This document shows positions 1 to 64,000 of a stretch of DNA of 64,000 nt, piece after piece. This DNA is from Burkholderiales bacterium (lineage in GTDB: Bacteria > Pseudomonadota > Gammaproteobacteria > Burkholderiales > Burkholderiaceae_C): assembly GCA_016191995.1 (NCBI GenBank), contig JACPVA010000103.1, positions 1 through 64,000 of the forward strand, read 5' to 3'. The notes under the pieces are model-generated. The model did no database searches. It saw only the letters and a list, made by a program, of their open reading frames with translations, and was not told where the DNA came from. The translations under genes and the position numbers were made by a program. Position 1 is the first letter of the stretch. The number at the start of each line of letters is the position of its first letter.

Positions 1-225
1 TAGCGAGTTAGGCGACGGGCCAGGCGACCGAGCATCGCAGGGGAGTCGGCGTGCAGCGCCGACCGCCTCCGCCGCGCGACCCGGCCGGCCCGCTCCCGGC
101 TTCGCCGCCCTGGCCATCGCACGCCAGCACAGCATCGTGGGCCCGGAGCGGCCTACGGCCGCCATGGGCCGGAAGCAGCAGGCCTCGAGCCTGCTGGGCC
201 GCAGGCTGCCGCGTCGCGCGCAGGT

Positions 226-1026
226 CTACGCGCGCTCGATGCGCGCCCAGGCGCTGTGATTGTGGATCGACTCGAAGTTCTCGACCTCGACCGCATAACG
301 CCCCACGCGCGGCTCGCGGTTCAGGCGCAGCGCGACATCGCGCACCAGGTCCTCGACGAACTTCGGGTTCTCGTACGCGCGCTCGGTGACCCACTTCTCG
401 TCGGCGCGCTTGAGCATCGGCCAGATCTCGCTGCTCGCTTCCTCCTCGGCGAAGCGCACCAGCTCGTGCCACTCGACGGGCTGCAGCAGCTCGACCCGGA
501 TCGTCACCAGCGAGCGCTGGTTGTGCGCGCCGTAGTCCGAGATCTCCTTCGAGCAGGGGCACAGGCTCTTGACCGGCACCGCGACCTCGGCCCAGATCGT
601 GGTCGAGCAGGCGCGCGTCTCGGCGATCCAGCGCCCCTGGTAGTCGAGCAGGCTGGCCAGCCCCGACACCGGCGCGCGCTTGCGCAGGTAGAACGCGAAC
701 GCGGCCTCGACGCAGCCCTCGTCGGCGTGCAGCCGCTGCAGCATCTCGGCGTGGCGCGCGCGCAGCGTGGCCGCGTCCAGCGCCGCATCGTCGGCCGCCA
801 GCGCGTCGAGCCAGGCGACGAAGCGCGACATGTGCGTGCCCTTGCGCTCGGCGGGCAGTGCGACGTCCAGCGTCCACTCGGCGCTGGTCGGCTGCACCGC
901 GCCGGCCACGCGCAGCCGCAAAGGGTAGCGCACCCCCTTGACCCCGACGCGCTGGATCGGCAGGTGCCGCTCGTCGCGCTCGCTCTGGGTATCCGGGATG
1001 TGCAGGGCGTCGGTGAGGTTGGTCAT
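226..1026 (-). CDS. folE2: GTP cyclohydrolase I, FolE2 (type IB)
   Basis: Converts GTP to 7,8-dihydroneopterin triphosphate, the first step of folate (and queuosine precursor) synthesis, as the non-zinc-dependent FolE2 alternative to FolE. The 266-residue product has the family's KGTHMSRF segment near residue 65 and the conserved CPCSKEISDYGAHNQR block near residue 150, which contains the metal-binding cysteine. The upstream in-frame ATG at 1152 would add 42 Arg/Pro-rich residues that do not belong to the family, so I start at 1026 (MTNLTDALH). It lies downstream of dxs on the same strand after a 227-bp gap, so it may have its own promoter. Family assignment is firm; the start is likely. Confidence 0.93.
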   Translation of the reverse strand: MTNLTDALHIPDTQSERDERHLPIQRVGVKGVRYPLRLRVAGAVQPTSAEWTLDVALPAERKGTHMSRFVAWLDALAADDAALDAATLRARHAEMLQRLHADEGCVEAAFAFYLRKRAPVSGLASLLDYQGRWIAETRACSTTIWAEVAVPVKSLCPCSKEISDYGAHNQRSLVTIRVELLQPVEWHELVRFAEEEASSEIWPMLKRADEKWVTERAYENPKFVEDLVRDVALRLNREPRVGRYAVEVENFESIHNHSAWARIERA

Positions 1027-1253
1027 CGTGGTGGATGGCGCGGCCTGGCGCGGCCGGGTGCGCCGCGCCGGCTCGGCCGCGGGTCGATCAGGGCGAAGCA
1101 TGACACCGACGCGCCGACCCTGCCGTCGCGCGGGCGTCACGACGCCGTGCAACGCGCTTGCATGCCGGGGCCGGCCGCGGCCGCGCCGTGCTCACCGGGC
1201 CGCCCTGCACGCTGCGCGCTTCGAGGTGAGCGCTCGGGAGCTTGCTGTGGCGC

Positions 1254-3188
1254 TCATGCGTTCGCTGCCGGCCGCACCGCGACCGGGCGGCTGCCGAAGC
1301 GCTCGCGGATCGCACGCTCGATGCCGGCCGCGTCCAGCCCGCATTGCGCGAGCAGCAGCGCCGGGTCGCCATGCTCGACGAAGCGGTCGGGCAGGCCGAG
1401 CTGCAGCAGCGGGATCGCCACCCCGTGCGCCGCCAGGCACTCGCCGACCGCGCTGCCGGCGCCGCCCATGATGCAGCCTTCCTCGACCGTGACCAGCGCA
1501 TCGTGGCTGCGCGCCAGCTCGAGCACCAGCGCCTCGTCCAGCGGCTTGACGAAGCGCATGTTGGCGACCGTCGCGTCCAGCGCCTGCGCCGCCTCCATTG
1601 CCGCATGGAGCAGGGTGCCGAAGGCGAGGATCGCGATCCGCTGGCCGCCGCGCGCGTCGGCGCGCAGCGCACTCGTGCGGCGCAGCTCGCCCCGGCCCCA
1701 GGGCCAGGTCGAAAGCCCCGGCTCGGCCTCGACCCCGGCGCCGGCGCCGCGCGGGTAGCGCACGGTCGCCGGGTGATCCTGGCGGAACGCGGTCGTCAGC
1801 GCCTGCCGGCACTCGCGCTCGTCGGCCGGCACCAGCAGCGCCATGTTCGGGATGCAGCGCGTGAACGCGATGTCGTAGGCGCCGGCGTGCGTCGGGCCGT
1901 CGGCGCCGACGATGCCGGCGCGGTCGAGCGCGAAGACGACCGGCAGGTCCTGCAGCGCGACGTCGTGGATCATCTGGTCGTAGCCGCGCTGCAGGAAGGT
2001 CGAGTAGATCGCGACCACCGGCTTCAGGCCCTCGCAGGCCAGCCCGGCGGCGAAGGTGACCGCATGCTGCTCGGCGATGCCGACGTCGTGGTAGCGGCGC
2101 GGGAAGCGCTGCTGGAACTCGACCATGCCCGAGCCCTCGCGCATCGCCGGCGTGATGCCGACCAGCCGCGGGTCGGCCTCGGCCATGTCGCACAACCACT
2201 GGCCGAAGACCTGGGTGAAGGTCGTCTTCGGCGGGGTCGCCGGCTTGACCAGGCCCTTGGCGGGGTCGAACGGCGTCGGGCCGTGGTACTTGACCGGATC
2301 CGCCTCGGCGAGCTTGTAGCCGTAGCCCTTGCGGGTCACGACATGCAGGAACTGCGGCCCGCGCTTGGCGCGCAGGTTCTCCAGCGTCGGGATCAGCGCG
2401 TCGAGGTCGTGGCCGTCGATCGGGCCGACATAGTTGAAGCCGAACTCCTCGAAGATCGTCCCCGGCGCGACCATCCCCTTGGCGTGCTCCTCGAGCCGCC
2501 TGGCGAGCTCGAACAGCGGCGGCGCGGCGCGCAGCACGCCCTTGACGCCCTCGCGCGCGGCGGCATAGAACTGCCCGCTCATCAGCCGCGCGAGGTGGTT
2601 GTTCAGCGCCCCGACCGGCGGGCTGATCGACATGTCGTTGTCGTTCAGGATCACCAGCAGGTCGGCCTTGACCCCGGCGTGGTCGATGCCGGCGTTGTTC
2701 AGCGCCTCGAAGGCCATGCCGGCGGTCATCGCGCCGTCGCCGATCACCGCCACCGCATGCCGCTCCTCGCCCTTGAGCTTGGCCGCCAGCGCCATCCCGA
2801 GCGCGGCGGAGATGCTGGTCGAGCTGTGCGCGGTGCCGAAGGTGTCGTACTCGCTCTCGTCGCGGCGCGGGAAACCGGCCACGCCGCCGAGCTGGCGCAG
2901 CGTGGGCATGCGGTCGCGCCGGCCGGTCAGGATCTTGTGCGGGTAGGTCTGGTGGCCGACATCCCACACCAGCCGGTCGTGCGGCGTGTCGAAGACATAG
3001 TGCAGCGCGATCGTCAGCTCGACCGTGCCGAGGTTGCTCGACAGGTGGCCGCCGGTGCGGCTGACGGACTCGATCAGGAACTCGCGCAGCTGCGCCGCCA
3101 GCGCCGGCAGCTCGGTGCGCGGCAACCGGCGCAGGTCGGCGGGGCCGTCGATGCGCTCCAGGAGCGGGAAGCGGTGGGACTTGGGCAT
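1254..3188 (-). CDS. dxs: 1-deoxy-D-xylulose-5-phosphate synthase
   Basis: Thiamine-diphosphate enzyme that condenses pyruvate and glyceraldehyde-3-phosphate to DXP, the entry step of the MEP isoprenoid pathway and a thiamine/pyridoxal precursor. The 644-residue product (family about 620-640) shows the N-terminal HLSSNLG segment, the TPP motif beginning GDGAMTAG and ending NDNDMS, the [13 protein letters not shown] transketolase pyrimidine-binding segment and the C-terminal transketolase domain. The ATG at 3188 follows the ispA stop by 14 bases on the same strand, so xseB-ispA-dxs read as one operon. This is the usual Burkholderiales arrangement. Nothing looks damaged. Confidence 0.97.
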
Positions 3189-3202
3189 CGTTCGGTCGGG
3201 GG

Positions 3203-4093
3203 TCAGCTCTCGCGGTCGACGATCCGGTCGGCCAGCAGCGCCAGCCGCGCCGGCTGCGCCAGCGTGCTGCGCGCCAGCGCCGCGTGCGCCTGCGCGCGCA
3301 GCGCGTGCGCGCGCCGGCGCGCGGCGTCGACACCGAGCACGGTCACGTAGGTCGGCTTGCCAGCGTCGGCATCCTTGCCCGCGGTCTTGCCCAGCGTCTC
3401 CGAGGCCTGCGTGCTGTCGAGGATATCGTCGACGACCTGGAAGGCCAGCCCGATCGCCGCACCGTAGCCGGCCAGCGCGCGCCAGTCGTGCGCCGACACG
3501 GCGCCGCAGGCCGCACCCATCAGCACGCTGGCCTGCAGCAAGGCGCCAGTCTTGCGCTGGTGCATGTCCGACAGTGTCGCCTCGTCGAGCCTCTTGCCGG
3601 TCGAGGCCAGGTCGATCGCCTGGCCGCCGGCCATGCCGGCGTGGCCGGCGGCACGCGCCAGCAGGCCGCACAGCCGCGCCTGCAGCGCCGGCGCGACGGC
3701 GTCGCCGTCGGGGGTCAGGATCTCGAACGCGAGCGCCTGCATCGCATCGCCAGCCAGCATCGCCTGCGCCTGCCCGTAGCGCACGTGCACGGTCGGCTTG
3801 CCGCGCCGCAGCACGTCGTCGTCCATGCACGGCATGTCGTCGTGCACCAGCGAGTAGGCGTGGATCAGCTCGACCGCGACCGCCGCGCGCAGCGCCGCCG
3901 CGGCGTCGCCGTCGACCGCCTCGCAGGCGGCCAGCACGAGCAGCGGGCGAACGCGCTTGCCGCCGTCGAGCACGCCGTAGCGCATCGCCTCGCCGAGCCC
4001 CGCCGGCGCGTCGGCCGGCACCCAGCGCTCCAGCGCCGACTCGACCTCGGCCAGCGCGCGCCGCGCCCAGGGATCGAAGGCGTCGTCGTTCAC
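3203..4093 (-). CDS. ispA: Polyprenyl (farnesyl) diphosphate synthase
   Basis: Head-to-tail isoprenyl diphosphate synthase that builds farnesyl diphosphate from IPP and DMAPP. The 296-residue product carries both Asp-rich motifs: the first is DDMPCMDDD (long-insert bacterial form) and the second is DDILD, followed by GKTAGKD. The start is GTG at 4093 (VNDDAF), which overlaps the xseB stop in a GTGA junction, implying translational coupling. A longer reading from an ATG at 4171 would run back through xseB in another frame and is rejected. Exact chain length (C15 versus C10 or C20) is inferred from family resemblance. Confidence 0.94.
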
Positions 4094-4329
4094 GTCGCGG
4101 TCCACGGCACGAGCTGCCCGGCCTCGAGCACCTTGACCTGCTGCTCGACCGCATCCAGCCGCGCCCGGCACAGCGCGAGCAGCTCGGCGGCGCGGCGGTA
4201 GCTCGCCAACAGCTGGTCCAGCGGCAGCTGCCCGGACTCCATCGCCTGCACCAGGCGGTCGAGCTCGGCCTGCGCCTGCTCGTAGCTGAGTTCGGGCGCC
4301 GGTTCCGGCGGGGCGGGGGACTTGGCCAT
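4090..4329 (-). CDS. xseB: Exodeoxyribonuclease VII small subunit
   Basis: Small subunit of exonuclease VII, which degrades single-stranded DNA with the large subunit XseA (not in this window). At 79 residues it has the family's helical signature [19 protein letters not shown] followed by a second amphipathic helix rich in Leu/Ala/Arg, after a Pro-rich N-terminus. Its TGA overlaps the GTG start of ispA by one codon shift, and xseB-ispA-dxs is a classic proteobacterial gene order, which supports the call. It is the first gene of the operon; the promoter should lie just above 4329. Confidence 0.93.
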
Positions 4330-4633
4330 TTCGTCAGGCGGAAGAGCGGAATTCTAGTGCTCCGACCCCGGGGGGTCCGGAACTCGATGGAAGCGAGGGC
4401 GTCGGGTCGAAGGCGGGGCGCCACGTGCAGGGATCCCTCGTGCCGTCGCGAGCATTTGCCGCGCGGCCCCCGGGCCGTGGACACGCGTTCGCATCTTCCA
4501 GGCCGTCGACGCCGCCCCGGCCAGCGCCGGCGGTCCGCCTCGCGCAGGGTGGCGACCCTCAGCGCATCGTCGAATCGACGCTTCCGCACCAGCGGGTGGT
4601 CTGCAAGGCGCCATCGTCCCGGGAAGGACTGGG
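4330..4633. other. Gene-free intergenic segment
   Basis: This stretch between xseB and the dispersed repeat shows open frames only in Arg/Pro-rich shadow reading. It should hold the promoter of the xseB-ispA-dxs operon. A short GC palindrome (GACCCCGGGGGGTC near 4362) is visible. I see no recognisable RNA or protein gene. Confidence 0.5.
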
Positions 4634-4772
4634 ATCAAACCCCCACGCTCACTGCGTTCGCTGCCCCCCGGGGGGGCGCTTGCTGCGGACCGGCAGAGTC
4701 GGATCCGCGCAAGGGCTTGGCTGAGCCCGCTTCATGCGTCGCGGGTGGCGTGGTCGCGCCATGGATAACTGA
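4634..4772 (+). repeat. 139-bp dispersed repeat, copy A
   Basis: This 139-bp segment is about 90 percent identical to 11084-11222 in the same orientation, by eye. Both begin with AAACCCCCACGCTCACTGCG, contain a C-run/G-run hairpin (CCCCCC followed by GGGGG), a CGGATCCGCGCAAGGGCTTGG core, and end with CGCGCCATGGA then AACTGA. Similar C-tract/G-tract hairpin sequences occur between genes in many Burkholderiales (recollection). It carries no convincing ORF. Together the two copies bracket the chromate, Rieske and EamA genes. Confidence 0.9.
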
Positions 4773-4827
4773 AGGAAACGGGCCTGGCCGGTCAGTTGGG
4801 CGTTCCAGCGTGCGATCGCCGTGAGCC

Positions 4828-4855
4828 TTGAAACGATTGTCACTATAGGTAATAA
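4828..4855 (+). promoter_or_regulatory. Candidate chrB promoter (near-leaderless)
   Basis: A conspicuously AT-rich patch in a GC-rich background. A -35-like TTGAAA at 4828-4833 is followed after 16 bases by a -10-like TAATAA at 4850-4855. The chrB ATG lies only 7 bases beyond, so a transcript from this promoter would have almost no leader. ChrB proteins are described as regulators of chr operons, so an operator may overlap. Assignment is by inspection only. Confidence 0.35.
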
Positions 4856-4862
4856 TCATCAC

Positions 4863-5805
4863 ATGAGAACGAACTGGCTCGTGCTGACGGCGACGCTGCC
4901 GGCGCGCCCGAGCGGGCTGCGCGTGCGGGTCTGGCGCGCCCTGAAGGCCACCGGCGCCGGCACGCTGCGCGAGGGCGTGTACATCCTGCCGGGGCACGCC
5001 GCCAGCGCGCACAAGCTGTGGGAGCTCGAGCGCGCCATTGCCGCGGCCGGCGCGCAGGCGTACATGCTGGTGGTCCAGGCCCGGGATGCGGCACAGGAGG
5101 AGTCGTTCCGGGCGCTCTTCGACCGCACCGGGCTGCATGCCGACTTCCTGCAATCCGTCAGGGACTCGCGCACGGGCATCGACAAGACGTCGCAGCCCGA
5201 ACTGCGCAAGCGCCTGCGGGCCCTGGAAAAGCAGCTGCTGGCCCTGCAGGCGATCGATTTTTTCCCCGGCAGGCACGGCCGCAAGGCGGCCGATGCGCTG
5301 GCCGCGCTGCGCCGTGAGGTCGAGCTTCGCCTCGCGCCGGACGAGCCGGCGTCCACCGAGGCCGCGATCCCGCCGCGTGCGGTCGCCGACTACCAGGGGC
5401 GCACCTGGGCGACGCGCAAGCGTCCGTGGGTCGACCGTCTCGCGACGGCGTGGCTGGTCCAGCGCTTCGTCGACAAGAAGCCGGCCTTCGCCTGGCTGAG
5501 CGATCCGACGAAGTGTCCGACGTCGGCGCTCGGCTACGACTTCGACGGCGCCACGTTCACGCATGTCGGCGACAAGGTGACCTTCGAGGTCGTGGCGGAG
5601 AGCTTCGGGCTGCGCGACGACCCGGCCCTCGGGCGTCTCGCCGAGCTCGTTCACTGCATCGACGTCGGCGGCATCGTGGTCGACGAGGCGGCCGGCTTCG
5701 AGATGCTCGTGCGCGGCCTGCACGCGCGGCATGCGGACGACGACGAGCTCCTCGCCGCGGCGGTTGCGGTGTTCGACGCGGCCTACACAGCCTTGCAGGT
5801 GTCCG

Positions 5806-5816
<11 letters not shown>
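4863..5816 (+). CDS. chrB: Chromate resistance protein ChrB
   Basis: ChrB is associated with chromate sensing or regulation of the chr operon. The 317-residue product has the typical opening TNWLVLTATLPARPSGLRVR, an N-terminal regulatory region with ALKATGAGTLREGVYILP, then a C-terminal ChrB domain from about residue 180 (RPWVDRLATAWLVQRFVD). I choose ATG at 4863; an in-frame GTG at 4821 would add 14 residues not seen in the family and would overlap the candidate promoter. Its last 11 bases overlap chrA, so the two are coupled. The C-terminal half is paralogous to the small gene at 7192-7644. Confidence 0.9.
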
Positions 5817-7179
<1,363 letters not shown>

Positions 7180-7191
7180 AGGACGTCGACG

Positions 7192-7644
7192 ATGAAATGG
7201 ATAACCCGCGAGCGGCCGAAGATCGACCGCATCGCCTGTCCCTGGCTGATCGCGCGCTTCATCGACCCGGCCCCCGAGTTTCTCTACGTGCCGGCCGACC
7301 GCGTGCTGGACGAAGCCCGGCGCACGAGTGCCACGCCCTACGACCTGCCCGGGGTCGAACTGGGTCACCACGGCGAGCAATGCAGCTTCGACGCCTTCGT
7401 CGCCCGCTACGGCCTGCGCGACGCGGCGCTGGACAGGCTCGCCGCGATCGTGCGCGCCGCCGATTGCGGACGGCCGCAGGACGCGCCGGAGGCGGCCGGC
7501 CTGCTGGCGATCTCGCGCGGCCTGTCGCTGAACTTCGCCGACGACCACGAGATGCTCGCGCATGGCATGGTGCTGTACGACGCGCTGTACGCGCATTGTG
7601 CCGGCGCACCGGTGACGAAGGTCCTTCGCCCGCCCAGGGCGTGA
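7192..7644 (+). CDS. Stand-alone ChrB C-terminal-domain protein
   Basis: A 150-residue protein made only of the domain found at the C-terminus of ChrB: its KIDRIACPWLIARFIDPAP block aligns by eye with RPWVDRLATAWLVQRFVDKK of the chrB product, and both share the later FGLRD/YGLRD and DDHEMLAHG-type segments. It starts 12 bases after the chrA stop and ends 6 bases before the MFS gene, so it belongs to the chr operon. Biochemical function is unknown. The conserved Cys, His and Asp residues hint at a small enzymatic or metal-binding module, which is inference. Confidence 0.85.
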   Translation: MKWITRERPKIDRIACPWLIARFIDPAPEFLYVPADRVLDEARRTSATPYDLPGVELGHHGEQCSFDAFVARYGLRDAALDRLAAIVRAADCGRPQDAPEAAGLLAISRGLSLNFADDHEMLAHGMVLYDALYAHCAGAPVTKVLRPPRA

Positions 7645-7650
7645 GCAGCC

Positions 7651-8856
7651 GTGGACCCGGCGCGGCGCGGGTTGCGCAGGCTGCTCGCGGCGCGCGGCCT
7701 GCGGGCGGTGGCCGACGGTGGCGTCGCCGTGCTGCTGCCGAGCTACCTGCTGGCGCTCGGCCACGGGGCCTGGGCGGTCGGCGTCATCAGCAGCGCGACG
7801 CTGCTGGGCTCGGCACTGGCCACGCTCGCGCTCGGTGCCTGGGGCCACCGCTGGCCGCAGGCGCGCCTGCTGGCGGCCGCCGCGATGCTGATGACCGCCA
7901 CCGGGCTGGCCTTCGGCACGACGAGCGGGTTCTGGCCGCTGCTGCTGATCGCGTTCGTCGGCACGCTCAACCCCAGCGCCGGGGACGTGAGCGTGTTTCT
8001 TCCGCTCGAACATGCGCGGATCGCCGCGCTGTTCGACGGCGATGAACGCACCGAGGCGTTTGCGCGCTACACCATCGTCGGCTCGCTGGCAGCGGCCTTC
8101 GGCGCCCTGCTGGCGGGCGTGCCGGCATGGCTCTCGGCGCGCCTGGGCGTCGAGCCGGGCACGGCGATGCGCGCGATGTTCGTGGCCTACGGGTTCGTGG
8201 GGTTGGCCGTGTGGGGGCTTTACGCGCCGCGGCACGAGCAACCCGAGATCAGTGACTCGCGGCAGGCCGCCAGCGCACCGCTCGGTCCGTCGCGGCGCAC
8301 CGTCGTTCGGCTCGCGCTGCTGTTCGGCGTCGACGCCTTCGCCGGCGGGCTGGTGGTGAATGCGCTGCTGGCGCTGTGGTTGGGTACGCGTTTCGGCCTG
8401 TCGGCCGGCGAGGCGGGGGCCTTCTTCTTCTGGGCCGGACTGCTGACCACCGCGTCGCAGTGGCTCGCGCCGAGGCTGGCCGCGCGCATCGGGCTGCTCG
8501 ACACCATGGTCTTCACGCACATTCCGGCCAATCTGTGCCTGATCGCGGCGGCCTTCGCGCCCACGCTGCCGATCGCCCTCGGCCTGCTCTTCGTGCGCAG
8601 CGCGCTGTCGCAGATGGATGTGCCGACGCGCTCCGCCTTCGTGATGGCGGTGGTGACGCCGGCCGAGCGGCCCGCGGCAGCCAGCTTCACCGCCGCGCCG
8701 CGCAGCCTGGCCGCCGCGCTGAGCCCGGCCCTCGGCGGCGCGCTGTTCATGTCCGGCTGGCTGGCCATGCCGCTGGCGCTGAGCGGCGTCCTCAAGATCG
8801 GTTACGACCTGGCCCTGTGGCGGGCATTTCGCGCCCACTCGATGCGCGCGCGGTGA
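7651..8856 (+). CDS. Major facilitator superfamily transporter of the chr operon
   Basis: A 401-residue polytopic membrane protein with about 12 hydrophobic segments and a central loop around residues 195-220 (PRHEQPEISDSRQ), typical of MFS permeases. It starts with GTG at 7651, six bases after the preceding stop. MFS genes of this kind are often found beside chrA/chrB, so a role in chromate or related oxyanion tolerance is plausible. The substrate cannot be read from the sequence. Apart from the unusual start codon nothing is odd. Confidence 0.85.
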   Translation: MDPARRGLRRLLAARGLRAVADGGVAVLLPSYLLALGHGAWAVGVISSATLLGSALATLALGAWGHRWPQARLLAAAAMLMTATGLAFGTTSGFWPLLLIAFVGTLNPSAGDVSVFLPLEHARIAALFDGDERTEAFARYTIVGSLAAAFGALLAGVPAWLSARLGVEPGTAMRAMFVAYGFVGLAVWGLYAPRHEQPEISDSRQAASAPLGPSRRTVVRLALLFGVDAFAGGLVVNALLALWLGTRFGLSAGEAGAFFFWAGLLTTASQWLAPRLAARIGLLDTMVFTHIPANLCLIAAAFAPTLPIALGLLFVRSALSQMDVPTRSAFVMAVVTPAERPAAASFTAAPRSLAAALSPALGGALFMSGWLAMPLALSGVLKIGYDLALWRAFRAHSMRAR

Positions 8857-8922
8857 CCCGCGTGCCTCCTGGCGAGCACGCTCCCCGCGCGCCGCGGCGG
8901 GCGCGCCGCGGCCGCGCGCAGC

Positions 8923-8987
8923 TAGAATCCTCGGCCCCGCGCCATGCCGCCAGCGGCAGCGCGGGTCTGATGCCTTCCCGCGGGGCC
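8923..8987 (+). promoter_or_regulatory. Candidate -10 element and leader hairpin before the Rieske gene
   Basis: TAGAAT at 8923-8928 resembles a -10 hexamer. The transcript it would start runs about 100 bases to the ATG at 9038 and contains a 9-bp GC stem (8933-8941 paired with 8979-8987) around a 37-base loop. A second small hairpin (CGGGG...CCCCG) lies just before the start codon at about 9017-9031. Whether this leader is regulatory is unknown. Confidence 0.3.
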
Positions 8988-9037
8988 ACCGGGGGGGCGG
9001 GTTGACATCCTGAATGCGGGGCGCATCCCCGAGGATC

Positions 9038-10168
9038 ATGTCCGACCTGAGCATCCGTCTCGAAGCTCTGGGCCGCAGCGCCACGCAGCTGCCGGTCTGC
9101 TCCTACTTCGACGAGGCGCTGTTCCGCGACGAACAGCGGCTGATCTTCGACGCCTGCCCGCGCTACGTCGGGCACGAGCTCGCGGTGCCCGTTCCCGGCG
9201 ACTACCATGGGCTCGCGCACGAGGACGACGGCCGCATGCTGCTGCGCGGCGACGGAGGCGTCGAGCTGGTCTCCAACGTCTGCCGCCACCGCCAGGCGCT
9301 GATGCTGCGCGGCCGCGGCACGACCGGCGGCCAGGTCGTCTGCCCGATCCACCGCTGGACCTACGGGCTGGACGGCCGCCTGGCCGGCGCGCCGCATTTC
9401 GACGCCGACCCCTGCCTGGACCTGAAGCGCTGGCCGCTGCAGCGCTGGAACGGGCTGCTGTTCGAGGCCGGGCGGCGCGACGTCGCGGCCGACCTGGCCG
9501 GGCTCGGCCCGGCGGCCGCGCTGAGCTTCGACGGCTACGTATTCGACCGCGCGATCGTCCACGCCTGCGACTACAACTGGAAGACCTTCATCGAGGTCTA
9601 CCTGGAGGACTACCACGTCGCGCCCTTCCACCCGGGGCTGGGCCATTTCGTGACCTGCGACGACCTGCGCTGGGAGTTCGGCGCGATGCACTCGGTGCAG
9701 ACGGTGGGCCTCCACCGCGGCCTGGCGCAACCCGGCTCGCCGGTCTACCGCCGCTTCCACGAGGCGCTCGGCGCCTACCGCGGCGACGCCGCGCCGGCGC
9801 AGGGCGCGGTCTGGCTGACCTACTTCCCGACCGTGATGGTCGAGTGGTACCCCGAGGTGCTGACCGTCTCGACGCTGCACCCGGTGGCGCCGCAGAAGAC
9901 GATCAACGTCGTCGAGTTCTTCTACCCGGAGGAGGTGGCGCTGTTCGAACGCGAGCTCGTCGAGGCGCAGCAGGCCGCGTACATGGAGACCTGCGACGAG
10001 GACGACGAGATCGCGCTGCGCATGGACGCCGGCCGGCGCGCGCTTCATGCGCGCGGCGACGACGAGGCCGGTCCCTACCAGAGCCCGATGGAAGACGGCA
10101 TGCAGCATTTCCACGCCTGGTATCGGCGCGTCATGGGCGAGGCCGTCGGCGCTGCGCCCGCGCCTTGA
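9038..10168 (+). CDS. Rieske non-heme iron oxygenase, alpha subunit
   Basis: Aromatic-ring-hydroxylating-type oxygenase of 376 residues. The Rieske [2Fe-2S] motif is CRH near residue 84 followed by CPIHRW about 18 residues later. The catalytic domain has the mononuclear iron motif NWKTFIEVYLEDYH with a second His at PFH near residue 205. No reductase or ferredoxin gene is adjacent, so electron donors must be encoded elsewhere. The start at 9038 (MSDLSIRLE) is preferred to an ATG at 9014 that sits in a hairpin. The stop overlaps the TTG start of an EamA transporter, suggesting the pair handles the same metabolite. Substrate unknown. Confidence 0.88.
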   Translation: MSDLSIRLEALGRSATQLPVCSYFDEALFRDEQRLIFDACPRYVGHELAVPVPGDYHGLAHEDDGRMLLRGDGGVELVSNVCRHRQALMLRGRGTTGGQVVCPIHRWTYGLDGRLAGAPHFDADPCLDLKRWPLQRWNGLLFEAGRRDVAADLAGLGPAAALSFDGYVFDRAIVHACDYNWKTFIEVYLEDYHVAPFHPGLGHFVTCDDLRWEFGAMHSVQTVGLHRGLAQPGSPVYRRFHEALGAYRGDAAPAQGAVWLTYFPTVMVEWYPEVLTVSTLHPVAPQKTINVVEFFYPEEVALFERELVEAQQAAYMETCDEDDEIALRMDAGRRALHARGDDEAGPYQSPMEDGMQHFHAWYRRVMGEAVGAAPAP

Positions 10169-11082
10169 GCGCACGCGATCCGCCGGCACCGCCGGCCGGC
10201 GCGGCGCGCGCCGCGCCGTGGCTGATGCTCGGCGCGTCCTTTCTCTTCGCCAGCATGGCGGCCGGCATCAAGCTCGCCAGCACCCGCTACGGCAGCGGCG
10301 AGCTCGTGATGTACCGCAGCCTGATCGGCGTCGTCTCGATCGCGATCCTGGTGCGCTGGCGCGGCGGCAGCCTGCGCACCGCGCTGCCCTGGGCGCATCT
10401 GGGTCGGTCGGCCAGTGGCGTCGCGGCGCTGGCACTGTGGTTCCACGCCATCGGCGGGCTGCCGCTGGCCACCGCGATGACGCTGAACTACATGTCCTCG
10501 GTCTGGATGGCGCTGTTCATGATCGGCGGCAGCGTGCTGGCCGGCGGCGCGCGCGTCGACGGCCGGCTGGTGGCGGCGGTGCTGGTCGGATTTGCCGGCG
10601 TCGCGCTGGTGCTGCGGCCGACGATCGACACGCAGCAGCTCTGGCACGGCCTGAGCGGCCTGGCGTCGGGCGTGCTCGCGGCGCTGGCCTACCTGCAGGT
10701 CACCGCGCTCGGGCGCGCCGGCGAGCCCGACACCCGCATCGTGTTCTACTTCTCGCTGGCCGGCGTCGTCGTCGGCGCGCTGCTGGCGCTGCCCGCCGGG
10801 CTGCACGCGCACGATGCCACCGGTGTGGCGCTGCTGCTGGCCATCGGCCTGCTCGCGACGGCAGCGCAGCTGATGCTGACGCGGGCGTATGCGGTCGGGC
10901 GCACGCTCGTCAACGCGGCGCTCAACTACAGCGGGATCGCGTTCGGCCTGGGCTGGGGCGTGCTCGTCTTCGGCGACCCGGTGTCGCTGCTCGCGCTGGC
11001 CGGCGTGGCGCTGATCGTCGCCGCCGGCATCGCCGCCAAGGCGCTGCGCACGGCCCTGCCGCTGCCGCGCACCGCGCGCTGA
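10165..11082 (+). CDS. EamA/DMT-family transporter
   Basis: Ten-helix drug/metabolite transporter of 305 residues made of two EamA repeats: the first starts at WLMLGASFLFASMAAGIK, the second at GLSGLASGVLAALAYLQV. The proposed start is TTG at 10165, which overlaps the preceding TGA in a TTGA junction. The alternative ATG at 10225 would begin right at the first membrane helix. The overlap implies translational coupling to the Rieske oxygenase. Substrate unknown. The repeat copy B begins one base after the stop codon. Confidence 0.82.
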   Translation: MSARDPPAPPAGAARAAPWLMLGASFLFASMAAGIKLASTRYGSGELVMYRSLIGVVSIAILVRWRGGSLRTALPWAHLGRSASGVAALALWFHAIGGLPLATAMTLNYMSSVWMALFMIGGSVLAGGARVDGRLVAAVLVGFAGVALVLRPTIDTQQLWHGLSGLASGVLAALAYLQVTALGRAGEPDTRIVFYFSLAGVVVGALLALPAGLHAHDATGVALLLAIGLLATAAQLMLTRAYAVGRTLVNAALNYSGIAFGLGWGVLVFGDPVSLLALAGVALIVAAGIAAKALRTALPLPRTAR

Positions 11083-11083
11083 G

Positions 11084-11222
11084 ATGAAACCCCCACGCTC
11101 ACTGCGTTCGCTGCCCCCCGAGGGGGCGCTTGCTGCGGACCGGCGAAGCCGGATCCGCGCAAGGGCTTGGTCGGGCCGGTTTCATGCGTTGCGGGTGGCG
11201 TGCTCGCGCCATGGAAAACTGA
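11084..11222 (+). repeat. 139-bp dispersed repeat, copy B
   Basis: Second copy of the 139-bp repeat found at 4634-4772, in the same orientation and of exactly the same length, with about 14 mismatches by eye. It fills almost the whole space between the EamA gene and the sulfurtransferase gene. The CCCCCCGAGGGGG core can form a strong hairpin and may work as a terminator of the preceding gene. Confidence 0.9.
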
Positions 11223-11257
11223 CACGAGCCGGTGCGTCGGCTGGCAGCGCGCCGGCG

Positions 11258-11263
11258 CACAAT
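11258..11263 (+). promoter_or_regulatory. -10-like CACAAT six bases before the sulfurtransferase ATG
   Basis: The hexamer ends 6 bases before the ATG at 11270, so transcription would start at or next to the start codon (leaderless mRNA). No clear -35 box is visible. The same layout precedes ppx and the UbiH-like gene. Confidence 0.35.
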
Positions 11264-11269
11264 GCCCGC

Positions 11270-12115
11270 ATGTCGACCTACCACACCCTGATCGACGCGC
11301 CGGCGCTGATCGCGCGCCTGGCCGACCGCCTGCCGACCGTGCTGCTGGACTGCCGATTCGACCTGCTGCGGCCCGAGGCCGGCGCGGCCGCGTACCTGGC
11401 CGCGCACCTGCCGGGCGCCGTCTATGCCCATCTGGACAGCGACCTGTCGGGGCCGAAGAACGGCCGCAACGGGCGCCACCCGCTGCCCGATCGTGCGGCC
11501 TTCGCCGCGCGCGCCGGCGCCTGGGGCATCGCGCCCGGGGTGCAGGTCGTCGCCTACGACGGCGAGGGCGGGCCGTTCGCGGCGCGCGCCTGGTGGCTGC
11601 TGCGCTGGCTCGGGCACGAGGCGGTGGCAGTGCTCGACGGCGGCCGCGCGGCGTGGCGCGCCGCCGGTGGCACGTTCGAGGCCGGGCCGGTGCGGCCGGC
11701 GGCGCAGCCGCCCTATCCGCTGGCGCCGAAGGAGGCGATGCCGACGATCGACGCCGATGCGCTGCTCGCGCGCCTGGGCCGCGTGCGGCTGCTCGACGCG
11801 CGCAGCGAGGAGCGCTTCCGCGGCGAGTTCGAGCCGCTGGACCCGGTGGCCGGCCGCATCCCGGGCGCGACGCTGCGGAGCTTTTCCGACAACCTGCAGC
11901 CCGACGGCTGCTTCAAGCCTGCGGCCACGCTGCGCTCCGATTTCGAACGTCTGGGCACGCCGCCGGCGCAGGTCGTCCACCAATGCGGCTCCGGCGTCAC
12001 CGCGTGCCACAACCTGCTGGCGATGGCGCACGCCGGGCTCGAAGGCTCGGCGCTGTACCCGGGGTCGTGGAGCGAGTGGTGCGCCGACCCGGCGCGGCCG
12101 ATCGCGCTCGGTTGA
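11270..12115 (+). CDS. sseA: Thiosulfate/3-mercaptopyruvate sulfurtransferase (two rhodanese domains)
   Basis: Transfers sulfur from mercaptopyruvate or thiosulfate to an acceptor such as cyanide or thioredoxin. The 281-residue protein has an inactive N-terminal rhodanese domain (YDGEGGPFAARAWWLLRWLG, no active-site Cys) and a C-terminal catalytic domain with the CGSGVTAC loop near residue 243. That loop is the signature of mercaptopyruvate sulfurtransferases rather than the rhodanese CRxG[KR] type. The gene has no visible ribosome-binding site, and a -10-like CACAAT lies 6 bases upstream. Extension to an ATG at 11084 would translate the intergenic repeat and is rejected. Confidence 0.92.
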   Translation: MSTYHTLIDAPALIARLADRLPTVLLDCRFDLLRPEAGAAAYLAAHLPGAVYAHLDSDLSGPKNGRNGRHPLPDRAAFAARAGAWGIAPGVQVVAYDGEGGPFAARAWWLLRWLGHEAVAVLDGGRAAWRAAGGTFEAGPVRPAAQPPYPLAPKEAMPTIDADALLARLGRVRLLDARSEERFRGEFEPLDPVAGRIPGATLRSFSDNLQPDGCFKPAATLRSDFERLGTPPAQVVHQCGSGVTACHNLLAMAHAGLEGSALYPGSWSEWCADPARPIALG

Positions 12116-12204
12116 CGGGGGTCAAGCAAGCGCGGCCGGGCTGCGCGACACTTCCCGCGATGGCCAGCGCGCTTCGGCGTGGCCCGCTGCACGAGGAGGA
12201 TTCC

Positions 12205-12639
12205 ATGTACAAGCGCATCGTCGTCCCGACCGACGGCTCCGAGATCACCGCCAAGGCGGTCCGTACCGCGGTCGACCTGGCCCGGCTGTGTGGCGCCGAA
12301 CTGCTCGCGATCGCGGTCAAGGAGCCGTTCCCCTACAGCGCGATCTCCGAGATGCAGCCGGTGCCGCCGCAGGAGTTCTACGACGCGCAGGAGCGCGTCG
12401 CGCACGGGCACGCGAAGGCGGTCGCCGAGGCGGCCAAGGCGGTGGGGGTGAGCTGCCAGGCGCACACCGTCGAGGCCCTGCACCCCTGGGAGGCGATCGT
12501 CGAGCATGCGAAGGAGAAGCAGGCCGACCTGATCGTCATGGCCTCGCACGGCCGCCGCGGTGTCTCGGCGCTGCTGCTAGGCAGCGAGACGCAGAAGGTG
12601 CTGACGCACGCGACGCTGCCGGTGCTCGTCGTTCGCTGA
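12205..12639 (+). CDS. Universal stress protein, UspA family
   Basis: A 144-residue single-domain Usp protein with the N-terminal beta strand and loop KRIVVPTDGSE, and the C-terminal nucleotide-binding motif ASHGRRGVSALLLGSETQKV (Gly-rich loop G-R-R-G-V-S, then G-S). These features mark the ATP-binding subgroup. A clear ribosome-binding site, GAGGAGGA, lies 5-12 bases before the ATG at 12205. It stands alone between the sulfurtransferase and the converging dienelactone hydrolase gene. Likely a stress-induced cytoplasmic protein of unknown direct target. Confidence 0.93.
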   Translation: MYKRIVVPTDGSEITAKAVRTAVDLARLCGAELLAIAVKEPFPYSAISEMQPVPPQEFYDAQERVAHGHAKAVAEAAKAVGVSCQAHTVEALHPWEAIVEHAKEKQADLIVMASHGRRGVSALLLGSETQKVLTHATLPVLVVR

Positions 12640-12688
12640 GGCCGGGGCCTCGGCCCCCGTGCCGGGCCCCAGCCGGGCCGTTCAGGGC

Positions 12689-12709
12689 GGCGCGGCGTCA
12701 GGCCGCGCC
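12689..12709. terminator. Possible bidirectional terminator hairpin
   Basis: GGCGCGGC (12689-12696) and GCCGCGCC (12702-12709) form a perfect 8-bp GC stem around a 5-base loop, between the converging uspA-type and dienelactone hydrolase genes. It overlaps the hydrolase stop codon. No T tract follows, so intrinsic termination is uncertain. Confidence 0.35.
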
Positions 12710-13573
12710 GTGCTCGCGCATCCAGTCCAGGCAACGCTGCCAGGCGTCGCGTGCCGCCGCCTCGCGGTAGCTCGGCCGGTAGTCGGCGTGGAAGGCGTGC
12801 GGCGCGTCCGGGTAGACCTGGAATCGCGATCGCCGCGCCGCCTCGCTGCCGCCGGCCAGCGCCGCCTTCATCTGCTCGACCGTCTCCAGCGGGATGCCGC
12901 TATCGGCGCCACCGTAAAGCCCCAGCACCGGCGCCTTCAGCGCGCCGGCCAGCTCGACCGGGTGGCGCGGCTGCAGGGGACTCGCCTGCCCGACCAGCCG
13001 GCCGTACCAGGCCACGCCAGCCTTGAGTGCCGGGTTGTGCGCCGCATAAAGCCAGGTGATGCGGCCACCCCAGCAGAAGCCGGTCACGCCGAGCCTGCCG
13101 GTGTCGGCGCCCTGCGCGCGCGCCCAGGCCACGCAGGCATCCAGGTCGGCCATCACCTGCGCGTCGGGGACCTTGGAGACGACCTCGGCGATCAGCTCGC
13201 CGATCTCGGCATACGCCTTGGCGTCGCCCTGGCGCTCGAACAGTTCGGGCGCGATCGCGAAATAGCCCATGCGCGCGAAGCGGCGCGCGACGTCGGCGAT
13301 ATGCTCGTGGACGCCGAAGATTTCGCTGACGACGAGCACCACCGGTGCCCCGGCCTTGCCCGCCGGCGCGGCGCGGTAGGCCGCCATCCGGTGGTCGCCG
13401 ACCGGGATCGTCACCACGCCGGCGTCCAGCCCGTCGCTGCCGGTGCGGGTCGTCGTCTGCGCCACCACCGGCAACACCGCCGCGGCAAAGCCGCTGCCGA
13501 CCGTCGTGCGGACGAAGTCGCGGCGCGAGAAGTCGCGCGCCGGGACGAGGCTGTCGAGTTGCGCGAGGTCCAT
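12698..13573 (-). CDS. Dienelactone hydrolase family protein with twin-arginine signal
   Basis: Alpha/beta hydrolase of 291 residues. The N-terminus has a Tat motif SRRDFVR at about residue 15, followed by a hydrophobic stretch ending in AVLPVVAQ, so export in folded form is expected. The hydrolase core has the DLH nucleophile elbow GFCWGG (catalytic Cys), an Asp in GGADSGIP and the His in PHAFHAD, plus SEIFGVHEHI near the oxyanion region. I start at ATG 13573; the longer frame to 13693 reads into the ppx promoter. Such exported DLH proteins are common in Burkholderiales. The natural ester or lactone substrate is not evident. Confidence 0.88.
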   Translation of the reverse strand: MDLAQLDSLVPARDFSRRDFVRTTVGSGFAAAVLPVVAQTTTRTGSDGLDAGVVTIPVGDHRMAAYRAAPAGKAGAPVVLVVSEIFGVHEHIADVARRFARMGYFAIAPELFERQGDAKAYAEIGELIAEVVSKVPDAQVMADLDACVAWARAQGADTGRLGVTGFCWGGRITWLYAAHNPALKAGVAWYGRLVGQASPLQPRHPVELAGALKAPVLGLYGGADSGIPLETVEQMKAALAGGSEAARRSRFQVYPDAPHAFHADYRPSYREAAARDAWQRCLDWMREHGAA

Positions 13574-13678
13574 GATCCGATCTCCCAGGCCGTGGAAATC
13601 CGGCTGCAGATGGCATGCTAGCCAGGCCGGTGTCCGGGCGCGCAGCCGCCCGGCGCAAGACCCGTCCGCCCGCCCGGG

Positions 13679-13684
13679 CACAAT
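13679..13684 (+). promoter_or_regulatory. -10-like CACAAT seven bases before ppx
   Basis: The hexamer ends 7 bases before the ppx ATG at 13692, which predicts a leaderless transcript. It is the same hexamer at nearly the same distance as before the sulfurtransferase gene. No clear -35 element is seen. Confidence 0.35.
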
Positions 13685-13691
13685 CGGCGCC

Positions 13692-15200
13692 ATGCCCGAA
13701 GCGCCGCCCCCGCTGACCGCCCCGCTGGCCGCCGTCGACCTGGGCTCGAACAGCTTCCGGCTCGAGATCGGCCGCCTGCAGCGCGGCCGCTACCGCCGCA
13801 TCGACTATCTCAAGGAGATGGTGCGGCTCGGCGGCGGGCTCGACGCCGACGGCATGCTGACCGAGGCCGCGGCCGAGCGCGGCCTGGCCTGCCTGCGCTA
13901 CTTCTCGCACCGTCTGGCGGGTTTCGCGGGCGGGCAGGTGCGCGCGGTGGCCACGCAGACGCTGCGCGAGGCGAAGAACCGCAACGCCTTCCTCGCGCGC
14001 GCCGAGCAGGTGCTGGGCTACCCGATCGAGGTCATCTCCGGGCGCGAGGAGGCGCGGCTGATCTACGCCGGGGTGGCGCACCTGCAGCCCGGCGACGAGC
14101 CGCGGCTGGTGGTCGACATCGGCGGCCGGTCGACCGAGATGATCCTCGGTGCCGGCCGCCTGCCGGCGGTCGCCGAGTCGTTCCAGGTCGGCTGCGTCGG
14201 CCTGTCGATGCGCCTTTTCGGCGACGGTGCGGTCTCGGCCGAGCGCTTCCGCGAGGCCCAGGTCGCTGCCGGCGCCGAGCTCGAGGAGGGCCTGCAGGCC
14301 TTCGCGCCCGATCGCTGGCAGCTCGCGCTCGGCGCCTCGGGCACGGTCGGCGCGGTCTCGCAGTGGCTGGCCGCGACCGGCGTCAGCGACGGCCGCATCA
14401 CGCCCGAGGGGCTGCGCTGGTGCATCGCGCGCTGCATCGAGGCCGGGCATGTCGACGCGCTGAAGTTCCCAGGCGTCAAGCCCGAGCGGCGCGCCGTGCT
14501 GCCCGGAGGGCTGGCGATCCTGTATACGCTGGCGGCCAACTTCGGCATTCACGAGCTGCGCCCGGCCAAGGGCGCGCTGCGCCAGGGCGTCATCATCGAC
14601 CTGCACGAGCGGCTCGAGGCGCTGCAGCGCGCGCGCCCGGGCGATATGCGCGACCGCTCGGTGGCCGAGCTGCAGCAGCGTTTCGGCGTCGATGCGGCGC
14701 AGGCCGCGCGCGTGCGCAGCGTCGCGCTGGCGCTGTTCGACGGCGCCTGCCCGGATGCCGACATCGACGAACGGCGCGAGTTGGGCTGGGCTTGCGACCT
14801 GCACGAGGTCGGGCTGATGGTCTCGCACCACGACCACCACCGCCACAGCGCCTACCTGATGGACCATGTCGACGCGCCCGGCTTCTCGCAAAGCCAGCAG
14901 CGGCGCATCGGCGAGCTGGTGCTGGGGCAGCGCGGCGGGCTGCGCAAGGTCGAACCGGCGCTCGCGAGCCCGGTCTTCGCGTGGCAGGTGCTGTGCCTGC
15001 GGCTGGCGGTGATCAAGTGCCACGCGCGCGGCCCGATCGACCGCGGCGCGCTGACGCTCGTGCCGCGCGGGCGCCAGGCGCACCTGGGCTATACCGAGGC
15101 CTGGGCGGCGTCACGCCCGCGCACCGTCTACCTGCTGCGCCAGGAGGCCGAGGCCTGGGGCCGCAACGGCTGGCTGCGGATGGTGCTGCCGCAGGAGTGA
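13692..15200 (+). CDS. ppx: Exopolyphosphatase (Ppx/GppA family)
   Basis: Releases phosphate from the ends of inorganic polyphosphate (or the 5'-phosphate of pppGpp). The 502-residue product has the ASKHA phosphate-1 motif AVDLGSNSFRLEI at the N-terminus, the VATQTLREAKN segment, the catalytic-Glu region ISGREEARLIY, the phosphate-2 loop VVDIGGRSTE and a C-terminal HD-like helical domain (HEVGLMVSHHDHHRHSAYL). It converges on sixA and ppk, the polyphosphate kinase gene, a conserved neighbourhood that supports Ppx rather than GppA. The ATG at 13692 is close to a -10-like CACAAT. Confidence 0.93.
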   Translation: MPEAPPPLTAPLAAVDLGSNSFRLEIGRLQRGRYRRIDYLKEMVRLGGGLDADGMLTEAAAERGLACLRYFSHRLAGFAGGQVRAVATQTLREAKNRNAFLARAEQVLGYPIEVISGREEARLIYAGVAHLQPGDEPRLVVDIGGRSTEMILGAGRLPAVAESFQVGCVGLSMRLFGDGAVSAERFREAQVAAGAELEEGLQAFAPDRWQLALGASGTVGAVSQWLAATGVSDGRITPEGLRWCIARCIEAGHVDALKFPGVKPERRAVLPGGLAILYTLAANFGIHELRPAKGALRQGVIIDLHERLEALQRARPGDMRDRSVAELQQRFGVDAAQAARVRSVALALFDGACPDADIDERRELGWACDLHEVGLMVSHHDHHRHSAYLMDHVDAPGFSQSQQRRIGELVLGQRGGLRKVEPALASPVFAWQVLCLRLAVIKCHARGPIDRGALTLVPRGRQAHLGYTEAWAASRPRTVYLLRQEAEAWGRNGWLRMVLPQE

Positions 15201-15207
15201 GCGCCCG

Positions 15208-15681
15208 CTACAGCAGGTCCGGCGCGATCGCCGCGTGCAGCACGACCTGCACCTGGCCGTCGCGCTCGCGCGCGCGCAGCCAGACGAGCGCACCCTTGCG
15301 CAGCGCCCATGCGACCGGCTGGCCGGTCAGCAGGTAGCCGGTGCACATCCCGAGAGCGGGCTGGTGGCCGACGACGAGCACGGCGTCGCGCGCGTCGGGC
15401 CAGCGTGCCGCCGCCAGCAGCCCCTCGACGCTGCCGCCGGGGGCCAGCGCGGGCTCGGTCTTGAAGCGGCGGTCGAGCGCGCGCGCAGTCTGCTGCGCGC
15501 GCCGCGCCGGGCTGGCGAGCACGCGCGTGCCCGCGGTCAGGTGGCGCGACAGCCAGTCGGCCATCCGCGCGGCCTGGCGCTCGCCCTTGGGGGTGAGCGC
15601 GCGCGCCAGGTCGTCGCCGCCCTCGCGCAGTTCGAAGGCCTCGGCGTGGCGCCACAGGATCAGGTCCATCTTCGGGCTCAT
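15208..15681 (-). CDS. sixA: SixA-like histidine phosphatase
   Basis: A 157-residue member of the histidine phosphatase (phosphoglycerate mutase-like) superfamily, related to SixA, which dephosphorylates phosphohistidine in signalling proteins. The catalytic RHG-type motif is LILWRHAEA near residue 11; the second His is in LVVGHQPAL near residue 108; LASPARRAQQTA carries the conserved Arg. It starts at ATG 15681; a second in-frame ATG at 15669 would remove four residues. It lies directly downstream of ppk on the same strand and its stop is 7 bases from the converging ppx stop. The target protein is unknown. Confidence 0.88.
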   Translation of the reverse strand: MSPKMDLILWRHAEAFELREGGDDLARALTPKGERQAARMADWLSRHLTAGTRVLASPARRAQQTARALDRRFKTEPALAPGGSVEGLLAAARWPDARDAVLVVGHQPALGMCTGYLLTGQPVAWALRKGALVWLRARERDGQVQVVLHAAIAPDLL

Positions 15682-15734
15682 CGGATCGTCTTTCGCGCGC
15701 CGGGTCCCCCCAGCGATCACGCTCATTGCCGCGG

Positions 15735-17804
15735 CTAGGTTCGCTGCGCGCTGCCGCCGTAGCGTGCCATCAGCGCGCGCTGTGCGCTCGGGCCGTCGGT
15801 CGCCACGCGCGCATAGCTCCCGTCGGAGTCGAGCGTCCAGGCGTCGCATGCGTCGCTCAGGTAGGGCACCAGGCATTCGTCGATCACGCGCTGGCGCAGC
15901 GCCGGGTCGCGCACCGGCCACGCGACCTCGATGCGGCCGAACATATTGCGGCTCATCCAGTCGGCGCTGGACAGATAAAGCGCCTCGTCGGCGTCGGCCT
16001 CGCCCCAGCGGAAATACAGCACCCGCGTGTGCTCGAGGAAGCGGCCGATGATCGACCGCACGCGGATATTCTGGCTCGCGCCGGGGACGCCGGGCGGCAG
16101 CATGCACGCGCCGCGCACGACGAGGTCGATCGACGACCCGGCCTGGCTGGCGCGCGCCAGCGCACCGATCAGCAGCGGGTCGGTCAGCGCATTGAGCTTG
16201 GCGACGATGCGCGCCGGCGCGCCGCGCGCGGCGGCCTCGGCGACGCGGTCGATGAAGCCGAGCATGCGCTGGTGCAGGTGGAACGGCGCGGACACCAGCA
16301 GCGCCGAGCGCCGCATCCGGGTCTGGCTCGCGATCTGGTGGAAGACCGCATCGGCGTCGGCGGTCAGCGCCGGGTCGGCGCTGAAGTAGCCGACGTCGGT
16401 ATACAGCCGCGCGGTGCGCGGGTTGTAGTTGCCGGTGGACAGGTGCGCGTAGCGGCGCAGCCGGCCGCCCTCGCGGCGCGTGACGAGCAGCAGCTTGGCG
16501 TGCGTCTTCAGCCCGACGACGCCGTAGACGACCTGCGCGCCGACCGCCTCCAGCCGCTCGGCCCAGTTGATGTTGGCCTCCTCGTCGAAGCGCGCCTTGA
16601 GCTCGACGACGCACATCACCTCCTTGCCGCGCCGCGCCGCCTCGATCAGAAGGTCCATCAGCACCGACTTGGCGCCGGTGCGGTAGATCGTCTGCTTGAT
16701 AGCGAGCACGTCCGGGTCCTGCACCGCCTCGCGCAGGAACTGCACCACCGGGTCGAAGCTCTCGAACGGGTGATGCAGCAGCAGGTCGCCGCGCTTGAGG
16801 CGGTCGAAGACCGAGCTGCCGCGCGGCAGTTCGCGCTCGGGCCAGGCCGGCTCGAAGGGCGCGAAGCGCAGGTGATCCGCCTGCGCCTGGTCGATGAGCT
16901 GGTTCAGCCGCACCAGGTTGACCGGGCCGTCGACCAGGTACAGCGCGTTGTCGGGCAAGCCGAACTGGTCGAGCAGCAGCCGCCACAGCTCGGGCGGGCA
17001 GGTGGCGACGACCTCGAGCCGGATCGCGCGCCCGAAGTGGCGCGTCGTCAGCCCGCTGCGCAGCGCGTGGCGCAGGTTCTTGACGTCGGCCTCCTCGACC
17101 TCGAGGTCGGAGTCGCGCGTGACGCGGAACTGCGAGAAAAACTCGACCGTGCGGCCCGGGAAGAGCTCGGCCAGGTGGGCGCGGATCACGCTGGTCAGCA
17201 GCACGAAGCCCTGCCGGCCCGGGCAGACGGCGTCGGGCAGCCGGATCACGCGCGGCAGCACGCGCGGCACCTTGACGATCGCGATCGCGCCCTCGCGCCC
17301 GAAGGCGTCCGGCCCGGTGAGCTTGGCGATGAAGTTGAGCGACTTGTTGGCGACGAGCGGAAACGGATGCGACGGGTCCAGCGCCACCGGCACCAGCAGC
17401 GGGCGGACCTGGGTCTCGAAGAATCGCGCCACCCAGGCGCGCTGCGCCTCGTCGCGCTGCTCGTGGTTGACGATCTCGATGCCCTCGCGCTGCAGCGCCG
17501 GCATCAGGCGGCGGTTGAACAGCTCGTACTGCGACTCGATCAGCTCGTGCGCGGCGGCGGCCACGGCCTCCAGGTCCGCCGGTGTGGCCTCCTTGCCGGC
17601 GCGCGCCGCCTCGAGGTAGTCGGCATAGCGCACCTCGAAGAACTCGTCGAGGTTGGACGAGACGATCGTGACATAGCGCAGCCTCTCCAGCAGCGGCACG
17701 TCGTCGCGGTCCGCCTGCGCGAGGACGCGGCGGTTGAACTCGAGGATCGAGCGCTCGCGGTTGAGCAGGCGCAGGGCAGGCGAGGTCGAGCGGGGGTCGG
17801 CCAT
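15735..17804 (-). CDS. ppk: Polyphosphate kinase 1
   Basis: Reversibly polymerises the gamma-phosphate of ATP into polyphosphate. The 689-residue protein matches the family length. It has the N-terminal helical domain (NRERSILEFNRRVL), the head domain with KVPRVLPRVIRLP, and two PLD-like catalytic domains with the autophosphorylated His in YAHLSTGNYNPRTA and later conserved KLNALTDP and VRSIIGRFLEHTR segments. The gene is oriented toward ppx, with sixA between them, so synthesis and degradation enzymes sit together. The start at 17804 (MADPRST) has the family's usual short N-terminus. Confidence 0.97.
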   Translation of the reverse strand: MADPRSTSPALRLLNRERSILEFNRRVLAQADRDDVPLLERLRYVTIVSSNLDEFFEVRYADYLEAARAGKEATPADLEAVAAAAHELIESQYELFNRRLMPALQREGIEIVNHEQRDEAQRAWVARFFETQVRPLLVPVALDPSHPFPLVANKSLNFIAKLTGPDAFGREGAIAIVKVPRVLPRVIRLPDAVCPGRQGFVLLTSVIRAHLAELFPGRTVEFFSQFRVTRDSDLEVEEADVKNLRHALRSGLTTRHFGRAIRLEVVATCPPELWRLLLDQFGLPDNALYLVDGPVNLVRLNQLIDQAQADHLRFAPFEPAWPERELPRGSSVFDRLKRGDLLLHHPFESFDPVVQFLREAVQDPDVLAIKQTIYRTGAKSVLMDLLIEAARRGKEVMCVVELKARFDEEANINWAERLEAVGAQVVYGVVGLKTHAKLLLVTRREGGRLRRYAHLSTGNYNPRTARLYTDVGYFSADPALTADADAVFHQIASQTRMRRSALLVSAPFHLHQRMLGFIDRVAEAAARGAPARIVAKLNALTDPLLIGALARASQAGSSIDLVVRGACMLPPGVPGASQNIRVRSIIGRFLEHTRVLYFRWGEADADEALYLSSADWMSRNMFGRIEVAWPVRDPALRQRVIDECLVPYLSDACDAWTLDSDGSYARVATDGPSAQRALMARYGGSAQRT

Positions 17805-17851
17805 CCGACCAGTTTACGCAGCGCGTGCGACAAGCGCGTGACGGCCGCCCG

Positions 17852-17890
17852 AGCGGCTTCAGCGGCTTCGGCGGCTTCAGCCGCTTCAGC
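17852..17890. repeat. Short 9-bp tandem repeat
   Basis: About four imperfect copies of a 9-bp unit close to GCGGCTTCA lie in the 81-bp gap between ppk and the EamA gene and run into the EamA stop codon. Slippage here could alter the last residues of that protein. It is too short and regular to be a CRISPR array. Confidence 0.6.
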
Positions 17891-18770
17891 CGCGGCCGCG
17901 GCGCAGCATCAGCGCATTGCCGGCCAGCGCGAGCAGGCTGCCCGCCAGCGTCCACAGTCCGGGGCGAAAGCCCTCGAACGCAGCCGACACCACCAGCGCC
18001 AGCACCGGCGTCATGACCCCGATGCTCGCCGCCGGCCCCGGCCCGATCCGCTGCTGCAGCGTCAGGAAGGCGGCGAACGCGAGCACCGTGCCGGCCAGCG
18101 CCAGGTAGGCCAGCGACAGCCACCACGCGGGCGCCGTCGGCAGCGCCGGCCAGGGCAGCGTCAGCGCCGCCAGCGCGGTCGAGGTCGCCGCCCCCCAGGC
18201 CAGCCCCCAGCCGAGCGCGGGCCAGAACGGCAGCCGGTGCACCGCGTTACGGCTCGCCGCCAGCGCGCCGACCGCCGACAGCGTCACCGCGGCGACGGTG
18301 TAGGCCAGCCCGAGCGCGGCGCTCGGCCGCGCGCCGACCTGCGCCAGCTCGGGCGCGAAGATCAGCGCCACCCCGGCGACGCCGAGCGCACCGCCGGCCA
18401 GGAAGCGGCGCGACAGCGGCGTGCGCCACAGCAGCCAGGCGCCGACGCCGGCCAGCAGCGGCGAGGCCGAATAGCCGACCGCGACCAGCCCCGAGGGCAC
18501 GTGCAGCTCGGCGTGGTAGACGCAGATATACGACAGCCCGTACATGTTGGCGCCCTGCAGCGCCAGCCGCGCGTGCACCGCGGCGCCGAAGCGCAGCCGA
18601 TCGCCGCGCCAGGCCGACAGCGCGAGCACCGCGGCCGCGGCGAGCGCGAAGCGCGTCGCCACCCCCCAGGCCGGCGCCATCGCGGCGAGCTGGTAGACGA
18701 TCGCGTGCCAGGTCGTGCCCCAGATCAGCACGGCGACCGCGAACAGCTGCCAGGTCGTGAGGCGGTTCAT
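17886..18770 (-). CDS. EamA/DMT-family transporter
   Basis: A 294-residue inner-membrane protein with ten predicted helices in two EamA repeats: the first begins FAVAVLIWGTTWHAIVYQLA, the second begins ALGLAYTVAAVTLSAVGALA. The LIWGTTW motif in the first helix is typical of RhaT/EamA-type metabolite exporters. It reads away from the MOSC gene, which is on the same strand 55 bases upstream, so the two may be co-transcribed. Its stop codon falls inside a 9-bp tandem repeat. Substrate unknown. Confidence 0.86.
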   Translation of the reverse strand: MNRLTTWQLFAVAVLIWGTTWHAIVYQLAAMAPAWGVATRFALAAAAVLALSAWRGDRLRFGAAVHARLALQGANMYGLSYICVYHAELHVPSGLVAVGYSASPLLAGVGAWLLWRTPLSRRFLAGGALGVAGVALIFAPELAQVGARPSAALGLAYTVAAVTLSAVGALAASRNAVHRLPFWPALGWGLAWGAATSTALAALTLPWPALPTAPAWWLSLAYLALAGTVLAFAAFLTLQQRIGPGPAASIGVMTPVLALVVSAAFEGFRPGLWTLAGSLLALAGNALMLRRGRG

Positions 18771-18825
18771 CGTCGGTGCCGGCGCCGGGCTGCATCCGGC
18801 CGCGGCGCAGCCGGTCCGCGGGCGG

Positions 18826-19677
18826 TCAGAACTTCAGCGTCGCCGCGCCGGCCTGGCCGACGCGCAGCATGCGCTCGACGCCGTCGAGCACGATCGCATT
18901 CATGCCGAAGGTGATGCCGCCGCCCATGCGCGGGTCGGCGCGGAAGGCGGCCAGCGTGCGCCCGGGTTCGCCGCCGGGTTCGCCGCGGGCGGGGTCGACG
19001 TTCGGGATGCCGCAGCGCACGCAGGGCTTGACGAGCCGGATCCGCACCGGCCCGCCGTCGGCGTCGAAGACGATCTCGTCGACATGATCCTCGTCGAAGG
19101 CCTCCAGACCGTCGAGCACGAGGTTGGGGCGAAAGCGCTCGATCCCCACCGGCGCATGGCCGCCGGCGGCGAGCCGCCGGTTCAGCTCGGCCAGCGAGGC
19201 GTTCGAGATCACGAGCAGCGCGAAGGCATCGGCAAATGCCGCCTGGCCCTCGGCCTCGCCGGTCCAGGCGCGGTCCGAGACACGCTTCTCGTCCGGGTCG
19301 AAGCGCGCCAGCCGGCAGCGCAGCCCGAGGAAGTCGCTGAACCACTGCGCCGCCAGGTCGCCCATGTCGTAGGCGCGGACGATGTCGTCCCAGACGCGCA
19401 CGCGCGTCGGCGCCTCGACCGCGTCGAGCGACAGGTGCAGCGCCAGCATCCCCGGGGCGCGCAGCACCACATCGTCGCGCCGCATCGTCGGCCGCACCAG
19501 CGCCATGCGCGGCCAGCGGCGCTGGGTCAGCATCGTGCCATGCTCGTCGACGACCATCCAGGCGCGGTCGAACTCCAGCCCGGTCTCGACGACCAGCGCC
19601 TCGCGCGGCGCCAGCGCGCCGCAGGACTTGACCGGGTGCAGGCCGAGTCTGGCCAGCGTGACTTGCAGATCGCTCAT
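18826..19677 (-). CDS. MOSC domain-containing protein (YcbX/mARC type)
   Basis: Molybdenum-cofactor sulfurase C-terminal-type protein of 283 residues. The N-terminal beta-barrel (MOSC_N) shows LHPVKSCGALAPREALVVE and the WMVVDEHGTMLTQRRWPRMA region. The MOSC core has RFRPNLVLDGLEAFDED and the KPCVRCGIPNVDP segment, whose first Cys is the candidate molybdenum ligand in mARC/YcbX proteins. Such proteins reduce N-hydroxylated compounds with an electron donor; no fused ferredoxin domain is present here. I start at ATG 19677; the longer frame to 19881 is Arg-rich shadow reading. Confidence 0.88.
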   Translation of the reverse strand: MSDLQVTLARLGLHPVKSCGALAPREALVVETGLEFDRAWMVVDEHGTMLTQRRWPRMALVRPTMRRDDVVLRAPGMLALHLSLDAVEAPTRVRVWDDIVRAYDMGDLAAQWFSDFLGLRCRLARFDPDEKRVSDRAWTGEAEGQAAFADAFALLVISNASLAELNRRLAAGGHAPVGIERFRPNLVLDGLEAFDEDHVDEIVFDADGGPVRIRLVKPCVRCGIPNVDPARGEPGGEPGRTLAAFRADPRMGGGITFGMNAIVLDGVERMLRVGQAGAATLKF

Positions 19678-19866
19678 CGAGATCAGGTGGGGTGGGGTGG
19701 CCGCGTCGGCGCGGCGGCGAGGTCGCGGCCGGCCCGAGGCCAGCGTCGTTCGCGCGGCGCGCTGCCGGGATCGCCGGGAGCGCCGGAAGCGCCGGAAGCG
19801 CCGGGATTGTGCACGCGCCGGCGTTGTCTTCGCCGCGCGGGCGCCGGCGCACGCTGCGTCGCTTCC

Positions 19867-19872
19867 TACAAT
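19867..19872 (+). promoter_or_regulatory. -10-like TACAAT seven bases before the UbiH-like start
   Basis: A close match to the TATAAT consensus that ends 7 bases before the ATG at 19880. It overlaps an in-frame ATG at 19871, which argues that the later ATG is the true start and that the mRNA is leaderless. No convincing -35 box is present. Confidence 0.35.
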
Positions 19873-19879
19873 GCTGCGC

Positions 19880-21004
19880 ATGGTGCGGGTTCACGAGGTC
19901 TGGGTGCGCGGCTCGGGTGCGGTCGCGATGGCGGCCGCGCTGGCGCTGGCGCGGCGCGGGCTGCGCGTCGCGCTGGCGATGCGCGAGCCGGCCCCCGGCC
20001 GTGGCCCGGACCTGCGCTGCTACGCACTCAACGAGGCCTCGGTCGGCCTGCTGCGCAGCTTGCGCGTCTGGGACGCGCTGCCGGCCGACGCCCGCACCGA
20101 GGTCCTCGACATGCGCGTCGACGGCGACGCCGCCGGCGCGGTGCTGGTCTTCTCGGCCTGGCGCAGCGGCGTCGAGCGGCTGGCCTGGATCGTCGATGCG
20201 GCCGAGCTCGACGCCGCGCTGCGCGCCGCGGTGCGCTTCGCGCCGCATGTGCAGATCGTCGATGCCGACGCCGCGCCCGACGCCGGCGTCGCGCTGGCGG
20301 TGCATGCCGAGGGCCGCGACGCCGCGAGCCGGCGCGAGCTCGGCGTCGCGATGCCGCTGCGCGCCTACGGCCAGCGCGGCGTGGCGGCGCGGCTGGTCGC
20401 CGACCGGCCGCATGCCGGGATGGCGCGCCAGTGGTTCCGCAGCCCCGACGTGCTCGCGCTGCTGCCGTTCGACCGTCCGCAGCCTGGCTGCAGCTACGGC
20501 CTCGTCTGGTCGCTGCCCGACGAGCGCGCCGCGGCCTTGCTCGCGCTGCCGCCGGCGGCGTTCGAGCAGGCGCTGGCCGATGCCACCGGCGGCGCTGCCG
20601 GCGCGCTGCGGCTGGACGGCGAGCGCGCGGCCTGGCCACTCGCGCTGGCGCAGGCCGACCCGGTGTGCGGCCCCGGCTGGGTGCTGCTCGGCGACGCCGC
20701 GCACCTAGTGCACCCGCTGGCCGGGCAGGGACTCAACCTGGGGCTGGCGGACGTCGTCGCGCTCGACGAAGTGATCGCGGCACGCGAGCCCTGGCGGCCG
20801 ATCGGCGACGAGCGGCTGCTGCGCCGCTACGCGCGCCAGCGCGCCGGGCCGACGGCGGCGATGGGCCAGCTCACCGACGGCCTGCTGCGGCTGTTCGCCG
20901 CCGACGAACCCTGGGCGAGGGAACTCCGCAACCGCGGGCTCACTCTGCTCGATCATCTGCCACCGCTCAAGCGCTGGCTGGGCGCCGCCGCACGCGGCAC
21001 CTGA
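19880..21004 (+). CDS. FAD-dependent monooxygenase, UbiH/UbiF-like
   Basis: A 374-residue flavoprotein of the UbiH/Coq6 class, which hydroxylates the ring of ubiquinone precursors. The N-terminal dinucleotide-binding fold has GSGAVAMAAALALARRG, and the second FAD motif is GWVLLGDAAHLVHPLAGQGL, which is diagnostic of this class. The glycine pattern of the first motif is slightly degenerate (GSGAVA). Two in-frame ATGs exist; 19880 is preferred because a -10-like TACAAT overlaps the one at 19871. Which ring position it modifies cannot be told from sequence. It is followed by two DsbC-type genes on the same strand. Confidence 0.85.
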   Translation: MVRVHEVWVRGSGAVAMAAALALARRGLRVALAMREPAPGRGPDLRCYALNEASVGLLRSLRVWDALPADARTEVLDMRVDGDAAGAVLVFSAWRSGVERLAWIVDAAELDAALRAAVRFAPHVQIVDADAAPDAGVALAVHAEGRDAASRRELGVAMPLRAYGQRGVAARLVADRPHAGMARQWFRSPDVLALLPFDRPQPGCSYGLVWSLPDERAAALLALPPAAFEQALADATGGAAGALRLDGERAAWPLALAQADPVCGPGWVLLGDAAHLVHPLAGQGLNLGLADVVALDEVIAAREPWRPIGDERLLRRYARQRAGPTAAMGQLTDGLLRLFAADEPWARELRNRGLTLLDHLPPLKRWLGAAARGT

Positions 21005-21069
21005 TCGTCGCGCCGGCGCTCGAGCCGCCGCTGCGGACCACCCCGCCATCCCCACCCCGAAGGCCAAGC

Positions 21070-21906
21070 ATGAATCCCGTCCCGCCGCCCGCCGGCCCCC
21101 ACGAATCCAGCGCCCCGGCCGTGCTCGGCGCGCTCGTGATGCTGGCCGCGCTCGCCGGCGCCGCCGTCGTCGCATCGCGCACCGCACCGCAGGCGACGGG
21201 CTTCGTCGCCCAGGCGTCGCCGGCCGCGGCGGCTGACGCCGCCGGCGGCCCCGAGGCGATCGTCGCCAACCTCGCGCAGCGGCTGCCCGGTTTCCCGAAG
21301 ATCGACGAGGTGCGCGCCACACCGGTCGACGGCCTGTACGAGGTGCGCGTCGGATCCGACGTGCTGTACACCGATGCGCGCGCCGACCATGTCATCCAGG
21401 GCCAGATCATCGACACCCGCACGCGCGAGAACCTGACCGAGGCGCGTCTGGAGCGGCTCAGCGCGATCGACTTCGGCGCCCTGCCGCTGGCGGATGCCTT
21501 CGTCATCAAGCAGGGCGGCGGCAAGCGCAAGCTCGTCGTCTTCGCCGACCCGAACTGCGGCTACTGCAAGCGCTTCGAGCGCGACCTGGCGGCGATCGAC
21601 GACCTGACCGTCTACACCTTCCTGTATCCGATCCTGGGGCCGGACTCGCGCACCAAGTCGCGCGACATCTGGTGCGCGGCCGACCCGGGCAAGGTCTGGC
21701 GCGACTGGATGATCGACGGCGTGCCGCCGCCGGCGGCCGAGGGGGCGTGCGATACCGGCGCGATCGAGCGCACGCTGGCGCTCGGCCAGCGGCTGCGCGT
21801 GCAGGGCACGCCGGGATTGATGTTCGAGGATGGCACGCGCAAGCCCGGCGCGCTGCCGCGCGAACAGGTCGAGCGGCTGCTCGCGGCCGCGGCGGGCAAG
21901 TCGTGA
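21070..21906 (+). CDS. Thiol:disulfide interchange protein DsbC-like (copy 1)
   Basis: Periplasmic disulfide isomerase family protein, 278 residues. It has a membrane anchor or uncleaved signal at residues 18-38, a DsbC dimerisation domain with FPKIDEVRATPVDGLYEVRV, and a C-terminal thioredoxin fold with the CGYC active site at residues 163-166 and a downstream cis-Pro segment VQGTPGLMFEDG. Its TGA overlaps the GTG of a second, clearly paralogous gene. DsbC corrects wrong disulfides and is kept reduced by DsbD. The DsbC-type call is firm; division of labour between the copies is unknown. Confidence 0.9.
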   Translation: MNPVPPPAGPHESSAPAVLGALVMLAALAGAAVVASRTAPQATGFVAQASPAAAADAAGGPEAIVANLAQRLPGFPKIDEVRATPVDGLYEVRVGSDVLYTDARADHVIQGQIIDTRTRENLTEARLERLSAIDFGALPLADAFVIKQGGGKRKLVVFADPNCGYCKRFERDLAAIDDLTVYTFLYPILGPDSRTKSRDIWCAADPGKVWRDWMIDGVPPPAAEGACDTGAIERTLALGQRLRVQGTPGLMFEDGTRKPGALPREQVERLLAAAAGKS

Positions 21907-22841
21907 GCCGCGCCCGCACGATGGCGGCGGCCGCGCCGCGCGCAGCCGGCGCGGCGACCGCAGGGGGTGAGCCTGCCGCCGCGGTGGCGGCACGCGCGGC
22001 CGCACGCGCCTTCAGGCTCGCGGTCGCGCTCGCCGCCGCCACCGCCGCGGCCGGCGCCGCGGCCGACGAGGCGACGATCCGGCGCGCGATCGCCGAGCGG
22101 CTGCCGGACTTCCCGAAGATCGACGAGGTGCGGCCGATGCCGGTGCCCGGCCTGTTCGAGATCCGGGTCGGCACCCAGGTGCTGTATACCGACGCGCGCG
22201 GCGACCACCTGTTCCAGGGCGTCGTCATCGACACTCGCACGCGCGAGAACCTGACCGAGGCGCGCGTCGAGCGGCTGACCGTGATCGACTTCGCCGCGCT
22301 GCCGCTGCGCGACGCCGTCGTGCTCAAGCAGGGCACCGGCACGCGCCGGATGGCGGTATTCGAGGACCCGAACTGCGGCTTCTGCAAGCGCTTCGAGCGC
22401 GACCTGCGCGGCATCGACGACCTGACGGTCTACATCTTCCTGTACCCGATCCTGGGCCAGGACTCGCAGACCAAGTCGCGCGACATCTGGTGCGCCGCCG
22501 ACCCGGCCAAGGCCTGGCGCGACTGGATGCTCGACGGCGTCGTGCCGCCGCGCGCCGCGGCCGGCTGCGACAGCGCCGCGCTGCAGCGCAACGTCGCCTT
22601 CGGGCAGAAGGTCCGCGTCCAGGGCACGCCGGCGCTGGTGTTCGAGGACGGCACGCGCAAGCCCGGCGCCTTGCCGCGCGCGCAGGTCGAGCAGTTGCTG
22701 GCGGCGGCGACGGCGCGCGTCGCCGACAGGCCGGCCGCTTCAGGCGCTGGCACGGCAAGCGGCCAGCAGGCGGCCGCGCCTGGCGAAAGCCCGCGACCGG
22801 CCGCAACGCAGCCCGTGCTGGCCGAACCGGCCCGGCGCTGA
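21903..22841 (+). CDS. Thiol:disulfide interchange protein DsbC-like (copy 2)
   Basis: Second DsbC-type isomerase, 312 residues from a GTG at 21903 that overlaps the preceding stop (GTGA); ATG at 21921 is the alternative. It has a hydrophobic signal segment near residues 35-55, the FPKIDEVRPMPVPGLFEIRV dimerisation block, an active site CGFC at about residues 158-161 and the cis-Pro segment VQGTPALVFEDG. It is highly similar to copy 1 throughout but has CGFC instead of CGYC, and a Pro/Ala-rich C-terminal tail of about 45 residues that copy 1 lacks. Probably a tandem duplication. Confidence 0.88.
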   Translation: MSRARTMAAAAPRAAGAATAGGEPAAAVAARAAARAFRLAVALAAATAAAGAAADEATIRRAIAERLPDFPKIDEVRPMPVPGLFEIRVGTQVLYTDARGDHLFQGVVIDTRTRENLTEARVERLTVIDFAALPLRDAVVLKQGTGTRRMAVFEDPNCGFCKRFERDLRGIDDLTVYIFLYPILGQDSQTKSRDIWCAADPAKAWRDWMLDGVVPPRAAAGCDSAALQRNVAFGQKVRVQGTPALVFEDGTRKPGALPRAQVEQLLAAATARVADRPAASGAGTASGQQAAAPGESPRPAATQPVLAEPARR

Positions 22842-22853
22842 GCGCACGCAGGG

Positions 22854-23345
22854 ATGGCGCACGAGCAAGCCGACGACGGCCGCGCACGCGGCGGGTCGCC
22901 CGGAGCCGGCCCGTCGTCGTCGCATCCGCTTCCCCCGGGAGCGCGCCTGCTCGGCCTGGCCGGGCTGATCCCGTTCATCGCCGGCGCGCTGGCGCTGGCA
23001 CTGCTCGACGACGCCGCTCGCGTGCCCGCGGCGCGCGTGCTCGCGGGCTACGCCGCGGTCATCGTCTCCTTCCTCGGCGGCGTCCACTGGGGCCTGGGCT
23101 TCGCGCGCCCGAGGGCGCCGACGACGATCTTCCTGTGGGGCGTCGTGCCGTCGCTGATCGCCTGGGTCGCCCTGTTGCTGCCGCCCGCGGCGGGCCTGGT
23201 GCTGCTGGCGACGATGCTGGTGCTGTGCTACGGCGTCGACCGCGCGGTCTATCCGCGGCTGGGCGTCGCGCACTGGCTGCCGCTGCGGCGCACGCTCAGC
23301 GTCGTCGCGGTGCTGAGTTGCGCCGCGGGCGCCTGGTTCGCCTGA
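22854..23345 (+). CDS. DUF3429-type membrane protein
   Basis: A 163-residue integral membrane protein with about five hydrophobic segments. LGLAGLIPFIAGALAL near residue 33 and YAAVIVSFLGGVHWGLG near residue 66 are hallmarks of the DUF3429 family (recognised by pattern). The first 27 residues are hydrophilic and disordered. It starts 12 bases after the second DsbC-type gene and ends 10 bases before the DUF3108 gene, so all lie in one operon. Function is not known for the family. Confidence 0.8.
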   Translation: MAHEQADDGRARGGSPGAGPSSSHPLPPGARLLGLAGLIPFIAGALALALLDDAARVPAARVLAGYAAVIVSFLGGVHWGLGFARPRAPTTIFLWGVVPSLIAWVALLLPPAAGLVLLATMLVLCYGVDRAVYPRLGVAHWLPLRRTLSVVAVLSCAAGAWFA

Positions 23346-23355
23346 TCGGGAGGCG

Positions 23356-24774
23356 ATGCGAATCCGCCGGCCCGCGCTGCTCGCCGGCGCGGCCGCGCTG
23401 CTGGTCCACGCCGCGCTGGTGCAGGGGCTGCTCGCGATCGACGCCGCGCCGCGCTGGCGCGACGACCGGCCGCCACGGCTGCAGGCCTTGTACGTGCGGA
23501 CGATCGAGCCGCAGCGGCAGGTGCTCGCCGAGCCCCCCGTGCTGCCGCGCCCGGCGGCTGCGCCGCCGGCGCTGCGCTGGCTGGACCTGCCGACGTTGCC
23601 CGAGCCAGCTCGTCGCGAGCAGGCGCCGGCCGCGCCGCTGGAGGGCATGCTGGCGCGGGCCCCCGACGACGAACCGGGTGGCGCGGGTGCGGCCGGTACC
23701 GAGCGCGACGAGGAGGACGAGGAGGAGGACAAGGAAGACAAGGAGGACGAGGCGGGGCAGACCGGTCGCGAGGGCGGCCAGGACGGCGATGAAGACATCG
23801 CCGGCGACGCCGGCGATGCCGCGGACACTTATGACCCGCAGGGCAATGGGCGCGGCAACGGGAGCGCCCGCGGCCCCGGCGGCGCGGGCGCGAACCCAGC
23901 CGCCGACCGCTTCGACTGGCCGCCGTCGACCCGGCTGCGCTACGCCCTCGTCGGCCACTGGCGCGGGCCGCTCGAGGGGCGCGCGCAGGTCGAGTGGCTG
24001 CGCGCCGGCGATCGCTACCAGGTGCACCTGGACATCGTCATCGGCGCGCCGTTCGCGCCGCTGATCACGCGCCAGATGAGCAGCGACGGCCGGCTGGCCG
24101 CCGACGGCCTACGCCCCGAGCGCTACGACGAGCGCACGCGCGTGCTGTGGCGCGCACCGGTGCTGCAGACGGTGCGCATCGATGGCGACCGCGTGCGGCT
24201 GGCCGACGGGCGCGTCGTGGCGCGGCCGCCGGGGCTGCAGGATGCGGTCAGCCAGTTCGTCCAGCTCGCGTGGCGGTTCACGCGCGAACCCTGGCGGCTC
24301 GTGCCGGGGCAGCTGGTGACGCTGCCGCTGGCGCTGCCGCGTCGTGTCGGCCTGTGGCACTACGACGTCCGCGACGTCGAGACGATCGACACCCCCGCCG
24401 GGCCGGTGCAGGCGCTTCGGCTCGAGCCGCGCGTGCGAGCGCGCGGCGGCGCCGACCTGATCCCCGAGGTCTGGTACGCGCCGGCGCTGCAGTACCTGCC
24501 GGTGCGCATCCTGGTGCGGCACGACGACGAGAGCTATGTCGACCTGACGATCGACCGCCTGCCCGAGCAGGCTGCGCCCGAGGCCGGCCTGCAGCCGGCT
24601 GCCGCGCCGGCCACGCCGGGGACGCAGCGGCTTGCCCCTGCGACGCCTGCGGCCGCCCCGGCGACGCCGCCGGCTGACGAACCTCCTGGCCAGGACGTCT
24701 TCGCGCCACCCGGGCTGCCCGCGTCGCCGGCGACGGCGCCGCCCGAAGCCGACGCGCCGCGCGGCCTTGGGTAG
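23356..24774 (+). CDS. DUF3108 domain protein with acidic linker
   Basis: A 472-residue envelope protein. An N-terminal hydrophobic segment (residues 7-28) acts as signal or anchor. A Pro-rich region follows, then a strikingly acidic Asp/Glu/Lys run around residues 115-135, then a DUF3108 beta domain (about 195-405) with LRYALVGHWRGPLEGRA and DLIPEVWYAPALQYLPVRI. The C-terminal 60 residues are Pro/Ala-rich. DUF3108 proteins are thought to be periplasmic; function is unknown. The same N-terminal helix and linker arrangement recalls TonB-like envelope spanners, which is only a structural analogy. Confidence 0.82.
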   Translation: MRIRRPALLAGAAALLVHAALVQGLLAIDAAPRWRDDRPPRLQALYVRTIEPQRQVLAEPPVLPRPAAAPPALRWLDLPTLPEPARREQAPAAPLEGMLARAPDDEPGGAGAAGTERDEEDEEEDKEDKEDEAGQTGREGGQDGDEDIAGDAGDAADTYDPQGNGRGNGSARGPGGAGANPAADRFDWPPSTRLRYALVGHWRGPLEGRAQVEWLRAGDRYQVHLDIVIGAPFAPLITRQMSSDGRLAADGLRPERYDERTRVLWRAPVLQTVRIDGDRVRLADGRVVARPPGLQDAVSQFVQLAWRFTREPWRLVPGQLVTLPLALPRRVGLWHYDVRDVETIDTPAGPVQALRLEPRVRARGGADLIPEVWYAPALQYLPVRILVRHDDESYVDLTIDRLPEQAAPEAGLQPAAAPATPGTQRLAPATPAAAPATPPADEPPGQDVFAPPGLPASPATAPPEADAPRGLG

Positions 24775-24849
24775 CATCGGCGTACGGCCCGAGCACAGGC
24801 CACAGCACCAGGACGCAGACCCACCGACCCGAACCCCAGGAGCCCTGCC

Positions 24850-25635
24850 ATGACCGATCCCGTGATCCTGACCGAACTGCGCGGCGACGGCGAGCGCCGC
24901 ACCGCGCTCGTGCGGCTGAACCGACCGAAGCAGCTCAACGCGCTGAACGACGAGGTGATGGATGCGCTCGGCGAGGCGCTGCGCCGCTTCGACGCCGACC
25001 CTGCGGTCGGCGCGATCGTCATCACCGGCAGCGAAAAGGCCTTCGCCGCCGGCGCCGACATCGGCATGCTGTCGCAGCACGATTTCATCTCCGCCTACAC
25101 GACCGACCTCGTCACGCGCAACTGGGAGACGATCCGCAGCGTGCGCAAGCCGGTGATCGCCGCGGTGGCGGGATTCGCGCTCGGCGGCGGCTGCGAGCTG
25201 GCGATGATGTGCGACATCATCGTCGCCGCCGACAACGCGCGCTTCGGCCAGCCCGAGATCAAGCTCGGCGTCATCCCCGGCGCCGGCGGCACGCAGCGCC
25301 TGCCGCGCGCGGTCGGCAAGGCCAAGGCGATGGACATGGTGCTGACCGGCCGCATGATGGATGCGGCCGAGGCCGAGCGCAGCGGACTGGTGTCGCGCGT
25401 GCTGCCGGCCGACAAGCTGCTCGACGAGGTGCTGGCGATGGGCGAGCTGATCTGCACGCTCGGCACCGCGAGCGTGCTGGCGGCCAAGGAATGCGTCAAC
25501 CGCGCCTACGAGAGCCCGCTGGCCGAGGGCATGATGGTCGAGCGCCGGATGTTCCACGCCCTGTTCGGCACCCCGGACCAGAAGGAGGGGATGGACGCAT
25601 TCCTGGCCAAGCGGCCGGCGAAGTTCGTGCGCTGA
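24850..25635 (+). CDS. Enoyl-CoA hydratase
   Basis: Crotonase-fold enzyme of 261 residues that hydrates 2-trans-enoyl-CoA in beta-oxidation or phenylacetate-type pathways. The oxyanion-hole and first catalytic Glu are in GFALGGGCELAMMCDI near residues 107-122; the second catalytic Glu is in GQPEIKLGVIPGAGGTQRLP near 134-153. The CoA-binding KAFAAGADI segment is also present. It is preceded by GGAGCCCTGCC before the ATG at 24850 and stands alone. The pathway is not indicated by neighbours; it resembles PaaF-type hydratases in length. Confidence 0.95.
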   Translation: MTDPVILTELRGDGERRTALVRLNRPKQLNALNDEVMDALGEALRRFDADPAVGAIVITGSEKAFAAGADIGMLSQHDFISAYTTDLVTRNWETIRSVRKPVIAAVAGFALGGGCELAMMCDIIVAADNARFGQPEIKLGVIPGAGGTQRLPRAVGKAKAMDMVLTGRMMDAAEAERSGLVSRVLPADKLLDEVLAMGELICTLGTASVLAAKECVNRAYESPLAEGMMVERRMFHALFGTPDQKEGMDAFLAKRPAKFVR

Positions 25636-26321
25636 AGGCTGTGGCAGGCGCAGCGGCCGGCCCACTGCCGGCTTCGCCGACACCACGGTGGTATTCGACT
25701 GTCCCACACCACTGATACGCGTTTGCGTTCGATCGACAAGAACTTGGTTGGCGGCGATTGACCGCCGTGGGCGCGTTGCTGCCGGTCACGGAAGTCGGTC
25801 CTTCGCTTTCTCTGCCGTTCGACCTGCGCGCGTGCCAAGGCCGGCGGGCACCCTCCCACTCCATGTCCCCCGCCGTCGGCTGCGCCGCCGGCTCCTCCTT
25901 TACTTACGTGGGAGGGTGCCCACCGGCCTTGGCCTGCTACCGCCCAGGTATTCGACCGTCGAACACCAACTCGGTGGCCTGCCGAGGACGGCGGGTACCC
26001 TTGACCGTAAGTAAAGGAGGAGCCAGCGGCCGCAAGGCCGATGGCGGGGGAGCGAGTCCGGACACAAACAGTCCTGCGGACTGTTTGTGCCTGGCGAGCG
26101 CCCGGGGCACTGTCCCCGGGCATGGAGGGCAAGGGTACCCGCCGTCCTCGGCCCGCTCGGTCATGGCAGGCAAACGAAAGACAGGTCCCGACGACTGTCG
26201 GCAACGGACCGTTCGCGGCCGTTCGACCGCGGGCGCAAGTTGAAGGATTGAACGCGATCCCGTATGTGGCCGCCCGCCGCCCTCGGCGCGCGCCGGTCAT
26301 GCCGGTCAGCGTGACGGTTAC
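25636..26321. repeat. 690-bp gene-free block of nested inverted repeats
   Basis: No credible gene lies here. Inside are: a 26-nt inverted repeat with one mismatch (25834-25859 versus 25908-25933); a perfect 22-nt inverted repeat (25981-26002 versus 26131-26152); a perfect 18-nt inverted repeat linking the two units (25890-25907 versus 26007-26024); a 12-bp hairpin with a TGC loop (26063-26089); and an 8-bp GC hairpin (26100-26121). The two compound hairpin units look like diverged head-to-head copies of one element, since outer flanks also match weakly in inverted orientation. Confidence 0.85.
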
Positions 26322-26873
26322 TCAGGGCGTCAGCCAGGAAGACGCGCCGCCCTCGAACCGGGCGCGGCGATGCCCCAGCGGATGCAGCTCCAGCCAGTCC
26401 AGCGCCAGCACCTCGGCGCGCACGAGGGCGAAGTGCGCCTGCTCGCCGCGCTCGGGTGCGTGATGCGCCACCGGCGTGCCCGGCGGCTGCGCGGCGCGGT
26501 AGTCGTGCGTCGCGCCGGTCGACTCGACGCCGGCCCAGTGCGCCGCCAGCACGTCGGCGTCGGGTTCCAGCGCCAGCCGCACCGGCATGCGAAGCTGCCA
26601 GCCAAGCGCCGGCGACCAGGCGAGCAGCAAGCCTTCGGGACTGACGCGCAGCTGCTGCACCTTCGGGCTGCGGGCGTCGGTGTAGAAGCGCAGCGCACGC
26701 GCGGCCGGGTCGACCTCGCGCACGACGACCGCGCGCGCATCGGCGCGGCCGGCGTCGGCGGTGGCCAGCGTCATCACGCGCCAGGCGTGGCCCTGCTCGC
26801 GCATCGCGCGCGCCAGCTCGTCCCAGCAGGCGCGCTCGATCGCGGCGAGCGAATCCAGGCGTTCGGGTGTCAT
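26322..26873 (-). CDS. Pyridoxamine 5'-phosphate oxidase-like flavoprotein
   Basis: A 183-residue protein of the PNPOx-like split-barrel FMN-binding family. The N-terminal half has WRVMTLATADAGRADARAVV and the FYTDARSPKVQQLR strand-turn, matching the FMN-binding core of PNPOx-like proteins; the C-terminus WLELHPLGHRRARFEG is typical of this subgroup. It starts four bases after the lysS stop on the same strand and is likely co-transcribed with it. Not a standard PdxH (shorter, lacks the canonical substrate Arg/His C-terminal motif as far as I can see). Substrate unknown. Confidence 0.82.
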   Translation of the reverse strand: MTPERLDSLAAIERACWDELARAMREQGHAWRVMTLATADAGRADARAVVVREVDPAARALRFYTDARSPKVQQLRVSPEGLLLAWSPALGWQLRMPVRLALEPDADVLAAHWAGVESTGATHDYRAAQPPGTPVAHHAPERGEQAHFALVRAEVLALDWLELHPLGHRRARFEGGASSWLTP

Positions 26874-26877
26874 CGGG

Positions 26878-28407
26878 TCACGCCCCTTCGCGCCGAAGCG
26901 CCGGGAACAGGATGACGTCGCGGATGCTCGGGCTGTCGGTCAGCAGCATCACGAGCCGGTCGATGCCGACGCCGCAGCCGCCGGCCGGCGGCATGCCGAA
27001 CTCGAGCGCGCGGACGAAGTCGGCGTCGTAGTGCATCGCCTCCTCGTCGCCGGCGGCCTTGTTGGCGGCCTGGGCGGCGAAGCGCGCGGCCTGGTCCTCG
27101 GCGTCGTTGAGCTCGGAGAAGCCGTTGGCGATCTCGCGCCCGGTGATGAAGAGCTCGAAGCGCTCGGTCACCGTCGGGTCGGCATCCGACGCGCGCGCCA
27201 GCGGCGAGACCTCGACCGGGTAGTCGACGATGAAGGTCGGCTGCCAGAGCTTGTCCTCGACCAGCGCCTCGAAGACGCCGAACTGCAGCTCGGCCAGCGT
27301 CCAGTGCGCCGGCGGCTCCTCGCCGAGCGCCTTCAGCCGCGCGCGCAGCACCGCGGCGTCGGCGGCCTCGGCCTCGTTCAGGCCGGCATGCACGACCAGC
27401 GCGGCGCGCACCGACAGGCGCGTGAACGGTCGGTCGAGGTCGACCTCGCGCCCGCCGTAGCTCAACAGTGCCGACCCGGTGGCCTGGCGCGCCGCGTGGC
27501 GCAACAGCTGCTCGGTGAAGTCCATCAGCTCGCGGTGCGTCCAGTACGCGGCGTAGAACTCCATCATCGTGAACTCGGGGTTGTGGCGCACACTGATCCC
27601 CTCGTTGCGGAAGTTGCGGTTGATCTCGAATACGCGCTCGAAGCCGCCGACCAGCAGCCGCTTGAGGAACAGCTCGGGTGCGATGCGCAGGAACATCGGC
27701 TGGTCCAGCGCGTTGTGGTGGGTGACGAAGGGCTTGGCGTTGGCGCCGCCCGGGATCGGGTGCAGCATCGGCGTCTCGACCTCGAGAAAGCCGTGCTCGA
27801 CCATGAAGCCGCGGATCGAGCTGACCGCCTTGGAGCGGGCGACGAAGCGTGCGCGCGCGCTGTCGTCGGTCATCAGGTCGACATAGCGCTGGCGGTATTT
27901 CAGCTCCTGGTCGGTCATGCCGTGGAACTTGTCCGGCAGCGGGCGCAGGCTCTTGACGAGCAGCCGGATCGTCGTCGCCTTGACCGTCAGCTCGCCGGTC
28001 CGGGTGCGAAACAGCATGCCCTCGCAGCCGACGATGTCGCCCAGGTCCCAGTGCTTGAAGTCGGCCAGCACGTCGGCGCCGACGGCGTCCTGCGTGACGT
28101 AGAGCTGGATGCGTCCGCTGCCGTCCTGCAGTGTCGCGAAGCAGGCCTTGCCCATCACGCGCTTGAGCATCATGCGGCCGGCGACGACGACGCGGACCAC
28201 CTGCGGCTCGAGCTCCTCGTTCGGGACCTGGCCGTGGCGGTGCTGCAGGTCGGCCGCGTGGTGCGTGGGCTTGAAGTCGTTCGGGAACGCGACGCCGCGC
28301 GCGCGGATCGCGGCCAGCTTGTCGCGCCGCTCGGCGATGAGCGCGTTGTCGTCCAGGGCGGGCGCGGCGGCGGCCGGCGCGGGCGCGCGTTGCGGGGGGG
28401 TGGTCAT
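26878..28407 (-). CDS. lysS: Lysine--tRNA ligase, class II
   Basis: Charges tRNA-Lys. The 509-residue protein has the anticodon-binding OB fold ([20 protein letters not shown] near residue 75), class II motif 1 ([17 protein letters not shown]), motif 2 ([20 protein letters not shown]) and motif 3 ([16 protein letters not shown]). The N-terminal Ala/Pro-rich extension of about 20 residues is common in this group. The ATG at 28407 is chosen; the open frame continues far upstream only as antisense of the tviB-like gene. A PNPOx-like gene follows four bases after its stop. Confidence 0.97.
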
Positions 28408-28647
28408 CGCTGGGTCCAGGCGGGGAGGGCGGCGCTGCGGGGCGGCCGTCCGGGAAGCGCGCGCCGCGGCCGATCGCGACGGCGCCGCCGGATTGTAGGG
28501 AGCCGGGCACGCCGTGCCGCAGGCCGGCCCCGGGGCCGCCGCGCGTGCATTTGTCGCTGCGCCGGGTCGCGGCGGCCTCGTGCGGGGCCCATCGGACGGC
28601 GGCGCATTCCTAGAATGCCGCGTCAGACCTGTTCGCGGGAGATCCCC

Positions 28648-29924
<1,277 letters not shown>

Positions 29925-29928
<4 letters not shown>

Positions 29929-31112
29929 CGGCGCCGCGCGAGGCCGGCGAGGCCCGCGGGGCCCGCGTGGCGGGCGACGGCCGCAAGCCCTGCGTGCACC
30001 TGGTCGCCGGCGCGCGGCCGAACTTCATGAAGATCGCGCCGATCGTGCGCGCGCTGCGCGCCGACGGGCGGCTGGCGTGGAAGCTGGTGCACACCGGCCA
30101 GCACTACGACCGCAACATGAGCGACGTGTTCTTCGAGGAGCTCGGCATCCCGGCGCCCGACGTCCATTTCGGCTGCGGCGGCGGCAGCCACGCGCAGCAG
30201 ACCGCGCGCATCATGGAGGCCTTCGAGTCGCATGTCGCGGCCGACCGGCCGGACGCGGTGGTCGTGGTCGGCGACGTCAACTCGACGCTCGCGTGCACGA
30301 TCGTCGCCAAGAAGGCCGGCATCCCGGTCGCGCATGTCGAGGCCGGGCTGCGCAGCGGCGACATGACGATGCCCGAGGAGATCAACCGCATCGTCACCGA
30401 CAGCCTGAGCGACTGGTTTTTCGTCACCGAGCCCAGCGGCGTGGAGAACCTGCGGCGCGAGGGGCGGCCGGAGTCCGGCATCTTCCACGTCGGCCACGTG
30501 ATGGTCGACAACGTCGTGCACCAGGCGCGGCAGCTCGAAGCGATGGGCGACGCCGCGCGGGCGGCGCTGGCCACCGACGCTGTCAAGCGCGAACTGTCCG
30601 AGGGCGGCGGCCGCTACGGCGTCGTCACGCTGCACCGGCCGTCCAATGTCGACGACCCGGCGGCGCTGGCGCCGATCGCCGGCGCACTGAAGGCGATCGC
30701 CGAGACGCTGCCGCTCGTCTTCCCCGTCCACCCGCGCACCCGCGGCACGCTGGCGCGCACCGGGCTGGACCTGGGGCCGCGTGTGCACCTGCTGGACCCG
30801 CAGCCCTACATGGCCTTCTTGCACCTGTGGAAGGACGCCGCGGTCGTCCTGACCGACAGCGGCGGGCTGCAGGAGGAGACGACGGCGCTCGGCGTGCCCT
30901 GCGTGACGCTGCGCGAGAACACCGAGCGCCCGATCACGCTCGCCGAGGGCAGCAACCAGCTCGCCGGCACCGACCCGGCGCGCATCGCGGAGCTGGCCCG
31001 GCGCGCGATCGCCGGCGAGGTCCCGCGCGGACGGCGGCCGGCGCTGTGGGACGGGCAGGCGGCGGGGAGGATCGTCGAGGCGCTGGCGCGGGGGTTGGGG
31101 CAGGCGCGCTGA
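29925..31112 (+). CDS. wecB: UDP-N-acetylglucosamine 2-epimerase (non-hydrolysing)
   Basis: Interconverts UDP-GlcNAc and UDP-ManNAc (or the corresponding uronic acids). The 395-residue GT-B-fold protein has [51 protein letters not shown] and [18 protein letters not shown], all family landmarks. The start is GTG at 29925, overlapping the dehydrogenase stop (GTGA). Beside a TviB-type dehydrogenase it suggests synthesis of an N-acetylmannosaminuronate-like precursor, which is inference. The first 20 residues are a disordered extension, so an internal start cannot be excluded. Confidence 0.92.
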
Positions 31113-31122
31113 GCCGAAATAA

Positions 31123-31159
31123 CCTTGTAAATTGATCATCAGGTGATCAAAATACAAGG
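31123..31159. promoter_or_regulatory. 37-bp two-armed dyad abutting the ATPase start codon
   Basis: CCTTGTA (31123-31129) and TTGATCA (31132-31138), then a 5-base centre, then TGATCAA (31144-31150) and TACAAGG (31153-31159). Both arm pairs are perfect inverted repeats with equal 2-base AA spacers, and the last base touches the ATG at 31160. The AT-rich patch stands out from the GC-rich surroundings. A dyad here could be an operator or an mRNA hairpin that hides the ribosome-binding site. Confidence 0.85.
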
Positions 31160-32326
31160 ATGTTGACGCGTGCCATCCAGCAGATCGTCGAGCGGCGGCT
31201 GTCGACCACCCCGGCCGTCGCACTGCTCGGCCCGCGCCAGGTCGGCAAGACGACGCTCGCGCTGGCCGTCGCGTCGTCGTACGAGGGCGCGGTCGTGCTC
31301 GACATGGAGCGCGAGGCCGACCGCGCCGCGGTGGCGCAGCCCGACCTGTTCTTTCCGCGCCACCGTGACCGGCTCGTTTTGCTGGACGAGGTGCAGCATG
31401 CCCCGTCGCTGTTCGCGGCGCTGAGGCCGGAGATCGACGCGCAGCGGCGACCGGGCCGCTTTCTGCTGCTCGGGTCGGCATCGGGCGACCTGCTGCGGCA
31501 GTCCAGCGAGTCCCTCGCGGGCCGCGTGTCGTATGTCGAGCTCACGCCGTTGCTGGCGGCTGAACTCGCCGCCGACCTGGGGACCTTGCAGACGCTGTGG
31601 CTGCGTGGCGGCTATCCCCTGAGTTACCTGGCCGCCGACGACGCTGCCGCGTTCCAGTGGCGGCAGGACTTCGTCCGCACCTTCCTGCAGCGCGACCTCC
31701 CTGGCATGGGGCTGCGGGTGCCGGCCGAGACCCTGCGCCGCTTCTGGACCATGCTCGCGCACCTGCAGGGCCAGCTATTCAATGCGTCGCAACTCGCGCT
31801 GTCGCTCGGTGGGGTCTCGCACACGACGACCGCGCGCTACCTCGACACGCTGGTCGACACGATGATGGTGCGCCGGCTGGAGCCCCACCTGGCGAATGTC
31901 GGCAAGCGCCTGGTCAAGTCGCCTAAGATCTACGTGCGCGACAGCGGGCTGCTGCATGCGCTGTTGGGGATCGCGAGCGTGCGCGAGTTGCAGGGGCACC
32001 CCGTGGCCGGCCCCTCGTGGGAGGGATTCGTCGTCGAGCAGGTGGCGGCTGCGCTGCCGGCGGGGGCGCAGATGGGCTTCTACAGGACCGTCGCGGGTGC
32101 CGAGATCGATCTCGTGGTCGAGCGTGGACGGCGCAAGATCGGTATCGAGATCAAGTTCTCCTCGAAGCCCAAGCCGCTGCGTGGCTTCTGGCAGGCGCTG
32201 CAAGACCTGGGCATCGACCGCGCCGCCGTGGTGGCACCGGTGGCGCGCGCGTATCCGCTGACCGAGGGGGTCGAGGTGCTGCCCGTGACGAGCGTGAACG
32301 AGTGGCTGGCCGAGGCGACGCGCTGA
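31160..32326 (+). CDS. AAA-family ATPase with DUF4143 domain
   Basis: A 388-residue protein of the AAA_14/DUF4143 type. Walker A is GPRQVGKTT (24-32), Walker B is LVLLDEVQ (72-79), with LLLGSAS as sensor-like strand. A winged-helix-like stretch follows at about 214-260 (ASQLALSLGGVSHTTTARYL), then a C-terminal DUF4143 domain with nuclease-like GAEIDLVVERGRRKIGIEIK near 318-337. The D-x-V...E-I-K pattern resembles a PD-(D/E)XK core. Biological role of the family is unknown. It interrupts the polysaccharide locus without obvious link to it and starts directly behind a perfect dyad. Confidence 0.88.
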   Translation: MLTRAIQQIVERRLSTTPAVALLGPRQVGKTTLALAVASSYEGAVVLDMEREADRAAVAQPDLFFPRHRDRLVLLDEVQHAPSLFAALRPEIDAQRRPGRFLLLGSASGDLLRQSSESLAGRVSYVELTPLLAAELAADLGTLQTLWLRGGYPLSYLAADDAAAFQWRQDFVRTFLQRDLPGMGLRVPAETLRRFWTMLAHLQGQLFNASQLALSLGGVSHTTTARYLDTLVDTMMVRRLEPHLANVGKRLVKSPKIYVRDSGLLHALLGIASVRELQGHPVAGPSWEGFVVEQVAAALPAGAQMGFYRTVAGAEIDLVVERGRRKIGIEIKFSSKPKPLRGFWQALQDLGIDRAAVVAPVARAYPLTEGVEVLPVTSVNEWLAEATR

Positions 32327-32425
32327 CGGAGCCTGCGGTGGCGGTGCGAGCACGACATGGAACAATCGACGGCTTCTTGACCCAGCTGCCCGCCGGCGGC
32401 GGCGCCCACGGCCCGGATCCTCCCC

Positions 32426-33496
32426 ATGACCCTCCTCGTCACCGGCGGCGCCGGCTTCATCGGCAGCAACTTCGTCCTCGACTGGCTGGCCGCGCCCGAG
32501 ACGCGCGGCGAGCCGGTCGTCGACCTCGACGCGCTGACCTACGCCGGCAACCTGGCCAACCTGGCGTCGCTGCAGGGCGATGCGCGGCACGTCTTCGTCC
32601 AGGGCGAGATCGGCGACCGCGCGCTCGTCGACCGGCTGCTGGCCACGCACAGACCGCGCGCGATCGTCCACTTCGCCGCCGAGAGCCACGTCGACCGCAG
32701 CATCCACGGCCCCGGCGCCTTCATCGAGACCAACGTCGAGGGCACGTTCACGCTGCTCGAGGCGGCGCGCGCCTATTGGGCGAAGCTCGAGGGCGACGCC
32801 AAGTCGGCCTTCCGCTTTCTTCACGTCAGCACCGACGAGGTCTACGGCAGCCTCGCACCCGGCGCGCCGGCCTTCACCGAGGATCACCCCTACGAGCCCA
32901 ACAGCCCCTACGCCGCGAGCAAGGCCGCCAGCGACCACCTCGTCCGCGCCTGGCACCACACCTACGGGCTGCCGGTCGTCACGACCAACTGCTCGAACAA
33001 CTACGGGCCGTACCAGTTCCCGGAGAAGCTGATCCCGCTGATGATCGTCAACGCGCTCGCGGGCAAGCCGCTGCCGGTCTACGGCGACGGCATGCAGGTG
33101 CGCGACTGGCTCTATGTCGGCGACCACTGCGCTGCGATCCGCACCGTGCTGGCGCGCGGGCGCCTCGGCGAGACCTACAACATCGGCGGCTGGAACGAGA
33201 AGCCGAACCGCGAGATCGTCCAGACGCTGTGCGCGCTGCTCGACGAGCTGCGGCCGGATCCGGCCGGCCCCTACGCCAGGCTGGTCAGGTCCGTCGCCGA
33301 CCGCCCCGGCCACGATCGCCGCTATGCGATCGACGCGCGCAAGATCGAGCGCGAGCTGGGCTGGCGCCCGGCCGAGACCTTCGCCAGCGGCATCCGCAAG
33401 ACCGTGCGCTGGTACCTGGACCACACCGACTGGACCGCGCAGGTGCAAAGCGGCGCCTACCGCGACTGGGTGGCGACGAACTACGCGGCGCGATGA
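32426..33496 (+). CDS. rfbB: dTDP-glucose 4,6-dehydratase
   Basis: Second step of dTDP-L-rhamnose synthesis. The 356-residue short-chain dehydrogenase has the NAD motif [17 protein letters not shown], the catalytic TDEVYG segment (Thr, Asp, Glu) and [20 protein letters not shown] (Tyr-x3-Lys), plus [17 protein letters not shown]. It begins ATG 32426 and its stop overlaps rfbD (ATGA), so rfbBDAC is a coupled operon. Order rfbB-rfbD-rfbA-rfbC is a common proteobacterial arrangement. Confidence 0.97.
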
Positions 33497-34404
33497 CGAT
33501 GCCGGCCAGCATCCTGCTGCTCGGCAGCCAGGGCCAGGTCGGCTGGGAGCTGCAGCGCGCGCTCGCGCCGCTGGGCGAGCTGACCGCGCTGGACCGCCGC
33601 GGCACCGGCCGCTGGCAGGCCGATCTGGGCCGGCCCGAGCTGCTGGCGCCGATGCTCGATGCGATCGCGCCGCAGGTCATCGTCAATGCCGCGGCGCATA
33701 CGGCGGTCGACCGCGCAGAGAGCGAGCCCGAGCTCGCGCATGCGATCAACGCGGCCTCCCCCGGCGAGCTGGCGCGCTGGGCCGCGGCGCACGGCGCGAC
33801 GCTGGTGCAGTACAGCAGCGACTATGTCTTCGACGGCGGCGGCCACACCCCGCGCGCGGAGGACGCGCCGACCGGGCCGCTGAGCGTCTACGGCCGCAGC
33901 AAGCTCGCCGGCGAGGAGGCGATCCGCGCCAGCGGCTGCCGGCACCTGATCCTGCGCACGAGCTGGGTCTATGCCGCGCGCGGCGGCAACTTCGCGCGCA
34001 CCATGCTGCGGCTGGCGGCCGAGCGCGACGAGCTGCGCGTCATCGCCGACCAGGTCGGCGCGCCGACCGGCGCCGAGCTGCTTGCCGACGTCACCGCGCA
34101 CGCGCTGCGCGCGCTCGCGGCCGACCCGGCGCTGGCCGGCACCTACCACTGCGTGGCGGCCGGCGAGACGAGCTGGCACGGCTACGCCTGCCACGTGATC
34201 GAGTGGGCGCGCGCGCACGGCCACCCGGTGAAGGTCGCGCCGGACGCGATCCGCGCGATCCCGACCGCCGACTACCCGGCGCCGGCGGCGCGGCCGCTGA
34301 ACTCGCGGCTCGACACGTCCAGGCTGCAGCGCGCCTTCGGGCTGCGCTTGCCGCCGTGGCAGCAGGGGGTGGAGCGGATGCTGGCCGAGGTGCTGAACCC
34401 TTGA
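33493..34404 (+). CDS. rfbD: dTDP-4-dehydrorhamnose reductase
   Basis: Last step of dTDP-L-rhamnose synthesis, NADPH reduction of the 4-keto sugar. The 303-residue SDR protein has [16 protein letters not shown] (nucleotide binding), [23 protein letters not shown] and the YGRSKLAGE active-site Tyr/Lys. The ATG at 33493 overlaps the rfbB stop; an ATG at 33499 is a near alternative. Length and motif spacing are normal. Confidence 0.96.
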
Positions 34405-34418
34405 ACGAGAGGAACCCC

Positions 34419-35300
34419 ATGCCCCGCAAAGGCCTCATCCTCGCCGGCGGCGCCGGCACCCGGCTGCACCCGGCCACGCTGGCGCTCAGCAAGCAGCTGC
34501 TGCCCGTCTACGACAAGCCGATGATCTACTACCCGCTGGCCACATTGATGCTGGCCGGCATGCGCGAGGTGCTGGTCATCAGCACGCCGCAGGACCTGCC
34601 TCGCTTCGAGGCGCTGCTGGGCGACGGCAGCCGCTGGGGCATGAGCTTCAGCTACTGCGTCCAGCCCAGCCCGGACGGCCTGGCGCAGGCCTTCATCCTG
34701 GGGCGCGACTTCATCGGCGGGCACCCTAGCGCGCTGGTGCTGGGCGACAACCTCTTCTACGGCCACGACTTCCAGCCGCTGCTGCAGCGCGCCGACGTGC
34801 GCACGCGAGGCGCCACGGTCTTCGCCTACCACGTGCACGACCCCGAGCGCTACGGCGTGGTCGAGTTCGACGCCGGCCGGCGCGCGATCAGCATCGAGGA
34901 AAAGCCCTCGAAGCCCAAGAGCAACTACGCCGTCACCGGCCTGTACTTCTACGACGAGCAGGTGTGCGACATCGCCGCCGCCGTCAAGCCCAGCGCACGC
35001 GGCGAGCTGGAAATCACCGAGGTCAACGCCGAGTACCTGCGGCGCGGCCAGCTCAGCGTCGAGATCATGGGCCGTGGCTATGCGTGGCTGGATACCGGCA
35101 CCCACGACAGCCTGCTCGAAGCCGGCCAGTTCATTGCGACGCTGGAAAACCGCCAGGGCCTGAAGGTCGCCTGCCCGGAGGAGATCGCGTACCGCGCCGG
35201 CTGGATCGATGCCGGGCAACTGGAGCGACTGGCGCAGCCGATGGCGAAGAACGGCTACGGCCGCTATCTGATGCGGCTGCTGTCCGAGCGGGTGTACTGA
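34419..35300 (+). CDS. rfbA: Glucose-1-phosphate thymidylyltransferase
   Basis: First step of dTDP-rhamnose synthesis: glucose-1-phosphate plus dTTP to dTDP-glucose. The 293-residue product has the pyrophosphorylase signature [20 protein letters not shown] near the N-terminus, [28 protein letters not shown] (metal-binding Asp) and [28 protein letters not shown] ribosome-binding site sits about 6 bases before ATG 34419. Its TGA overlaps the rfbC ATG (TGATG). Confidence 0.97.
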
Positions 35301-35872
35301 TGAAGCTGGTCCCGACCGAGCTGTCTGGCGTCGTCATCGTCGAGCCCCAGGTCTTCGCCGACGAGCGCGGCTGGTTCATGGAGAGCTTCAACGCGCCGCG
35401 CTTCGACGCCGCGCTGGCCGCGCTCGGCCTGCCGCCGCCAGGGCCCTTCGTGCAGGACAACCACTCGTGCAGCGCCGCCGGCGTGCTGCGCGGCCTGCAC
35501 TACCAGCTGCCGCCGCACGCGCAGGGCAAGCTGGTGCGGGTGGTCAAAGGGGCCGCCTACGACGTCGCGGTCGATATCCGCAAAGGCTCGCCGACCTTCG
35601 GCCGCTGGGTCGGCGTGGAGCTTTCCGCCGACAACCGGCGCCAGGTCTGGATCCCGCCCGGCTTCGCGCACGGCTTCCTGGCGCTGCAGGACGATACGCA
35701 CTTCCTCTACAAGACCACCGATGTCTACGCGCGCGACTGCGAGCGCGCGATCCGCTGGGACGACCCGGCGATCGGCATCGCATGGCCGCTGCCGGGGCGG
35801 CTGGCGCCTCGGGTGGCGGACAAGGATGCGGCGGCGCCGGGGCTGCGCGACGCGCAGGTATTCGGGCCCTGA
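35300..35872 (+). CDS. rfbC: dTDP-4-dehydrorhamnose 3,5-epimerase
   Basis: Third step of dTDP-L-rhamnose synthesis. The 190-residue cupin-fold protein has FVQDNHSCSAAGVLRGLHYQ (active-site His in RGLHYQ), GKLVRVVKGAAYDVAVDIRK and WIPPGFAHGFLALQD. The first base of its ATG is the last base of the rfbA stop. It ends the rhamnose block; a 208-bp gap precedes the export genes. Confidence 0.96.
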   Translation: MKLVPTELSGVVIVEPQVFADERGWFMESFNAPRFDAALAALGLPPPGPFVQDNHSCSAAGVLRGLHYQLPPHAQGKLVRVVKGAAYDVAVDIRKGSPTFGRWVGVELSADNRRQVWIPPGFAHGFLALQDDTHFLYKTTDVYARDCERAIRWDDPAIGIAWPLPGRLAPRVADKDAAAPGLRDAQVFGP

Positions 35873-35990
35873 TCGGCGCCGAGTCGACCGGCTCCGCGGG
35901 TGCCCGGCCTCGGCCGCCACCGTCCGTGGCGGCGGTCCGGCAGCCGCGGGCAGTTAGCATCGCGTTCCCGATCCGCTGCGTTTGGCTTTC

Positions 35991-36017
35991 ATGATGCGGG
36001 GCAGTACCCCGGATCAT
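35991..36017. repeat. Hairpin before the export operon, similar to one at 9014-9039
   Basis: ATGAT and ATCAT arms surround GGGG...CCCC around a 5-base loop. The core ATGCGGGGC..CCCCGGATCAT closely resembles 9014-9039, just before the Rieske gene. It lies in the leader of the kpsM-like gene and overlaps possible upstream starts, so it may be a transcript hairpin. Confidence 0.5.
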
Positions 36018-36080
36018 CGGGAACCTCCCCATCGACCCTCGAACCCCTCCAAGGACCGGATCATCCTGTTGTCGTCGTCC

Positions 36081-36866
36081 ATGTCCGCGCGATCGCCGTG
36101 GCAGATCCAGCGGGCGGTTCTCTATGCCATCATCGTCCGCGAGCTCCAGACCCGCTTCGGCGGCCGCTGGCTGGGCGCGATCTGGTTCGTGCTGGAGCCG
36201 CTGGCGCACGTGCTGCTGCTGCTCGCGGTGTTCGGCTTCCTGCACCGTCGAGTCGCCCCCGGCATGCCTTACCCGGTCTTCCTGGTCACCGGGCTGCTGC
36301 CGTTCTTCGCCTTCCGCAGCGTGGCCACGAGGCTGATGGACGCGGTCGATGCCAATCGCGGCCTGTTCGCCTACCGCCAGGTCAAGCCGATGGACGCCTT
36401 CGTGTCGCGTGCCCTGCTCGAGCTCGGCCTGTACAGCACGGTCTATATCGTCACGCTCGCGCTGCTGGCCTGGATCGGATTCGACGCCTTGCCGGCGCGG
36501 CCGCTGGAGATGCTCGGCATCCTGGCGGCGCTGATCGTCTTCGGGGTCGCGCTGGGGGTGATCTTCGCGGTCGCCACCGACGAGGTGCCACAGCTGCGCC
36601 CCTTCGTCCGCATGGCGTTCTTCCCGCTGTACTTCCTCTCCGGCGTCATCTTTCCCGTGCGTGCGATCCCGCCGGAGTACATCCCGCTGCTGCTGTGGAA
36701 CCCGTTGCTGCACTTCGTCGAGCTGGCGCGCGCCTTCTTCTTCGAGCGCTACGCGCTGCTGCCCGGCATCGATCACGGCTACGCGCTGGCGTGGCCGGTC
36801 TTCAGCCTGGCGCTGGCGCTGGCGCTGTACCGCGCAAGACGCCTGCGCCTCGTCGCCGTCGGCTGA
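36081..36866 (+). CDS. kpsM: ABC-2 type polysaccharide export permease (KpsM-like)
   Basis: Inner-membrane permease of an ABC capsule exporter. The 261-residue product is close to KpsM in length, with six hydrophobic segments and the ABC-2 features IIVRELQTRFGGRWLGAIW (N-terminal), FLYFLSGVIFP-like segment (PLYFLSGVIFPVRAIPPEY) and LLWNPLLHFVELAR. I start at ATG 36081; a TTG-initiated extension to 35982 adds 33 residues that run through a hairpin. The kpsT-like ATPase starts 4 bases after its stop, so the two form one transporter. Confidence 0.92.
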   Translation: MSARSPWQIQRAVLYAIIVRELQTRFGGRWLGAIWFVLEPLAHVLLLLAVFGFLHRRVAPGMPYPVFLVTGLLPFFAFRSVATRLMDAVDANRGLFAYRQVKPMDAFVSRALLELGLYSTVYIVTLALLAWIGFDALPARPLEMLGILAALIVFGVALGVIFAVATDEVPQLRPFVRMAFFPLYFLSGVIFPVRAIPPEYIPLLLWNPLLHFVELARAFFFERYALLPGIDHGYALAWPVFSLALALALYRARRLRLVAVG

Positions 36867-36869
36867 GCC

Positions 36870-37544
36870 GTGATCGAGCTGCGCGCGCTGACCAAGTCCT
36901 ACCCGACGCCGCGCGGGCGCCGTTACGTCTTCCGCGACCTGGACTTCGTCTTCCCGGTCGGCGCCAACATCGGCCTGATCGGCCGCAACGGCGCCGGCAA
37001 GTCGACGCTGCTGCGGCTGCTCGGCGGCATCGATACGCCCGATCGCGGCGCGGTGCTCACCGACGCGCGAATTTCCTGGCCGGTCGGCTTGTCGGGCGGC
37101 TTCCAGGGGTCGCTGACGGCGCGGGAGAATGTCCGTTTTGTCTGCCACGTCTACGGCGCCAGCGGCACGGCGATGCGCGAGAAGATCCGCTTCGTCGAGG
37201 ACTTCGCCGAGATCGGCGAGTATTTCGACCTGCCGGTCAAGAGCTACTCGTCGGGCATGCGCTCGCGCGTGGCCTTCGGGCTGAGCATGGCGTTCGACTT
37301 CGACTACTACCTCATCGACGAGGTCATGGCCGTCGGTGACGCGCAGTTCAAGCGCAAGAGCGAAGCGGTGTTCGCCGAGCGGCTCGCGCGCTCGAATCTC
37401 ATCCTCGTCTCGCACAACATGAACGACATCAAGAAGTACTGCAGCGTCGTCGTCCTCGTCGAGCACGGCAGCGCGCGCGTGTTCGAGGATGTCGACACCG
37501 GCATCGCCGCCTACCGCGACCAGCTCGCTCCGCAGCCCGCATGA
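36870..37544 (+). CDS. kpsT: ABC polysaccharide export ATPase (KpsT-like)
   Basis: ATPase partner of the permease. The 224-residue protein has Walker A GRNGAGKSTLLRLLGG near residue 39, signature motif SYSSGMRSRVAFGLS near 127, Walker B YYLIDEVMAVGD and the switch His in LVSHNMND. It lacks the C-terminal carbohydrate-binding domain of O-antigen Wzt proteins, so this is a capsule-type (KpsT) exporter. The start is GTG at 36870. Confidence 0.93.
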   Translation: MIELRALTKSYPTPRGRRYVFRDLDFVFPVGANIGLIGRNGAGKSTLLRLLGGIDTPDRGAVLTDARISWPVGLSGGFQGSLTARENVRFVCHVYGASGTAMREKIRFVEDFAEIGEYFDLPVKSYSSGMRSRVAFGLSMAFDFDYYLIDEVMAVGDAQFKRKSEAVFAERLARSNLILVSHNMNDIKKYCSVVVLVEHGSARVFEDVDTGIAAYRDQLAPQPA

Positions 37545-37578
37545 GCCGTCCCGCCAGCCTGCCCCCGCCCGCCCCCGC

Positions 37579-38679
37579 ATGCCCGTCCTGAACCATCTCA
37601 GCCCGCGCAACCTCAAGCTGCTGCTGGTCGCGCTGCCCTTGCTGCTGGCCGGCGCGTACTACGTGGCGCTGGCGGCCGACCGCTTCGTCAGCGAATCGGT
37701 CATCACCGTCCGGCAGGCCAGCCAGAGTGCCAACGCCGTCCCCGGCGCCGCGTTGCTGCTGGCCGGGCTGACCCCGGCATCGCGCGAGGACACGCTGTAC
37801 CTCGCGCGCTACGTCCATTCGCTGGACCTGCTGCGCAAGCTCGACGCGGAGCTGAAACTGCGCGAGCACTTCTCGCGCCGCAGCGCCGACCTGCTGTTCC
37901 GGCTCGATCCCGAGGCGCCGATCGAGGATGTGCTGGACTACTACCGCGCGCGCGTCGAGGTGCTGCACGACGACGTCTCGGGCCTGCTGACGCTGCGCGT
38001 GCAGGGCTTCGAGCCCGCATTCGCGCAGGCGCTCAACCGCAGCATCCTCGACCAGGGCGAGAAGTTCGTCAACGAGTTCTCGCAGCGCATGGCGCGCGAG
38101 CAGATGCAGTTCGCCGAGGCCGAGCTCGCCCGCGCGGCCGAGCGCGTGCAGCAGGCGCAGGCCCGGCTGCTGGCGTTCCAGACCCGCCACCGCCTGCTCG
38201 ACCCGCCGGCACAGGCTGTCGCGGCCAGCACGCTGGCGGCCGAGCTGCAGGCCACGCTCGCGCGCGAGGAGACCGAGCTGAAGAACGCGCTGACCTACCT
38301 CAACGACAGCTCGCACCAGGTGCGCGCGCTGCGCAACCGCATCGACGCGCTGCGGCAGCAGCTCGACCTCGAGCGCTTGCGCAGCACCGGCGGCCAGGGC
38401 TCGCGCCTGAACGCGCTGGCGGCGGAGTTCCAGGCCCTGCAGCTGCAGGTCGGGTTCGCGCAGGACGCCTACAAGCTCGCCCTGTCGGCGGTCGAGAATG
38501 CGCGCATCGACGCCACGCGCAAGCTCAAGAGCGTCGTCGTCGTCGAGTCCTCGTCGCTGCCTGAGGAGGCGCGGTATCCGCGCCGCCTGTACAACCTCTT
38601 CACGCTGGCCGTCGTGTGCCTGCTGCTGTACGGGATCACCCGTCTGGTGGTGACCACGATTCGCGACCATCAGGATTGA
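37579..38679 (+). CDS. kpsE: Capsule export inner-membrane protein (KpsE/PCP-like)
   Basis: Polysaccharide co-polymerase-type protein linking the ABC exporter to the outer-membrane channel. The 366-residue product has a transmembrane segment at residues 14-34, a long periplasmic region with coiled-coil character (about 170-300, Glu/Gln/Arg/Ala-rich heptads) and a C-terminal membrane segment YNLFTLAVVCLLLYGITRLV, followed by a short cytoplasmic tail, the KpsE topology. Start is ATG 37579; an in-frame ATG at 37489 would overlap kpsT by 56 bases and is less likely. KpsD-like gene follows after 7 bases. Confidence 0.9.
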   Translation: MPVLNHLSPRNLKLLLVALPLLLAGAYYVALAADRFVSESVITVRQASQSANAVPGAALLLAGLTPASREDTLYLARYVHSLDLLRKLDAELKLREHFSRRSADLLFRLDPEAPIEDVLDYYRARVEVLHDDVSGLLTLRVQGFEPAFAQALNRSILDQGEKFVNEFSQRMAREQMQFAEAELARAAERVQQAQARLLAFQTRHRLLDPPAQAVAASTLAAELQATLAREETELKNALTYLNDSSHQVRALRNRIDALRQQLDLERLRSTGGQGSRLNALAAEFQALQLQVGFAQDAYKLALSAVENARIDATRKLKSVVVVESSSLPEEARYPRRLYNLFTLAVVCLLLYGITRLVVTTIRDHQD

Positions 38680-38686
38680 GCCGCGC

Positions 38687-40411
38687 ATGCCCTCCGCATC
38701 CCCATTCATCCTCCGGCTGCTGGTGACCCTCGCGGCGCTGGTCCCCGCCGCGGCGCTCGCCCAGGCCGGCGGCGACCCGGTCCAGACCGGCCCGCGTGGT
38801 GCCGTGGAGCTGGCCCCGCTCCAGCTGCCCGCATCCACCGCCCCCGTTGTCTCGCAACCGCCTGTCGCGCCGGCCGGCGTGGCCGCCCCGGCGGCCTCGC
38901 CGCTGCCGGTCGACCCCGCCACCTCGGCGCGCCCCGTCGTCTTCGGCTCGCAGCTCTTCGGCGGCCGCTTCGCGCAGCAGGCCTTCAGCGGGTTCAACCC
39001 GGACTACCAGATCGCCGTCGGCGACCGCATCAGCATCCGCATGTGGGGCGCCTTTGCGCACGAGTCGGTGCAGCCGGTGGATCCGCAAGGCAATGTCTTC
39101 ATCCCCAATGTCGGCCCGGTCCGGGTGCGCGGGGTCCGCAACGGCGAGCTCGACGCGCATGTCGCCGCGCAGGTCAAGCGCACCTACCGCGCCAACGTCG
39201 GCGTCTACGCGTCGCTGGAAGCGGCGCAGCCGGTCAAGGTCTACGTCACCGGTTTCGTCCGCGCCCCCGGGCTCTACAGCGGGCTGAGCAGCGACTCGGC
39301 GCTCGCCTACCTCGACCGCGCGGGCGGCATCGACCCGGATCGCGGCAGCTTCCTCGCGGTGGACGTGCTGCGCGCCGCGCAGCGGCGCGCCCGGCTCAAC
39401 CTGTACGACTTCCTGCTGCAGGGGCGCATCGAGGCGCTGCAGCTGCAGGACGGGGACACCATCGTCGCCGGGCCGCGCCGCCACACCGTGCGGGTCGGCG
39501 GCGAGGTCCTCAACCCCTACGTGTTCGAGTTCGAGCGTCCGCGCCTGGCGGCGGCCGAGCTGCTCGCGCTGGCCCGACCTCGCCCCGGCGCGACGCACAT
39601 CAGCATCGTGCGCAAGGTCGGCGCCGATCGGCGCAGCGAGTACCACCCGCTGTCCGCGCTGTCCGAGGTCCTGATCGAGGATGGCGACGAAGTCACGCTC
39701 AATGCCGACAAGGTCCCGGGCACCATCCTCGTGCGCATCGAAGGCGCGCACCTGGGCGAGCGCACGCTCGTGCTGCCCTGGGGATCGACCCTGCGCGATG
39801 CGTTGGCGCGCATCCGCCCGGCGCCCCAGGCGCAGCTCGACGCCGTGCAGCTGTTCCGCAGTTCGGTGGCGCAGCGGCAGAAGGAACTGCTCGAGTCCTC
39901 GCTGCGCAGCCTCGAGACGGCGGCGCTGACGGCGCGCAGCGCCACCAGCGAGGAGTCGGCGCTGCGCTCGCGCGAGGCCGAGCTCGTGCTGCAGTTCATC
40001 GACCGCGCGCGTTCCGTGCAACCGCGTGGCCAGGTCGTGCTGGCGCGCCAGGCGCAGGCCGGCGATACGCTGCTCGAGGATGGCGACCTGCTGCGTGTCC
40101 CCGAGCGCAGCAACACCGTGCTGGTCAGCGGCGAGGTCGTCGTCCCGAGCGCCCTCGTCTACGCGCCCCAGGCCAGCGCGCTCGACTACGTGCGCCAGGC
40201 CGGCGGCTTCACGCAGGGGGCGGACGCCGCGCGGCTGCTCGTCGTGCGGATGGACGGCAGCGTCGCCGAGGGCGGCAGCGAGCCCTTGCAGCCGGGCGAC
40301 GAGCTGATGGTCTTGCCGCGCATCGAGACCAAGCGGGTCGAGGTCACGCGCGGCCTGACGCAGATCCTGTACCAGATCGCCGTCTCGGCGAAGGTGCTGT
40401 TCGGGCTGTGA
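38687..40411 (+). CDS. kpsD: Polysaccharide export outer-membrane/periplasmic protein (KpsD/Wza-like)
   Basis: Forms the outer part of the capsule export channel. The 574-residue protein has a signal peptide (residues 1-25, LLVTLAALVPAAALAQA), a poly_export domain (YQIAVGDRISIRMWGAF near 107, then VRGVRNGELDAHVAAQVK) and several SLBB-like repeats (VYVTGFVRAPGLYSGLS, VRVGGEVLNPYVFEF, VLVSGEVVVPSALVY). Length matches KpsD rather than Wza. Its TGA overlaps the next ATG, so the giant glycosyltransferases are translationally coupled to the exporter. Confidence 0.92.
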   Translation: MPSASPFILRLLVTLAALVPAAALAQAGGDPVQTGPRGAVELAPLQLPASTAPVVSQPPVAPAGVAAPAASPLPVDPATSARPVVFGSQLFGGRFAQQAFSGFNPDYQIAVGDRISIRMWGAFAHESVQPVDPQGNVFIPNVGPVRVRGVRNGELDAHVAAQVKRTYRANVGVYASLEAAQPVKVYVTGFVRAPGLYSGLSSDSALAYLDRAGGIDPDRGSFLAVDVLRAAQRRARLNLYDFLLQGRIEALQLQDGDTIVAGPRRHTVRVGGEVLNPYVFEFERPRLAAAELLALARPRPGATHISIVRKVGADRRSEYHPLSALSEVLIEDGDEVTLNADKVPGTILVRIEGAHLGERTLVLPWGSTLRDALARIRPAPQAQLDAVQLFRSSVAQRQKELLESSLRSLETAALTARSATSEESALRSREAELVLQFIDRARSVQPRGQVVLARQAQAGDTLLEDGDLLRVPERSNTVLVSGEVVVPSALVYAPQASALDYVRQAGGFTQGADAARLLVVRMDGSVAEGGSEPLQPGDELMVLPRIETKRVEVTRGLTQILYQIAVSAKVLFGL

Positions 40412-43400
40412 TGGACAGTGCCGCCGCGCTCCCCGCGCCACGGGCTGCCGACCGCAGCGGCAGCGGCCAGGCCGAGTCCGGGGCGTTCGCGCTCGGCCCG
40501 GTCGTTCACGGCCATGGTGCGGACGAGGCCAGCCGCGTGCTCGCCGGCGTCGCGATGCGGCCACTGGTGGGGCGCTGGCTCACGCTGGAATTCCGGCCCG
40601 CCGAGGCCGCCGCGGGCCTGGCCCTGGAGCTCGGTCACGACAGCGGCCGCTGGCCGGCGCTGCGCGTCGCCGTCCAGCCCTGCGCCCGCGCCGGCGCGGC
40701 AGGCAAGGAGCGGCCGGGGGCCGCGGCGATGGCCGCGGTCGCGCTGGTGTTCGTCGTCGACGCCAGTGCCACGCTGCGGCTCGGCGGCGCGGCCGCCGCG
40801 CTCGCGCGTGTCAGGCGCGTCGCGCTCAGCATCGCCGGCGAGCCACCGGCCGGGATCGAGCCACCGCCTGCCGTGCGCGCGGCAGCGGCTCTGCATCGCC
40901 TCGGGGTGGTCGCGCTGCGCGAGATCGCATTCACCGACGATGCCCGGTGGCCGCTGCGCGCCACCGGCGACGACCCGCAGCTGCGCTTCCAGCGCCTGCC
41001 CGGAGACGGGCGGCTCGGCCTGCAGATCGCGCTGGCGCGCGAGGACGACGGCCTGCCGCCGCCCCTGGTCTACTGGGCGCCCGCGGGCCGGGCGTTTCGC
41101 GCCGAGGCCTGCACCCCGCTGCGGCCGGCCGGCAGCGATGCCTGGGCCCTGCAGCTGCCACGCATGGCCGCCGGCACGCGCTGGCGGCTGGACCCGCTGG
41201 ACCGCGAGGGGCGCTTCCGCGTGGACGCCGCCGTCGTGCGCGTGGATGCGGCACTGGACCCCGCGCGGCAGCGCTGGCGCCAGCTCGCCGGACTGCTGCA
41301 TCGCGTGCGGCTGCAGCACGGGCCGGACGGACTGCTGCCGGTGCACGATCTCGTGCTGCTGGACGCGCGCCGGCGGCGCTACTACGCCTCCGGGCACGAC
41401 CCGCAGCTGCGCCTGCGTGCCCCGCTGGCGCGCGGCTGGTACATGCTCGAGCTGGCGCTGGATCTGCCCGGCGCCCGCGCCCAGGCACGCATCTACCTGG
41501 ACCACGGCCAGGGTGACAGCGAGGCGTCGAGCCTCGGCCTGCCGCTGCGCAGCGGCCAGGTCGGCAAGCGGCTGCTCTACCTGGGCGGGCCGGCACGCTT
41601 GCGGCTGGACCCGATGACCGTGCGCGGCGTCTTCGGCCTGCGGCACTTCAGGCTCGCCCGCGTGACCGAGTCCTTTGCCTGCACGCGCATGCGGCGCAAG
41701 CTCGAGGCGGCGCGCACGCGTCGCGGCGCGGTGCCTGCCGACCCGCCCGCGCCGCGGCTGGACACGCCACAGGCGCTGTGGTCGCACTACGCGCGGCTGT
41801 TCGAGCGTGCCGAGACGCAGGGCATCGACTACGCCGGCTGGATCGAGGAGGTCGAGCAGCCGGCGCTGGCCTCGGCCGCGGCGCAGGCGGCCGAGGCCGC
41901 CGGCTGGTCCTTCAGGCCGGTTTTCTCGGTCGTCGTCCCGGTGCACGAGACGCCCGAGCCCTGGCTGCGCGATTGTCTGGCCAGCGTCCGGCGCCAGACC
42001 TATCCGCACTGGGAGCTGTGCGTCGCCGACGATGCCTCGGCCGCGCCGCATGTCGCCGCGGTGCTGGACGAGGCCGCCGCCGACCGCCGCGTGCGCATCG
42101 TGCGCCGGACCGAGCGCGGCCATGTCTGCGCTGCCAGCAACAGCGCGCTGGCGCTGGCGCGCGGCGACTTCGTCGTCCTGCTCGACCACGACGACCTGCT
42201 CGCGCCGCACGCCCTGCACGCCCTCGCGCGTGCGCTGCAGTCCAGGCCCGGCGCGCTCATCGTCTACTCCGACGAGGACAAGCTCGACGAGTCCGGCGAT
42301 CGCTGCGACCCGTACTTCAAGCCCGCGTGGTCCCCCGACCTGCTCGGGTCGCAGAACTATGTCTCGCACCTGGGGGCCTACAGGCGCACGCTGGTCGAGC
42401 AGGTCGGCGGCTTTCGGCCCGGGTTCGAGGGCAGCCAGGACTACGACCTCCTGCTGCGCTGCGCCAGCCGCGTGGCCGACCCGCGCGACGTGCTGCACGT
42501 GCCGCAGGTCCTCTACCACTGGCGCAAGTCGCCCGGGTCGACCGCCAGCAGCCACGCCGCCAAGGACTACGCCAGCGCGGCCGCGCGGCGCGCCTTGCAG
42601 GCGCACTTCGGCGCCCGCGCCCCCGGCGCGCAAGTCGACATCATCGGCCCCGGCCGCTACCGCGTGCGCTGGCCGCTGCCCGATCCGCCGCCGCTGGTCA
42701 GCCTGATCGTGCCAACGCGCGACGGCCTGGACGTGCTGCGCAAGTGCATCGAGTCGATCGTCGAGCGCACCACCTACCCGACGTACGAGATCCTCGTCGT
42801 CGACAACCAGTCGAGCGACCCGGCGGCACTGGCCTACCTGGACGAGCTGCCGGCGCGCAGCGGCGGGCGTGTGCGCGTGTTGCGCCACGACGCGCCGTTC
42901 AACTTCTCGGCCATCAACAACGCCGCCGCGGCGCAGGCGCGCGGCAGCGTGCTCGGCCTGATCAACAACGATATCGAGGTCATCTCGCCGGGCTGGCTCG
43001 ACGAGATGGTCGGCCAGGCGCTGCGGCCGGAGATCGGCTGCGTCGGCGCCAAGCTCTACTACCCCGACGACACCGTGCAGCATGGTGGCGTCGTGCTCGG
43101 CATAGGCGGCGTCGCCGGGCACGCGCACAAGCACTTCCCGCGCGATGCCGAGGGCTACTTCAGCCGCCTGCAGGTCGTCCACAACGTCAGCGCGGTCACC
43201 GGTGCGGCGCTGGTCGTCCGCAAGAGCGTGTTCGACGAGGTCGGAGGGCTCGACGCCGAGCATCTTGTCGTCGCGTTCAACGATGTCGACCTGTGCCTGA
43301 AGGTGCAGGCGGCCGGCTACCGCAACCTGTGGACCCCGTTCGCCGAGCTCTACCATCACGAGTCGCGCACGCGCGGCGCCGACGTCCGGCCCGAGGCGGC

Positions 43401-43623
43401 GGCGCGCCACGATCGCGAGGCGCGCGTGATGGTCGCCCGCTGGGGCGCGCGGCTGAAGGCCGACCCCTATTACAGTCCCAACCTCACGCTGGAGCGCGAG
43501 GACTTCTCGCTCGGCGATGCGCACCCCGCGCATCGCGTCGATGCCCGCAGCGCGCCGCCGTCGCGCGCTGCAGCGGCCGGCGTGCCGAACGATGGCCCCG
43601 AGGCCCGGACCCCTGCCCCATGA
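40411..43623 (+). CDS. Large bifunctional glycosyltransferase, two GT2 domains
   Basis: A 1070-residue protein. Residues 1-500 form an unrecognised region with many beta-rich Leu/Arg/Ala stretches. A first GT-A/GT2 domain runs from about 505 (FSVVVPVHETPEPWLRDCLA, LLDHDDLLAPHAL as DxD) to 740. A second starts near 762 (LVSLIVPTRDGLDVLRKCIE, INNDIEVISPGWLDEM) and ends near 1010. Both resemble rhamnosyl- or hexosyltransferases of O-antigen and capsule loci. Two catalytic domains suggest one enzyme adding two alternate sugars of the repeat. The ATG overlaps the kpsD stop and the stop overlaps the next gene. Sugar specificity is unknown. Confidence 0.88.
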   Translation: MDSAAALPAPRAADRSGSGQAESGAFALGPVVHGHGADEASRVLAGVAMRPLVGRWLTLEFRPAEAAAGLALELGHDSGRWPALRVAVQPCARAGAAGKERPGAAAMAAVALVFVVDASATLRLGGAAAALARVRRVALSIAGEPPAGIEPPPAVRAAAALHRLGVVALREIAFTDDARWPLRATGDDPQLRFQRLPGDGRLGLQIALAREDDGLPPPLVYWAPAGRAFRAEACTPLRPAGSDAWALQLPRMAAGTRWRLDPLDREGRFRVDAAVVRVDAALDPARQRWRQLAGLLHRVRLQHGPDGLLPVHDLVLLDARRRRYYASGHDPQLRLRAPLARGWYMLELALDLPGARAQARIYLDHGQGDSEASSLGLPLRSGQVGKRLLYLGGPARLRLDPMTVRGVFGLRHFRLARVTESFACTRMRRKLEAARTRRGAVPADPPAPRLDTPQALWSHYARLFERAETQGIDYAGWIEEVEQPALASAAAQAAEAAGWSFRPVFSVVVPVHETPEPWLRDCLASVRRQTYPHWELCVADDASAAPHVAAVLDEAAADRRVRIVRRTERGHVCAASNSALALARGDFVVLLDHDDLLAPHALHALARALQSRPGALIVYSDEDKLDESGDRCDPYFKPAWSPDLLGSQNYVSHLGAYRRTLVEQVGGFRPGFEGSQDYDLLLRCASRVADPRDVLHVPQVLYHWRKSPGSTASSHAAKDYASAAARRALQAHFGARAPGAQVDIIGPGRYRVRWPLPDPPPLVSLIVPTRDGLDVLRKCIESIVERTTYPTYEILVVDNQSSDPAALAYLDELPARSGGRVRVLRHDAPFNFSAINNAAAAQARGSVLGLINNDIEVISPGWLDEMVGQALRPEIGCVGAKLYYPDDTVQHGGVVLGIGGVAGHAHKHFPRDAEGYFSRLQVVHNVSAVTGAALVVRKSVFDEVGGLDAEHLVVAFNDVDLCLKVQAAGYRNLWTPFAELYHHESRTRGADVRPEAAARHDREARVMVARWGARLKADPYYSPNLTLEREDFSLGDAHPAHRVDARSAPPSRAAAAGVPNDGPEARTPAP

Positions 43624-46430
43624 AGAAGACGACCCCGATGAAGCTGCCCAAGCTCTTCAAGCCGGCCGCCAGCGCCAAGCCGCTGCGCGGCTTCATCGAC
43701 GCGCATGCCGACGGCATGCTCGCCGGCTGGGCGTTCGACCCCGGGCAGGCCGATCGCCGGCTGGAGGTCGAGGCCTGGGTCGGGGGCAAGCCCTGCGGTA
43801 CCGGCCTGGCCGAGACCTTCCGCGACGATCTGCTGAAGAACGGCATCGGCGACGGCCGGCACGGATTCCACTTCCGGCTGGCGACGGAACTGCGTGCGGG
43901 CGAATCGGCCGAAGTCCATCTCGTCGATGCCGCCAGCGGCCAGCGCATCCCCGCCAACACCTTCAAGATCACGCGCGCCGCCTCGCGCGGGCTGCGCATC
44001 GCAGGCGTGGAGGACGGGCAGCTCGTCGGCCAGATCGAGACCGCCAGCCCCGATGGCGCCGAGCCGACGCTGTACCTGCTGCTGGACGACGGGCCCGCCG
44101 TCGCCGGCGTGCCGGCACGGCGCGAGGAAGGCCGCGTCACCTTCCGCCTGCCGATCCCGCGCGAGGCCTTCGACGGCATGCCGCACCTGCTGGTCGCCGG
44201 CGTCGAGGGCGAGCCCGGCGTCGAGGCGGCCTGGCTCGACGTGCTTCCCGGCATCCAGACCCCCTGGACCTACCTGGCCAGCAGCGCCGCGCGCAACGGC
44301 TACGCGGCGCTGCCCCGCACGGCCGGATACCGCTACGAATCGCTGCGCCTGCACACCGAGGCCGCGCTCGGGCCGGATGCGCGCCCCGATGCGCTGCAGC
44401 GGCTGCGCGCGGTCAGCGCGGCGCATGCCGTCGTCGTCGAGGGCTACGAGGACCGGCGGCGCTTTCCGCGGCTGAGCCTGCCGCCGGTCGACGACCCGCT
44501 CGTCTCGATCGTCATCCCGGTCCACGACAAGTACGAGCTCACCTACCACTGCCTGGCGTCGCTGATCCTCGCCTGCAACGAGGCCAGCTTCGAGGCCATC
44601 GTCGTCGACGACTGCTCGAGCGACCGCACGACGGAGCTTGCCGGCGATGTCGAGAACGTGCGGCTGATCGTCAACGACAGCAACCTCGGCTTCCTGCTCA
44701 GCTGCAACAAGGGTGCAGCGGCCGCGCGCGGCCGCTATGTCGTCATGCTCAACAACGACACCGAGGTGACCTCGGGCTGGCTCGACGAGCTGATCGACGC
44801 CTTCACCCGCTTCCCCAGGGTCGGCATGGCGGGATCCAAGCTGCTGTACCCGGACGGCCGGCTGCAGGAGGCCGGCGGCATCGTCTGGGGCAACGGCGCG
44901 CCCTGGAACCTGGGCCGTGGGCAGAACCCGCGCCACCCCTCGTACAACTATGCGCGCCAGTCCGACTACCTCTCGGGCGCGGCGCTGATGCTGCCGCGCG
45001 CGGTCTGGGAACGCGTCGGCGGCTTCAGCGAGGAGTTCGCGCCGGCCTACTACGAGGACACCGACCTCGCGTTCAAGGTCCGGGCCGCCGGCTACCGCAC
45101 CTACTACGTGCCGTTCTCCGAGGTCGTGCACTTCGAGGGCATGAGCAACGGGCGCGACGTCTCCAGCGGCATCAAGCGCCACCAGCTGCTCAACGAGCCC
45201 AAGTTCCGCGCCAAGTGGTTCGACGCCTACCGCCACAACGGCAAGGTCTGCGAGGACCTGACGCTGAACATGGACCGCGGCATCGCCCACCGCGTGCTGA
45301 TGATCGACCACTCCGTCCCGCGCCCGGACCAGGATGCCGGATCGCACGCCGCGGTACAGGAGATCCGGATGCTGCAGGCCAACGGCTGCAAGATCACCTT
45401 CGTGCCCGAGAACATGGCGCACCTGGGCAAGTACACCGACGACCTGCAGCGCATGGGGGTCGAGTGCATCTGCGCCCCGTTCTACGTCTCGATCGAGGAG
45501 CTGCTGCAGCAGCGCGGCGGCGACTTCGACCTCGTCTACATCACGCGCTACGACGTCGCCGAGCGGCAGCTGCCGGCCGTGCGCCGCCTCACGCGCGCCA
45601 AGGTGCTGTTCAACAACGCGGACCTGCACTTCCTGCGCGAGCTGCGCGCCGCGCTGGCGGCGCGCAGCACCGATCTGAGCGGCCCGCTGGCCACGCGCGA
45701 CCGCGAGCTCGCGCTGATGCGGCAGGTGGACGCCATCCTGTCGTACAACGCGACCGAGCACGCCGTCATCGCCAGCCACAACCTGCGCGACGACAACCTG
45801 TTCCTGTGCCCCTGGGTGACCGACTTCAAGGGGCACCGCACGCCGTTCGCCGGGCGCAGCGGGATCGCCTTCCTGGGCGGCTACCGGCACAAGCCCAACG
45901 TCGAGGCGGTGCAGTTCTTCGTGCGCGAGGTCATGCCGCTGCTGCGGCGCGCGCATCCCGGCGTGCGCTTCCATGTCTACGGCAGCAGCGTGCCCGCCGA
46001 GCTCGAGGCGCTGGCGGCCGACGACGTCGTCATCGAGGGCTTCGTCGAGACGCTCGACGAGGTCTTCGAGACCTGTCGCATCTTCGTCGCCCCGCTCGTC
46101 TCCGGCGCCGGCCTGAAGGGCAAGGTCGTCGAGGCCGCGTCCTACGCCGTCCCCAGCGTGCTGTCGCCGGTGGCCGCCGAAGGCACGGGGCTGACCGGCG
46201 AGTCGATGGCGCTGATCGCCTCCACCCCCACCGAGTGGGTGCAGGCGATCGGCCGCCTGTACCACGACGAGGCGCTCTGGAACGAGATGTCGGCCAACCT
46301 CGCCGCCTTCGTCAAGCGCGCGTACTCGCTCGACAATGGCGTGCGGCAGATGCGCCGCCCGCTCAGCTACCTGGGGCTGTTCGTGCCGCAGGAGTTCGTC
46401 AACCAGGGCGGCGGCGGCGCGGCAAGCTGA
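43620..46430 (+). CDS. Multidomain glycosyltransferase: beta domain + GT2 + GT4-like
   Basis: A 936-residue protein. Residues about 20-130 form a small beta domain (GFIDAHADGMLAGWAFD...GIGDGRHGFHF) of a kind also seen at the C-terminus of the sulfotransferase at 58242. A GT2 domain follows from about 294 (LVSIVIPVHDKYELTYHCLA, LNNDTEVTSGWLDELI) to about 530. The C-terminal 380 residues look like a GT-B/GT4 enzyme: GIAFLGGYRHKPNVEAVQFF near 750 and FVAPLVSGAGLKGKVVEAAS near 825. Start ATG 43620 overlaps the preceding stop. It likely assembles the capsule repeat with its neighbour. Confidence 0.88.
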   Translation: MKKTTPMKLPKLFKPAASAKPLRGFIDAHADGMLAGWAFDPGQADRRLEVEAWVGGKPCGTGLAETFRDDLLKNGIGDGRHGFHFRLATELRAGESAEVHLVDAASGQRIPANTFKITRAASRGLRIAGVEDGQLVGQIETASPDGAEPTLYLLLDDGPAVAGVPARREEGRVTFRLPIPREAFDGMPHLLVAGVEGEPGVEAAWLDVLPGIQTPWTYLASSAARNGYAALPRTAGYRYESLRLHTEAALGPDARPDALQRLRAVSAAHAVVVEGYEDRRRFPRLSLPPVDDPLVSIVIPVHDKYELTYHCLASLILACNEASFEAIVVDDCSSDRTTELAGDVENVRLIVNDSNLGFLLSCNKGAAAARGRYVVMLNNDTEVTSGWLDELIDAFTRFPRVGMAGSKLLYPDGRLQEAGGIVWGNGAPWNLGRGQNPRHPSYNYARQSDYLSGAALMLPRAVWERVGGFSEEFAPAYYEDTDLAFKVRAAGYRTYYVPFSEVVHFEGMSNGRDVSSGIKRHQLLNEPKFRAKWFDAYRHNGKVCEDLTLNMDRGIAHRVLMIDHSVPRPDQDAGSHAAVQEIRMLQANGCKITFVPENMAHLGKYTDDLQRMGVECICAPFYVSIEELLQQRGGDFDLVYITRYDVAERQLPAVRRLTRAKVLFNNADLHFLRELRAALAARSTDLSGPLATRDRELALMRQVDAILSYNATEHAVIASHNLRDDNLFLCPWVTDFKGHRTPFAGRSGIAFLGGYRHKPNVEAVQFFVREVMPLLRRAHPGVRFHVYGSSVPAELEALAADDVVIEGFVETLDEVFETCRIFVAPLVSGAGLKGKVVEAASYAVPSVLSPVAAEGTGLTGESMALIASTPTEWVQAIGRLYHDEALWNEMSANLAAFVKRAYSLDNGVRQMRRPLSYLGLFVPQEFVNQGGGGAAS

Positions 46431-46475
46431 GCCCCGCAGCGGCTCGTTCGCACCATGAAAACGCAGGAGCAGGTC

Positions 46476-46661
46476 ATGCAGGACCAGGAGCAGTGCTTTC
46501 TCGTCGACGGCATCAAGACCATCGCGATCCACAACGGCGTCGTGCGCATCCAGTTCATGCGCCTGGGCATGGACGGCAAACCGGTCAACAGCGTCGAGCT
46601 GCATGTCCCGGTGGTCTCGATGAAGTCCGTCGCCGAGGCGCTGCGCAAGGCCGCGCCGTGA
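46476..46661 (+). CDS. Small conserved-looking hypothetical protein
   Basis: A 61-residue protein that I do not recognise. It is not a shadow: it sits in a gap, is colinear with the operon, and has balanced composition (VDGIKTIAIHNGVVRIQF, then MDGKPVNSVELHVPV). The pattern suggests a small beta-sheet followed by a C-terminal helix (MKSVAEALRKA). AGGAG at 46465-46469 lies 6 bases before ATG 46476, which favours this start over ATG 46455. Position at the end of the glycosyltransferase operon hints at a regulatory or assembly role, which is conjecture. Confidence 0.6.
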   Translation: MQDQEQCFLVDGIKTIAIHNGVVRIQFMRLGMDGKPVNSVELHVPVVSMKSVAEALRKAAP

Positions 46662-46931
46662 GGCGTCGGGCTTGGCGGACTCCAGGCGCAATGCGGTGGG
46701 CAGCTTTGGTCGGAACGAGACCCTGCCCGGTCGGGCGCCGCCGCCGTGCGTGGAGCTGTGCAGCGCCCGGAATTCGGGTGCGGCGGATGCGGATCCGATC
46801 CCATGGTCGACGCGCCGTCACCGATTCGGGCGGCATCCGGAGTTCGCGGGCGGCAGCAGGCGCGACGACTCGTGAGCCGGGCCCGGCTGCAAAGCCCACG
46901 ATGTGTCTAACAGCATCAGGTTGCATCATCG

Positions 46932-47618
46932 ATGTGCATCATCAACCACACCTACAAGTTCGTCTTCGTCCATGTTCCGAAATCCGCCGGAACGTCGATT
47001 ACCAACGTGTTGAGCACGTTGACGAACTACTGCGATCAGGAAATCGGCGGCACTGCGTTCGGCGAAAGAATTCAACCGGCTTATCGTGATCGTTTCGGTC
47101 TGGCGAAGCATTCAAGCGCCAATGAGATTAGAAACATCATGGGCAGACCCTTGTGGGGAAGGTATTTCACATTCGCTTTCGTCCGCAATCCTTTTTCGAG
47201 ATGCCTTTCGACCTATCACTTCCTGCGTCGCTGGGAAGGCTCGATGTCCGAATTCCACGACCAGATGCGCGCCTTCAAGACCCTCGATGAGTATGTGATG
47301 TCAGACATCTGGGAACATGGCAATGGACCGGACCAGATATTCAGACCTCAGATCTACTGGCTGCGCTCGAACCAGGGCGGGCAGCTGCTGACTTCGTTTG
47401 TCGGGAAGGTCGAGAATATTGCCGAAGATCTGCGCCGGATACTCGATGTCGTCGGCGCATCGTGGCCAGCGCTCAAACTCGGCGATGTTCCAAGACTCAA
47501 CCAGAGCCCAGGCGAATCTGAGCTCGCCGACCTCAGTGGCCGTGCGATCCAGAAGATTCAGGAGAAATATCGGACAGATTTCGAGCTCTTTGAATATCCG
47601 CTGGATCCCGAGTCCTAG
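46932..47618 (+). CDS. Sulfotransferase family protein (Sulfotransfer_2-like), 1
   Basis: A 228-residue protein with the PAPS-binding 5'-phosphosulfate loop HVPKSAGTSITN (residues 14-25) and the 3'-phosphate-binding motif FVRNPFSRCLSTYHFL (about 82-97). This is the carbohydrate sulfotransferase 2 pattern, which transfers sulfate from PAPS to sugars. The coding sequence is visibly less GC-rich than the capsule operon just upstream, suggesting acquisition. No good ribosome-binding site precedes ATG 46932. Sulfation of the surface polysaccharide is the obvious hypothesis, but substrate is not shown by sequence. Confidence 0.85.
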   Translation: MCIINHTYKFVFVHVPKSAGTSITNVLSTLTNYCDQEIGGTAFGERIQPAYRDRFGLAKHSSANEIRNIMGRPLWGRYFTFAFVRNPFSRCLSTYHFLRRWEGSMSEFHDQMRAFKTLDEYVMSDIWEHGNGPDQIFRPQIYWLRSNQGGQLLTSFVGKVENIAEDLRRILDVVGASWPALKLGDVPRLNQSPGESELADLSGRAIQKIQEKYRTDFELFEYPLDPES

Positions 47619-48072
47619 CCCTGTCCGTCGCAGTCGCACGTCTGCTCCACGCACGAACTCCGATTCGATCTGATGGCCATTTCCGGCGCGGGTCTCTTGC
47701 CCGGCGAAACGCGACACGAATCGTTCGGATGCACGAGACCGCCTCTGCCACGGGCGCACGGGCGAGTAGCGGTGCGAGCCACGCGACCAGACGACATCGC
47801 CGGCGCGCCGTCAGGTCCCACCGGCGGCCTCGCTGTTGCGCGGCCCCTGTTCTTCCCGTGGATTGGGCCCGGCTCGCCGGACGGTCTTAGCGACGCCGTG
47901 TCGGCGCAAGCCGGTCTGGCCGGAGAAGATTTCCTGGGGTCAGGTATGGAAGAACACGCGAGCGCGACGCGAAGACACCACGACCGCACCGACGGCCCAC
48001 GATCACCAAAGTCGCTCCCCAACTTCGGGTGAATTCAACCCGGCGAACGATGCAGAACTATCGAACAAGGCC
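47619..48072. other. 454-bp gap between sulfotransferase genes
   Basis: An ORF of 119 codons is open on the plus strand at 47673-48032, but its composition is Pro/Ser/Gly/Arg-rich without secondary-structure pattern and I see no ribosome-binding site, so I do not call it. I see no RNA gene or clear repeat. The gap may be remnant DNA from assembly of the island. Confidence 0.5.
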
Positions 48073-48720
48073 ATGATTTATAACGATCAAGTACTCTTCA
48101 TCCACGTGCCGAAGACGGCAGGGATGTCCTTGACCCACTATTTGGCCGACAACCTCCCGGGTGAGGTGTATAACGTTGCACCGGAAGCGGCAAGACAGGG
48201 CCCGGCTACCCGAATGAAGCATGTCAAGGGTCCGCGCCACGCGGATCTGCCGAAGGCACGCGAGGTCCTGGCAGGGCAGGGCAGATCACTCGAGGATTTC
48301 AAGCTGATCCTCAGCGTAGTGCGCTGCCCGTACGACCTCGAGGTATCGCGATACCACTATCTTAGGCAGGGGCATCCTTGGGACAAGGGATTGGCTCAGG
48401 ATATCGCGATGACAGCCGACTTCAAGGAATTCTGCAAGCGGGCGCCGTTTCAAGGCAGAAACCCTGCGCTGATCGAACGATTCTATTGCGAGGAAGACCG
48501 GCTGCCGCGCAATGCCCGCGTTCTGAGATTCGAAGGGCTGAGTGTCGGTCTGCCACTCGCGCTGCGTGACGTTTGCGAGGAGCGCAAGCCTCTGCGAAAG
48601 GTGAATGTCAGCAAGCGCAGACCGTACGGTGAGTATTTCGACAGCGAAACGGAAAATTACGCATACGAAAAGTATAAGTGGCTGTTCGACATGGGCTACT
48701 ATTCGCGCGAAAGTTTCTAG
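48073..48720 (+). CDS. Sulfotransferase family protein, 2
   Basis: A 215-residue protein with the phosphosulfate loop FIHVPKTAGMSLTHYL near residue 9 and VVRCPYDLEVSRYHYL near residue 83 as the 3'-phosphate motif (Arg, then Ser replaced by Cys-Pro-Tyr context; the RxP arrangement is slightly altered). It starts at ATG 48073; the open frame extends upstream to 47836 only as low-complexity reading. The stop is 9 bases before the next gene and overlaps its ribosome-binding site. Family membership likely; activity uncertain because the second motif is atypical. Confidence 0.8.
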   Translation: MIYNDQVLFIHVPKTAGMSLTHYLADNLPGEVYNVAPEAARQGPATRMKHVKGPRHADLPKAREVLAGQGRSLEDFKLILSVVRCPYDLEVSRYHYLRQGHPWDKGLAQDIAMTADFKEFCKRAPFQGRNPALIERFYCEEDRLPRNARVLRFEGLSVGLPLALRDVCEERKPLRKVNVSKRRPYGEYFDSETENYAYEKYKWLFDMGYYSRESF

Positions 48721-48729
48721 GGGGTATAC

Positions 48730-50448
48730 GTGCGACACCATCTATTTGTTTGCGGCTGTGCCCGCTCCGGTACCAGCGTGCTGCAACGGATCCTGGCTGG
48801 GCACGATCAAATTGCGCTGGGAATGGAGCGCTATATTCGCTTATTCCGCCGCACAGGTACGCTATCTGCTGATTTGTTCGAGCCTGGAAGATTTCTGGAT
48901 GTACAGGAAGGCGACACATTTTACTCCAGCCTCGATCGGTTCTCGAAGACTTACAGTCAATTGCGGGAGAGAATTGAGAGGTGCCGATACGTTGGCGATA
49001 AAATCCCGCTTCTGTATCGCGGATACGATGCAGTAATGGAGCAACTGCCAGATACGCGTTTCATCTTCATTTCTCGAAATATCTGGGATGTCGCGTCATC
49101 GTTCAAGCGACGAGCACTTAACGATGCTGATCCGACATGGGGAAGCCAAAGGGGTGTAAGCGATGCTATCGCCGAATGGAATGCCGCACATCAACTTACA
49201 CTTTCGGCGTCGCTGGCGTACCCGGGTCGGGTGCATGTAGTCAACTACGAGCTCTTTCTCGGCGAGGCGAAGGGCCTCGCAGAGCTATTTCAGTTTCTTG
49301 AACTGGATCTCTCGCCCGGGGTCATCGATTCGGTGAGGCGCGAGCGCTTGCTCGGGCAACGAAAGTTTGGTATCCGGCCAGAAGTATTAAGCACGGCCGA
49401 GAAACTAAGCATCATGCAGACGATGGATCTTGATAGTTACCGCCGCCTGAACTGTGCTGCGCTGGAACACGATGCAGGGGAGGCGGAGCCAGATATCTGC
49501 ACGCAGGCGGTCTCGAAAAAGAGCCGGGAACCGACGGAGAAAGATCAAAAGTTCGAACGGAAAGAAAAATCGGCTGGGTTGAAGAAGTATCAGGCCAAGG
49601 ATTTAAGAATCTGCGATTACCATTATACGAATCTGCCGGGTACGAAAGTCGAAGTCAGGGGGCCTCTTCCGGGTTCGCTCGCACCTCGGGCCTATGTGGC
49701 CTTCCTGGGTGGGGCACAGACATTCGGGCGCTTCGTGGAGGAGCCCTTTCCCACGCGCGTATCCAAGACGACCGGGTGGCCCTCGCTCAATCTCGCATTC
49801 GGGGGCGCCAAGCCCGAGGTCTATCTGGAGACACCCGGACTTATCGCAGCCATCAATAACTCGGCCGTGGCGGTCATTCAGATCATGTCGGCGCGCGGGT
49901 CGCCGAACTCCGTTATCAGGGCTCCGCGAATTCAGAACAATGTGATGCGGTACCAGCTCGGGGACGCGCCCGCACGCGAGATCTTCGTCGACGGCGCGTA
50001 CCGTCTGCTCCTGCAGCAGGCCGACGAGCAGACCATCGCGGAGTGTGTGAAGGAGACCAGGTCGGCTTGGGTCGTGTCGATGAAGGAGCTACTGGCCCTG
50101 ATCACCGTGCCGAAGATCCTGTTCTGGTTTTCGACCCGGCCGCCGGCATATCAATGGACAACGAAGAACGTGCATGCACTGATGGGCGCGTATCCGCAGT
50201 TCGTGAACGCCGACATGGTCGCCGAATTGAAGCCGTGTGCGGATCTGTATGTAGAATGCGTCTCCGACCGTGGCATGCCGGCGCAGCTTCTCGACAGGGA
50301 GACTGGCGAGCCCGTCGCACTCTTCTCCGAGCGGCCGAATCCCTTTCTCAATACCTATTATCCCTCTGTGCAAATGCACGAGGACGCCACGGCTCAACTG
50401 CGACCTGCGCTTGCCGGCTTGCTGGCCGGCGCGCGGGCTCATGCATGA
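48730..50448 (+). CDS. Sulfotransferase fused to DUF6473-like domain
   Basis: A 572-residue fusion. The N-terminal domain (1-235) has FVCGCARSGTSVLQRIL as phosphosulfate loop and FIFISRNIWDVASSFKRR as 3'-phosphate motif, the sulfotransferase_1/3 style. A charged Lys/Glu linker (240-290) joins a second domain (about 294-560) with AYVAFLGGAQTFGRFVEEPF and NLAFGGAKPEVYLE, which I recognise as DUF6473-like. The start is GTG at 48730 after GGGGG. The codon use is less GC-biased in the N-terminal half (around 48.8-49.6 kb) than in the C-terminal half, consistent with a recent join. Function of the second domain is unknown. Confidence 0.82.
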   Translation: MRHHLFVCGCARSGTSVLQRILAGHDQIALGMERYIRLFRRTGTLSADLFEPGRFLDVQEGDTFYSSLDRFSKTYSQLRERIERCRYVGDKIPLLYRGYDAVMEQLPDTRFIFISRNIWDVASSFKRRALNDADPTWGSQRGVSDAIAEWNAAHQLTLSASLAYPGRVHVVNYELFLGEAKGLAELFQFLELDLSPGVIDSVRRERLLGQRKFGIRPEVLSTAEKLSIMQTMDLDSYRRLNCAALEHDAGEAEPDICTQAVSKKSREPTEKDQKFERKEKSAGLKKYQAKDLRICDYHYTNLPGTKVEVRGPLPGSLAPRAYVAFLGGAQTFGRFVEEPFPTRVSKTTGWPSLNLAFGGAKPEVYLETPGLIAAINNSAVAVIQIMSARGSPNSVIRAPRIQNNVMRYQLGDAPAREIFVDGAYRLLLQQADEQTIAECVKETRSAWVVSMKELLALITVPKILFWFSTRPPAYQWTTKNVHALMGAYPQFVNADMVAELKPCADLYVECVSDRGMPAQLLDRETGEPVALFSERPNPFLNTYYPSVQMHEDATAQLRPALAGLLAGARAHA

Positions 50449-50586
50449 GGGCTACCCGGTACCGAGACGGGCATCCTTAGCGGTATGGGGCGCGTGCGTT
50501 GGCGGCGGGTCCATGACCCTCGTCACTGCAACTCGACGGTGACAGCCTACGAATTTCGCACGATGTTTGTAATGGACGAGCGCGAA

Positions 50587-53121
50587 TCATCGGCAGCCGG
50601 TGAGACGGACCGACCGGAAGTACCGCACCTGCCCGGGCCGTATCACCAGTTCGAGATTTCCGGGCTGGCGCACGCTTACAGATCCCCATCGGGGTGTCGA
50701 GCCGTGCTCCTCCACGCCTTCGTCGGACAAAGACGAAACCGCGCGGCAGCCCACTCGCATGGCGGGAAGCTTGACCGACAAGGAGATCTCGGTATCGTTC
50801 GGCGACAATGCGCCGTCGATCATTTCCAGAGGAAAATAACGATTGACGTCGATGAAATAATCGACGGAATCGAGGCCGGTTGCCCGCCGCGCCAGCCCTA
50901 CCCGGGTTCGCGGCGGCGTGCCATTGCGTGTCGGACGTGCATCGCCAGAAACCCGCACGCGCTGCGGCACGGGCAGTGAGACCAAGGTTCCCGCGATGTC
51001 GCACTTCGCGCTGCCGGCCTGCCCGCAAACCCTGACGCTCGATCCCGGCTGGCGGCCGAGCCAGTTCAGGAATGTCTTCGAATCCGTCAAAGGTTCGGAG
51101 TCGGCACGCTCCGACATCCCGGCGGGTCCGTCGACGACGAGCATCCCGCCGTCCATGACGAACTGCTCCAGAAGGGCGCGCCGCTGCGGCGAGAGGACGC
51201 TGATCCCTGGGAGAACCACGACTGCGTATTTTCGTAGCGTCGCGGCATCGAGTCTTGAATCCAAGATGGCGTCCCACTGCAGGCTGCGCGACGAAAGCGT
51301 GTTCGCCCAGGCGAAATAGCGATCGTTTTGCACGCTGCGGTCGAAACCGTCGAGTGATACCGCGGCGATCTGGCTTTCCGGGCTGAATACGACGGCGTAA
51401 TCCGCGAGCGATTCGCGCCCGGTAAACCAGGCGCGGTGGTCACGGATGTATCCATTGAGTCGGTGCCGGCTGCCGGCAGTACCGGGCGCGTAACCATCGC
51501 GGAACCAGTGGCCTGAATCGAGGATCGCGCCGTCGAGCAGCAGATTGAAGAATAGATTGCTGTGGACACCTTCGATCGCGGCTCGTCGATCGATTCGGTT
51601 CGTGCCTTTCTCGCTCATCCGAATCGGCACATACAGACTGACAATCGAGAAACCAGTCCGCCCCGCCTGATTGGACAGCTTCGCCAGAAATCCAAAGCCT
51701 TCCGGATATCGGTCTGGCTGGCTCAGCAAGCCGAACGCCCCTTCGTATCTCCATTCGGAAACGGGTACGTCGATCGTGTCCGAGAACGCGAGCTGACCGG
51801 GAAGGAGCGGGATGAGGTTGCCGGTGACCAGCGAATTCCTGCCGAGGCTGCCTTTGAACGTGTCGTAGATCGACGTGAAGTAGTGCATGCTCGACTCTTG
51901 AATCGCTGTCCGGAGCCGCTTGAACGGCGTGAACGACAACCAGAAGTCACGCTTGGCAGCCTGTGATCCGCGCAGATTAGCATCGATCTCGCGAAAACAA
52001 CGCCTGACATCCTCCTCGGCTATCGACGACATCGTCGTGGGCGCCGTCGCATGGCCGCGCGCGCACGCGTCGAGAAGCGTGTTTGCAGCCTTCTCGTCGG
52101 TGCGCAGCGCGCGCAGCAGGAGGGCGACGGACGAGGCGCCGAACCCGTTCTCGCGGAGATCGATGAAACCGGTCCGGCCCACGTTGTCCAAATGTGCGCC
52201 ATCTAAATTGTCGCGTAGGCGAAGTGGCGAGCCGGGATCGCTCCTGTCGTTCGCAGTCTGCGAACCAGGGCCATACAGCGTGGATATCTGCGACAAAATA
52301 AGCTGTCGATACAGCTCGCTCGCCGTATCGATATGGCAAAGCCGAACCGTCGTCCACCCGGTCTTGCCGACCACCTCGGCCCGGTCCGTCTGCACGCGCA
52401 CTCCTGCGCTGTCGAAGGCCCGCCGAAGAGGGCGCGGCAGGTCTTCGGGGAGCCTGCTCAGAGGCAGCGGGGAATTCAATTGCCAGCGGATCCGGCCCTC
52501 GACGTCTCGTGCGCAGACTGCGGCGTAAAGTTCGTCAGAAGTGCTGATCACGCGCCCACGTGCGTCGAGCAGCTTCGGGACCTGCCACCCGCGGCTGCGG
52601 CCCGCGGCGAACTGTTGCCGGTTCAGCAGAAAGGCCGGATAACCGAACCACTTCGCGTCGAGCTGACTGATCTGCTCGGGCGCGGCCGTGGCACCGGCGA
52701 GCGACCAGGCATTATATAGGATCTGGCCATCCCGATCGAGGAGGACGAGATACTCGCCCATCTCGCCAGGATCGAAATAGGCGAGCTTGCGCAGATTGGG
52801 ATAGGAGCCGCAGCTTTTTAGTGCCCGCTGTTGCCCAGCACGTACGACTGGGTCCTCCACATACCAATCGCCGTACCATCCAGCGTGTGCGACACCGCGG
52901 ACCGCATCGGCATTATCGTACTCGCACGCCCCTCTGTCGATTGGATCCGTCTTGAGGCTGAAGGGCGACGCCCACCATAAACGCTGATCGCTCGAAGGCT
53001 GTGGATCACCCGCAGAATGGGCCAGGGAGTGGATCGCCAGCGAGGCAAGAATAGAACACGCCAAGGCCCTCGGTACCGAATAGCGACGAGACGGGTGACC
53101 TATCAAAATATACTGGTTCAT
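50587..53121 (-). CDS. Large secreted protein, candidate carbohydrate-active enzyme
   Basis: An 844-residue protein that I cannot place with certainty. It has a signal peptide (about residues 17-37, ALACSILASLAIHSLAHSAG). The N-terminal half (YYGDW-like AGWYGDWYVEDPVVR, then YFDPGEMGEYLVLLDRDG) has the look of a TIM-barrel glycosidase-like module. Around residues 575-690 a flavodoxin-like segment (YAVVVLPGISVLSPQRRALL, EQFVMDGGMLVVDG) resembles the class I amidotransferase-like domain found in some beta-galactosidase families. The C-terminal 100 residues look like a beta sandwich. It converges on the sulfotransferase fusion gene. Confidence 0.65.
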   Translation of the reverse strand: MNQYILIGHPSRRYSVPRALACSILASLAIHSLAHSAGDPQPSSDQRLWWASPFSLKTDPIDRGACEYDNADAVRGVAHAGWYGDWYVEDPVVRAGQQRALKSCGSYPNLRKLAYFDPGEMGEYLVLLDRDGQILYNAWSLAGATAAPEQISQLDAKWFGYPAFLLNRQQFAAGRSRGWQVPKLLDARGRVISTSDELYAAVCARDVEGRIRWQLNSPLPLSRLPEDLPRPLRRAFDSAGVRVQTDRAEVVGKTGWTTVRLCHIDTASELYRQLILSQISTLYGPGSQTANDRSDPGSPLRLRDNLDGAHLDNVGRTGFIDLRENGFGASSVALLLRALRTDEKAANTLLDACARGHATAPTTMSSIAEEDVRRCFREIDANLRGSQAAKRDFWLSFTPFKRLRTAIQESSMHYFTSIYDTFKGSLGRNSLVTGNLIPLLPGQLAFSDTIDVPVSEWRYEGAFGLLSQPDRYPEGFGFLAKLSNQAGRTGFSIVSLYVPIRMSEKGTNRIDRRAAIEGVHSNLFFNLLLDGAILDSGHWFRDGYAPGTAGSRHRLNGYIRDHRAWFTGRESLADYAVVFSPESQIAAVSLDGFDRSVQNDRYFAWANTLSSRSLQWDAILDSRLDAATLRKYAVVVLPGISVLSPQRRALLEQFVMDGGMLVVDGPAGMSERADSEPLTDSKTFLNWLGRQPGSSVRVCGQAGSAKCDIAGTLVSLPVPQRVRVSGDARPTRNGTPPRTRVGLARRATGLDSVDYFIDVNRYFPLEMIDGALSPNDTEISLSVKLPAMRVGCRAVSSLSDEGVEEHGSTPRWGSVSVRQPGNLELVIRPGQVRYFRSVRLTGCR

Positions 53122-53270
53122 GTCCTCGGTGTCAGTCGAAGCACCGATATCGGCACCTGGAGCGCAGCATGCCCATGGCCACTCGAGCCGAAATCATGGG
53201 ACGGGGCGCAGATGCGCAAGAGCGGGACGCGCCGTGGCACGAGGCTGGCGCGCCCACCGGTGATTGAGTG

Positions 53271-55514
53271 TCAGAACGGCGCGTTATCGTCGCAAGTGTT
53301 GATGGCCGTCACCCCGCCTGTAACACGGTCGATCGTTGCAACGCGCCACCATGCATCGGTCGCGGCCGAGTTACAACTCGCGGGTGCGGTCCAGGTGGCG
53401 ACTTGAACCCCGTTTCGATAGACGCGAACCCTGGCCCGGACGGTAGGCATACGCCCCCAGTAAGGCCGGTTGACAGCGATTTCATAATTAGTATAGGCAC
53501 CGAAATCCATCAAATCCCTTATATGCACGGCTTCGCCGGGTGTATCATAATAATAAGAGTCGCGTGTGAGCCGGCCCCAGATATCACCAGTATTTGCGTA
53601 AGAGACGACCGATCCATCGGGCCGCCTCATGAAAAGATCGAGTTCTGCGCCGCGGGTGACGGTATCGGTGCAGTCCTCCAGACCAAAAACGCACTCGGCA
53701 CGGTAGGGATACATCGAGTCCCACTCAAGCGTGACGAGGATGTCCTCGAACGGGGCCGTCTCGACTCGTTTGAGCGCGAGGAAGACTGGATCCACGGCGC
53801 TGACATAGTTGGCAGCCGTCGTCACCGACTGCACCCGTGGAGCATAGCCCTTCTTGGCGTAGTTTATGGAATAGCTCGTCGAGGGATTGAGCCCATCGAT
53901 CACGAAAAATCCGTACTTGTTCGTGACGCCGCTCTTGACGACCGTCCCCGTTGCGCTGTCCTTGACGGTGATCTTGACCCTTTCGACCGGCTGCAGTGGT
54001 CCATAGATGGCGCTCCCGGTATCCCAGCCTCCCGATTCCGGATTGACGACATATCCAGCAAAGCCGGGTGTCGTCGACGTCGAGAAGACCTTGCCCAAGT
54101 GGATACGCCGCAGACCGGATGGCCAACCCTTATTCGTGCCGATCGTAATCGCATTATTGGCGATCCGGGTCTTGACCGTCGCCGCATCTAGGGTCGGGAA
54201 CTGCGCCCAGACGCGTCCGGCGGAACCCGCCACCACCGGGGAGGCCATCGATGTGCCACCCCACGCCTGGTAATAGGGCCAAGAGAGCGTTGTCGACCAG
54301 ATGAAAATACCGGGTGCGATGATGTTCGTATATTGCGATCGCGTGTTGGTAAAAGATGTGGCGTAGTCATTGGGATCCGATGCGCCGACCGAAAACCCCG
54401 TCGCGAGTGCATTCGCGATCGCCGCAGGGATGTAAGTCAAGAAGCCTCCGCAATTCATCGGGTCGTATTGGCAGTAGACGTAAGTTTGATCGTTTTCGTT
54501 GCCCGCGGCGACAACGATGAGCTTGTTGTTGGCGCCAACATCGTCCAGCAGCGCATCCATCTCGATATATTCTAGGCTGTTTGGGTCGGCCACCCCGCCC
54601 AGACTCATGTTGAGAACTCCGCGCGCCCCGGTACTGCCCGCGAGGCGATCGATCGTCCGGTCGGCATAATCGATACCGGCCATGATCGAAAACCACGACC
54701 CAGAACCCATATCGTCGAGTACCTTGACGGGCAGGATCGTGCAATCCGGACATACGCCATGCACGCCCTCGAGATTGTTGCTGCTGGCACTGACGATGCC
54801 GGCGACATGGGTACCATGGCCATTATAATCGTAAGACCACCAGTTCCAATCAATGAAATTATAGCCATCATTCAAGAGCACGCGGCCATAAAGATCCATG
54901 TGATCGTAGGCGACCCCGGTGTCCAGCACGGCGACGATAGGGGCGCTCGATCCAAGACCGCTGGAGGTGTTGAGTTCCGAGATCTTCGCCAGATGCCATT
55001 GGTGGCCGACGAAGGGGTCGTTCGTGGCATGCTGCACATTGGGGCCATCCTCCCCTGGGGTCAGTGCGCCCGCAGCGCCACGCGTCTTGGCCTTGATCGG
55101 CCAGCTGGGCTGCATCTTCTCCGGAATGTGGAAGAGCGTGTTCGAGAACGCACCCTGAACCACGTTCCGTTGACTCTGCAGTGTCGCCAAAACGGTTTGT
55201 GCCGAAGCCGCACCGCCCGAGGCCACCGTCGGTACATCCAGTAGGTAGAGATTGCGTCGTTCGATCACGCCGACGATGCGGCCGCCGAGCGATCGGGCGA
55301 GGGCGTCGATCGTGTCCCGTGCTGCGCTAGGCTGCGCCTTGACGACATATTGGGATGGAATAACGCGCTCCAATCTGGACAACACCTCGGCCCGCGCGGC
55401 CTCGATGCCACCTTGGGCCGCTTGCGGATTCGCGGACGCCGCTGCCGACGCCAGAGCCGCGCATACGCCAGCAAATCGAATCAGCGTTGCTGTCAAGGAT
55501 ACCCCTGTATTCAT
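53271..55514 (-). CDS. Secreted subtilisin-like serine protease (S8 family)
   Basis: A 747-residue exported protease. Signal peptide residues 1-28; pro-region with an inhibitor-like fold (SQYVVKAQPSAARDTID); catalytic domain about 190-430 with Asp198 (VLDTG), His233 (GHGTHVAGI), oxyanion Asn339 (AAGNEND) and Ser422 (GTSMASPVVAG). All four key residues are present. A carboxypeptidase-regulatory-like beta domain follows (about 495-570, SGVTNKYGFFVIDGLNPSTS) and an unassigned C-terminus. Cysteines near 255/258 and 348/355 may form disulfides. It is on the same strand as the two secreted paralogues downstream of it in coordinate, but each has its own leader. Confidence 0.93.
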   Translation of the reverse strand: MNTGVSLTATLIRFAGVCAALASAAASANPQAAQGGIEAARAEVLSRLERVIPSQYVVKAQPSAARDTIDALARSLGGRIVGVIERRNLYLLDVPTVASGGAASAQTVLATLQSQRNVVQGAFSNTLFHIPEKMQPSWPIKAKTRGAAGALTPGEDGPNVQHATNDPFVGHQWHLAKISELNTSSGLGSSAPIVAVLDTGVAYDHMDLYGRVLLNDGYNFIDWNWWSYDYNGHGTHVAGIVSASSNNLEGVHGVCPDCTILPVKVLDDMGSGSWFSIMAGIDYADRTIDRLAGSTGARGVLNMSLGGVADPNSLEYIEMDALLDDVGANNKLIVVAAGNENDQTYVYCQYDPMNCGGFLTYIPAAIANALATGFSVGASDPNDYATSFTNTRSQYTNIIAPGIFIWSTTLSWPYYQAWGGTSMASPVVAGSAGRVWAQFPTLDAATVKTRIANNAITIGTNKGWPSGLRRIHLGKVFSTSTTPGFAGYVVNPESGGWDTGSAIYGPLQPVERVKITVKDSATGTVVKSGVTNKYGFFVIDGLNPSTSYSINYAKKGYAPRVQSVTTAANYVSAVDPVFLALKRVETAPFEDILVTLEWDSMYPYRAECVFGLEDCTDTVTRGAELDLFMRRPDGSVVSYANTGDIWGRLTRDSYYYDTPGEAVHIRDLMDFGAYTNYEIAVNRPYWGRMPTVRARVRVYRNGVQVATWTAPASCNSAATDAWWRVATIDRVTGGVTAINTCDDNAPF

Positions 55515-55657
55515 GATCTGTTCTCCCGATCGCGTGAGTATTAGGACTTGACGAATCTAGAGCGCCTACAGTCATGAGCGTTTGTGCAAGTTCGGCCTCC
55601 CTTCTCCAGGCGCCTGGGAACGGGCCGCCTCCGGTGTTCAGACGCAAGATCCGCTGT

Positions 55658-56455
55658 CTACGGAATCGCCGACGCATTGACCCAGACGCTGTCGAAGGCC
55701 GCATTCGCATAGCCGTTGGCGCGGGGGCCGTCGAAACAGTCCGGCAGGCGGGTTAGCGTCTGCAGTGTCTTGAACGGCAAAGTTGGCGAAAGGCTGTCGT
55801 CGATCCCGTAGGGAGCGTTTACAAGCGGATCAGTCTTGAACCCGAAGCGGAAACGCTTGTTGGGCTGGTCCCAGATCAGGGTCAGCAGGACCGGGACCCC
55901 CAGCGCGGAAGTGCCCAGCTCCTTCTTCGCCAGCTCGGAGGTGGTGGTGCAGTCGTTGTTGGTGCACTGCAGGACATAGCCGGTCACTTTCAGTTCCGAA
56001 GGGTCTGCGGCCGTTGACAGCTTGTTGATGCGGACGAAAGCCATCACGTCGTTGAACCGCGTGCCCGGTACCGACGTCCCGGCATTGAAGAAAGCGCCAA
56101 TGATCTGGGCGCCGGCCTCGCCCGGCTGCGGGTTCGCAGGGCATGTATCGCTGTCCGCGGCATCGACACGCACGGTAGCTCTCAGCTGCGTGATAGCCTG
56201 CGGATCGCGTAGGTTGCTGCTGTGGAACCAGCTCACGGTCCCGGTGCTGCCGGTCTGGTTGCCTATGTTCCGTTGCGACATGATCAGTCGCCCGTCGCGT
56301 ATCAAACGAGTCAGTTCGAGAGGCCGCCAACGTTCGGCCGACAGACCACCCACTGCATCGAAGTTGTCGTACATCTTGTAGGACTCCGCGGCCGGAACGG
56401 CTCCCGCAATCAGGCCAGCGCCAACGAAGGCGAAGAGGCTTCGCGTGACGTGCAT
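55658..56455 (-). CDS. Secreted protein of unrecognised family, paralogue 1
   Basis: A 265-residue protein with a signal peptide (MHVTRSLFAFVGAGLIAGAV, cleavage near AAES). The mature part looks all-beta: DNFDAVGGLSAERWRP, then RATVRVDAADSDTCPAN, IIGAFFNAGTSVPG and LLTLIWDQPNKRFRF. It is clearly paralogous to the next gene: both share C-x-ANP, IG-x-FFN-x-GT, a late DCxT and GxPVLLxxxWD-x3-KRFxF. The jelly-roll-like pattern suggests a concanavalin/LamG-type carbohydrate-binding module, which is inference. I start at ATG 56455; an ATG at 56470 would precede the signal peptide by five residues. Confidence 0.75.
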   Translation of the reverse strand: MHVTRSLFAFVGAGLIAGAVPAAESYKMYDNFDAVGGLSAERWRPLELTRLIRDGRLIMSQRNIGNQTGSTGTVSWFHSSNLRDPQAITQLRATVRVDAADSDTCPANPQPGEAGAQIIGAFFNAGTSVPGTRFNDVMAFVRINKLSTAADPSELKVTGYVLQCTNNDCTTTSELAKKELGTSALGVPVLLTLIWDQPNKRFRFGFKTDPLVNAPYGIDDSLSPTLPFKTLQTLTRLPDCFDGPRANGYANAAFDSVWVNASAIP

Positions 56456-56486
56456 GGTGAGTCCTCCCAACGGAACAATATCCGCG

Positions 56487-57278
56487 CTACCAGACCGCAG
56501 TACGGTTCAAGAGCACGTTGTCGAATCGCGCGTCGACAAATGACGTGGTGTGCCCTGCGCTGCAGGCAGCGGTCTCGGTCCTGGTCGCGAGCGCCATGTA
56601 AGGTCGACCGGGCGCCGAGCCGTCGGAGACCGTGTAAGCCACCTCTCCGGTTACGGTGTCGTCGCGTCGAAACACGAAGCGTTTGCCGGCTCGATCCCAC
56701 TCGACTTGAAGCAGCACGGGCTGCCCGATCGTCGCTTGGCCGAGATCGACGCTGCCGATCGGCCGCGAGGTATTGCAGTCGCTACTAGCACAGACGAGGA
56801 CGCTTCCAACGACCTTAAGCGTTTCCGCGGACTCCGCAGGATCCGACGACTTGCGCAGATAGGCCTGCATCATCACGTCGCCTGTGAAAGAGCCTGACGC
56901 GGGCGTACCCGTATTGAAGAAGGTGCCGATCAGGCGAGCGCGGGCAGCACTGAACGACGGATTGGCCGCGCAGGGGGTGGCCGCAGCCTCAAGCATACGA
57001 AGCCGAGCACTGATCTGCGTGACGCGGCCGGGAAACGATAGCTCTGTAGAGAAGCTCTGGCCCGACACGCCGCTGTCGCTCGAGGTAGAGCCGTGATCCC
57101 GCTGCAGTATCGCGAGCTGCTTGCCGGCGACTTCGCGTCGACGCTCTGACTCCACCCAGCGGGAGAGGTCCATGCTGGAGGCCGAGAAGTCGTCATAGAC
57201 GACGAAGTCCTGCGCCGACGCAGCCCCCGGCCCAAGTGCGGTAGCCAGCACGACGGCCCGCATGATCGATCCGCGCAT
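56487..57278 (-). CDS. Secreted protein of unrecognised family, paralogue 2
   Basis: A 263-residue exported protein (signal MRGSIMRAVVLATALGPGAA, cleavage near ASAQ) paralogous to its neighbour at 55658. Shared landmarks: VYDDFSASSMDLSRW versus the DNFD...RW opening, TPCAANPSF, LIGTFFNTGTPASG, ASSDCNT and GQPVLLQVEWDRAGKRFVF. The start at 57278 has GGGAGCGAGGG just upstream; the frame is open to 57545 but that part is low-complexity. The 31-base gap to paralogue 1 suggests co-transcription and tandem duplication. Four conserved Cys may form disulfides. Function unknown. Confidence 0.75.
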   Translation of the reverse strand: MRGSIMRAVVLATALGPGAASAQDFVVYDDFSASSMDLSRWVESERRREVAGKQLAILQRDHGSTSSDSGVSGQSFSTELSFPGRVTQISARLRMLEAAATPCAANPSFSAARARLIGTFFNTGTPASGSFTGDVMMQAYLRKSSDPAESAETLKVVGSVLVCASSDCNTSRPIGSVDLGQATIGQPVLLQVEWDRAGKRFVFRRDDTVTGEVAYTVSDGSAPGRPYMALATRTETAACSAGHTTSFVDARFDNVLLNRTAVW

Positions 57279-57761
57279 ACCCTCGCTCCCCGACTCTGGC
57301 GCCTGCCAAGCGGCAACACTAAGGTCTATGGGCCTGCCGATGCAACCCCCTAAGTTGGGGTGTTGCGGACCCGCCGATCGCGGCCGAGCGGGAGGGCGGA
57401 CGGTGGGGGTGCCGCGACCTACGTGAGAAACGGCCATCCGCTGCATGGAGCCCGCCGCGGCTACCCGGCGACAGCGCGTCGGAACCTCGACTGCGAGTCG
57501 GCGGCGCTCATGGATCCCGGTATGATCATAAAATTTTCGTCTCACCGTCTCACCGTCTCACCGCGCGCAAGCTGACCGTTGGCCTGGAAGGGTCGGGCGG
57601 GTCCGCGTAGGGACGGATTGCATCCGCTGGGAGGTGCTCTTGCCGGCTCGGACGGCAGCACCAGCATTGGCTAGGCAGCTCGGTTAAGCTAAGTGGAGGC
57701 GGTGTCGGGGACTTGATTTCGGTGTGAAGTAGTGAACGCCAACTTTGAAGAGGACTTAGGA
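57279..57761. other. 483-bp divergent intergenic region with palindromes
   Basis: This region separates the secreted-paralogue pair (minus) from a small gene (plus) and must hold both promoters. It contains an imperfect 25-bp inverted repeat at 57342-57366 (GCAACCCC...GGGGTGTTGC), 64 bases before the paralogue-2 start, a perfect 10-bp palindrome TATGATCATA at 57521-57530 followed by an AT-rich run, and three tandem copies of GTCTCACC (57539-57562). No gene is supported. Confidence 0.6.
57342..57366. promoter_or_regulatory. Inverted repeat upstream of the secreted-paralogue operon
   Basis: GCAACCCC and GGGGTGTTGC arms around CTAAGTT, centred about 75 bases upstream of the ATG at 57278 on the minus strand. 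Position and symmetry suit an operator. I cannot name the regulator, and no second copy was noticed in the window. Confidence 0.45.
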
Positions 57762-58046
57762 ATGACAACGATCGTCGATTTCGTGCAAAGACTGCGAACC
57801 GAGGCGCCGGCGGCGGTGGCCGGCCTTCAGGATCGCGACGCCGTGCGCTTGCTCCGCGAGGCCTTCGGGACAATCGCGCGGGACCTCGAGGCGGCCGACG
57901 AGGGCGTGCACAAGGTGGCAGGTCTCGGCGTATTTCGCGTGCGCAAGGCGCCTGTCAAGCCCGACGGAACTGGCGGGGGCAAGCTCATCGGTTTCCGCCC
58001 TGGGAAGCGGCCGCTGGCAGGCGGCATTCCAGCAAGGAAAGGCTGA
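57762..58046 (+). CDS. Small basic protein, possibly HU/IHF-like
   Basis: A 94-residue protein: an N-terminal helical part (MTTIVDFVQRLRTEAPAAVA) and a C-terminal stretch VHKVAGLGVFRVRKAPVKPD then KLIGFRPGKRPLAGG. The spacing of the GLGVFRVR and GFRPGK segments recalls the beta arm of HU/IHF proteins (GFGTFxV...FKPGK), so a distant HU-like DNA-binding fold is possible. AGGA sits 2-5 bases before ATG 57762; a GTG at 57732 is an alternative that adds 10 residues. The resemblance is by eye only. Confidence 0.6.
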   Translation: MTTIVDFVQRLRTEAPAAVAGLQDRDAVRLLREAFGTIARDLEAADEGVHKVAGLGVFRVRKAPVKPDGTGGGKLIGFRPGKRPLAGGIPARKG

Positions 58047-58241
58047 CGCGCGGCCCGAGCCGGCCTGGCAGCCTGAAGCCAAGGCCGCGGCTGTAGCGGA
58101 TGCGTCCGCTGCCGCCCCGATGTCTCTGCATGGTGCGGCTGTGTTCGGCGGGTCGTCATTTCAGCAAGTTGACTGGGCTCGCGACGCGGCACGGGTCGAC
58201 GTGAAGGCGGTTGCGTCAGAGTCGCCGGCTATCCTCGCGCG

Positions 58242-59243
58242 ATGCTGCCGACTTCGACGCTCTTCTTCGTCCACATCCCCAAGACCGCTGGCACCAGCTT
58301 TCGGCGTTCGATTGCCGACGCAGTCGGTGACGGGCATTGCCACTTCGACTACGGGCCGAGTAGCTCGGAGACCTCGCCACTGGTGAAGCAGCTCGCCTAC
58401 GACGAGCCCGACCTGTTTCGGCTTCAGCAAGCGCTCGCGCGCGCGTCCTGTCGCCTGCTGGCGGGGCATGTCCACGCGGGTCGGTACGCCCCGCTCGTCC
58501 CTGCGGCCCGGGTGGTCAGCTTCGTGCGCGACCCAGTGCAGCAGGTCATGTCACACTACGAGCATCAGCGCCTCCATAACCGCTACCCTGGCTCCTTGGA
58601 GGATTTCCTGCGCGGTCCGCTGGGCCCCGGCTTTCAAGCGCGTGTGCTTGCGGCGCTGCCAATCGAAGCCTTGGGCTTTGTCGGTGTGACGGAACGCTAC
58701 GAAGACAGTCTGCGCGCATTCAGCACGGCCTTCGGCATCACGCTTGAGGTTCGGCGCCTGAACCTCAACCCGTCTCGCGCCCAGGGCGCCTTTCCGGCGC
58801 CTGCTTACGCGGTGCCCGATGAATTGCGCGGGCTCATGGAAGAGCGCGGTGGGCCCGACCAGGTGCTTTATCAGAGGGCCAATGCCCTGCTCGACGCACG
58901 TCTGGAGGCCATGGCGGCCGCACAACCGTTCGTGCACGGCGCACTTACCGCTGTGGTGCCGACGCACATCGGCGGCTTCGCCTATCTGACCGGCAGTCAG
59001 AAGCCGGTGCGGGTGCAGGTCCTCGTCAATCGCCGCATCGTTCGCGAGGTATTGGCCACCGCCGACCGCCCGGCGCTGCGCGCCCTCAAGGTGCCGCGCA
59101 ATGCCTTCGTCGGATTTGACTACCGTCCCGCCGAGCCACTGGCTGTGGGAGACAGTGTCTCGGTCCGCGTGGCGGCCACCGGCCAGTTGCTGGGTGAAAT
59201 CGATCTGTTTGCGCCCAAGGAGCGTCGCGGCCAAAGGTCATGA
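58242..59243 (+). CDS. Sulfotransferase family protein with C-terminal beta domain
   Basis: A 333-residue protein. The sulfotransferase domain (1-215) has FFVHIPKTAGTSFRRSI (phosphosulfate loop, residues 8-24) and VVSFVRDPVQQVMSHYEHQR (3'-phosphate motif, about 91-110). The C-terminal 100 residues (about 232-325) are a small beta domain, GGFAYLTGSQKPVRVQVLVN ... FVGFDYRPAEPLAVGDSVSV, resembling the N-terminal domain of the glycosyltransferase at 43620 (G-x-GWAF, later GFHF). Starts ATG 58242. Shared accessory domains argue that both act on the same glycan, which is inference. Confidence 0.85.
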   Translation: MLPTSTLFFVHIPKTAGTSFRRSIADAVGDGHCHFDYGPSSSETSPLVKQLAYDEPDLFRLQQALARASCRLLAGHVHAGRYAPLVPAARVVSFVRDPVQQVMSHYEHQRLHNRYPGSLEDFLRGPLGPGFQARVLAALPIEALGFVGVTERYEDSLRAFSTAFGITLEVRRLNLNPSRAQGAFPAPAYAVPDELRGLMEERGGPDQVLYQRANALLDARLEAMAAAQPFVHGALTAVVPTHIGGFAYLTGSQKPVRVQVLVNRRIVREVLATADRPALRALKVPRNAFVGFDYRPAEPLAVGDSVSVRVAATGQLLGEIDLFAPKERRGQRS

Positions 59244-59252
59244 CTTGACGGT

Positions 59253-59272
59253 GGAGCATGGGGCAATGCTCC
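59253..59272. terminator. Possible terminator hairpin between converging genes
   Basis: GGAGCAT (59253-59259) pairs perfectly with ATGCTCC (59266-59272) around a 6-base loop, ten bases after the sulfotransferase stop and facing the converging GT92-like gene. No T tract follows, so this is tentative. Confidence 0.35.
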
Positions 59273-59387
59273 GGACTCTTCGGGCCGCATGACCAGGCAC
59301 TGAAAAGTTGGATGAACCGAAGAGTCGGATGAAGCAGAATGAAGCCTCGTTCGGCGCAGCCTTCCGCGGAACCGGAAAAGCACGCCC

Positions 59388-59938
59388 TCACTCTTTGACG
59401 CTTCGACCTCGGCCGCGATCGTAGTGCTCCTTGGCTTGCCGATCGGTGGAGTCAAAGACCTTCTGGCTGTAAGGAAACCCCGCGACCGACGCTCGCCCGC
59501 GCCTTCCCTTCGCCTCATAGTCGGCAAGAGAGCGAACGTAGTAGTGATTGATCCACGCATGGACGTGCGAGGGCGGCTCGGAGAAGGGGCCCTGGACCGG
59601 GATCCCCAACTCGTTGACCGGAAGCCTTCCGTTCCGGAACACGCAGAAATGGGCATTGTGCAGGGATTTCACCGCCGCCACCCGCGAGATCGTCTTCACG
59701 TGCTTGTGCACAGGCGCCGCTCTTTGGAGGCACCGGTCGAAGGTTGCGAAGACGTCTCCGTCGGGCGGGGGCTCCTTGCGGCCCGAGGAGCCGAAGTTCA
59801 ACCAGTGTAGGCATACTCCGACTTCCTCCGGGTATCCATCGAGGAATTCCGGGAGTGTTCGCTCCGGGATGACGATGAACTCGTCGTCGTCGATGAGGGC
59901 AGCCCACTCGAATCCTCCTGCCTTGATGACGTCCATGC
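59388..59938 (-). pseudogene. GT92-like glycosyltransferase, C-terminal part (split by IS21)
   Basis: The 3' half of a glycosyltransferase gene interrupted by the IS21-family element. The part after the junction encodes 181 residues beginning DVIKAGGFEWAALIDDDEFI, where DDDEF is the metal-binding DxD motif of the GT92/DUF23 or Glyco_tranf_2_4 group, and includes HKHVKTISRV and NAHFCVF. The 5' half lies at 62878-63094. When the IS and one copy of the CCATGC target duplication are removed, codon Met72 of the 5' part joins GAC of the 3' part in frame. The reconstructed protein is 253 residues. No start or promoter remains for this half, unless the IS provides one. Confidence 0.88.
59933..59938 (+). 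repeat. Target-site duplication CCATGC, left copy
   Basis: The 6 bases immediately before the left TG of the IS element are CCATGC, identical to 62878-62883 immediately after its right CA. IS21-family elements generate short duplications of this size. Both copies lie in the disrupted GT92-like gene. Confidence 0.85.
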
Positions 59939-59942
59939 TGCG

Positions 59943-60026
59943 TATTTCGGAGGAGCGTGACCGCCCGTTTCGGCATCGTGACCGCCGAATTCGGGAGCGT
60001 GACCGGTCATTTCGGTAGCGTGACCG
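59943..60026 (+). repeat. IS21 left-end 21-bp repeats, four copies
   Basis: Four head-to-tail 21-bp units starting at 59943, 59964, 59985 and 60006, each ending CGTGACCG and sharing TTTCGG or a close variant. IS21 left ends normally show a few such repeats; four regular units are clear here. They are presumed IstA binding sites. Confidence 0.85.
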
Positions 60027-60142
60027 ACGGACGTCTGGTATCCGCCGGAAGGCGGTCGCCGGCCTGTCAATGGGCTCGGTGCTGGTGTTGCGTATGAACC
60101 ACTGCGGCGGCATAGCGTCACGGCCTTTTGGCCGGAGCGCCG

Positions 60143-61669
60143 ATGCCGCAGCAACGAATGGACATACGCATGATCAAGGACATCCTCAGACTCAAGTACA
60201 GCGCCGCGCTGTCGCACGAGGCCATCGCGCACAGCCTCGGCATCTCCAAGGGCGTCGTCGCCAAGTACCTCGGCCTGGCCGGCGCCGCCGGCCTGGACTG
60301 GGCCACCGTGGCGGACCTCGACGAGGCCGGGCTGGAGCGCCGGCTGCTGGGCCGCAGCATCGCCGAGACCCAGGTGATCGAGCCCGACTTCGCCCGCGTG
60401 CATGTCGAGCTGCGCCGCAAGGGCGTCACGCTGATGCTGCTGTGGCAGGAGTACCGCGCCGCCCATGAAGGCCGGCGTACCTGGGCCTACACCCAGTTCT
60501 GCGGGCACTACAAGACCTTCGCCAAGACCCTGAAGCGCTCGATGCGCCAGCACCGGCGCGCCGGCGAGAAGCTGTTCATCGACTACGCCGGCTCGACCCT
60601 GGCGCTGGCCGACGGCTCGCGCGCACAGGTCTTCGTCGCCGCCATGGGGGCGTCGAGCTACACCTTCGCCTGCGCCACGGCCGACCAGAGCATGCGCTCG
60701 TGGCTGGGCGCCATGGCGCGGGCGCTGAGCTTCTACGGCGGCTGCCCGCAGCTGATCGTGCCCGACAACCCGCGCTCGCTGGTCTCGGGCGCCTGTCGCT
60801 ACGAGCCCAAGCTCAACGAGACGGTGCGCGACTTCGCCCGCCACTACGCCGTCTCGATCCTGCCTGCGCGCCCGTATTCGCCCAAGGACAAGGCCACCGC
60901 AGAGTCCGCCGTGCAAGTCGTCACCCGCTGGATCCTGGCGCGGCTGCGGCACGCTGTGCTGGCCGACGTGCACGCCGCCGACGCGGCGATCTCGGCGCTG
61001 CTGGCGTCGCTGAACGAGCGGCCGTTCCAGAAGCTCGACGGCAGCCGCGCCAGCCTGTTCGCCACGCTGGACGGCCCGGCCTTGACGCCGCTGCCGGCGC
61101 AGCCCTGGCAGTGGGCCACCTTCAAGACGGTCAAGGCGCACATCGACTACCACGTCGAGGTCGAACACCACCGCTACAGCGTGCCGCATTCGCTGGTGGG
61201 GCTGGAGTTGGAGGCGCGCGTCACCGACGCGCTGGTGGAGCTGCTGCACCGCGGCCAGCGCGTGGCCTGCCACGCCCGCAGCCGCCGCCGCGGCGGCTTC
61301 ACCACGGTGGACGCGCACATGCCCGCAGCGCACCGGGCGCACAAGCAGTGGACGCCCGAGCGGCTGATCCACTGGGGCGGCGGCATCGGCCCGAACACGG
61401 GCCAGTTCGTGGCTCAGCTGCTGCAGCGCTTCAAGCATCCCGAGCACGGCTACCGCAGCTGCCTGGGCCTGCTCAGCCAGGCCAAGCACTACGGCCCGGC
61501 GCGGCTGGAGGCGGCCTGCAAGCTGGCCCTGGAGCTGCGCGCCGGGCACTACCGCCACGTGCGCGACATCCTGGCCAACGGGCGCGACCTTGTCCCCCGC
61601 AGCGGGCCTGCGCCGGAGTGGGTGGCGCCCGTGCACGACAACGTGCGCGGCGCGGCCAACTACCACTGA
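60143..61669 (+). CDS. istA: IS21 transposase IstA
   Basis: DDE transposase of 508 residues. An N-terminal HTH (ILRLKYSAALSHEAIAHSLG near residue 16) precedes the catalytic core with FIDYAGSTLAL (first Asp), IVPDNPRSLV (second Asp) and DKATAESAVQVVTRWILARL (Glu). The C-terminal part has HYSVP-like YSVPHSLVGLELEARVTD. I start at ATG 60143; ATG 60158 and TTG 60128 are near alternatives. It is followed after 71 bases by istB. Reading frame is intact. Confidence 0.95.
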   Translation: MPQQRMDIRMIKDILRLKYSAALSHEAIAHSLGISKGVVAKYLGLAGAAGLDWATVADLDEAGLERRLLGRSIAETQVIEPDFARVHVELRRKGVTLMLLWQEYRAAHEGRRTWAYTQFCGHYKTFAKTLKRSMRQHRRAGEKLFIDYAGSTLALADGSRAQVFVAAMGASSYTFACATADQSMRSWLGAMARALSFYGGCPQLIVPDNPRSLVSGACRYEPKLNETVRDFARHYAVSILPARPYSPKDKATAESAVQVVTRWILARLRHAVLADVHAADAAISALLASLNERPFQKLDGSRASLFATLDGPALTPLPAQPWQWATFKTVKAHIDYHVEVEHHRYSVPHSLVGLELEARVTDALVELLHRGQRVACHARSRRRGGFTTVDAHMPAAHRAHKQWTPERLIHWGGGIGPNTGQFVAQLLQRFKHPEHGYRSCLGLLSQAKHYGPARLEAACKLALELRAGHYRHVRDILANGRDLVPRSGPAPEWVAPVHDNVRGAANYH

Positions 61670-61740
61670 TGGCACGGGCACCGGCGCCGACGCCGCCGCC
61701 ATCGCCATCGCCGAATCAACCGAATGCAAGGACCCCGAAC

Positions 61741-62523
61741 ATGATGATGAACAACACCCTGGCGCAGCTGCGCGAGCTCAAGCTCGTGGGCATGGCCAGC
61801 GCCGTCGAAGAACAACTCTGCAGCACCGCCAGCACCGCCATGAGCTTCGAGGAGAGGCTGGCGCTGATGGTCGACCGCGAGGTGCACCAGCGTGCCGACA
61901 AGCGCCACGCGGCGCTGCTCAAGCGGGCGCGGCTGAAGTACCCGCAGGCCTGCATCGAGGACGTCGACGGCCGCGCCGGGCGCGGCTTCGAGCGGCCGGC
62001 GCTGATGAGTCTGGCGCTGTCGCGCTGGGTCGAGGACGGCACGGCAGTCCTCGTGACCGGACCCACCGGCTCGGGCAAGTCGTGGCTGGCTTGTGCCCTG
62101 GCGCAATACGCCTGCCGGCGGGGGCGGTCGGCGCTGTACCTGCGCGTGCCACGGCTGGCCGAGGAACTGCGCATCCTGCACGGCAATGGCGGCTTCACGC
62201 GCTGGCTGGCGGCGCTGGCGCGCACCGACGTGCTGTTGCTCGACGACTGGGCGCTGGCAGCCATGGACGGACCGACGCGGGCCGACCTGATGGAGGTGAT
62301 CGACGACCGTGCGGGCACGCGCGCCACGATCATCGCCAGCCAGTTGCCGGTGGAACACTGGCACGCCTGGATCGGTGACGCGAGCATCGCCGACGCGATC
62401 CTCGACCGGCTGCTGTCGCGCAGCCACCGATTGGCGCTGAAGGGCAAGTCGCTGCGTGCGCAAAAGCCCGGGGCGGCCACGGCCGCCATCGGCGGCAGCG
62501 ACACCGCCGACGCGGCGCGCTGA
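61741..62523 (+). CDS. istB: IS21 helper ATPase IstB
   Basis: AAA+ ATPase of 260 residues that selects target DNA and assists IstA. Walker A is GPTGSGKSWLACALAQYACR near residue 107; Walker B is DVLLLDDWALAAMDGPTRAD; the N-terminal IstB segment LAQLRELKLVGMASAVEEQL is standard. Three consecutive ATGs at 61741 make the exact start uncertain by a few residues. Intact. Confidence 0.95.
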   Translation: MMMNNTLAQLRELKLVGMASAVEEQLCSTASTAMSFEERLALMVDREVHQRADKRHAALLKRARLKYPQACIEDVDGRAGRGFERPALMSLALSRWVEDGTAVLVTGPTGSGKSWLACALAQYACRRGRSALYLRVPRLAEELRILHGNGGFTRWLAALARTDVLLLDDWALAAMDGPTRADLMEVIDDRAGTRATIIASQLPVEHWHAWIGDASIADAILDRLLSRSHRLALKGKSLRAQKPGAATAAIGGSDTADAAR

Positions 62524-62832
62524 GCAGCGCAAGCCCTGTGGATTTGTGGACAGGCCCGCTGGCGCGGGCTTCCCGACTGAACGCCCAAGGGCGTTCACCT
62601 GTGGATGGCCGGATGGACAACCCTGCGGGTTGCCCACGCGCCCACCCACAGGCCGTCGGCTGCCCACAAGCTCCACAGGGCCCCACCACGGGAGATGAAG
62701 AAGAACAAGCAATACCCCGCGCGCCGCTCGGGCATCGCAGGGCCGTCAACAGCCGCCAAGGAGGCCATCAACCCGCCAGCCCACCCGCCTTACTACACTC
62801 TCAACCGCGCAACCCAGCACCGAGCCTCGGAT
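62524..62832 (+). other. IS21 right non-coding segment
   Basis: About 310 bases between istB and the right-end repeats. It contains several GC hairpins (GCCCGCTGGCGCGGGC, GCCCAAGGGCG) and repeated TGTGGA/CCACAGG words, but no ORF with support. It belongs to the insertion sequence. Confidence 0.6.
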
Positions 62833-62874
62833 CGGTCACGTTCCCGAAATCACCGGTCACGTTCGCCGAAATGC
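62833..62874 (-). repeat. IS21 right-end 21-bp repeats, two copies
   Basis: Two 21-bp units (62833-62853 and 62854-62874) in inverse orientation to the four left-end units, each starting CGGTCACGTTC. The terminal GCA at 62875-62877 completes the IS end. Confidence 0.85.
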
Positions 62875-62877
62875 GCA

Positions 62878-62883
62878 CCATGC
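62878..62883 (+). repeat. Target-site duplication CCATGC, right copy
   Basis: CCATGC directly follows the IS right end and matches 59933-59938. The pair defines the insertion point inside codons 71-73 of the GT92-like gene. Confidence 0.85.
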
Positions 62884-63094
62884 CATGCCGATAGGCGGTG
62901 AGTTGCCCGTGGACTCCGGGCCAACGCGTGACCGTGACGTGTTCCCCGTACTCGGGGATCGGCTCGAGGCTCTCGTTGTCGTAGATGAAGATATGCGACG
63001 CGCCAATCCCGAGGTGGTAGTCGATCCAAAAGCGGATGTACGGCTCGTAGCAGTCCCTGATGGCGGCGAGTATTGCGATCTTTCCAACGGGCAT
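62878..63094 (-). pseudogene. GT92-like glycosyltransferase, N-terminal part (split by IS21)
   Basis: The 5' half of the disrupted gene: 72 codons from ATG 63094 (MPVGKIAILAAIRDCYEPYI) to Met72 at the IS junction. KIAILAAIRDCYEPYIRFW and HLGIGASHIFIYDNES are typical of the GT92/Glyco_tranf_2_4 N-terminus, where the enzyme scans an acceptor and starts the GT-A fold. The frame runs on into the IS for a further 25 codons before stopping at 62801. With the part at 59388-59938 it rebuilds an uninterrupted gene. An upstream in-frame ATG at 63181 overlaps the next gene and is unlikely. Confidence 0.88.
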
Positions 63095-63179
63095 TGGTGG
63101 ACCTTGGTTTCTAAGCCGGCAGAGCCGGAACCAGACAAGCAATACGATTGCCGGCGACCCGACAGAACGGGAGTCGGTC

Positions 63180-64000
63180 ATGGCGGCGACGGCACTGGTT
63201 GAACGACACGCGGCGAACTTGCACGGGGTCCTGTCGTGCTACGACCGGATCATCATCACCGGCACGTTGCCCGGTGCGTGCTACGCCGGCGGGATGACGA
63301 GCTTTCTGTATTCGCGAGGCATCCGCATCTTCGACTACGCGCGCTTTGCCGAGCCGCTGCGCGATCGCGTGCGACAACGTGCGCAAGAAGTCGCGCAGGC
63401 CAACGGGGTGGCCATCGAGCACGTCGACAAGAGCCACGTGCGCAAGGAGGATCTGGTGGCGCGCGTGCTGGCCGCGCGCGGGCGACGCGCCGGGGCTGGT
63501 GCACGTGATCTCGGCCATGGAGAGCTGCCCGAGCTACCAGCCGTGGTTGAACAAGGCCAAAGGCCACGTTCTCCTGCGCCCGGACACCGGCAAGTGACTG
63601 CACTGCTACTTCTACTTCATCGACCAGGAATTGGGGCTGTGCTACCTGCGCGTGCCCACCTGGGCGCCGTTCACGCTGCAGTTCTACTGCAACGGTCACA
63701 GCGCGCTGGCGCGTTCGCTGCAGCGCGAGGGCATCGAGTTCGTGCAGGAGGACAACGCCTTCTTGCGCATCACCGACCTCGCGCGCGCGCAAGCGCTGGC
63801 CGATAACTTCAACCCCGAACACCTGCACCGCCGCCTGAAGCGCTACGCCCACTGGCTGTGCCCGGTGGCCGACGTGTTCGCGCAGGACGACCGGCACTGG
63901 AGCATCCGTCAGGCCGAGTACTCCACCGACCTGATGTTTCGCAGCCGCGACATCCTGGTGCCGCTGTACGACACGCTGTCGCGCCAGGCGGTGCTGGCCG
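63180..64000 (+). pseudogene. Decayed gene of a repeated hypothetical-protein family (3' end beyond window)
   Basis: The sequence encodes, in pieces, a protein beginning MAATALVERHAANLHGVLSC and continuing RIIITGTLPGACYAGGMTSF. A +1 base in the GGG at 63480-63482 shifts the frame, after which GDAPGLVHVISAMESCPSYQ continues in frame +1. A TGA at 63595-63597 then interrupts what should read GK-Cys-LHCYFYFIDQELG; beyond it the frame stays open to the window end. I recall proteins like this as a widespread family of about 440 residues, often present in several copies and sometimes annotated as MarR-like; function is not known. It could be part of a mobile element. Confidence 0.72.

What the first reader, a model, noticed from the sequence alone, without database searches (positions are those of the whole stretch)
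59388..63094. IS21 insertion split a GT92-like glycosyltransferase gene and the break is exactly reversible
The two halves of the gene (62878-63094 and 59388-59938, minus strand) flank a complete IS21 element with CCATGC duplications. Excising 59939-62877 plus one duplication joins Met72 (ATG at 62881-62879) to GAC GTC ATC in frame and rebuilds a 253-codon gene with an intact DDDEF motif. This is a recent insertion, likely to change the cell-surface glycan, and could be a phase-type switch if the IS excises precisely.
Basis: seen in the sequence. Interest (0 to 1): 0.75.

Follow-up and report, generated by a model that had tools for sequence, protein, structure and literature searches.

The report
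Jumping element splits a glycosyltransferase gene
A common type of bacterial jumping DNA (an IS21-family element) has landed inside a probably borrowed sugar-transferring enzyme gene and cut it in two; this is an ordinary gene inactivation, and nothing shows that it works as an on/off switch.

Summary
A full-length IS21-family element (59939-62877, istA + istB, TG...CA inverted ends, exact 6-bp duplication CCATGC) interrupts a minus-strand gene; counting the duplication once gives one open frame of 253 codons. The halves were one gene: the joined protein passes two Pfam cut-offs that neither half reaches, and the 22 homologous loci aligned to it (11, 11) all run across the junction in one alignment. 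A sibling element in another genome confirms the IS ends. The gene is a Glyco_tranf_2_4/GT92-type glycosyltransferase.

No close uninterrupted relative was found: best identities are 33-38%, and only 3 genomes besides the own matched, of 100. The gene is rare in its genus and probably acquired; the empty site was not seen. "Recent" fits but cannot be dated. "Phase-type switch" rests only on a target duplication, which such insertions normally have; published precise excision of an IS21-family element runs at about 10^-7 (PMC5658596, passages). A cell-surface role is unproven. Ordinary IS inactivation of an accessory gene; low interest.

The parts
62878..63094 (-). 5' part of the glycosyltransferase gene (codons 1-72 and the first base of 73; includes the right copy of the target duplication)
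   Evidence: Pfam PF13704 positions 4-36 at 27 bits, just under its cut-off of 27.5, on its own; 4-98 when joined
59388..59938 (-). 3' part of the glycosyltransferase gene (rest of codon 73 to codon 253 + stop, with DDDEF; includes the left copy of the target duplication)
   Evidence: Pfam PF01697 positions 99-195, below cut-off on its own; joined protein above cut-off
59939..62877 (+). IS21-family insertion sequence, 2939 bp
   Evidence: ends, inverted repeats and duplication; 93% sibling over 1-2939 in genome G058
60143..61669 (+). istA, transposase (508 aa)
   Evidence: NCBIfam NF033546 255.7 bits, cut-off 160; Pfam rve and Mu-transpos_C_2 above cut-off
61741..62523 (+). istB, helper ATPase (260 aa)
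   Evidence: NCBIfam NF038214 217.5 bits, cut-off 200; Pfam IstB_IS21 213 bits
59933..59938 (.). left target-site duplication CCATGC
62878..62883 (.). right target-site duplication CCATGC
59939..59950 (.). left terminal repeat TGCGTATTTCGG
   Evidence: same at both ends of the sibling element
62866..62877 (.). right terminal repeat (reverse complement TGCGCATTTCGG; differs from the left at one base)
63180..64000 (+). decayed neighbour gene beside the glycosyltransferase start, not part of the insertion (continues to about contig position 64698): relative of a 504-aa protein annotated 'ArsR family transcriptional regulator'; frameshift plus TGA and TAG

Best explanation
An IS21-family element (IstA transposase + IstB ATPase) transposed into codons 71-73 of an accessory, probably horizontally acquired glycosyltransferase gene and duplicated 6 bp of target. 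The gene is inactivated: the N-terminal part (nucleotide-sugar side by general knowledge of GT-A folds, recalled) and the DDDEF-bearing part lie on separate frames 2.9 kb apart. SHOWN: element, ends, duplication, continuity of the two halves. INFERRED: loss of function, transposition by the usual IS21 route, acquisition of the gene from elsewhere, and any effect on a surface glycan. Reversal by precise excision is possible in principle but expected to be rare and unregulated.
For: Ends, 6-bp duplication and 253-codon frame. IS21 models above cut-off. Halves score 27 and 13.8 bits against PF13704 (cut-off 27.5) and 18.2 and 17.1 against PF01697 (cut-off 23); joined 40.7 and 32.6 bits, profile positions 4-98 of 98 and 19-195 of 249. 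The 11 loci given (9 distinct, since L033-L035 are alike) and the 11 named loci each align across the junction in one piece (22 of 22; all had been picked for similarity to the C-half or to alignment A1). Sibling element, 93% over its full length, with the same terminal sequence. Acquisition: no close relative in the genus and 61% G+C against 70% for the window.
Against: No close relative with the intact gene was found, so the empty site is inferred, not observed. Around the junction the family varies in length: in 3 of 11 loci (L033-L035) a 3-residue gap falls exactly there, and the other 8 have 1-3-residue gaps within a few residues of it, so homology alone does not fix the join to the residue; the duplication does. 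Low G+C is not peculiar to this gene: the frame at 53271-55514 has 59.0%, so it is weak evidence of acquisition. The genome is a 199-contig draft; no reads were available. No expression or activity data.
Confidence: 0.93

Rival explanations
1. The IS is a phase-type switch: it leaves by precise excision at a biologically useful rate, restores the glycosyltransferase in part of the population and can re-insert.
For: The duplication is perfect and both halves remain open. Precise excision of an IS21-family element (ISS12 from srpA, 7-bp repeat removed) is published at about 10^-7 (PMC5658596, passages); another IS does the same in a capsule glycosyltransferase gene, at low frequency (PMC9038732, passages).
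Against: A perfect duplication is what a fresh insertion normally has. Only the occupied site is in the own assembly. The published IS21-family rate is low for phase variation (my judgement). The right terminal repeat differs from the left by one base.
Confidence: 0.03
2. The insertion makes a new product: the 3' half is expressed from the IS end, either as a 241-codon fusion frame beginning inside the IS (ATG at 60113-60111) or from the ATG inside the duplication (59936-59934).
For: The frame 59388-60113 is open from the IS into the DDDEF half. IS21-family elements can give outward hybrid promoters (PMC9330008, passages).
Against: The product lacks the N-terminal part of the domain (PF13704 positions 4-36); the IS-derived part is an arginine/serine-rich reading of the terminal repeats on the strand opposite istA; no promoter or expression was tested.
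Confidence: 0.02
3. Assembly artefact: the IS was joined wrongly between two unrelated stretches.
For: Draft genome of 199 contigs.
Against: The two flanks are halves of one domain meeting at a 6-bp duplication; no second copy of the IS was found in the assembly, so it is a poor seed for a repeat misjoin (40 of 898 first-look candidates were scored).
Confidence: 0.01

Closest known systems
IS21-family elements of Pseudomonas and Burkholderiales plasmids (some annotated IS1474 or IS1162)
   Same: istA + istB order and IS21 models above cut-off; the 20 rows shown of 366 plasmid records have 66-71% DNA identity over 66-82% of the element
   Different: Nearest full-length sibling seen is 93% identical, in an unnamed species of the same genus. 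In plasmids 1 record falls in the 90-95% band and 11 in 80-90%, but they are not among the rows shown and only 2 of 366 records cover 80% or more of the element
ISS12 (IS21 family) in srpA of Pseudomonas putida S12 (PMC5658596, passages read)
   Same: IS21-family insertion in a coding gene with a short duplication (7 bp there); precise removal restored that gene
   Different: There reversion was selected and measured (~10^-7); here nothing has been observed to revert
ISAba13 in the capsule glycosyltransferase gene itrA of Acinetobacter baumannii (PMC9038732, passages read)
   Same: IS with target duplication in a glycosyltransferase gene
   Different: Different IS (9-bp duplication), a known capsule locus and low-frequency reversion; here the glycan role and reversion are unknown
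Pfam Glyco_tranf_2_4 (PF13704) / Glyco_transf_92 (PF01697) proteins
   Same: Joined protein exceeds both cut-offs
   Different: At most 38% identical to anything found

Membership tests
IS21 family | IstA transposase model (NF033546) above curated cut-off | tested here: met
   255.7 bits against 160
IS21 family | IstB helper ATPase model (NF038214) above curated cut-off | tested here: met
   217.5 bits against 200
IS21 family | Terminal inverted repeats starting TG and ending CA, with multiple internal repeats (feature recalled) | tested here: met
   11 of the first 12 bp match; GTGACCG four times near the left end and CGGTCAC twice near the right end
IS21 family | Short target duplication (5-8 bp in the ISS12 table passages of PMC5658596) | tested here: met
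   6 bp, CCATGC
IS21 family | Transposition activity | not testable with these tools
   needs an experiment
Glyco_tranf_2_4 / GT92-type glycosyltransferase (joined gene) | Pfam gathering score | tested here: met
   40.7 against 27.5 and 32.6 against 23; the halves alone do not reach either. No NCBIfam or PHROGs match for either half
Glyco_tranf_2_4 / GT92-type glycosyltransferase (joined gene) | Conserved DxD-type motif (DDDEF here; role recalled) | tested here: met
   residues 87-91 invariant in 6 of 6 sequences of A1; in the more distant L008-L010 and L032 the motif reads IDGDEF or FDIDEF
Glyco_tranf_2_4 / GT92-type glycosyltransferase (joined gene) | Glycosyl transfer activity | not testable with these tools
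   no activity data; no solved relative by sequence with a meaningful E-value (best 0.017)
IS-mediated phase variation | Both occupied and empty sites in one lineage | tested here: inconclusive
   only the occupied site in the assembly: one match of the C-half and one of the N-half in the own genome; no reads and no close strain could be examined

The most novel reading that the evidence does not exclude
The IS21 element excises precisely in a fraction of cells in nature, so that the glycosyltransferase is switched on and off in the population; this would be a natural IS21-family phase switch of a glycan gene.
Probability: 0.03. Interest if true: 0.45.

Novelty: new member of a known kind. Interest (0 to 1): 0.1.

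Why it matters
Mainly as annotation: two gene fragments that could be annotated separately are one IS-interrupted glycosyltransferase gene, and the locus gives exact ends and a duplication for an IS21 element of this lineage. If the element were shown to leave precisely in the wild, it would be a reversible glycan switch, but nothing here indicates that.

Tried and rejected
Close intact relative: sought with the C-half in 100 relatives (own genome plus 3, at 33%; of these 100, 59 besides the own are of the same genus and hold all 3), in 399 genomes drawn from the order (E <= 1e-6: own plus 1, at 34%), in genome contigs (32 stretches matched, 0 relatives; with alignment A1: 317 stretches, 11 relatives at 25-37%), in plasmids (18 records, 28-34%) and in viral contigs (7 of 7 stretches, 29-38%); with the N-half in 61 genomes (only the own). 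None is close. The 18 plasmid matches were not fetched or aligned across the junction.

Empty locus in relatives through the neighbouring genes: the sulfotransferase-like gene at 58242 matches, at E <= 1e-10, in 1 of 81 genomes of the genus, the own, so synteny cannot be used. The ArsR-like neighbour matches in 8 of 81, the own included; those loci were not compared for synteny.

Second IS copies in the own genome: five short matches of 33-95 bp besides the element itself (40 of 898 first-look candidates scored).

Left-end-only IS matches (1-137 to 1-299) in four other genomes (G026, G042, G035 and G058): two of them (L023, L027) were checked and match istA only over its first 25-32 codons. 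Taken as remnants, not pursued.

PHROGs gave no match for 5 proteins. PDB by sequence gave no usable relative (7 sequences at E <= 1, best 0.017).

Literature: searches (15 of 38 papers listed; 12 of 222; 8 of 52) are the only paper searches; none of the 8 listed is about an IS21 insertion in a GT92-type gene by title or abstract start. That does not show it is unpublished. Three papers were looked into by passages only.

Full report
OBSERVATION. The left flank ends in CCATGC (59933-59938), the element starts TGCGTATTTCGG at 59939 and ends CCGAAATGCGCA at 62877, and CCATGC follows at 62878-62883. Of repeat lengths 4 to 13, only 6 matches. The terminal repeats agree at 11 of the first 12 positions, and repeated blocks with GTGACCG follow inside the left end, with the inverse near the right end. 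The element codes for IstA (508 aa; NF033546, 255.7 bits, cut-off 160) and IstB (260 aa; NF038214, 217.5 bits, cut-off 200), so it is an IS21-family element by curated models.

THE ENDS ARE REAL. In another unnamed species of the genus, G058, a 93% identical element is matched over the full 1-2939; it has TGCGTATTTCGG at both ends, the second of them at the contig's end. A second relative (G104) is matched over 1-2580, to one base short of its contig's end, and starts with the same 12 bases. In the window's copy the right repeat differs from the left by one base. 20 of 81 genomes of the genus, the own included, have some match at E <= 1e-50; only 3 first-look candidates were scored per genome, so copy numbers are not known. 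In plasmids, 366 records match, 354 of them at 60-80% identity, 11 at 80-90% and 1 at 90-95%; only 2 cover 80% or more of the element. Rows shown include Burkholderia and Pseudomonas elements annotated IS21, IS1474 and IS1162.

ONE GENE OR TWO. In frame alone is weak: dropping 0, 3, 6 or 9 bases besides the element all keep the frame. Two better tests agree. First, Pfam: the N-half matches PF13704 positions 4-36 (27 bits, cut-off 27.5), the C-half positions 73-98 (13.8 bits); against PF01697 the halves give 18.2 and 17.1 bits (cut-off 23). The joined protein matches 4-98 at 40.7 bits and 19-195 at 32.6 bits, both above cut-off. Second, tblastn of the joined protein against the 11 loci given (L008-L010, L032-L039; 9 distinct, since L033-L035 are alike) gives one alignment across residue 72/73 in 11 of 11, at 27-35% identity; 11 of 11 named loci also run across it without a stop in the aligned part (25-37%). 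These loci had been picked for similarity to the C-half or to alignment A1. At the junction itself the family varies in length: in L033-L035 a 3-residue gap falls exactly there, and the other 8 of 11 have 1-3-residue gaps within a few residues. So homology shows one gene, and the 6-bp duplication fixes the exact join. The DDDEF motif is invariant in the 6 sequences of A1, less so in the more distant L008-L010 and L032.

NO CLOSE RELATIVE. The C-half finds, at E <= 0.001, the own genome and 3 others of 100 (33% identity; all 3 among the 59 other genomes of the genus in that list), and at E <= 1e-6 the own and 1 other of 399 drawn from the order (34%). The N-half finds only the own of 61. Named relatives are scattered over Acidobacteria, Deltaproteobacteria, Spirochaetales, Firmicutes/Tenericutes and Alphaproteobacteria (record titles; the classes of Methylobacterium and Rhodoblastus are recalled), plus 18 plasmid records (28-34%) and 7 viral contigs (29-38%). 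With 61% G+C against 70% for the window and this scatter, the gene looks acquired; that is inference, and another nearby frame (53271-55514) is just as low (59.0%).

SURROUNDINGS. Next to the gene's start lies a decayed gene (63180 to about 64698 in contig coordinates). It is 74% identical to an intact 504-aa protein of Paraburkholderia phytofirmans plasmid pOLGA1 annotated 'ArsR family transcriptional regulator', with a frameshift near 63480 and one TGA and one TAG. On the other side lies a weakly sulfotransferase-like gene (58242-59243; PF03567 16.8 bits, cut-off 22), found at E <= 1e-10 in 1 of 81 genomes of the genus, the own. A further frame at contig 65186-66910 looks sulfotransferase-like to me by its start motif; this is recalled and no call supports it (no NCBIfam or PHROGs match). 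I gave family searches only to frames from 57732 onward, so whether a glycan-synthesis cluster lies elsewhere in the window was not tested; an effect on a surface glycan is a guess.

MECHANISM. Ordinary IS21-type insertion with inactivation of the target gene. 'Recent' is consistent: exact duplication, open istA and istB, no further stop in the 762-nt joined frame, while the neighbour gene has three lesions. It cannot be dated, and no second copy of the element was found in the assembly, so its source is unknown.

THE SWITCH. IS21-family precise excision has precedent: ISS12 left srpA of P. putida S12 with removal of the 7-bp repeat at about 10^-7 under selection (PMC5658596, passages). ISAba13 left a capsule glycosyltransferase gene, also at low frequency (PMC9038732, passages). 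These show that precise loss can happen, not that it is a switch here. The own assembly holds only the occupied site; no reads could be examined. I put a switch at about 3%.

VERDICT. Observation confirmed. The finding is ordinary: an IS insertion in an accessory glycosyltransferase gene.

Noticed in passing
window 63180-64000, continuing in L011 to about 4698: Pseudogene (frameshift, TGA, TAG) of a 504-aa protein annotated as ArsR-family regulator; stop-free relatives at 76% in G035 and at 77% (partial, at a contig's start) in G022, and at 74% in Paraburkholderia phytofirmans plasmid pOLGA1.
   Followed up: partly
L023 (G026) and L027 (G042); also G035:C709 and G058:C258, C715: Fragments that match only the left end of this IS21 element (137-299 bp, 88-93% identical); in L023 and L027 the match to istA covers only its first 25-32 codons. 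Could be remnants or non-autonomous derivatives; the G058:C715 match reaches the contig's first base and may be cut by it.
   Followed up: partly
L033-L037: In viral-contig records L033-L035, L036 and L037 a glycosyltransferase of the same kind lies at the N-terminus of a longer frame (457-688 aa); what follows looks like a methyltransferase-type domain (my reading, no family search of that part; frames).
   Followed up: no
window 58242-59243: Weak sulfotransferase-like gene with no match at E <= 1e-10 in the 80 other genomes of the genus searched; the stretch around the insertion looks like strain-specific DNA.
   Followed up: partly
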